Part shown: positions 1-26,036 of the stretch, in pieces
Numbering within the stretch: position 1 is the stretch's first letter
How the letters are laid out: each line of letters starts with the position of its first letter
Origin: a virus
Virus record (IMG/VR): IMGVR_UViG_3300007523_001081
Location: 1-26,036 of that record
DNA length: 26,036 bases
Strand: one strand, 5' to 3'
The notes under the pieces: generated by a model
The model's input: only the letters and a program-made list of their open reading frames with translations
Told to the model about the DNA's origin: nothing
Databases searched by the model: none
Translations under genes and position numbers: made by a program

Positions 1-2
1 AT

Positions 3-185
3 GGTTCTAAGGTTAGGCTTAACTATAAAGCCAAGGTGTTAGCTATTGGTCCAGATGTCACTAATATAAAAATAGATGACATTGTAATATTTAAATGGCA
101 TAATAACCAAGACACGGATCTAGAAGGTAAAAAATGTACCTTTATAGACATTGAAAAAGTGTTGTGCATATTAACAAATAACTAA
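3..185 (+). CDS. GroES/Cpn10-like co-chaperonin, C-terminal fragment
   Basis: An open frame enters from the left edge in frame 3 and stops at 183-185, giving 60 residues. It reads like the second half of a GroES-family protein: a strand VLAIGP, then a spacer and IKIDDIVIFKW (family form: VKVGDIVIF), a charged loop, and a C-terminal pair FIDIEKVLCIL matching the family's (Y/F)xIxxxxDILAxI ending. In the family this half completes the beta-barrel; the mobile loop that contacts the chaperonin would lie outside the window. Phage GroES homologues (T4 gp31 and others) help fold the major capsid protein with host GroEL, and a place upstream of head genes fits that. The start and mobile loop cannot be seen, so the call rests on pattern only. 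Confidence 0.68.
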   Translation, partial: GSKVRLNYKAKVLAIGPDVTNIKIDDIVIFKWHNNQDTDLEGKKCTFIDIEKVLCILTNN

Positions 186-202
186 TTTTTATAACCCAAA
201 CT

Positions 203-934
203 ATGGTGTATTTTAAAATTACTAACATTGGTGATTTACCAATTATGTTAGATTGGAACAGGAGCTTATTAGATACAACAGATCAAGAAGCCTATGATTT
301 CTATAAAACTACTCCGGAGTATCTAGGAATAGATAATGTGCAGAAAGCATCTTTTAGTAAAGTTGGCGAAGCGATTAGAATGAGACCTTTCTTTGATGCA
401 TTAGGTAGAGGTATACAAATTAAAGCTAATATACCTGACGGATATGGAATTACAAGACCAGAGTCTCGCTACAATTGGGCTATAGGTTGTGATTATGACA
501 AGATGAAACAAAGAGGATTAAAAGAGGTGCAAGAATTGTGCAGCCGTTTATATATAATATTTTCTCCAAAAGATACAAAAGATTTATTAATACAAAAAAT
601 CAAAGATAAGGTGGGACCAGCTACTAAGGTAATTACAGAAGAAGCTATGGAAAACTTGATTTCAACTAATCAAATTGCAAAGAAGATTAGACAGAAATTA
701 CAGCCTGGTCAAACAGTTCATTTGATAAGTTCGGAAGGTAACATAGAAGCAGAGGAGGTTGAAGATCCCAATGAAGACGAGACACCAGTTAAAGGATCTG
801 CTCAGGAAAAAACTGCTAGGCAAACCTTAGAAGAGTTAGACGGAAATGATTTAAGAAATATGGCTAAAGAACGTAAATTACCTTATGTAGGACAGACTAG
901 AGAAACTATAATTCGGAATTTATTAACAAAATGA
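203..934 (+). CDS. Unknown phage protein ending in a SAP/HeH-like motif
   Basis: 243 residues. Residues 1-165 are mixed alpha/beta with no family I recognise. An acidic linker follows (about residues 180-200). The last 35 residues, with LEELDGNDLRNMAKERKLP and then a TRETIIRNLL helix, have the helix-extension-helix pattern of SAP/HeH motifs, which bind nucleic acid or sit at the ends of phage DNA-associated proteins. It overlaps the next gene by ATGA at 931-934, so the two are probably translated together. No Shine-Dalgarno precedes the ATG; an A/T-rich leader does. It lies between the GroES-like gene and the portal, where terminase-associated or head-assembly genes are common. Its role is not known; only the C-terminal motif is a fair call. 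Confidence 0.8.
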   Translation: MVYFKITNIGDLPIMLDWNRSLLDTTDQEAYDFYKTTPEYLGIDNVQKASFSKVGEAIRMRPFFDALGRGIQIKANIPDGYGITRPESRYNWAIGCDYDKMKQRGLKEVQELCSRLYIIFSPKDTKDLLIQKIKDKVGPATKVITEEAMENLISTNQIAKKIRQKLQPGQTVHLISSEGNIEAEEVEDPNEDETPVKGSAQEKTARQTLEELDGNDLRNMAKERKLPYVGQTRETIIRNLLTK

Positions 935-1170
935 TAGTCAACTGTACTAACTGTAAAAGAAAAGTAACGCACCAGCAACTGTGCAGACTAGTATGGAAGA
1001 AACAGAATAAATTTAAAGATGTATGCCCTTATTGTGTAAAGGAATATATGGCTAATCAGATTAAAGAGGTTGATTTAGATAAAAAGATACTTAAACCATT
1101 AGAAGTTACTAATAAAGATATTAAAGAAGAACTAAAACAATGGAACAAGAATCATTACGAAACGTTTTAA
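931..1170 (+). CDS. Small zinc-finger protein, unknown role
   Basis: 79 residues. Two Cys pairs, C5xxC8 and C32xxC35 (CPYC), about 24 residues apart, form a zinc-ribbon or treble-clef pattern; a further Cys is at position 18. The rest is Lys-rich and helical (residues 40-79), as in small nucleic-acid-binding proteins. The ATG overlaps the stop of the upstream gene (ATGA), and the next gene starts inside its 3' end, so it belongs to a tightly coupled operon. It could bind DNA or RNA, or pair with the upstream SAP-motif protein; neither can be decided from sequence. Confidence 0.78.
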   Translation: MIVNCTNCKRKVTHQQLCRLVWKKQNKFKDVCPYCVKEYMANQIKEVDLDKKILKPLEVTNKDIKEELKQWNKNHYETF

Positions 1171-1367
1171 GTAAGTCTATAATAGATGTTAGCTCTGAGG
1201 AGTTTGGAGCATTAATAGACTTTGTACAGTTCATGAAGAACAAAACACATGGAGAATTTAAGGCTATCTTAACAACAGAACCAAAGACAGGAAGGAGATA
1301 CATGCTAATACAAGTTACCGATTCAAAGAAAACAGAATTAACAGCACTGTCAATAAAAACAGTGTAG
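1140..1367 (+). CDS. Small protein of unknown function
   Basis: 75 residues, starting inside the upstream gene (31-base overlap) and ending just before a terminator. The first 35 residues are helical and acidic (SSEEFGALIDFVQFM); the rest looks like beta strands with a GRRYMLIQV segment. There are no Cys pairs, membrane helix or known motif. It is the last gene before the 1368-1455 regulatory spacer, so it closes the left operon. The large overlap lowers confidence slightly, but the reading frame is clean and the composition is protein-like. Confidence 0.62.
   Translation: MEQESLRNVLSKSIIDVSSEEFGALIDFVQFMKNKTHGEFKAILTTEPKTGRRYMLIQVTDSKKTELTALSIKTV
1345..1364 (+). repeat. Inverted repeat CACTGT/ACAGTG
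   Basis: A perfect 6-base inverted repeat with an 8-base A-rich spacer lies over the last codons of the preceding gene, just upstream of an extended -10 motif. No U-tract follows, so it is not a terminator. Its place over the would-be -35 region makes an operator possible, but that is inference. Confidence 0.4.
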
Positions 1368-1368
1368 G

Positions 1369-1377
1369 TGATATACT
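1369..1377 (+). promoter_or_regulatory. Extended -10 promoter candidate
   Basis: TGATATACT fits the extended -10 form TGnTATAAT with one mismatch. No good -35 is present (TGTCAA at 1348-1353, 18-base spacer). A start near 1384 would put the CGGAACTACCG element almost at the 5' end of the RNA, as at the promoter at 4395. Weak on its own; the shared layout supports it. Confidence 0.4.
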
Positions 1378-1390
1378 ATTAAAATATTAT

Positions 1391-1401
1391 CGGAACTACC
1401 G
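1391..1401 (+). promoter_or_regulatory. CGGAACTACCG element, copy 1
   Basis: An 11-base sequence (CGG-AACTA-CCG, itself able to form a 3-bp hairpin) is repeated exactly at 4443-4453. Both copies sit after a promoter candidate, overlap the left arm of a two-stem terminator, and precede a virion gene. Pairing of its CGG with CCG would compete with the base of the terminator stem. Confidence 0.5.
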
Positions 1402-1449
1402 GCATATTTAAGAGTTTAGGCTTTTATTTATGTCGATTTTTTTATTTTT
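1400..1449 (+). terminator. Two-stem intrinsic terminator ahead of portal
   Basis: Outer stem CGGCATA (1400-1406) with TATGTCG (1429-1435), one G-U pair; a TT/TT internal loop; inner stem TAAGAG (1409-1414) with CTTTTA (1421-1426); loop TTTAGG. A run of seven T and then five more T follows at 1437-1449. The element CGGAACTACCG (1391-1401) overlaps its left arm. Confidence 0.72.
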
Positions 1450-1455
1450 AAATTT

Positions 1456-3960
1456 ATGACAACGGGACAAACAAAGGGACAAACAACGGGACAAACAAAG
1501 GGAGATCTTAAAGGTTACGAAGCTTACAAGCAATACCATGAGCAAGATAAACAAAATGGTAGTAAATCTATAAAGAAAACAGACTTCAAGAAGATAGAAG
1601 AGATAAGAGATAAATTCACTCAAGCTAAAAGAGCAAGGCAAAACAATTGTTATTGGAACAATTACAATACTGATGGTGGAGATGGAGGAACTGGCGGCGA
1701 TTGGGAGAAGAGATGGGCAACAGATGAAAAGGCGAGGTATCAATGGGCAGCTAATACAGGAACAGATAATTATCAGAGCAATATAAAATCTCCAATGTCT
1801 ACGGGTCGTATTAATGCTTTTGTTAACGAATTTAAAAAACTAAATCTTGCATGGAACGCAAAGCCAAATAATGATGATGATAGGAATCAAGCTAGAGTAG
1901 CGTCTAAGGCTTTAGATTGGTGGTATCAGACAAGTAATGCAAAGACGGAGTTTGTTAAGGTAGCAGATAGCGCAGCAACATATGGTGCAGGATTTTTCAG
2001 AGTTTTTCATTTAGAAGAAAGCAGAGAGTATAGGTTTCCTAAAACAGATCCAGACAAGATGAGCGAAGAGGAAAAGGAAGAACTAAAAGAAGAAAGCAAA
2101 AGAAAGACATTATGGGGAGAGAAAGAAGAGGTAATAACTAAAGATGATATTGCAATTGAATATATACCTATTAGAGAGCTTTACCCTGACCCTAATGCAT
2201 GGTGTATACACGGGGTGACTAGAAGGGCTAGATTTGTTATTCGGAGAAGATTTGTGCATATTGACGACTTTAAAGCTATGTATGAGAGCAATCCAGATGC
2301 AAAGAATATAGATAACGTAAAAGCAGCTTCAACTTATATGAAGACAGATACATATGATTTTTTTAGAACGCCAGAGGATGTAATTGATAGCCAAAGTGTT
2401 GAACTGATTGAATATGAGAATCAATTAACAGATGAGTATATAGTACTTGCTAATGATATATTAATTATAAATACTCCATTACCATATAATCATAAAGAAA
2501 TAACTTATCATAAGGTGGATTTTATTAAGAACCCTAATCAATTTTACGGTATTGGAATCCCTGATTTATTAATGAACATTCAAGGTGCGCAAGAGATACT
2601 AGTAAATATGATGTATGATTATATTTATAGATCATATAACCTAAGGTATTTTATTGATGCAACATCATTTGGAGAATTAAGTGAAGAAATGGTGCGTACT
2701 GAATCACAATTAATACCGATTGATTTAAGCGATAATAGAGCTATTGGTCAAAAGGTACAACAATTAGTGACAGCACCAATAGGATTTGATGCATTTCAAT
2801 TAAATGATTTAACAGAAAGAAGTGCAACTATTGCTACTAGTATTGATCCTTCACAACTATCTTTATTAGCAGCCAATAAGACAGCCACAGCAACAATACA
2901 AAATAAAGAACAATTACAATCAATGATATTTGCAGTAATAGATAACTTTGTCAATGAGGGTTGGTTCTATAGTGGGCGGCAAGTATGGAAGTTAATGCAG
3001 CAAGTATGGAAGGTTCCGAAGATAAGAGGATTGATTGGAGAGAATAAAAAGCCTGAATATAAGAAAATAAGATTAGAAGGTATAGAGCTAACTCTTAACG
3101 AGGATTCTAAGGACTTAGAAGTACAAGAAAGTAATCAGGATTATACATTTTTCGAAATGACAGAAGAATATCTAAATACAACTAGTGAGCTAGATATAAT
3201 GATCAAACCAGACTCAATTGAAATTATGAGTAAATCGTTAGAGATGCAGAAGATGAAAGAAGAATTTGCACAATTAATTCCGTTCGCAGTAGATCCTAGT
3301 AATGCACAGGCTATGCAATCAAATCCTTTACCAATGGTTAGCGCACCTAAGTTATTCCAACGTTATTTTGATGTAGAAGGATTACCACAGGACTTACTAA
3401 TTCAGCCAGAGGTGAGAGAAGACCTTGAGATAAAGAAGGCAGAAGAACATATGACCAAAATACTAAAAGGTGAGAAAGTATCTGGAACACCAGGTGCATC
3501 TATAGCTCATAGAAAATTTGAATATAAGGTATTGTTTGCGATAGATGAGGAGATAAAGCAGATACAAGATGAAATTGATCAAGGAATAGTTACACAGATA
3601 AAACAGATTGAAGAAATAGTTGCACAAATGCCACCACAATTTGACCCGGCTACTGGTGAACCTATAGAACCACAAGTACCAGAACCAGAACCAGATGCAC
3701 AGTTATTAGCTAAATTGGAGAAACAAGAGAAGCTAAGAGGTGCTGTAGCTACTCATTTAGCAATAGAAAATATGCCAGCAGACCTAATAGATGAGAAAGT
3801 ATTAATGCCACCAGCGCCTCCAATGCCAGAAGCTCAAACACCACAAGCACCAATGCCACCAGGGGCTGATATGAACACGCCAATACCAAATGGAATGCCA
3901 GGTGATCCAAATGCAGTACCAATGCCTCAGCCTATGGGTGAAGGCATGCCAGTTATGTAA
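1456..3960 (+). CDS. Portal protein (P22-like type)
   Basis: 834 residues, the dodecameric channel at one capsid vertex through which DNA enters and leaves. After a Gly/Thr/Gln-rich N-tail with a tandem TGQTKGQT repeat, the region around residues 75-200 (NYQSNIKSPMSTGRINAFVN, AWNAKPNNDDDRNQARVA, then AATYGAGFFRVFH) follows the clip/wing order seen in P22-type portals. A long helical part follows (residues 480-680). The tail (about 690-834) has a Gln/Ile/Glu coiled coil and then a Pro/Met-rich ending (PMPEAQTPQAPMPPG). At 834 residues it is longer than P22 gp1 (about 725), as expected with these extra tails. It starts right after a terminator and has no Shine-Dalgarno. The next gene set (scaffold, capsid) supports the call; terminase is not in the window. 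Confidence 0.88.
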   Translation: MTTGQTKGQTTGQTKGDLKGYEAYKQYHEQDKQNGSKSIKKTDFKKIEEIRDKFTQAKRARQNNCYWNNYNTDGGDGGTGGDWEKRWATDEKARYQWAANTGTDNYQSNIKSPMSTGRINAFVNEFKKLNLAWNAKPNNDDDRNQARVASKALDWWYQTSNAKTEFVKVADSAATYGAGFFRVFHLEESREYRFPKTDPDKMSEEEKEELKEESKRKTLWGEKEEVITKDDIAIEYIPIRELYPDPNAWCIHGVTRRARFVIRRRFVHIDDFKAMYESNPDAKNIDNVKAASTYMKTDTYDFFRTPEDVIDSQSVELIEYENQLTDEYIVLANDILIINTPLPYNHKEITYHKVDFIKNPNQFYGIGIPDLLMNIQGAQEILVNMMYDYIYRSYNLRYFIDATSFGELSEEMVRTESQLIPIDLSDNRAIGQKVQQLVTAPIGFDAFQLNDLTERSATIATSIDPSQLSLLAANKTATATIQNKEQLQSMIFAVIDNFVNEGWFYSGRQVWKLMQQVWKVPKIRGLIGENKKPEYKKIRLEGIELTLNEDSKDLEVQESNQDYTFFEMTEEYLNTTSELDIMIKPDSIEIMSKSLEMQKMKEEFAQLIPFAVDPSNAQAMQSNPLPMVSAPKLFQRYFDVEGLPQDLLIQPEVREDLEIKKAEEHMTKILKGEKVSGTPGASIAHRKFEYKVLFAIDEEIKQIQDEIDQGIVTQIKQIEEIVAQMPPQFDPATGEPIEPQVPEPEPDAQLLAKLEKQEKLRGAVATHLAIENMPADLIDEKVLMPPAPPMPEAQTPQAPMPPGADMNTPIPNGMPGDPNAVPMPQPMGEGMPVM
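1462..1503 (+). repeat. 24-base tandem repeat in portal N-terminus
   Basis: Units at 1462-1485 and 1486-1503 (partial) encode TGQTKGQT and TGQTKG. They are in frame and nearly identical at base level, which suggests a slippage-made, probably disordered N-tail. Confidence 0.75.
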
Positions 3961-3983
3961 TATTTATTTTTTAAAGTATAATT

Positions 3984-4055
3984 ATGAAATGTCCAAAATG
4001 TAAGAAAGAGATGAAAGGAAAGAAGTGTAAAAGTTGTGGTTCTACTAAGAAATAG
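3984..4055 (+). CDS. 23-residue zinc-ribbon microprotein
   Basis: A complete ATG-to-TAG frame of 24 codons between portal and the next gene. Its 23 residues carry C3xxC6 (CPKC) and C15xxC18G (CKSCG), the two knuckles of a zinc ribbon, with 11 Lys/Arg-type basic residues around them, almost nothing else. Four Cys in exact CxxC spacing within 23 residues are unlikely by chance. It is below most gene-finder length limits. Similar short zinc ribbons occur at the ends of larger proteins; here it stands alone. It could bind nucleic acid or join a head protein; no role can be shown. Confidence 0.68.
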   Translation: MKCPKCKKEMKGKKCKSCGSTKK

Positions 4056-4073
4056 TTTTTAATATAATAAACA

Positions 4074-4388
4074 ATGGAAATACCCGTAATGATACCTAAA
4101 CCTATTAAGGATTTAAAAGGAGAGGAGCTTAAGGCATTAATAGAACTAAAAGATACTAAAGTATATGATGTTGTAAGAAGATTAATAGATGGAGAAATAA
4201 AGAATATAAAGGAGCTAACTATAAGTGCTGAACCGGAACAAAGTACACCAGTTCATATAGATTATTATCAAAATGGAAAGAGAAAAGGCAGGATTATTGG
4301 AGCCTTATTATTTAGTAGTTTTGTCAAATTTGCAGAAATAGAATTACAGATAAGAGCTCAGAAATTAAAGGCTGATATTAAAGATTGA
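4074..4388 (+). CDS. Small protein of unknown function after portal
   Basis: 104 residues, rich in Lys, Glu and Ile. Residues 10-55 look helical, followed by two short strands (PVHIDYYQNGKRKGRI) and a hydrophobic helix (GALLFSSFVKFAEIELQIRAQKL, about 79-101) that is amphipathic rather than membrane-spanning. No known motif. It lies between portal and the promoter at 4395 and ends the portal operon, so a head-assembly role is possible. No homology to the neighbouring small proteins is apparent. Confidence 0.7.
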   Translation: MEIPVMIPKPIKDLKGEELKALIELKDTKVYDVVRRLIDGEIKNIKELTISAEPEQSTPVHIDYYQNGKRKGRIIGALLFSSFVKFAEIELQIRAQKLKADIKD

Positions 4389-4394
4389 ATCTAA

Positions 4395-4423
4395 TTGACA
4401 ATTATGTTTAAATAGTTTAAATT
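4395..4423 (+). promoter_or_regulatory. Sigma-70 promoter upstream of scaffold
   Basis: TTGACA (4395-4400), exactly 17 bases, TAAATT (4418-4423). Perfect -35 and a 5/6 fit to TATAAT counted loosely (4/6 strictly). The predicted start is near 4430. The promoter at 22430 has the same form (TTGACT-17-TAAATT). A terminator hairpin follows within 20 bases of the start. Confidence 0.78.
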
Positions 4424-4442
4424 GTTACAAAGTACAGATTAA

Positions 4443-4453
4443 CGGAACTACCG
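4443..4453 (+). promoter_or_regulatory. CGGAACTACCG element, copy 2
   Basis: Exact second copy of the 1391-1401 element; the flank also matches (ATTAtCGG there, ATTAaCGG here). It overlaps the left arm of the next terminator and lies about 13 bases after the predicted start of transcription. Confidence 0.5.
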
Positions 4454-4499
4454 AGATTGTACATTAGTTAAACAAGCTAATGTTTAATCTCGGTTTTTT
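4450..4499 (+). terminator. Two-stem intrinsic terminator ahead of scaffold
   Basis: Outer stem ACCGAGATT (4450-4458) with AATCTCGGT (4486-4494), 9 bp; GT/TT internal mismatch; inner stem ACATTAG (4461-4467) with CTAATGT (4477-4483), 7 bp; 9-base loop; then a T run to 4499. Same design as the terminator at 1400. Confidence 0.85.
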
Positions 4500-4545
4500 G
4501 TGTTCTACAAGAAACCTGTATTTTAACAAGTTAATATTCTGTACT

Positions 4546-5478
4546 ATGGAAGACCAAGACGGAAACGTTACTACTGACCCTGTAGCTGACTTTGTAGATA
4601 ACACTACAGATGACTATACAGATACTCAAGTAGAAAACGTGGAAACCTCCCCCACTGTTGATACTAGTGGATACGAGGATGCCGAGGATGCTGAGAATGT
4701 ATCACAGTCTGCCCCCGAAAATAACGGGATACCAGAAAAGCAAGCAGAAGCAGAAAGAAGAGAAGAGGGAAAACTCAGACAAGTTCAAAAGGAACTAGAA
4801 GAGTTAAGGGAAGTTAAAGCAAGATACGATGTTATTCAAAAAAATTCACAAGAAGATCCTGAGTTTTTTAAACAGGCTTTAATGAAGATAAACAAAGTAT
4901 CTGAACAAGACGCCCTTGCTACGATAAATGAACTACGTTCTCAAGGATTATGGAAGCAAGCACAACAAGTTGCGCAAGAAACACAACCAGGTATTCAGAC
5001 AACAATAGATCCAAATTTACTTGTTGAGATGGCTACACAACGTTTTGAGCAAAGACATGAGGCTAAAACGACATTAGAAGTTTTAATGTCTACATATCCT
5101 GAACTTGAAAGAACTGGCAAGTCTCAAGAGCAAATTATTGTTAATCAAAAGTTAATTGAGACAGCGGATTATCTAGCAAATGCAAAAATGCAGAAAGATC
5201 TTAAACTCAACAGAACTGAAGCAGTAATACAAGCTTATGGAGAAATTACAGGTAAAGCTGCTGCACAAGTAACTCAAGCTCGTGAGAATGGAAGATTAGA
5301 AGGACTAGCACAAGCAACAGCTAGAGCAGGTGCTTCAAGTACAGCTCCAGTTGGTCAGCAATCCTTAAAAACTTCTGTCAACCTAACCACACAGGAAAGG
5401 GCATATGCTCAAGCTATGAAAATGACTGACGAAGAATATTATAGGTTTGGACAGTCTAAGGAAACATACGCAGAGTAA
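4546..5478 (+). CDS. Scaffolding protein
   Basis: 310 residues. Scaffolds guide procapsid assembly on the inner face of the capsid and then leave. The start at 4546 is chosen because the in-frame ATG at 4480 lies inside the terminator hairpin, and the protein from 4546 begins with the acidic Met-Glu-Asp-Gln-Asp typical of scaffolds. Residues 1-75 are strongly acidic and disordered; 78-120 form a Glu/Lys/Arg coiled coil (AEAERREEGKLRQVQKELEE); the rest is helical and Gln/Ala-rich, with a basic-free tail. The family usually binds the capsid shell through a basic C-terminal helix; here the C-terminus is not clearly basic (ending QSKETYAE). Its place just before the capsid genes is strong support. 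Confidence 0.8.
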   Translation: MEDQDGNVTTDPVADFVDNTTDDYTDTQVENVETSPTVDTSGYEDAEDAENVSQSAPENNGIPEKQAEAERREEGKLRQVQKELEELREVKARYDVIQKNSQEDPEFFKQALMKINKVSEQDALATINELRSQGLWKQAQQVAQETQPGIQTTIDPNLLVEMATQRFEQRHEAKTTLEVLMSTYPELERTGKSQEQIIVNQKLIETADYLANAKMQKDLKLNRTEAVIQAYGEITGKAAAQVTQARENGRLEGLAQATARAGASSTAPVGQQSLKTSVNLTTQERAYAQAMKMTDEEYYRFGQSKETYAE

Positions 5479-5517
5479 TAACAAAAAAATGTGTTTTTAT
5501 TTATTAATAATAATAAT

Positions 5518-5991
5518 ATGGCAGCCGGATTAGTAATTGTAAGAGGTTCTTTAATTACAGTTGCGGACATTTTACGACCATTTGACTCTAATGCCACACT
5601 AAGCGCTAATGATTTAGTTAATATTAAATCAGGACAATTAGAGTTAGCAGCAACAGGAGAAAGAATTGGTGGAATAATTGTTAGAGCAGCAACAAGTGCC
5701 TCAACAGCAGTGCAAGTTAACGTAACACCTTTTCAAACAGTGGTTATGGATAACGACAACATTAGTACAACTTTTGCAGTTACTGATGTTTATTCATCTT
5801 TTTTTGATATTACAGGTGCAACAGCTGCACAAATTGTTGATACAAGTACAGTTGGAGTTTCTGCAACAACAACAGTTTCTGGTAGCTTGTTTTGTATTGC
5901 ATATAATCCTCAAGGAATAAGAGATGATTTAAACACAGACCTATCAGTTGGTACTTATATGATTAGAGAAACTCAAAATAGTTTAACTTAA
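5518..5991 (+). CDS. Small capsid protein, probable head decoration/stabilising protein
   Basis: 157 residues from the ATG at 5518, chosen over 5491 because the extra residues (MFLFINNNN) translate an A/T-rich leader and MAAGLVIVRG is a natural start. The protein is Ala/Thr/Val-rich, with short strands, no Cys except one near the end and no charged clusters, as in small beta proteins that cap capsids. Sitting directly upstream of the major capsid gene, with 35 bases between, it matches the usual place of decoration proteins. I cannot tie it to a named family; another option is a minor head protein or head fibre anchor. Confidence 0.66.
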   Translation: MAAGLVIVRGSLITVADILRPFDSNATLSANDLVNIKSGQLELAATGERIGGIIVRAATSASTAVQVNVTPFQTVVMDNDNISTTFAVTDVYSSFFDITGATAAQIVDTSTVGVSATTTVSGSLFCIAYNPQGIRDDLNTDLSVGTYMIRETQNSLT

Positions 5992-6026
5992 TCATTATTT
6001 TATTTAGTTTTTATCAGAGATAATAT

Positions 6027-7007
6027 ATGTCAACTTCAATTCCACCAATGTCAACACAGCAGTATTTAACTGCTCTTAACAGAGGTATTAGAAAACACTT
6101 TGTTGATGAATACAAAGCAAAAAGACCTAAATTAGAGAAACTCTTAACAGTAATGTCTCAAGAAGATTTCAATGAAGAGCACATGGATTATACAGGAGCT
6201 GGAACAATGCAAATTGTACCAGAAGGTACTAAATATCCAGTAAGCACATTACTAGAAGGTTACAAAACTACTTATGTTCCTCAAAAACTTGGTGATACTA
6301 TCCAAGTAACTTATGAAGTGCAAAAATGGGACAAATCGGGTTTAACTAAAGCAGAAAACATTGCAAAAGCGCAAGCTAAGCAAGTTACTAGAGAAATGGA
6401 AAGATTAGGCTCTTCTTTATTTAGAAATGGGTTTAACACAGCATATACATCATATGGAGATGCTAAACCATTATTTTCGACTTCTCATACAAGAACTGAT
6501 GGTGGTACAGCAGGATCTAATGCGTCAGCTAGTGGTTTAACACTAACAGCAGATAATCTTGATGAAGCTATCATTCAAATGAGAGAACAAAAAGACGGAA
6601 GAGGAGAATTAATCGAAACAATACCACAAATATTATTAGTACCGCCAAGACTTATGCAAGAAGCTTTAACTATAACAAAGTCAATGCAAAAATCAGGAAC
6701 AGCAAATAATGATACTAATGTATTCAAACTAAATGAATATGAAGGTGGAAATTTAAAAGTTATTGTCTGGGACTATTTAGCTACAGCGGCTGGTGGTTCT
6801 GATACAGCTTGGATGCTAATTGATCCAGAAGTAGCTAAATTGAATTGGTTATGGGCAGAAAGACCAAAGATTGGTGAAATGGATACATCAAATGGATTCT
6901 TAAATGACACTTACTACTGGAAAGTTATGTTCTATGCATCAATTGGATGGGACGACTGGAGGGGGACTTGGGCTAGTCAAGGTAATGGATTAACTTATAG
7001 TTCTTAA
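6027..7007 (+). CDS. Major capsid protein, HK97-fold type
   Basis: 326 residues. Landmarks in order: N-terminal helix with YLTALNRGIRKHFVDEY; a segment DYTGAGTMQIVPEGTKYP followed by TYVPQKLGDTIQVTYEV (N-arm/E-loop-like strands); GDAKPLFSTSHTRTDGG, then the LTADNLDEAIIQMREQKD helix; the ILLVPPRLMQEALTI motif (about residues 200-212), common in Mu gpT-like and related capsid proteins; and an aromatic ending with DTYYWKVMFYASIGWDDW. Length is in the usual 300-400 range. Scaffold and a small capsid protein precede it, and structured RNA follows. The GroES-like gene at the left edge may act on this protein, by analogy with T4 gp31. Confidence 0.88.
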   Translation: MSTSIPPMSTQQYLTALNRGIRKHFVDEYKAKRPKLEKLLTVMSQEDFNEEHMDYTGAGTMQIVPEGTKYPVSTLLEGYKTTYVPQKLGDTIQVTYEVQKWDKSGLTKAENIAKAQAKQVTREMERLGSSLFRNGFNTAYTSYGDAKPLFSTSHTRTDGGTAGSNASASGLTLTADNLDEAIIQMREQKDGRGELIETIPQILLVPPRLMQEALTITKSMQKSGTANNDTNVFKLNEYEGGNLKVIVWDYLATAAGGSDTAWMLIDPEVAKLNWLWAERPKIGEMDTSNGFLNDTYYWKVMFYASIGWDDWRGTWASQGNGLTYSS

Positions 7008-7011
7008 GTAA

Positions 7012-7081
7012 TTAACCTGCTAGTGTATAGGTTAACTAGCAACCCTACACAAACCGTTAGACTCTCAAGGGTAAATGAGAG
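7012..7081 (+). other. Structured spacer after the capsid gene (three hairpins, two exclusive)
   Basis: TTAACCT (7012-7018) pairs with AGGTTAA (7029-7035), 7 bp; GCTAGT (7019-7024) pairs with ACTAGC (7035-7040), 6 bp, and these two cannot form together. A third, CTCTCA (7062-7067) with TGAGAG (7076-7081), has an 8-base loop. No clear U-tract follows. Together they could be a weak terminator or a stabiliser of abundant capsid mRNA. Confidence 0.55.
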
Positions 7082-7115
7082 GTAAATATTAGGTTTATTT
7101 ATTAAAACAAACATT

Positions 7116-7895
7116 ATGGGAGTTACAAATTTTTCAGAAGTAGATTCAGCAAACGGGTACAAAGTTAATGGAGTGCCTACATCGCATTATGATTATTTTT
7201 ATGAGGATTTCAAAGTTGATCCCGTTACTTCTAAAGTAGCAGGTGGAGCAGCAACAGGAACAGCAGGGGATTTAAATGTAATGGGATTCGAGAGAAATGT
7301 GATTAGATACTCACCTAAAGGGACTCAAACAATATTAGCACCAGTTTTGTCATCTCTAGGCTTAAATATTAATATGGATCAAACAGATAATGATGGTGTT
7401 GAGCTGTGGGGTTCATCAGCAGCTATAACAAGAGCTAGGAACGCATTTACAGTAGGTACATCAGAGAATTTCTTTTTTAGCGTTAAGTTTAGTATTGCAG
7501 ATGTATCAGGCACAGATGATTGTGCGATAGGATTTAGAAAGGTTCAAGCACAGCAAGCTAATTTTGATGACTATACAGATGCGGCTGTACTTAATGTTAT
7601 CTCAGGAAATATTAAAATTGAAACTATATTAAACAATGCAGCTACAGTAGTAACAGATACTACTCAAAACTGGGCAGACACCGAGACATATACACTAACT
7701 GTTAAGGTTAGTAAGAATGGAGTTGTAACATATGAAATAAATGGAGTTGTTCCAACAGTAACAGCAGCATTTACATTTGATAATGATGATGTAATAGTGC
7801 CTGTTTTATTTTTCTTAAATGCAGCAGATGTAGCAGATGCAGTAAATTTACTTACAGCAGAATGCGGAGCACAGGAGTTTAGAGCTAGAGTATAG
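7116..7895 (+). CDS. Beta-sandwich (lectin-like) virion protein, putative
   Basis: 259 residues, no Cys-rich or membrane segment. Residues 20-250 alternate short strands and turns: FFFSVKFSIADVSGTDDCAI, then TYTLTVKVSKNGVVTYEING, a strand pattern like concanavalin-type sandwiches in surface and fibre proteins. The start at 7116 follows an A/T leader without Shine-Dalgarno. A strong hairpin terminator ends the gene. It sits between the capsid gene and fibre-like genes, so a role on the capsid or fibre surface is inferred. The fold is read from pattern only; I see no catalytic residues. Confidence 0.7.
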   Translation: MGVTNFSEVDSANGYKVNGVPTSHYDYFYEDFKVDPVTSKVAGGAATGTAGDLNVMGFERNVIRYSPKGTQTILAPVLSSLGLNINMDQTDNDGVELWGSSAAITRARNAFTVGTSENFFFSVKFSIADVSGTDDCAIGFRKVQAQQANFDDYTDAAVLNVISGNIKIETILNNAATVVTDTTQNWADTETYTLTVKVSKNGVVTYEINGVVPTVTAAFTFDNDDVIVPVLFFLNAADVADAVNLLTAECGAQEFRARV

Positions 7896-7903
7896 ACATA
7901 TTG

Positions 7904-7935
7904 AATGGGGGGGAGTAAAACTCCCCATTATTTAG
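7904..7935 (+). terminator. G/C-rich terminator hairpin
   Basis: GGGGAGT (7910-7916) pairs with ACTCCCC (7920-7926) across an AAA loop, with AAT/ATT outside a GGG bulge. The following ATTATTTAG is U-rich but not a clean run, so readthrough into the next fibre genes is likely. It would tune the drop from capsid to fibre levels. Confidence 0.72.
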
Positions 7936-7951
7936 TTATTAAAAATTACAA

Positions 7952-8392
7952 ATGGCAGACGGGAGACAATCACAATTAATAGAGTTTAACAGTGCTACAA
8001 CTTATACACTTACAACCAGTTATGTTGCTTCAAATCCAATTAGAGCAGGTAAAGCTTATCAAGTAGGACTAGATATTAGTTATACTCAAGGAGCCGCAGA
8101 GACATCGAACACTTTAGATATTAAGATAGAAATTTCAAACGTAGACACAACACCTACAGCAACAGATTGGTTTCAAATGTCTAGTGAGTCTACATCTAGT
8201 GGATTAACTACATCTAGTTATCAAAATTATAGATTTACGGCAGTTGCTACAGCAGGAACAGCGGATAGATTCCATATCAGTTTTCCTATTGATGTTAAAT
8301 GGGTTAGAGTATCTGTTCTAGAGGGGGGCGTGGCAGCAAATGCAGGAACTTTTTTAGGACGATTAACAGTAAGTGAAAATTTTGGAGGTTAA
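7952..8392 (+). CDS. Small beta-sandwich virion protein, unknown
   Basis: 146 residues, Thr/Ser/Ala-rich, with alternating strands (RAGKAYQVGLDISYTQ, TLDIKIEISNVD, RFHISFPIDVKWVRVSVLEG). It begins 20-odd bases after the terminator and ends just before a tail-fibre-like gene. This looks like a compact single-domain beta-sandwich such as fibre-tip or head-attached proteins. No known family is apparent, and it is not clearly related to the 7116 protein beyond composition. Confidence 0.68.
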   Translation: MADGRQSQLIEFNSATTYTLTTSYVASNPIRAGKAYQVGLDISYTQGAAETSNTLDIKIEISNVDTTPTATDWFQMSSESTSSGLTTSSYQNYRFTAVATAGTADRFHISFPIDVKWVRVSVLEGGVAANAGTFLGRLTVSENFGG

Positions 8393-8412
8393 CTAGTTAT
8401 TATAAGTTTTAT

Positions 8413-9069
8413 ATGTCACGAACAAAAGGATTTAGAGGGATTACGGAATTAACAGGAGGATCCGCCACAATTGCAGATGGAGCAGTAACAACGGCTAAGA
8501 TTGCAGATGTAGCAGTAACAACGGCTAAGATTGCAGATGGAGCAGTAACAACAGTTAAGATTGCAGATAGAGCAGTAACTAATGAAAAAATTGCTACTGG
8601 TATTGCCGCCGCCAAGATAACAGGAGGTCATAAAGTACTAGCAACGCAAACAACCTCAGTTGTTAACACTGGTGTTGTTACTGAAGTTACACTATTTACA
8701 TATACAATGCCTGCTAATACAATGGGTATTAATAGTGCTTTAAGATTTACGTATAATATATCTAATAATAATAATGCTAATGTCAAAACCTTTCGGATTA
8801 AATTTGGCGGATCCAATATAGTCAGTTTTAGTAATGCTAGTACAGTTAGTGCTTCTGGGTCTAGAACGTTAAGTAATCGAAATGCTTCGAATGCACAAGT
8901 AGCAAGTTTTGTAGCATCGTCCTCATCTGGGGTAGGTACATCAACTACTGGTGTACTAACATTAGCAATAGATACCACCGCTAATGTTGATATTGTTGCA
9001 ACATCACAGTTGGCAACTGCGGGAGATAATCAGAATCTTAATCTTTTGGTAATTGAAATACTAAGCTAA
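8413..9069 (+). CDS. Tail/head fibre protein with decapeptide repeats
   Basis: 218 residues. Residues 20-60 hold four copies of a ten-residue repeat, DGAVTTAKIA-type, common in phage fibres and bacterial surface proteins, where it forms a thin beta stem. The rest (65-218) is a Ser/Thr/Asn-rich beta domain ending LNLLVIEILS, similar in character to fibre knobs. The gene is followed after 3 bases by a 58-residue frame and then the 501-residue fibre gene. It may be a trimeric stem that attaches its neighbours. The host receptor cannot be guessed. Confidence 0.74.
   Translation: MSRTKGFRGITELTGGSATIADGAVTTAKIADVAVTTAKIADGAVTTVKIADRAVTNEKIATGIAAAKITGGHKVLATQTTSVVNTGVVTEVTLFTYTMPANTMGINSALRFTYNISNNNNANVKTFRIKFGGSNIVSFSNASTVSASGSRTLSNRNASNAQVASFVASSSSGVGTSTTGVLTLAIDTTANVDIVATSQLATAGDNQNLNLLVIEILS
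8473..8592 (+). repeat. Four 30-base tandem repeats in the fibre gene
   Basis: Units 8473-8502, 8503-8532, 8533-8562 and 8563-8592; the first three nearly identical (GCAGATGGAGCAGTAACAAC start), the fourth diverged. They are in frame, so slippage would add or remove whole decapeptides. Confidence 0.85.
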
Positions 9070-9072
9070 AAC

Positions 9073-9249
9073 ATGGCAACATTTACAGATTTAACAGGGG
9101 TCACAACAAGCTTTATAGATAACGAGACAGGTTCTTTCTGGTGCAATATTAATTCATGGTGCGATTCTAATTTTTGGTGCTTAACACTAGGAGGGTTTAC
9201 AGATTTAACAGGAGTATCAACAAATTTTACTGATTTATTAAGTTTTTAA
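9073..9249 (+). CDS. 58-residue Trp/Cys protein with FTDLTGV repeat
   Basis: A complete frame starting 3 bases after the upstream stop and ending immediately before the next ATG. The ends repeat: FTDLTGVTTSFIDN near the N-terminus and FTDLTGVSTNFTD near the C-terminus. The middle is Trp/Cys-rich: FWCNINSWCDSNFWCL, three WC pairs at near-regular spacing. Short genes of this aromatic kind sit between fibre genes in some phages. No function is known to me; the perfect fit between neighbours makes it a real gene. Confidence 0.7.
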   Translation: MATFTDLTGVTTSFIDNETGSFWCNINSWCDSNFWCLTLGGFTDLTGVSTNFTDLLSF

Positions 9250-10755
9250 ATGGCTATAACTTATCCCACTACAATTGATACATTTACAGATGTAACATGC
9301 TCAGATGCAAGAACTCCTAAAGATGTAATGAATGATGCATTAGATGCTATAGAGGCGCTAGAAACTAAAGTGGGCATTACTAGTTCTATCGTAACTGCTA
9401 GTCATGACTATAAACTAAGCGAAATTATTAGCACAGATAAAGCAGTAGGAAAAGCAGCAACGCAGACTTTAACAAATAAAACATTAACATCACCTATAAT
9501 TAATACGCCTACAATTAATACGCCTACAATAACAGTTTTAGACAATGCATTAACTATACAAGATAATGTAGATCCAACTAAGCAATTGCAATTTCAAGCA
9601 AGCGGGATTACAACAGGAACTACTAGAACACTAACAGTTCCCAATGAAAACACAACTATAGTTGGTACAGATACTACGCAAACATTAACAAACAAAACAA
9701 TAAGTACAGGATCTATATTAAGTGGGTTAGCAGATGAAAGCTTCAGTGAATGGGGTATAGCTAGACAAGCGATTATTAACGGTAATTTTAATATATGGGA
9801 GGAAAACACTACTTTTACTCCTGCTGACGATAGATATATATGTGATATGTGGAATGCCTTAGTGGAAACGAATGCTTCATGGACTTTTGCCAGAGATACT
9901 GAAGTTCCTACAACTAAAAGTACCTATTCAATGAAATGTACCAATGCTACAGCAAACAATCAATGTGCAATTGTTAACTTTATAGAGTTTGCAGATGCAG
10001 AAAGACTAATAGGACGAACAGTAAGTTTATCTTTTCAGGCTAAAACAGCAGGGACGGAAATAGCTAATATAAGAGCAACAGTCTTAGCATGGACGGGAAC
10101 AGCTGATGCAATTACTTCTGATGTCATTACAACTTGGGCATCAGATGGAACAAATCCAACGTGGGCTACTAGTTGGACGGCAGAAAATACGGCTGCAAAC
10201 TTAGCCCTTACGTCAACATTTGAAACATTTAAAATAGAAAATATAGCTTTAGATACGGCAGGTACTAATAATATAGCAGTCGTTATATGGGTAGATGACG
10301 GAACAATAGCTATAAATGATGACTTTTGGATTAGCCAGGTTCAATTAAATGTAGGAAGTACTGCGTTACCATTTCAAGATCAGCATTATGCTTTGGAATT
10401 GGCAGCATGTATGCGATATCAAATAGTAATTACTGGTATAGCAGCAAATGGACCAATAGGCTATGGCAGTGCAGCAACCACGCAAATTGCCGTATTGAGT
10501 TTGCCTTTCCCAGCCAAAATGAGAGCTATACCAACAACAACATTTTCAAATGTTGCGCACTTTCAGTTAAGCGACTTAGCATCTGTCCATGCAGGGGTAA
10601 GTACATTAGCAACTGGATCAGCCGGGGGTAATGATGGCGACATGTCTATAATAATAATTGTTACAATGACAGGTGCCGTTTTAACAACATTTAGGCCGTA
10701 TTTCGGACAGTTCAATAGTACTAGTGGAAAAATTATTTGTAAAGCACAACTATAA
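9250..10755 (+). CDS. Tail fibre-type protein with carbohydrate-binding-like domain
   Basis: 501 residues. Residues 1-70 begin MAITYPTTIDTF and a helix (ALDAIEALETKVGI), then fibre-stem repeats: TQTLTNKTL appears twice (about residues 77 and 147), with INTPTINTPTIT between. From about residue 173, INGNFNIWEENTTFTPADDRY and a Trp/Thr-rich beta region match the carbohydrate-binding (CBM4/9-like) sandwich often found in phage adhesins. The C-terminal part (390-501) is a further beta domain. No endosialidase or lyase motif is seen. It probably reads a glycan on the host surface; the anchor end is the N-terminus. Family position is inferred from motifs only. Confidence 0.76.
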   Translation: MAITYPTTIDTFTDVTCSDARTPKDVMNDALDAIEALETKVGITSSIVTASHDYKLSEIISTDKAVGKAATQTLTNKTLTSPIINTPTINTPTITVLDNALTIQDNVDPTKQLQFQASGITTGTTRTLTVPNENTTIVGTDTTQTLTNKTISTGSILSGLADESFSEWGIARQAIINGNFNIWEENTTFTPADDRYICDMWNALVETNASWTFARDTEVPTTKSTYSMKCTNATANNQCAIVNFIEFADAERLIGRTVSLSFQAKTAGTEIANIRATVLAWTGTADAITSDVITTWASDGTNPTWATSWTAENTAANLALTSTFETFKIENIALDTAGTNNIAVVIWVDDGTIAINDDFWISQVQLNVGSTALPFQDQHYALELAACMRYQIVITGIAANGPIGYGSAATTQIAVLSLPFPAKMRAIPTTTFSNVAHFQLSDLASVHAGVSTLATGSAGGNDGDMSIIIIVTMTGAVLTTFRPYFGQFNSTSGKIICKAQL

Positions 10756-10756
10756 T

Positions 10757-11689
10757 ATGGGATTAACATTCGATCAACTAAAAAAGAAAGTAGGGAAAAA
10801 TTTAAAATATTACAGTGATGTAGATGGCTGGAAAACTAGCCGGGATGTCACAGAAACAGATATAGGTGATTTTATTAATGAAATATACCGAGATATTATA
10901 TTTCCACAATTTGCAACACAATACCCTGCTGATTTTAAACAAACAGCCTATACAGACAGTCACATAGTAACGGCAACTGTTGATGCAAGCTCAACAGCCT
11001 CTACATTAGTTGCTACGTCATCTATATTTACTAATGGTATGGTAGGATTAAACGTTTATAACTCAACAGACAGTGAGAGCCTAGTTATAAGCGGTTATAC
11101 AAATGCAACAACAATTACATTAGAATCTGCAATTAACAATACTTGGGACGGTGATACTATATATGTATTAGGAAAAGAGTTTACATTAGGTGGAGATGCA
11201 TCAGATTTATACGTGGTAGAGACTGTAGGGGTTAAATATGATATCAATGATGGTTATTTCAGACAAGCCGAGAGAAGGTTAGAAAATGATTTTTTTCAGA
11301 ATGGCAATGAATCAGGCTATAGAGTTACACCGAGCTTTTATACAACAACAATAACAGTAGCTGGAGTAGCTACAAGCGCTATAGGGATTATCCCACAATT
11401 TACAACAAAAATAGATAAAGGATTACAAATTACATATGTTAGAAAACCAGCTGTTTTAACTCTTTCGGGTGATGTATTAAAGTTACCAGTTGATACACCA
11501 GTTGTTTATGGAGCAACTGCAAGGGCTTATGAGATGAAACGGGAATTTCAGGAATCTGGTTACTGGACTACTAAATTTGAGATGGAAAAGAAACGTTCAA
11601 TCAGCCAGTATAGACCACTTAGCTCAGGCAGAGACCTAACACTTAAAATACCTAGAAGGTATGGAAATATTTTTTATAGAAATAGATAA
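10757..11689 (+). CDS. Head-tail adaptor (P22 gp4 / T7 gp11-like) with inserted module
   Basis: 310 residues from the ATG at 10757, chosen because the in-frame ATG at 10724 is inside the previous gene and MGLTFDQLKKKVG is a typical adaptor start. Helices at 1-60 (DIGDFINEIYRDIIFPQF) and at 245-290 (LPVDTPVVYGATARAYEMKRE, partly) match the helix bundle of short-tail adaptors. Residues 72-138 are an insert that also occurs in the propeller protein at 16636 and is near-identical in DNA. The protein would bind under the portal. The following gene overlaps by one base (TAATG). Adaptor identity is inferred from order and helix pattern. Confidence 0.7.
   Translation: MGLTFDQLKKKVGKNLKYYSDVDGWKTSRDVTETDIGDFINEIYRDIIFPQFATQYPADFKQTAYTDSHIVTATVDASSTASTLVATSSIFTNGMVGLNVYNSTDSESLVISGYTNATTITLESAINNTWDGDTIYVLGKEFTLGGDASDLYVVETVGVKYDINDGYFRQAERRLENDFFQNGNESGYRVTPSFYTTTITVAGVATSAIGIIPQFTTKIDKGLQITYVRKPAVLTLSGDVLKLPVDTPVVYGATARAYEMKREFQESGYWTTKFEMEKKRSISQYRPLSSGRDLTLKIPRRYGNIFYRNR
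10973..11010 (+). repeat. 38-base exact repeat, copy 1 (shared module)
   Basis: 38 bases identical to 17092-17129. A second shared block follows at 11127-11157 (2 mismatches in 31 to 17246-17276). Together they bound a module of about 66 residues in the adaptor and the propeller protein. Confidence 0.93.
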
Positions 11690-12330
11690 TGGCAACTATA
11701 GATGAAGTAAAGGGTTTATATAGACAATTATTAGGCAGAGATGCAGACGCAAAAGGGCTTGACTGGTATCAAAAATTTGATACCAATGCTATAAAAAATG
11801 ACATAATGAATAGCGGTGAATATAAAACATATAGTAATAGAGCTCAAACACCTTCCCCTGTTTACAACGTTCGTGAAAATGTACCAACTCCTACTGCTAG
11901 ACCTGCATTTTCTTCTGTTATGCCATACGACCAGGTTTTCAGCCCAGAGTTATTAGACCAATTAGCAGCAAGTCAAATTAACCCCGAATTATCAAGACAA
12001 CAAGCCAGCGGAGTGTATGACTATAATAGAGGGTTAGCACAAAGCGGCGGGTATATGTCAGGTAGAGGTCGAGCAGGTAGACAAGACTTAGCTGATGCAT
12101 ATAGTAGGCAAGGAGTAGAACAGCGGTCAGCTTATAAAGGACAAATAGAAGATTGGACTAATGATTGGTATAACAAGCAGGCTGTTAACTATGGAACTAA
12201 TCCATTAGCAGGAGCTATGCCAACATTACCCACCTTTGATCAATTTAAATCAACATTGACTAGCCCAAGACCTACAGGAACACAGGGCGTTAATAATCAA
12301 TTTAGTTTATCTAATTTATATCGTACTTAA
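11689..12330 (+). CDS. DUF4214-like domain protein
   Basis: 213 residues. Residues 5-50, VKGLYRQLLGRDADAKGLDW and a following SGEYKTY, match the DUF4214 repeat (GLYRxLLGRxxDxxGLxYW), a helical motif in many phage and surface proteins. The middle is Gln/Ser/Ala/Gly-rich with GRGRAGRQDLADAYSRQ; the C-terminus is disordered with Pro/Thr. It overlaps the adaptor stop by one base. In short-tailed phages small proteins here are internal or ejection proteins, so that role is inferred. No enzymatic residues are seen. Confidence 0.72.
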   Translation: MATIDEVKGLYRQLLGRDADAKGLDWYQKFDTNAIKNDIMNSGEYKTYSNRAQTPSPVYNVRENVPTPTARPAFSSVMPYDQVFSPELLDQLAASQINPELSRQQASGVYDYNRGLAQSGGYMSGRGRAGRQDLADAYSRQGVEQRSAYKGQIEDWTNDWYNKQAVNYGTNPLAGAMPTLPTFDQFKSTLTSPRPTGTQGVNNQFSLSNLYRT

Positions 12331-12345
12331 TTATTATTTAAAAAA

Positions 12346-13056
12346 ATGGCAACATCAGCAGAGTTACTACAACAAATACAAGCAATGAATCAGCAACCTA
12401 TGCCAGATTTTAAAAGTCAGATAGCAGACTTATATAATCAGCCTGTACTACAACCTCTTGTAAAAGAGTCTGCTGATTTAGAAGCTCAATACTTACCAAC
12501 TATTTTCAATGCATTACAGGGCGGAACTGGTGCTGGCGATATGTCTCCAGCAGCAAGACTTTCTCATATAGGTGGAATGCTAGGAAGACAAGGGGCTAGA
12601 GTAGGTGCAAATAGACAAACTCAGAATTTTTATAATACACAAATACAAGATCTAGCTGGATTAGAAGCGCAAAGATACGGGCAGAAACAACAAAATTTAC
12701 AGAATTTATATCAAACACAATGGCAAAGAGAAATGTCTGATAGAGACGAAGCCTTTAGACAACAGCAACTTGCTAGATCAGGCGGTGGCGGTGGCGGTGG
12801 TAGAGCGGAAGCACCAGGCATAGATTTTGCATCAATATTATCTCAACTTAGTAGCCAACAATCAGAACCTAGAAGAATGCCTAATATGGCTAGTCCTGCA
12901 GCTAATCCGAGAGATACTCTTAGAGCTTTTTCTGATCGTTTAAGGGGGGCAACTCCTAATGTCTCTGGAACTAGAGCTGCTCCTAATCGTTTTAGTGGGG
13001 CAACTTCTAATGTCTCTGGAATAGGTAATACTTTATCTAATTTATTTAAAAAATAA
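12346..13056 (+). CDS. Gln-rich virion protein, possible ejection protein (P22 gp7-type)
   Basis: 236 residues. A helical first half (ELLQQIQAMNQQPMPDFKSQ, then QNLQNLYQTQWQREMSDRDEA) is followed by a Gly run (GGGGGGGR) and a low-complexity tail in which RLRGATPNVSG and RFSGATSNVSG repeat (12937-12969 and 12988-13020). The stop overlaps the next ATG by one base (TAATG). Short helical proteins before a large membrane-active one suggest the ejectosome, but there is no homology I can name. Confidence 0.66.
   Translation: MATSAELLQQIQAMNQQPMPDFKSQIADLYNQPVLQPLVKESADLEAQYLPTIFNALQGGTGAGDMSPAARLSHIGGMLGRQGARVGANRQTQNFYNTQIQDLAGLEAQRYGQKQQNLQNLYQTQWQREMSDRDEAFRQQQLARSGGGGGGGRAEAPGIDFASILSQLSSQQSEPRRMPNMASPAANPRDTLRAFSDRLRGATPNVSGTRAAPNRFSGATSNVSGIGNTLSNLFKK
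12937..13020 (+). repeat. 33-base direct repeat, 51-base period
   Basis: 12937-12969 and 12988-13020 are nearly identical and encode a repeated GATPNVSG/GATSNVSG segment in the tail of the protein. Confidence 0.75.
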
Positions 13057-13766
13057 TGAGTAAACTAGACGACATGATACGTAACGCACAACAACAAATG
13101 CAAGGGCAACAACAAGTGCAAGGGCAACAACAAATGCAACAACAAATGCAACAACAAATGCAAGCTCAAGAAAAGCAAGCTATTCAACAAGAGCTTACAC
13201 GAAGGAGAGAAGTAGCAAATAAGCCTAAAACTTCATATAAGTTTGGACAGTTGGACTTAGGTGAGAATCAGTTTAACCAATTAAAACAAATAGCCACTTT
13301 AGGTTCTATGGGCTTAGTAGACGATAGAGCAGCGCAACAAATGATTACAGGGGCATTAATGCAACCACAAGAAAGCTTTTTAGATAAACTGCTAGGAGGT
13401 GGAGAAGGTAGCAAAAATCCTATGGACAATTATTCTACATCTGATTTATCACAGATGTATAACGATAACAGTGGAGCCAGTACGCCAGACTATGGAAATT
13501 TAGAAATTGAGATTCCAACAACAACAACAGATAGAGTGAAATCTATAGGCAATGTGTTGGCTTACCCTGCGAAGGTCGTAGAATCATTGGGAGACGTATA
13601 TGCTAGCGGAAGAGAAGTGAAGAAAGCAAGAACAAAATTTAATTCTAAACCACGAAAGACTTTTGAAGAAATAAATGCAGTGAGAGCATCAACAGGATAT
13701 GCTCCGATAAATAGAGACGATTACGATAGGGCACAGCTAAGCGCATTTAAGGCTTCGAAGTACTAA
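13056..13766 (+). CDS. Gln-rich virion protein, possible ejection protein
   Basis: 236 residues. Residues 9-50 are a poly-Gln/Met stretch (QQQMQGQQQVQGQQQMQQQ) that comes from a short CAACAAATG-type repeat in DNA. A helical region follows (RAAQQMITGALMQPQESFLDKLLGG, about 90-115), then a Lys/Arg-rich C-terminal helix region (KKARTKFNSKPRKTFEEINA). Overlap with the gene before is TAATG. It lies directly before the large 947-residue protein, as expected for a set injected with DNA. Family is not recognised. Confidence 0.66.
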   Translation: MSKLDDMIRNAQQQMQGQQQVQGQQQMQQQMQQQMQAQEKQAIQQELTRRREVANKPKTSYKFGQLDLGENQFNQLKQIATLGSMGLVDDRAAQQMITGALMQPQESFLDKLLGGGEGSKNPMDNYSTSDLSQMYNDNSGASTPDYGNLEIEIPTTTTDRVKSIGNVLAYPAKVVESLGDVYASGREVKKARTKFNSKPRKTFEEINAVRASTGYAPINRDDYDRAQLSAFKASKY

Positions 13767-13789
13767 TCAATTATTAATTTATAAAATAA

Positions 13790-16633
13790 ATGGCAAAAGT
13801 ATTAAAAGGAAAAGAAGCGGCAGAGTGGATAGCCAAAAATGAAAAGAAAGGTTTTAAAGTACGTAATGATGGCGGCACTGGTATTGCAGGTCGAAAAGAT
13901 TCCAGGGGTATTTTAGGTACAATAGATTCTTTGGGGTCTTCTTTACTTGGTGCACCAGATAATTTTCTAACTACCTCTGCAGAAGTTGGAAATGTAATAG
14001 CGAATGACGGACTAGGTGCAATATTAGATCCTAGGAAAATTAATTCGGAGGCAATGTTCATGGATGATACCAACTTCGAGAAGTTTAAGGACAGCCCACT
14101 ATTACAAGTGGCAAAGGGTTATGCATCTGGTTTGTCAACTGTTATGCCAGCAGCTGGTACTAGTTTACTAGGAACGATTGTTAGAGGAGGAGCAGCAGGG
14201 GGTCTTTCTTCATTTGGTGAATCTGAAAGAGGAAATGAGCTTCAATCAACATTATTAGGAACAGTAGCAGGTGGAGGAACATCAGGTGCATTAAACTTAG
14301 CAGGTAAAGGTGTTAAATATTTATCAAACAAAGGCAATCGTATTGATGATGTATTAAGCGAAGTAGGCGGAGAAGGTGGCAAGGTAAGTGGACAACTACC
14401 AGGAATAAATCAGGTGGACAACCTACCACCTCGACAATCAACGATTAACTTTTCGGAGAGTGGCTTAGCTGATAGAGATAAGGTAATAACTGCATTAGCA
14501 GAGGTGAATCCAGAACAAGCCCGTGTTTTTCAAAGGCGATTAATGCCCTTAAACAAAGATGCAAAAGGTACTTTATTAAATCAGATAGACGAGCAAGTAA
14601 ACGCTATGGATGAGGCTTATAGAGCTTCAGGAGAATTGATAAAAAAGCGGGCACAGTTACCAACAGGTGTAATGAAGACTGATGATCAATTAATGGCAAG
14701 TGTATTAGGTAGCAATCCTGTAAATAAAAGAATAAATATGATTAATAGACTGGACGAGTCATTAAAGCCGCAGGCATACCAAGAGTTATTACAAGCGACT
14801 CCTATAGATGATCCTTTGAGAGGGACTATAACGACAACAGCCAGGCTGAACGGTGTAGATATAACTAAACCTATACCTATACAAACAGCAACAATGGCAA
14901 CACCTACAACACCTTTAACGAGACAAAAGTTAGTAGACAATTTAGGAGATGAAACATTAGCTAAAGGCAATAGTTTTGATATAAACAAATTAAATTCGCA
15001 GCAAAAATATAAAGTTAGACAACAATTTAAAGACCTAGGATTCACTACAAATACTAAAACGGTTAGATTAGGCCAAGTTAGCAAAGGGGTTGATAATGAT
15101 ATTAATACTGTAATGAATGCTTTAAAAACCTATGATCTGCCTACTAATCAGACAGGTGTAGATGAATTAGTAAGCCGATTAGGACAAGATAGAGAAAACT
15201 TAGTATTACAAGCTATGGACTCTCGTTCACTACAAGTTAATTCTGATAACATACTTAAACAAGCAAGTGTATTTGTTGACAGAAATGCTAATACAGGCGG
15301 GCTGAATACGTTAACCAGTAAAACTGATATTGTAAAAGAGAACTTAAACAAATTTGTTCAAGAGAGTATAGATCCAGTTACTGGTAGCGCAAAAAAACAA
15401 GTATTGAACGCAGGTAATTTGTTCGACATTGTAAATGACGATGCTTATAAATCAGCATCCAGAAAAGTAGCTCAGACAGCTGATTTAGTTAAACCAGACA
15501 TGGCTGCTAAAGCTGCTATATATGATTATGCAAATGATTCTTTAAAAAGAATACCAGGATATGCAGAAATTAATAAAACATATTCTTCTTTATACAATCA
15601 GCTACCTAATATGGCTAGAAAACAGAAAGAAGGAGTGTTTAATGGTTTAATAGGTAAATCGCCCGGAATATTGGGTACAGGCATAGATCCAGCGCCATTG
15701 ATAAGTATAGGAAGAAAACAAATATTTGATAGAGCAATAGGAGGGATCGGAGATTTAAGGGCAGGGCAAATTCCAGGTAAAGAAGCGGCTGCTAATGTAT
15801 TAGGTCGAGGTGCTAATGTATTAGGTCAAGGTGCTAATGTATTAGATAATCTTTTAAATAATTCAACAGTTATGAAAACATCACAATATTTAGCACCTAG
15901 GATAGCTGCTAATCAATTTCAACCACAACAAGCAAACGCTATGGGTAACATGGGTAACATGGGTGGTATGGGTGATATGGGTAACATGGGTAACATGGGT
16001 GATATGGGTGATATGGGTAACATGGGTGATATGGGTGATATGGGTGGATACGGTACAGAACTATCTTCAATGTATGGAGGAGGACAACAGCATTCTCAAG
16101 GTGGGTTAGGAATGCTAGGAACACCACAGGGTAAACAAATGCTAGCAATGGCAGTATTAAGTGGCGAGATAGAACCTGCACAAGCTAATTTAGTAATGAA
16201 CTTGTTAGGCACACAAGACCAAGGACCACAAATGACAGCAGGGCAGCAAGATAAAATGGGTAGTTTAGATTTTCAATTAGCTAACTTGGATGAGATAGAA
16301 ACCATGATTAATGCAGATGGGAATCAATTCGGTTCCACAAATATATTAGGAAGAATAGCAGATAAGATTGGTGGACCTTTGGCAGACAAAGATAGAGCAT
16401 CAACAGCAACTAGGTTAAATTTCGCTACTTCTCAATTAGTTAACGAATTATCTGGAGCAGGTGCAAGTGATAGAGAAAGGTCTTATATACAAAACATGTT
16501 ACCAGGTATAAATGATGAACCCGAAGTGGCATTAGCAAAGCTTAATTCAGTAAGAAATACTTTAAAACTTAAGAGACAGCAGAAGTATGGTGAACAACAG
16601 CAGCAAGATATATCTACTCTTTATGCACAATAA
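13790..16633 (+). CDS. Large ejection-type internal virion protein
   Basis: 947 residues. Residues 105-185 hold a Gly/Ala/Ser-rich hydrophobic stretch (GTSLLGTIVRGGAAGGLSS, then STLLGTVAGGGTSGALNLAG), as in membrane-active injection proteins such as P22 gp16 or gp20. The middle (250-640) is long helical coiled coil. Residues 664-685 repeat NVLGRGA/NVLGQGA, and residues about 718-753 are twelve Met-Gly-(Asn/Asp/Gly) repeats. The C-terminal 200 residues are helical and Gln-rich. Size and place between adaptor and propeller fit an ejection protein that spans the envelope. No lysozyme or transglycosylase active-site motif is visible. Confidence 0.72.
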   Translation: MAKVLKGKEAAEWIAKNEKKGFKVRNDGGTGIAGRKDSRGILGTIDSLGSSLLGAPDNFLTTSAEVGNVIANDGLGAILDPRKINSEAMFMDDTNFEKFKDSPLLQVAKGYASGLSTVMPAAGTSLLGTIVRGGAAGGLSSFGESERGNELQSTLLGTVAGGGTSGALNLAGKGVKYLSNKGNRIDDVLSEVGGEGGKVSGQLPGINQVDNLPPRQSTINFSESGLADRDKVITALAEVNPEQARVFQRRLMPLNKDAKGTLLNQIDEQVNAMDEAYRASGELIKKRAQLPTGVMKTDDQLMASVLGSNPVNKRINMINRLDESLKPQAYQELLQATPIDDPLRGTITTTARLNGVDITKPIPIQTATMATPTTPLTRQKLVDNLGDETLAKGNSFDINKLNSQQKYKVRQQFKDLGFTTNTKTVRLGQVSKGVDNDINTVMNALKTYDLPTNQTGVDELVSRLGQDRENLVLQAMDSRSLQVNSDNILKQASVFVDRNANTGGLNTLTSKTDIVKENLNKFVQESIDPVTGSAKKQVLNAGNLFDIVNDDAYKSASRKVAQTADLVKPDMAAKAAIYDYANDSLKRIPGYAEINKTYSSLYNQLPNMARKQKEGVFNGLIGKSPGILGTGIDPAPLISIGRKQIFDRAIGGIGDLRAGQIPGKEAAANVLGRGANVLGQGANVLDNLLNNSTVMKTSQYLAPRIAANQFQPQQANAMGNMGNMGGMGDMGNMGNMGDMGDMGNMGDMGDMGGYGTELSSMYGGGQQHSQGGLGMLGTPQGKQMLAMAVLSGEIEPAQANLVMNLLGTQDQGPQMTAGQQDKMGSLDFQLANLDEIETMINADGNQFGSTNILGRIADKIGGPLADKDRASTATRLNFATSQLVNELSGAGASDRERSYIQNMLPGINDEPEVALAKLNSVRNTLKLKRQQKYGEQQQQDISTLYAQ
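15791..15853 (+). repeat. 21-base repeat encoding ANVLGxG
   Basis: Three tandem units (15791, 15812, 15833) of GCTAATGTATTAGG; the third ends differently (DN in place of GQ). In frame within the large ejection-type gene. Confidence 0.8.
15941..16048 (+). repeat. Twelve 9-base repeats, MG(N/D/G)
   Basis: ATGGGTAAC, ATGGGTGAT, ATGGGTGGT or ATGGGTGGA, 12 units in tandem, encode MGN/MGD/MGG. Sequence is nearly pure at base level, which marks a recent slippage expansion. It forms a flexible Gly/Met linker. Confidence 0.92.
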
Positions 16634-16635
16634 TA

Positions 16636-18333
16636 ATGGCAGTACTTACGTTAAATGATCTAAGTGGTTCTATTAATCATAGGTCACCAGGATTGTTAGA
16701 AAACAATCAGTTTGAACTACTGCTTAACACTTCACAAGCACAAGTAGGAAATACTGCACATAGGCTAGGTTCACAGCTATTTTTAAACGCTATATCAACT
16801 GGAGCTAATCCAATTAGAGGCCTAGGAGAATTTATAAAATCAGATAACACAACCTTTTTACATACAGTATGTCAAGGTACTTTATATGTAAATGGTGTGG
16901 GCACGTGGACCTCACAAGCAGCAAGTGAGTGGAATACAAGCAGTGAGATTGATATGGATAATTATATAGGGAGACATTACATGGCAAGTTCTACAGCTTT
17001 AGAATGGCTAAGATATTTTACAGAAACAGGAGCAAGCATATTTGCAAAAGTCTGGTTTCCTTTAGCTGCTACAGGTGCAGGAAGAAATACAGCAACTGTT
17101 GATGCAAGCTCAACAGCCTCTACATTAGTAACTACTGAAAGTATATTTACGGCCGAGATGGTAGGGATGACAATATTTAATACAACAGATACCACTAGCA
17201 ATATAATCACAGCCTATACAAGCGGTACAACAGTTACGGTAGGAACTGCAATTAATAATACTTGGGACGGTGACACAGTAGAGATGAGAATTGACGGCAA
17301 ATATTTAGCAGTTAATGGTGCTTATATGTTACTAGGCGGTAATTCAGTTTATCCTAGAAGAGTATATTATAGTCAAGTAGCACAAGGAGACTTTGCAGTT
17401 AGTACAGACTATTTTGAATCCTCGCAGTCAATAACAGGGGTTACATCATTTGGGAATGGAAGACCATTTGTAGCATTCTCTAATAATACTTATTTAGTGT
17501 TAGATCCACAATCAGTATATGTTAATGAAGTTACTGATTATGGATGCACATCTAATAAATCGATAGTCAATATAAAAGGAAATATAATCTGGTTAGGACA
17601 AGGGGGGTTTTATATGTTAAGCCCTAATCAATCTTACCCCACAGACATATCCTTAGTAATTAAGAATGATCAAACACATGATGATTTATTTTATGCAATA
17701 ACACAGAGTAATTTTATACTAGCAGCAGCAGGGGGTTTAGATGAAAGATATTTTTGTGCGTTACAAGATCTAAGTATAAATGTGAGGGGGCAAGATATAG
17801 ATTCATGTGTTTTAGAGTTTGATGCTAGTCAAAATAACTGGAAAATCCATTCATATTCAGCAGGAAAATTGGGTAGCATCTTTGCAAATTTTACGGACAC
17901 AACGGGTAAATATTTATATGCTGGAAGCTATACTAATGGTGGTGTTTTCAAATTAGAGATACCATCACTCTACACAGATAAAGATATAAATGATTCTACA
18001 AATACGATAAATTCTATAACACAAACAAAACATTACAGATTTTATGATAAAGGAGACAGTGCAATAAGAATGCAAAATGTATTGAAATTACACTTTCAAT
18101 ATTATTCTGCAAGTACAATAACCGTAAAGTATGCTTTAGATGGTAGTAGTACATATACTACATTAACAACATTACCTGCATACACAGCAACCCGGTGGAA
18201 CTGGGAATATATGGATCTTGGAGAAGAGTGCAAAAGTATTAGTTTACAATTAGAAACTTTAGGTAACTTTATTATGTATGCGCTTGGTTTTGAATTGCAA
18301 ACACAAGCCGCAGAAGGTATCAAAGGGCGTTAA
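16636..18333 (+). CDS. P22 gp10-like beta-propeller (tail hub/DNA-stabilising) protein
   Basis: 565 residues. The N-terminus (LSGSINHRSPGLLENNQFEL) and the GLGEFIKSDNTTFLHTVCQG strands are typical of P22 gp10-type phage stabilisation proteins and T7-like tube proteins. Residues 225-480 alternate strands: RRVYYSQVAQGDF, then FGNGRPFVAFSNNTYLVL, GNIIWLGQGGFYMLSP, CVLEFDASQNNWKIHSY, a propeller-blade pattern. Residues 152-218 are the module shared with the adaptor. The protein would form the tail hub that holds packaged DNA. It starts two bases after the previous stop. Propeller fold is read from blade-like repeats; confidence is good. Confidence 0.78.
   Translation: MAVLTLNDLSGSINHRSPGLLENNQFELLLNTSQAQVGNTAHRLGSQLFLNAISTGANPIRGLGEFIKSDNTTFLHTVCQGTLYVNGVGTWTSQAASEWNTSSEIDMDNYIGRHYMASSTALEWLRYFTETGASIFAKVWFPLAATGAGRNTATVDASSTASTLVTTESIFTAEMVGMTIFNTTDTTSNIITAYTSGTTVTVGTAINNTWDGDTVEMRIDGKYLAVNGAYMLLGGNSVYPRRVYYSQVAQGDFAVSTDYFESSQSITGVTSFGNGRPFVAFSNNTYLVLDPQSVYVNEVTDYGCTSNKSIVNIKGNIIWLGQGGFYMLSPNQSYPTDISLVIKNDQTHDDLFYAITQSNFILAAAGGLDERYFCALQDLSINVRGQDIDSCVLEFDASQNNWKIHSYSAGKLGSIFANFTDTTGKYLYAGSYTNGGVFKLEIPSLYTDKDINDSTNTINSITQTKHYRFYDKGDSAIRMQNVLKLHFQYYSASTITVKYALDGSSTYTTLTTLPAYTATRWNWEYMDLGEECKSISLQLETLGNFIMYALGFELQTQAAEGIKGR
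17092..17129 (+). repeat. 38-base exact repeat, copy 2 (shared module)
   Basis: Identical to 10973-11010 and in the same reading frame (ATVDASSTASTLV). The second block at 17246-17276 matches 11127-11157 with 2 mismatches. Confidence 0.93.
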
Positions 18334-18344
18334 ATAATATTGCG

Positions 18345-18899
18345 ATGGGACAAACTATATTACAAAAAAGTGTACTACCAAAACCAGTACAAGATATAAG
18401 GGGCGCAGGGTTTAGCCAAGACTTTAGACGAGATACTGCCAATAGTCAGAATGGACCAAATGGACCGATAAGAGCAATGTCTAAACAAGGATTTATGGCA
18501 GAAAACTTGCGTTCATTAGATCTCATTACAGATAGGTCATTACAAGCTATAAATGAGGTTAAATTTTTAGTAGTAGATACCAGTAACTTTGATAGTAATC
18601 CCACATTAGGTTCTTTTTTATATATTAATAGTGTGCCACATCAGTTAGGATATGAACCTGTTTTCTTGGCAGAGGCTAGTTTCAATAATGATGAATATTT
18701 TAGTCCCTGCCCTTTGTTTAAGGTATTTGTTACAAGCTTTGGTTATCGAGGCTCATATTCAGTTAATATGAGATGTACAAGTACTGATATATTTTGTAAC
18801 GTTTTTTTAGATGGTTTGGTTGCCTTTACTACATTTGGCTTTCCATTAACTATAAAGATTTTTTTATTTAGAGAACAGATAAATGGTAAATCAGTATAA
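18345..18899 (+). CDS. Small virion-type protein, paralogue A of three
   Basis: 184 residues. Residues 1-60 are unique and polar (GFSQDFRRDTANSQNGP). From about 65 the layout is shared with the next two genes: a strand with VDTSN, a LGYEP motif (HQLGYEPVFLAEASF), beta strands, then a C-terminal (F/L)FRE motif (IKIFLFREQ). This architecture suggests one compact beta domain copied and diverged. It starts 12 bases after the propeller gene. A tail-tip or fibre-base role is inferred from position only. Confidence 0.7.
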   Translation: MGQTILQKSVLPKPVQDIRGAGFSQDFRRDTANSQNGPNGPIRAMSKQGFMAENLRSLDLITDRSLQAINEVKFLVVDTSNFDSNPTLGSFLYINSVPHQLGYEPVFLAEASFNNDEYFSPCPLFKVFVTSFGYRGSYSVNMRCTSTDIFCNVFLDGLVAFTTFGFPLTIKIFLFREQINGKSV

Positions 18900-19326
18900 A
18901 CCGATAGATAATTATAAAGAAGCAGGTTTTGATGAATTGATGCAACGTAAAACCGTTAATAATCCAGCTGTACCAAAAGACAGCTTAGTGTCGCAAGATA
19001 AGCAGATTTTTCAAACTAGAGACGACTTTAATTTTAGAATCGTAGATAGAAAATATGCAGTTATTCCTAAGAGTGCCCCGTTTGAAGTTCAGACTATTAT
19101 AATACCTCTTAAGCTAGGCTATATACCAACTTGTTTTGCCTTTGCAAGGTCGGCAGGGCTACCTACAGGATGGAATCTATTAAATTATATGATTAATACT
19201 GGTGCTTCTAGTGGTGATAGTCCTTTTGTAAATTTTGGAATAAATGAACAAGAATTATCATTTACAAAAACTATGGTTCAGATAGTGGAAATTTATTATT
19301 TACTATTTAGAGAGGCAGCGAAATAA
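18883..19326 (+). CDS. Small virion-type protein, paralogue B of three
   Basis: 147 residues, starting inside the previous gene (17-base overlap). Shared points: the IVDRKYAVI strand, KLGYIP (LGYEP in the other two), and the C-terminal IYYLLFREAAK. Residues 1-45 are polar. Lacks other motifs. It is shorter at the N-terminus than paralogue A. Neighbour and layout point to a three-gene family of the virion. Confidence 0.7.
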   Translation: MVNQYKPIDNYKEAGFDELMQRKTVNNPAVPKDSLVSQDKQIFQTRDDFNFRIVDRKYAVIPKSAPFEVQTIIIPLKLGYIPTCFAFARSAGLPTGWNLLNYMINTGASSGDSPFVNFGINEQELSFTKTMVQIVEIYYLLFREAAK

Positions 19327-19745
19327 TGAATTTAACACAAAATAACAATAAAAATATTTCCAGATATTCCCTTGTATCAGATGATCAAAGAGCATTTCAA
19401 GTATCAGAATCTAAGAATTTTTTAATATTTGATACTAATACTACAGAAGTGGTAAAAGCAGCTGGAGCAGAAGTAGGTACTATAACAATAGAACATGCGT
19501 TAGGTTACGAACCTATGATAAATGTTTCTTATAAATTACCTGCAAATAAGTATTATGCATCAGCACCTGCAAGTTTTATTATTGGAGCAGCTTATCTTGG
19601 TACAGTTAGTGCCAAGGTAAACAAGAAAGATTTAGTTCTTACTGTTGAAATTTATGATCCTTCAGGTTTTTTACCAAACCCATTAGTAACGGTTTTTTTT
19701 AAATATTTTATATTTAGAGAAAGCGCATCAAGAAAACGTAAATAA
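19326..19745 (+). CDS. Small virion-type protein, paralogue C of three
   Basis: 139 residues, overlapping the previous stop by one base (TAATG). It carries NFLIFDTNTTEV, the motif ALGYEPMINVSYKLP, and the C-terminal YFIFRESASRKRK with a basic end. Clear relation to A and B in motif order and spacing. It closes the virion block before the lysis-type cassette. Confidence 0.7.
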   Translation: MNLTQNNNKNISRYSLVSDDQRAFQVSESKNFLIFDTNTTEVVKAAGAEVGTITIEHALGYEPMINVSYKLPANKYYASAPASFIIGAAYLGTVSAKVNKKDLVLTVEIYDPSGFLPNPLVTVFFKYFIFRESASRKRK

Positions 19746-19765
19746 ATAGGCGTATCGAATGTAAT

Positions 19766-19801
19766 TTAGTAAAATGTAATTATTATATAAATTAGTAAAA
19801 T
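19766..19801 (+). repeat. Direct repeat TTAGTAAAAT, two copies
   Basis: 10-base copies at 19766-19775 and 19792-19801 in the A/T-rich gap before the 19818 gene, 26 bases apart. They could be protein-binding sites or simply low-complexity sequence. No good -35/-10 pair is visible. Confidence 0.35.
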
Positions 19802-19817
19802 TAAACATAAATTTAAA

Positions 19818-20378
19818 ATGGAAACATCAAATCCGCAAACCATGAGTCGAGATTATAGCATAGGACAAAATGCACAGGCTGTAAATAATATGCAAATCCA
19901 AGTTGCTGTACTCGCAAGTAAGCTAGAAGATCTTATAAAGAGCTTTCAAGACTCAACAAAACGAGTAGAGATAAGTATTGCAGCTCTTACAGTTACACAG
20001 ACGACTGAGTTAGCGAGCTTTAAAACGGACCAAATAAAAAGAACAGACGAAATTAATCGAGGTGTTACTGATTGGAATAGAGCTTTAAGAATGCTAGAAG
20101 TTAGTCAACAAAACGTAAACTCAAGATTAGAAGCTCAAGATAAAGAAGTTAATTATTTAAAAAATGAGATAATTAAAAAGATGCAAGAAAAACAAGGTCA
20201 ACAAGAATATAATCTTAATATTTTTTCTGATAAGATTGATAAGATTGCAAACTTGATAGAGCTAAAAGATAAAGATAATAACATTGTTAAAACAGTTGTC
20301 TTTAAAACAATAGAAGTTATATTAATAGCAGTTTTAGTAGGTGGCTTATCTTTAGTGATAACAAATATTCAAAAGTGA
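19818..20378 (+). CDS. Tail-anchored coiled-coil membrane protein (lysis-type)
   Basis: 186 residues. Residues 20-150 are a long Gln/Lys/Glu coiled coil (LASKLEDLIKSFQDS; ARLEAQDKEVNYLKNEI-type heptads). Residues about 162-182 are one hydrophobic helix (FKTIEVILIAVLVGGLSLVI) followed by a short NIQK tail, so the protein is C-tail-anchored. The next gene, a membrane-bound peptidase, starts 13 bases later. Such coiled-coil membrane proteins occur in spanin- and holin-like roles; a holin is less likely, with only one helix. Function is inferred. Confidence 0.72.
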   Translation: METSNPQTMSRDYSIGQNAQAVNNMQIQVAVLASKLEDLIKSFQDSTKRVEISIAALTVTQTTELASFKTDQIKRTDEINRGVTDWNRALRMLEVSQQNVNSRLEAQDKEVNYLKNEIIKKMQEKQGQQEYNLNIFSDKIDKIANLIELKDKDNNIVKTVVFKTIEVILIAVLVGGLSLVITNIQK

Positions 20379-20384
20379 TATACT
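20376..20384 (+). promoter_or_regulatory. Extended -10 candidate before the M23 gene
   Basis: TGATATACT, the same 9 bases as at 1369-1377, no clear -35. The predicted start (about 20391) falls next to the ATG at 20392, so a leaderless mRNA is possible. It overlaps the upstream stop, which makes chance likely. Confidence 0.3.
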
Positions 20385-20391
20385 AATAATA

Positions 20392-21645
20392 ATGAAAAGT
20401 CCATTAAATAAACAATTAGAAATAACGTTTGTAGGGGTTAAGCAAGACTACAGTGCTCATATAGCTTCAGGTGGCTTAAGGGCACAATATCCAGGAATAG
20501 ACTTAGTTACAATAGAAAGCATTAATCAATCTTGCTACGCAATTGAAAGCGGGTATATGATACCTGCTACAGATAGTTTTGGAGGCAAATATATACAACT
20601 GAATGGAACTACTGGCGCTTGGTTTTATGTTCATCTTTCTAACTTTAATGGTGCTGCTAGGTATGTTTCTGAGGGAGAGCTAATTGGTTCTTGCGGCGAA
20701 AGTGGGTATTCATTTGGTGCTCATTTGCACTTAGGCTTAATGATAAATGGGCGTTATGTAGATCCAGAACCTTATATAAAACAGTTTTTTAGTTCACCAA
20801 TAATTATTAATAATCCTAATATGAATACAGTAATTGTAAAATCCGGATGGGGTATATCTAATGTAGCAAAAGAGGCTGGCATGAATGACTGGTATACAGA
20901 AAATGCATGGCAACAAATAGCACAATTTAACAGTTATTCAAGATGGGAAGATTTACAAGCTGAATTTGAAAGCGGTTCTATTGTAGGAAAGATTTTAATA
21001 ATTAAAGCTAACAATAACACTTCAATACCGCAAATAGACGATACAAAACAAGTTAAGGATTTAACAGACAAAATAACTAAGTTAGAGGCTGAAAAGATAA
21101 AGATTGAAGCTGATGCAAAAACAAAAGAAAATGAATTAATGGCTTTAAACTTACAAAAAGAAACGGCTAGACAAGTTGAAGTAGAAAAGTTACTGTTTGG
21201 TTTAAATAGTGAAAAAAAATCTCTAAACGAGCAATTAAACAAAGTGGCTTTAGAGTTAAAGACCATCGAGGAAAGCAGTGTATACCTACCTAACACAGAC
21301 ATTATAAGCGAAGTTATAGTTACAGCAATAACACAAGAAGTAAAAGTAAGTGGCATAATAGGTAAATATCACGCTTTCATTGATAAGTATTTTAAATCCG
21401 ATTATGCTAGAAGTTTATTTAAGTATGATTGGTTTTTAATAATAGCTATTGTGATAGGTGCTTTTTTAAGTTTATCAGAAAGTTATACAGGTAATAATCA
21501 ATTTATCATCGGGCTAGTATCACTATTAACAGGTATAGCAGGACAAATTTTAAAATATTTAGCAACTAATTATGACAGAAATAGAGATGGTAAATTAGAC
21601 CAGAAGGATAGTATTTTACTTCAAATAAACAAACTGCCCGAATAA
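20392..21645 (+). CDS. Membrane-anchored M23-like endopeptidase (lysis)
   Basis: 417 residues. The N-terminal 130 residues are an M23-type peptidase domain: PGID at 34-37 (D37 is the first-motif zinc Asp), H81 in YVHLS, and H111xH113 in GAHLHLG. The His normally four residues before D37 is Tyr33 here, so one zinc ligand looks lost. A LysM-like segment follows (about 145-200: VKSGWGISNVAKEA, NAWQQIAQFN), then a coiled coil (215-290), two membrane helices (about 347-361 and 370-388), and a C-terminal EF-hand-type loop DRNRDGKLDQKD at 395-406. No signal peptide. The peptidase would cut peptidoglycan cross-links. Membrane anchoring at the C-end and lost ligand make it unusual. Confidence 0.78.
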   Translation: MKSPLNKQLEITFVGVKQDYSAHIASGGLRAQYPGIDLVTIESINQSCYAIESGYMIPATDSFGGKYIQLNGTTGAWFYVHLSNFNGAARYVSEGELIGSCGESGYSFGAHLHLGLMINGRYVDPEPYIKQFFSSPIIINNPNMNTVIVKSGWGISNVAKEAGMNDWYTENAWQQIAQFNSYSRWEDLQAEFESGSIVGKILIIKANNNTSIPQIDDTKQVKDLTDKITKLEAEKIKIEADAKTKENELMALNLQKETARQVEVEKLLFGLNSEKKSLNEQLNKVALELKTIEESSVYLPNTDIISEVIVTAITQEVKVSGIIGKYHAFIDKYFKSDYARSLFKYDWFLIIAIVIGAFLSLSESYTGNNQFIIGLVSLLTGIAGQILKYLATNYDRNRDGKLDQKDSILLQINKLPE

Positions 21646-21666
21646 AAGAGACTTATCTGATTTTTT

Positions 21667-21837
21667 ATTGATATTAAGACGAAAGCGGTAGAGAATTTTA
21701 TAAAAGCGACATTAATATGTTTGATAGCATATTTAGTTATTCAACTGCTTAATTTAACTATACCAAATGATCTGCTGTACTTTATGGCTGGTTTTGTATA
21801 CTTCATTTATTTAATGAATGCACTAGATAATAAATGA
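21667..21837 (+). CDS. Two-helix small membrane protein, holin-like, non-ATG start
   Basis: An open frame ends at TGA 21835-21837, which overlaps the next ATG (ATGA at 21834-21837). No in-frame ATG gives a useful length; the start could be ATT at 21667 (56 residues) or TTG at 21721 (38 residues). It encodes two membrane helices (LICLIAYLVIQLLNLTI and LLYFMAGFVYFIYLM) with a short turn, a small-holin-like plan, and a polar C-end. It follows the peptidase gene. Real-gene support: overlap, membrane pattern and place. The start is uncertain. Confidence 0.5.
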   Translation: MDIKTKAVENFIKATLICLIAYLVIQLLNLTIPNDLLYFMAGFVYFIYLMNALDNK

Positions 21838-22391
21838 TCACTAAGGTTTTTAAATGTAAAAATTGCCGTAGAGAGTTTATAAAAACGCAAACTTTGCGGA
21901 AATATTGTAGTTCCACGTGTTTCACAGAATCTAGTAAAAAAGCGGCAAAAAAAAATAGACGTAAAAAGTCTAATACACCTATAAAAAACAGGTGTGATAC
22001 TTTGTTTGCTAAATTGGTTAGAGAGCGAGATAGTAGATGTTTGAGATGCGGAAAAATCGAAAACTTGCAATGTAACCATATTATTTCAAGGCGCGAGTTA
22101 CGGTTTAGATGGACCTTTAATAATGCGTATACTTTATGTGCTGGCTGCCATCTTTATTGGTGGCACGACCAGAAATATCCAGATCAAAATATTAGTTTTT
22201 TAAAAGAAAGGCTACCAGACTTTTACGAAGCTTACCTAGCTAATAAAAACATAGCGCTACTAAATGCACAGGCTTTATTTAAGCCGGACTGGGATAACTT
22301 ACCGAACATCATACTGCTAGAGCATACAAATTTAAAACAGCTACCTTCTAGTCTCTCTGATGACATGAACTTAAAAAACATTGACCTCTAA
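21834..22391 (+). CDS. NinG/Rap-like HNH nuclease
   Basis: 185 residues. An N-terminal zinc cluster C8xxC11 and C25xxxC29 is followed by a basic stretch (KKAAKKNRRKKS) and a second, HNH-type module: C69xxC72, H82 (NHIIS), N97, C102xxC105-H106, H111. This two-part plan, with LRFRWTFNNAYTLC, matches lambda NinG (Rap)-type recombination proteins, which cut recombination or Holliday structures. It overlaps the previous gene by ATGA and lies before the replication operon, like ninG near O/P in lambdoid phages. A homing-type HNH is the alternative. Confidence 0.74.
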   Translation: MITKVFKCKNCRREFIKTQTLRKYCSSTCFTESSKKAAKKNRRKKSNTPIKNRCDTLFAKLVRERDSRCLRCGKIENLQCNHIISRRELRFRWTFNNAYTLCAGCHLYWWHDQKYPDQNISFLKERLPDFYEAYLANKNIALLNAQALFKPDWDNLPNIILLEHTNLKQLPSSLSDDMNLKNIDL

Positions 22392-22429
22392 ACTAAAACA
22401 GTCCTATAGTTTTATTATATTTTTTGATG

Positions 22430-22458
22430 TTGACTTCTTTAACAGAAAAGAATAAATT
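22430..22458 (+). promoter_or_regulatory. Sigma-70 promoter of the replication operon
   Basis: TTGACT (22430-22435), exactly 17 bases, TAAATT (22453-22458); predicted start near 22465. This leaves a leader of about 120 bases before the initiator ATG. Confidence 0.7.
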
Positions 22459-22516
22459 ATATTTATGACAATATGTGGCGCAAAATTTTCAAAAATAATT
22501 TCTAATTATATATCTT

Positions 22517-22560
22517 AAGGAGGGTACAGTTTTTCCCACAGATTTCGCTGTACTCTCCTT
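22517..22560 (+). promoter_or_regulatory. 13-bp leader hairpin with buried SD-like sequence
   Basis: Left arm 22517-22529 pairs with right arm 22548-22560: 13 bp with one G-U and an 18-base loop. The left arm contains the ideal Shine-Dalgarno TAAGGAGG (22516-22523), but no start codon follows it within 15 bases. The loop has TTTCCCACA, one mismatch from the DnaA box form TTWTNCACA. No T run follows, so it is not a plain terminator. Confidence 0.6.
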
Positions 22561-22583
22561 TAGGTAGCGTTACAACATCTTCT

Positions 22584-23453
22584 ATGGATATAAAAATACA
22601 GCAGTTTTACCAAGATCAATTAAAGACCACGAATACTAAATCGCAACGAGATGCAACAGACTTTGTAAGGACAATTAATATCCCTACAATGACATTAAAA
22701 GATCCTTTCTTAAAATTTACAGAAAAGGCTCTTATAGGAATAATATACAGCTTTGTAAGCAACAAGCGTAAAATGTTTGCAAGTAACAGATTCTTAGCGG
22801 CTAGTTTAGGCTTGCTAAATCCACTTAGTGTCACAAATTTACTAACAGGGCTAGAACAAAAAGGGTACATTGTAAGAATTTATGCTGATAAGAATAAATA
22901 TGTGAGAGAAAGTATTACACTATCTAGCGAATATTTTTTATTGATACATGGTATAGATGCTACAGATGCTATTTTTCCGCAATCTACTGACAGGCAAGCT
23001 AATGACACTGTAAATAATGGTAGTAAAGGGGTATATGAAACAATGGGGGGGGATACATTAAAAAATGGTAGGGGGGATACATTAAAAAATGTACATACTA
23101 AACAAGGTATTACTAAACAAATTACTAAAAGAAGCAATTTTTCAAAAAAAACAAAGGCTGCAACTCCCTCAAAGATTACAAAATACAATAGAACACAAAA
23201 GGACTACTTAAGTATTGTTAATAGTTTGAATTTAATTAAATATGAAATATCCATTAATCTTGTTGATAGATACTATGAGAAAGTACAAACATACATGGAA
23301 AGCAGCGGCAAAAGATATAAGAATCATATAGCAGCTATACGAAACTTTATGATAAAAGATGTTGAAGCTAAAAAGTTTCCTGCCCAATATAACCCAATGG
23401 AACACATTAGAAGAATCTTTACAGAATTAGAAACTGTCAAACTACCTAAGTAA
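22584..23453 (+). CDS. Phage replication initiator (O/DnaD-like winged helix)
   Basis: 289 residues. Residues 45-115 fit a winged helix: KALIGIIYSFVSNKRKMFAS, the helix SNRFLAASLGL, the recognition-type helix PLSVTNLLTGLEQKGYIVRI, then wing strands. Residues 135-200 are a Gly/Thr/Lys-rich linker containing two near-identical segments (GGDTLKN, GRGDTLKN) whose DNA forms iteron-like repeats. The C-terminal domain (205-289) is helical and basic. This is the plan of lambda O and DnaD-type initiators; the next gene is the matching ATPase. It follows its own promoter and leader hairpin. Confidence 0.72.
   Translation: MDIKIQQFYQDQLKTTNTKSQRDATDFVRTINIPTMTLKDPFLKFTEKALIGIIYSFVSNKRKMFASNRFLAASLGLLNPLSVTNLLTGLEQKGYIVRIYADKNKYVRESITLSSEYFLLIHGIDATDAIFPQSTDRQANDTVNNGSKGVYETMGGDTLKNGRGDTLKNVHTKQGITKQITKRSNFSKKTKAATPSKITKYNRTQKDYLSIVNSLNLIKYEISINLVDRYYEKVQTYMESSGKRYKNHIAAIRNFMIKDVEAKKFPAQYNPMEHIRRIFTELETVKLPK
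23028..23091 (+). repeat. Iteron-like direct repeats inside the initiator gene
   Basis: A 21-base sequence GGGGGGATACATTAAAAAAT+G occurs at 23047-23067 and 23071-23091 (24-base period, identical). A weaker copy (15 of 18 aligned bases) is at 23028-23045. The short repeat TACTAAACAA at 23097-23106 and 23111-23120 and an A-rich run follow. This is like the origin inside lambda O. Confidence 0.55.
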
Positions 23454-23473
23454 TATTTTTTAATAATTAAAAG

Positions 23474-24286
23474 TTGAAAGTTAGATCCATTTCACAATTA
23501 AAAGAAGCAGTTTTGGAACAGCGAGAACTAGAAAAAAAAGCCGCTTCAACTGGTTTTACTGATTTAGATAAATGCATAGGTGGTTTCTTACCTAGGCACC
23601 TTTATACTCTTACTGGACATACAAACACAGGTAAGACAACTTTAGCTTGCAATTTTGCTGATAATGTGCGTAAACAAGGAAAAAAAGTTTTATATATCGC
23701 ATTAGAACCAGATATAAATATTGTTTTAAGTTTAGCAAGCGTAAGGTTAAATAAAGCATATAAAGATCTTACAGAATCAGATATAGGTTATGACGATGGG
23801 CTTATTGAGATTCTTTTACAAGAAGATGTAAAAAACTTAAAAGAACTAGTTCAGATTATATCTGAGCAAAGTCTTAAATATAATTTAATAATAGTAGACC
23901 ATATTGGTTATTTTTTAAGTGGTGAAAATGTTATTCAAGCGCAAGCCGATGCATTAAAAATCTTAGCTAAAATTACAAAAGATTATAAAACAGCAGTGTT
24001 GATAATTGCTCATCCAAGAAAGATTCCAACACATAAACTAATTTTTATGGAAGATATAGGAGGTAGCGCGTCCTTTATGCAAGATTCGACAGAAGTGATT
24101 ATTTTACATAGATTTTTGAAAGAACCAAACAATGAATTAAATAGGGAATATGATTTTAAAGCAACAATAACAGTTCCTAAAACAAAGAAAGCAAATGGTT
24201 ATAGCTATTGCGAAGTATATTTTCAGTCTCAAAAAGCAAAGATATTATCATCTAATGAAGTTTACAAAGATAAAATTTATGATTAA
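23474..24286 (+). CDS. DnaB/RadA-type replicative ATPase/helicase (SF4)
   Basis: 270 residues with TTG start at 23474, needed because no ATG lies upstream in frame. Motifs in order: STGFTDLDKCIGG (25-37), Walker A GHTNTGKTT (48-56), H1a-like LYIALE (73-78), Walker B LIIVD (138-142), and ASFMQDSTEVIILHR near 195-210, the DnaB motif-4-type end. At 270 residues it has only the RecA-like motor domain; the N-terminal DnaB domain is missing. It follows the initiator by about 20 bases, as O and P or DnaD and helicase genes do. It probably loads or forms the replication helicase. Confidence 0.8.
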   Translation: MKVRSISQLKEAVLEQRELEKKAASTGFTDLDKCIGGFLPRHLYTLTGHTNTGKTTLACNFADNVRKQGKKVLYIALEPDINIVLSLASVRLNKAYKDLTESDIGYDDGLIEILLQEDVKNLKELVQIISEQSLKYNLIIVDHIGYFLSGENVIQAQADALKILAKITKDYKTAVLIIAHPRKIPTHKLIFMEDIGGSASFMQDSTEVIILHRFLKEPNNELNREYDFKATITVPKTKKANGYSYCEVYFQSQKAKILSSNEVYKDKIYD

Positions 24287-24572
24287 CAAACTATCTGTAA
24301 TTCAGCAAATACAAAAGATATTGCCTGAGATTGAGAGCAGCTTACATAACCTTGAAGATATGGCAAGAGATATTGAAATTTTATACTGCCACGGTTTATT
24401 GTCAAATTATCTAGATCTAATATTACTACTCAAAATAGACTATAAAGATCACGCGCTAGGAAATAATTACTTAGATAATTATGATATGTTGGATGACGTT
24501 TTTACATCTGTGTTGATTAGCGATACAGAAATAATTTTAAGTAATATTAGGGAAAACATAAAAAAGACTTGA
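24279..24572 (+). CDS. Small helical protein after the helicase
   Basis: 97 residues, from the ATG at 24279 (8-base overlap with the helicase stop). The upstream in-frame ATG at 24195 lies deep in the helicase gene and is rejected. Helical throughout (IQQIQKILPEIESSLHNLED), acidic-polar, with one Cys. No family recognised. By position it may be a helicase partner or loader, but nothing in the sequence shows this. Confidence 0.62.
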   Translation: MINKLSVIQQIQKILPEIESSLHNLEDMARDIEILYCHGLLSNYLDLILLLKIDYKDHALGNNYLDNYDMLDDVFTSVLISDTEIILSNIRENIKKT

Positions 24573-24597
24573 CAAACGTTTTTTATATATGTATATT
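24569..24597 (+). promoter_or_regulatory. Near-perfect sigma-70 promoter
   Basis: TTGACA (24569-24574), exactly 17 bases, TATATT (24592-24597). The -35 overlaps the end of the 24279 gene. Predicted start near 24604, 21 bases before the ATG at 24625. The strongest promoter seen in the window. Confidence 0.85.
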
Positions 24598-24624
24598 AAA
24601 GTATATTTATTTATATTTCATTTT

Positions 24625-25038
24625 ATGCATTACCAAGACTTCGAATGGGAAGAGCTAAATTCTACTAAGATGTTCACACTAAAAGAAGTAACTATGATGG
24701 AGGTTAAAAAGGCTTTACGGATGGGCTATTTACTTGTGCAAGTTAAGAATACGCTTAAGTTTAGATTTACAGCGGAGGACAATATTTTTTGCAGTAAACG
24801 ATTGTTCGACACATTATTAGCAAATGAAGAGTTAATAACACGAGCAATAGAATATTTAAAAACAGGGCGTCCAGACATAGATGAAGATTATGCATTACAA
24901 ATAATACAGGGTATTGTTGAAGATTTTTGGGATGTAGAAAGTGCAGAAGATTTTGATTTAACTTGGGAGGGGCTAGAAAACTATGTTTTAGATCACACAT
25001 TTTCTTATTTTAAAATTACAAACCACGAATATGATTGA
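24625..25038 (+). CDS. Acidic small protein under a strong promoter
   Basis: 137 residues from ATG 24625; the in-frame ATG at 24589 would fall upstream of the predicted transcript start and is rejected. Strongly acidic (WEELN, DIDEDYALQ, EDFWDVESAEDFDLTWEG), mainly helical, with one Cys. Its place right after the best promoter suggests early or high expression and a host-takeover or DNA-mimic role; that is inference. No family recognised. Confidence 0.68.
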   Translation: MHYQDFEWEELNSTKMFTLKEVTMMEVKKALRMGYLLVQVKNTLKFRFTAEDNIFCSKRLFDTLLANEELITRAIEYLKTGRPDIDEDYALQIIQGIVEDFWDVESAEDFDLTWEGLENYVLDHTFSYFKITNHEYD

Positions 25039-25153
25039 TATATTTTTATATGCAATATTGCCAGCAATAATAGGTTCTATTATGGCAACAGTTATTTATT
25101 ATTTAAGGGTTCCTAGACAAGATATTTTAGATGCTATTAGATTAATAAAATGA
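25031..25153 (+). CDS. 40-residue membrane microprotein
   Basis: ATG at 25031 overlaps the previous stop by 8 bases; TGA at 25151-25153 overlaps the next ATG (ATGA). One hydrophobic helix (FLYAILPAIIGSIMATVIYYL, about 5-24) and then RVPRQDILDAIRLIK, an amphipathic basic tail. Below usual length limits. Coupled overlaps on both sides support it. A small membrane toxin or host-membrane modulator is possible. Confidence 0.6.
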   Translation: MIDIFLYAILPAIIGSIMATVIYYLRVPRQDILDAIRLIK

Positions 25154-25302
25154 ATATTATAGAAATTTTTTTAAGCCCGGGATTAGGAATAGTAATAGCC
25201 TTTGTAACACTATTTTGGATCTTGACCCGCAAAAAAAGTAAACCTGTTCGTAAGGTTTTAAACAAAAACTTATCTTTTACATATAAGCCCACAGATGAGT
25301 AA
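25150..25302 (+). CDS. 50-residue membrane microprotein
   Basis: ATG at 25150 (ATGA overlap with the previous stop), TAA at 25300-25302 overlapping the next gene start. Hydrophobic helix IVIAFVTLFWILT (about 13-26) then a very basic stretch (RKKSKPVRKVLNK), so an N-out/C-in anchor by the positive-inside rule. It pairs with the previous microprotein. Function unknown. Confidence 0.62.
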   Translation: MNIIEIFLSPGLGIVIAFVTLFWILTRKKSKPVRKVLNKNLSFTYKPTDE

Positions 25303-25513
25303 ATTATCTAAAACAGAAATTAGACTGTTAGCTATAGAATTACAAGAGTCTATTAAAAGTAAAAAAGTAGTTTTAGAAAAATCAGCACAAGACTGGTTAA
25401 AGACTACAGACCCAGAGGCTCGAGAAATAATAAAACGTCTTGTAGAAAGGGAGCAACAAAGGCATTTAGATTCATATAACAAAAAGAAAGAAAGAAAGAA
25501 AATTAATTTTTAA
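25295..25513 (+). CDS. Small charged helical protein
   Basis: 72 residues, helical throughout, with dense Lys/Glu/Arg (TEIRLLAIELQESIKSKK, then IIKRLVEREQQRHL) and a Lys-rich end KKKERKKINF. Overlaps the previous gene by 8 bases. Could be an RNA- or DNA-binding helix hairpin; no known motif. Confidence 0.62.
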   Translation: MSKLSKTEIRLLAIELQESIKSKKVVLEKSAQDWLKTTDPEAREIIKRLVEREQQRHLDSYNKKKERKKINF

Positions 25514-25522
25514 TTCAATATT

Positions 25523-25849
25523 ATGTTTAATGCGATTATAATTTTATTTTTTTCAACATTATTGAAACATCAAATAACAGTACCCATAGGATATGTTGAA
25601 ACAACTATGTACCAAGCTGAATTAATACCTGAGGCTGTACCTGAGGCTGTACCTGAGGCTGTACCTGAAATTTTAGAGACCCAGAAGGAAAACAATGTAA
25701 TTAGCCCAAAGGTGGATAATATAGATTTGTGCCCTACTTTTTTTAGAGAAGATGACACTGGAATTATGGTAGACGAAGCAGGCAATTTAATTGATTGTTA
25801 TAAACCCTATCAATTTAGATTTAGAACACAACCTTATAAAGTAGATTAA
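25523..25849 (+). CDS. Small protein with N-terminal hydrophobic stretch and PEAV repeats
   Basis: 108 residues. The first 13 residues (MFNAIIILFFSTL) are hydrophobic, then KHQITV; a short signal-anchor is possible. Residues 35-50 hold PEAV repeats coded by a 12-base tandem repeat (25628-25663). The second half is polar with NLIDCYKPYQFRFR. It lies after the promoter at 24569 operon and just before the octapeptide-repeat gene. Possibly an envelope-facing protein; no family recognised. Confidence 0.62.
   Translation: MFNAIIILFFSTLLKHQITVPIGYVETTMYQAELIPEAVPEAVPEAVPEILETQKENNVISPKVDNIDLCPTFFREDDTGIMVDEAGNLIDCYKPYQFRFRTQPYKVD
25628..25663 (+). repeat. 12-base repeat encoding PEAV, three units
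   Basis: CCTGAGGCTGTA repeated exactly at 25628, 25640 and 25652, then a fourth partial unit (PEI). Confidence 0.9.
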
Positions 25850-25866
25850 TTTTTAGTTAAACAAAT

Positions 25867-26036
25867 ATGGCTCAAATTCGTACAGGTGGCGACAATTCAG
25901 AACTAGCAGGTTATGAAGGTTCAATATTAACAGGTGGTCACAATTCAGAACTAGCAGGTGGAGACGATTCTACAATAGCAGGTGGCGACAATTCTAAAAT
26001 AACAGGTGGCGAATATTCTATAATAACAAGTGGCGA
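25867..26036 (+). CDS. Octapeptide-repeat protein (ice-nucleation-like solenoid), partial
   Basis: ATG at 25867 opens a frame that runs off the window after 56 codons. After MAQIR, six 8-residue units follow: TGGDNSEL, AGYEGSIL, TGGHNSEL, AGGDDSTI, AGGDNSKI, TGGEYSII. The form is (A/T)G(G/Y)xxSx(I/L), 24 bases per unit. Octapeptides beginning A-G-Y and with Ser at position 6 are the hallmark of bacterial ice-nucleation protein solenoids, here without the TxT ice-binding rank. Phage and bacterial repeat adhesins share similar units. It is on the window edge, so length, C-terminus and role are unknown. Confidence 0.72.
   Translation, partial: MAQIRTGGDNSELAGYEGSILTGGHNSELAGGDDSTIAGGDNSKITGGEYSIITSG

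Follow-up and report, generated by a model that had tools for sequence, protein, structure and literature searches.

The question raised by positions 4395-4545 of this DNA is whether a promoter-like sequence followed closely by a terminator constitutes a regulated leader for the capsid genes of the phage. The stretch analysed, hereafter the window, comes from an uncultured tailed phage; this fragment of 26,036 bases represents the entire record. On its plus strand, the portal protein gene (1456-3960; phrog_1216, PF23899) precedes a scaffold-like gene of 310 aa (4546-5478) and, downstream in the same gene block, the gene for the major capsid protein (6027-7007; phrog_371, PF25209). The scaffold-like gene was without family match and was called from its place ahead of the capsid genes and from its acidic, charged sequence; its start was set at the ATG at 4546, the ORF start assigned mechanically (4480) falling within the terminator. 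Five near-identical viral contigs were found, one of which (L006) showed the small and large terminase subunits upstream. No genomes 50-90% identical to the phage were found in the viral collection, the nearest other phages in it having large terminases 29-34% identical and capsid proteins 24-34% identical, and a search of phage records with the portal matched nothing. None of the 28 gene starts in the window carried a Shine-Dalgarno sequence, the starts being A/T-rich. Such absence is typical of Bacteroidota (PMC6847099), and the host is therefore probably a member of this phylum.

Several other features of the fragment were recorded. A probable GroES-like co-chaperonin gene, read from position and sequence, adjoins the terminase in L006 (2245-2535), its end corresponding to window positions 1-185, and distant relatives have annotated GroES genes close to their capsid genes. 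Between the portal gene and a 104-aa gene, an unlisted tiny ORF (3984-4055) encodes a 23-residue CxxC...CxxC peptide, MKCPKCKKEMKGKKCKSCGSTKK. A GC-rich hairpin lies in the gap past the capsid region (7904-7929), with counterparts at a similar place in two distant relatives (L005 8833-8887, L087 9330-9384). A segment repeated in two genes (10970-11157 and 17089-17276, DNA 76-82% identical) was read as a duplicated domain that both structural proteins possess. Finally, a long near-perfect inverted repeat, AAGGAGGGTACAG...CTGTACTCTCCTT (about 22520-22575), immediately precedes the helix-turn-helix gene at 22584 and may be an operator or a terminator.

The first-pass annotation had described a strong terminator ending at 4499, and the folding data agreed fully with this description. 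The intrinsic terminator (4450-4499, plus strand) consists of a hairpin of 10 + 9 bp with a 1x1 internal loop (4450-4494) and a U-tract (4494-4499, U6). RNA 4430-4500 folded at -25.4 kcal/mol (z -6.1), a value that none of 200 shuffles equalled, and the terminator is thus strong beyond chance. A rule-based terminator scan missed it, its stem being AT-rich, and listed instead an overlapping hairpin at 4492-4516; this second hairpin, GGUUUUUUGUG-UUC-UACAAGAAACC, is predicted to sequester the U-tract in readthrough RNA. The sole change between the terminators of the window and of L022 lies in the loop (4473, C to A). The readthrough RNA 4430-4546 gave a z of -7.8, with a predicted stem reaching up to the start codon, in which GUUAAUAUUCUGUACU (4530-4545) is complementary to the 5' end of the leader (4431-4443; duplex p 0.02). 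This pairing was absent in most relatives and was dropped as main evidence for that reason.

The promoter was less convincing than initially stated. A sigma-70-like sequence is present at 4395-4423, composed of TTGACA (4395-4400), a 17-nt spacer and TAAATT (4418-4423), with 10 of 12 positions matching and a predicted start at about 4430. The coordinates and the match given at first, for a near-consensus promoter starting near 4430, were thus retained; its strength was not. Promoter-like sites showed no enrichment in this AT-rich window (57 found against 78 expected from shuffles), and a match as good within the 180 nt ahead of the scaffold ATG had a p of 0.06, so that taken by itself the match is near chance and the sequence alone is no proof. 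Bacteroidota promoters are unlike TTGACA/TATAAT, and the lack of Shine-Dalgarno sequences, which fits such a host, weakens the claim further. Promoters of Bacteroidota type (TTG-N17-23-TAnnTTTG) were not clearly enriched either, with none in the intergenic regions concerned.

These observations lend some weight to ordinary punctuation, whereby the terminator would simply end the upstream packaging and portal genes, the scaffold promoter would lie downstream or elsewhere, and TTGACA would be there by chance. A candidate TTG-N18-TATTTTAA starting at 4498, the equal of the upstream promoter by the Bacteroidota consensus, is in keeping with such an arrangement. On the other hand, no sigma-70-like promoter was found between the terminator and the scaffold ATG, and the fact that the promoter comes first, with the terminator after it, speaks against a plain insulator. 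This order is rare in background sequence: 574 kb of other viral loci yielded it 0.06 times per 10 kb per strand, and shuffled windows 0.1 times each. At that rate one chance case in 26 kb is possible, and comparative evidence therefore weighs more. Since the same order and spacing were found again in six other lineages, punctuation alone appears an unlikely explanation.

These six lineages are distant from the phage, their TerL or capsid proteins sharing about 30% identity with its own where compared. With distances counted from the scaffold ATG, their promoters lie 138-155 nt upstream and their terminators 51-64 nt upstream, compared with -151 and -52 in the window. The respective values are -155 and -64 in L079, -144 and -51 in L482 (the same contig as L076), -152 and -62 in L486, -146 (a weak match) and -56 in L488, -146 and -57 in L492, and -138 and -52 in L106. 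Three further lineages (L484, L487 and L490) had no terminator and carried a TTGAC promoter at -95 to -108, about 50 nt nearer the gene, a shift that would match the lack of a cassette of this size. The distance scan gave no site in L483, L485 and L491, and in a wider survey of 81 capsid-relative loci a terminator before the scaffold gene was found in a minority. The leader architecture therefore appears recurrent and position-specific, but not universal.

The elements filling this architecture differed between lineages. L079 and L482, which belong to a terminase-related lineage, carry TTGACA-17 promoters with TAGAAT, TAAAAT or TATTAT, followed by a hairpin and T6-T7. One such leader directly precedes the small terminase subunit gene, and another lies immediately in front of the scaffold gene. 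The hairpin and box are common to both leaders, a parallel to the two motif copies of the window described below. The hairpin has an A-rich loop and a variable stem (GCGGA/TCCGC, ACTAG/CTAGT, GCGGG/CCCGC, GCGG/CCGC, CCAG/CTGG; pairs picked by eye from the alignment). Capsid relatives of L079/L482 at 59-67% identity (L486, L488/L489 and L492) have a promoter and a terminator before the scaffold gene. So do L106/L108, related by the window's own capsid protein, before the gene in scaffold position. What recurs across phages is thus an architecture with lineage-specific elements. Comparison of the 4395-4500 unit with other phages accordingly gave a divided outcome: its geometry was kept in six lineages, its sequence only in near-identical contigs.

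Two other leaders seen during this comparison are worth recording. In L170, from the set related to the window by capsid protein, a highly structured leader has its terminator 62 nt before the gene in scaffold position and a promoter match further upstream; besides this terminator, the leader (1890-2084, -42 kcal/mol) contains long hairpins that compete with one another, and it resembles an attenuator of riboswitch style. L482 contains a third leader (13524-13674), made of a promoter, a GTGAATTAGAAGG box and a terminator, about 5.5 kb past the start of the capsid gene.

Within the window, a second line of evidence came from the motif CGGAACTACCG, which forms a CGG-AACUA-CCG mini-hairpin. It occurs exactly twice on the plus strand, upstream of the portal gene as copy 1 (1391-1401) and upstream of the scaffold gene as copy 2 (4443-4453), and nowhere else even at one mismatch (0.03 expected at up to 1). 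The label 'copy 2' given to the leader was therefore correct, as both copies run directly into a terminator hairpin and a T-run, the 5' arm of which uses part of the motif's CCG. The terminator of copy 1 (1400-1443) comprises a hairpin at 1400-1435 and a T-run at 1437-1443 (-15.1 kcal/mol, z -3.3 to -4.0). No sigma-70-like promoter matching at least 9 of 12 positions was found at copy 1, where polymerase therefore probably arrives from upstream. The two hairpins differ in sequence, which means that recent duplication of a whole unit is not enough to explain the shared 11-mer. A longest-shared-word test on the two leaders gave a p of 0.03, weakened by the ease with which AT-rich words match.

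Both copies may also take part in alternative structures. In nascent RNA of copy 2, a possible antiterminator hairpin (GUACAGAU..CGG AACUA CCG..AUUGUAC; 4432-4462, -7.4 kcal/mol) is predicted for transcripts ending at about 4462-4486, and a hairpin of the same architecture is possible at copy 1 (1382-1409, -4.7 kcal/mol). The outer stems differ in sequence between the copies and pair in both. In the nascent-RNA fold traces of both copies, the motif hairpin appears first and is later displaced by the terminator. Against shuffled flanks, the hairpin of copy 2 reached a p of 0.02 (dinucleotide) or 0.09-0.11 (mononucleotide), and that of copy 1, at 0.26, was not beyond chance. The predicted antiterminator hairpins are weak and outcompeted by the terminator at equilibrium, and the available homologues of the leader are near-identical contigs, which offer no covariation set. 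Modelling thus suggests, on statistically weak grounds, that both leaders hold a mutually exclusive antiterminator/terminator pair operating through the 5' arm of the terminator.

The combination of CGGAACTACCG and a terminator was also considered as a cross-phage motif family, but its excess over controls was not significant and no family is claimed. In the scan of viral contigs, the motif was joined to a good terminator in three other phages, located before the small terminase subunit gene (L220), before a T4-like portal gene (L176/L192) and after the capsid gene (L246). The reverse-complement control returned a similar total of sites but no terminator as strong. In bacterial genomes, the combination occurred at a chance-like level (about 3/119). 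In the T4-like L192 (minus strand, 8328-8373), the same 11-mer precedes a terminator that adjoins the portal gene on its upstream side. This arrangement may be due to chance; base pairing would be possible between AGCGGA, located in the motif region, and TCCGCT in the arm of the terminator.

The first-pass annotation had also suggested that the unit may produce a small regulatory RNA. A promoter and a terminator do delimit a discrete short transcript, and the terminated RNA of 65-70 nt might act in trans. However, the leader had no match to the Rfam 15 covariance models at gathering score, recurrence of the motif with a terminator in other viruses or bacterial genomes was not significant, and the leader sequence differs between lineages while the geometry is kept, the RNA sequence being unconserved beyond near-identical contigs. 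This suggestion found no support of its own, and a trans-acting RNA seems very improbable.

Another possibility is an unregulated partial terminator that would let through a fixed fraction of polymerases, or stabilise the 5' end of the capsid mRNA, with neither switch nor factor. The weakness of the predicted antiterminator pairing would be in line with this, as would the several related phages possessing the promoter and lacking the terminator, in which regulation would be dispensable. Conversely, a fixed leak does not account well for a motif common to two leaders, nor for the hairpin and box sequences that the terminase and capsid leaders of L079/L482 have in common, and the U6-U7 tracts and stems of -12 to -24 kcal/mol resemble those of efficient terminators. 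We regard such a partial terminator as rather improbable, though somewhat less so than simple punctuation.

The best explanation treats 4395-4545 as a leader of the scaffold/capsid block that undergoes prompt attenuation and is released by antitermination, a reading to which we assign a probability of roughly 0.52. From the promoter match, the terminator, the repeated motif and the geometry conserved in relatives, all of which are seen in the sequence, we infer promoter use, efficient termination, regulated readthrough and binding of the element by a trans-acting factor. RNA polymerase would start near 4430 and stop by default at 4494-4499, releasing an RNA of about 65-70 nt, and expression of the capsid genes would require that it be induced to pass this point. 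The CGG-AACUA-CCG element, situated between start and terminator and overlapping the 5' arm of the latter, is the likely cis signal, and a phage protein or a modified host polymerase would bind to it. As this element is repeated in the portal leader, one factor could release both blocks. The best support for regulated readthrough appears to be the comparative geometry across lineages; against it stand the absence of a terminator at this place in most capsid relatives and the promoter alone in some relatives of the TerL lineage. The initial proposal of an attenuated leader under antitermination was thus strengthened by this geometry, by the motif in two leaders and by the mutually exclusive predicted structures, while its promoter component lost ground.

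This arrangement recalls known systems. In phage lambda, the late-gene promoter pR' is followed, within a leader of about 194 nt, by the terminator tR', passed only by modified polymerase, and most of what is known of lambda-type antitermination at late genes comes from lambdoid phages and a handful of mobile elements. As for Q, Q21 and Q82, the phage locus shows a promoter (by sequence match), a close intrinsic terminator and structural genes downstream; unlike lambda, its leader measures about 65-70 nt and precedes the scaffold gene, and the motif has a further copy upstream of the portal gene. A convincing homologue of Q, whose antitermination mechanism has been described (PMC7171158, PMC6606751), was not found either: in ten relative records, all fragments, family PF06530 gave no match above cut-off and one below it, with an internal stop. 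NusG-like PF02357 was absent from the same ten fragmentary records, and Pfam searches with ten genes of the window turned up no hit to an antiterminator.

In Pseudomonas aeruginosa, AlpA loads at a promoter and allows bypass of an intrinsic terminator located just past it (PMC9371919, PMC7969949), a similar layout, although AlpA governs a programmed cell death pathway and not capsid genes. The put RNA of HK022, a structured leader of about 70 nt past a phage promoter, with two related copies per genome (PMC9378689), resembles the present leader in length and in the two motif copies of the window. The put element differs in fold and sequence, consisting of two stem-loops that suppress downstream terminators without a phage protein, whereas the element of the window lies partly within its own terminator, the leader to 4500 forming one long terminator hairpin instead of a two-stem domain. 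The conAn system of Gram-positive conjugation operons, an RNA element and a protein at the operon start (PMC8955417), shares with our proposal an RNA element acting at that position; it belongs to plasmid conjugation, and here the terminator lies within the leader itself. As put and conAn illustrate, RNA elements within a leader are likewise capable of bringing about antitermination. The phage leader may work like the lambda Q or AlpA systems, as a functional analogue and not as an assigned member of any of the systems described.

A broader reading, which we offer tentatively and consider doubtful as a whole, would place the capsid operons of several non-lambdoid lineages under recurrent promoter-proximal attenuator leaders, each with its own RNA element (CGGAACUACCG here, the A-rich-loop hairpin and the GAATTAGAA box in L079/L482), an undiscovered antitermination factor freeing two structural blocks together. 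The presence of a terminator at the same pre-scaffold place in several unrelated environmental lineages suggests that capsid attenuation may be more widespread, and these leaders, motifs and spacings could be used for tests and as bait for antitermination factors.
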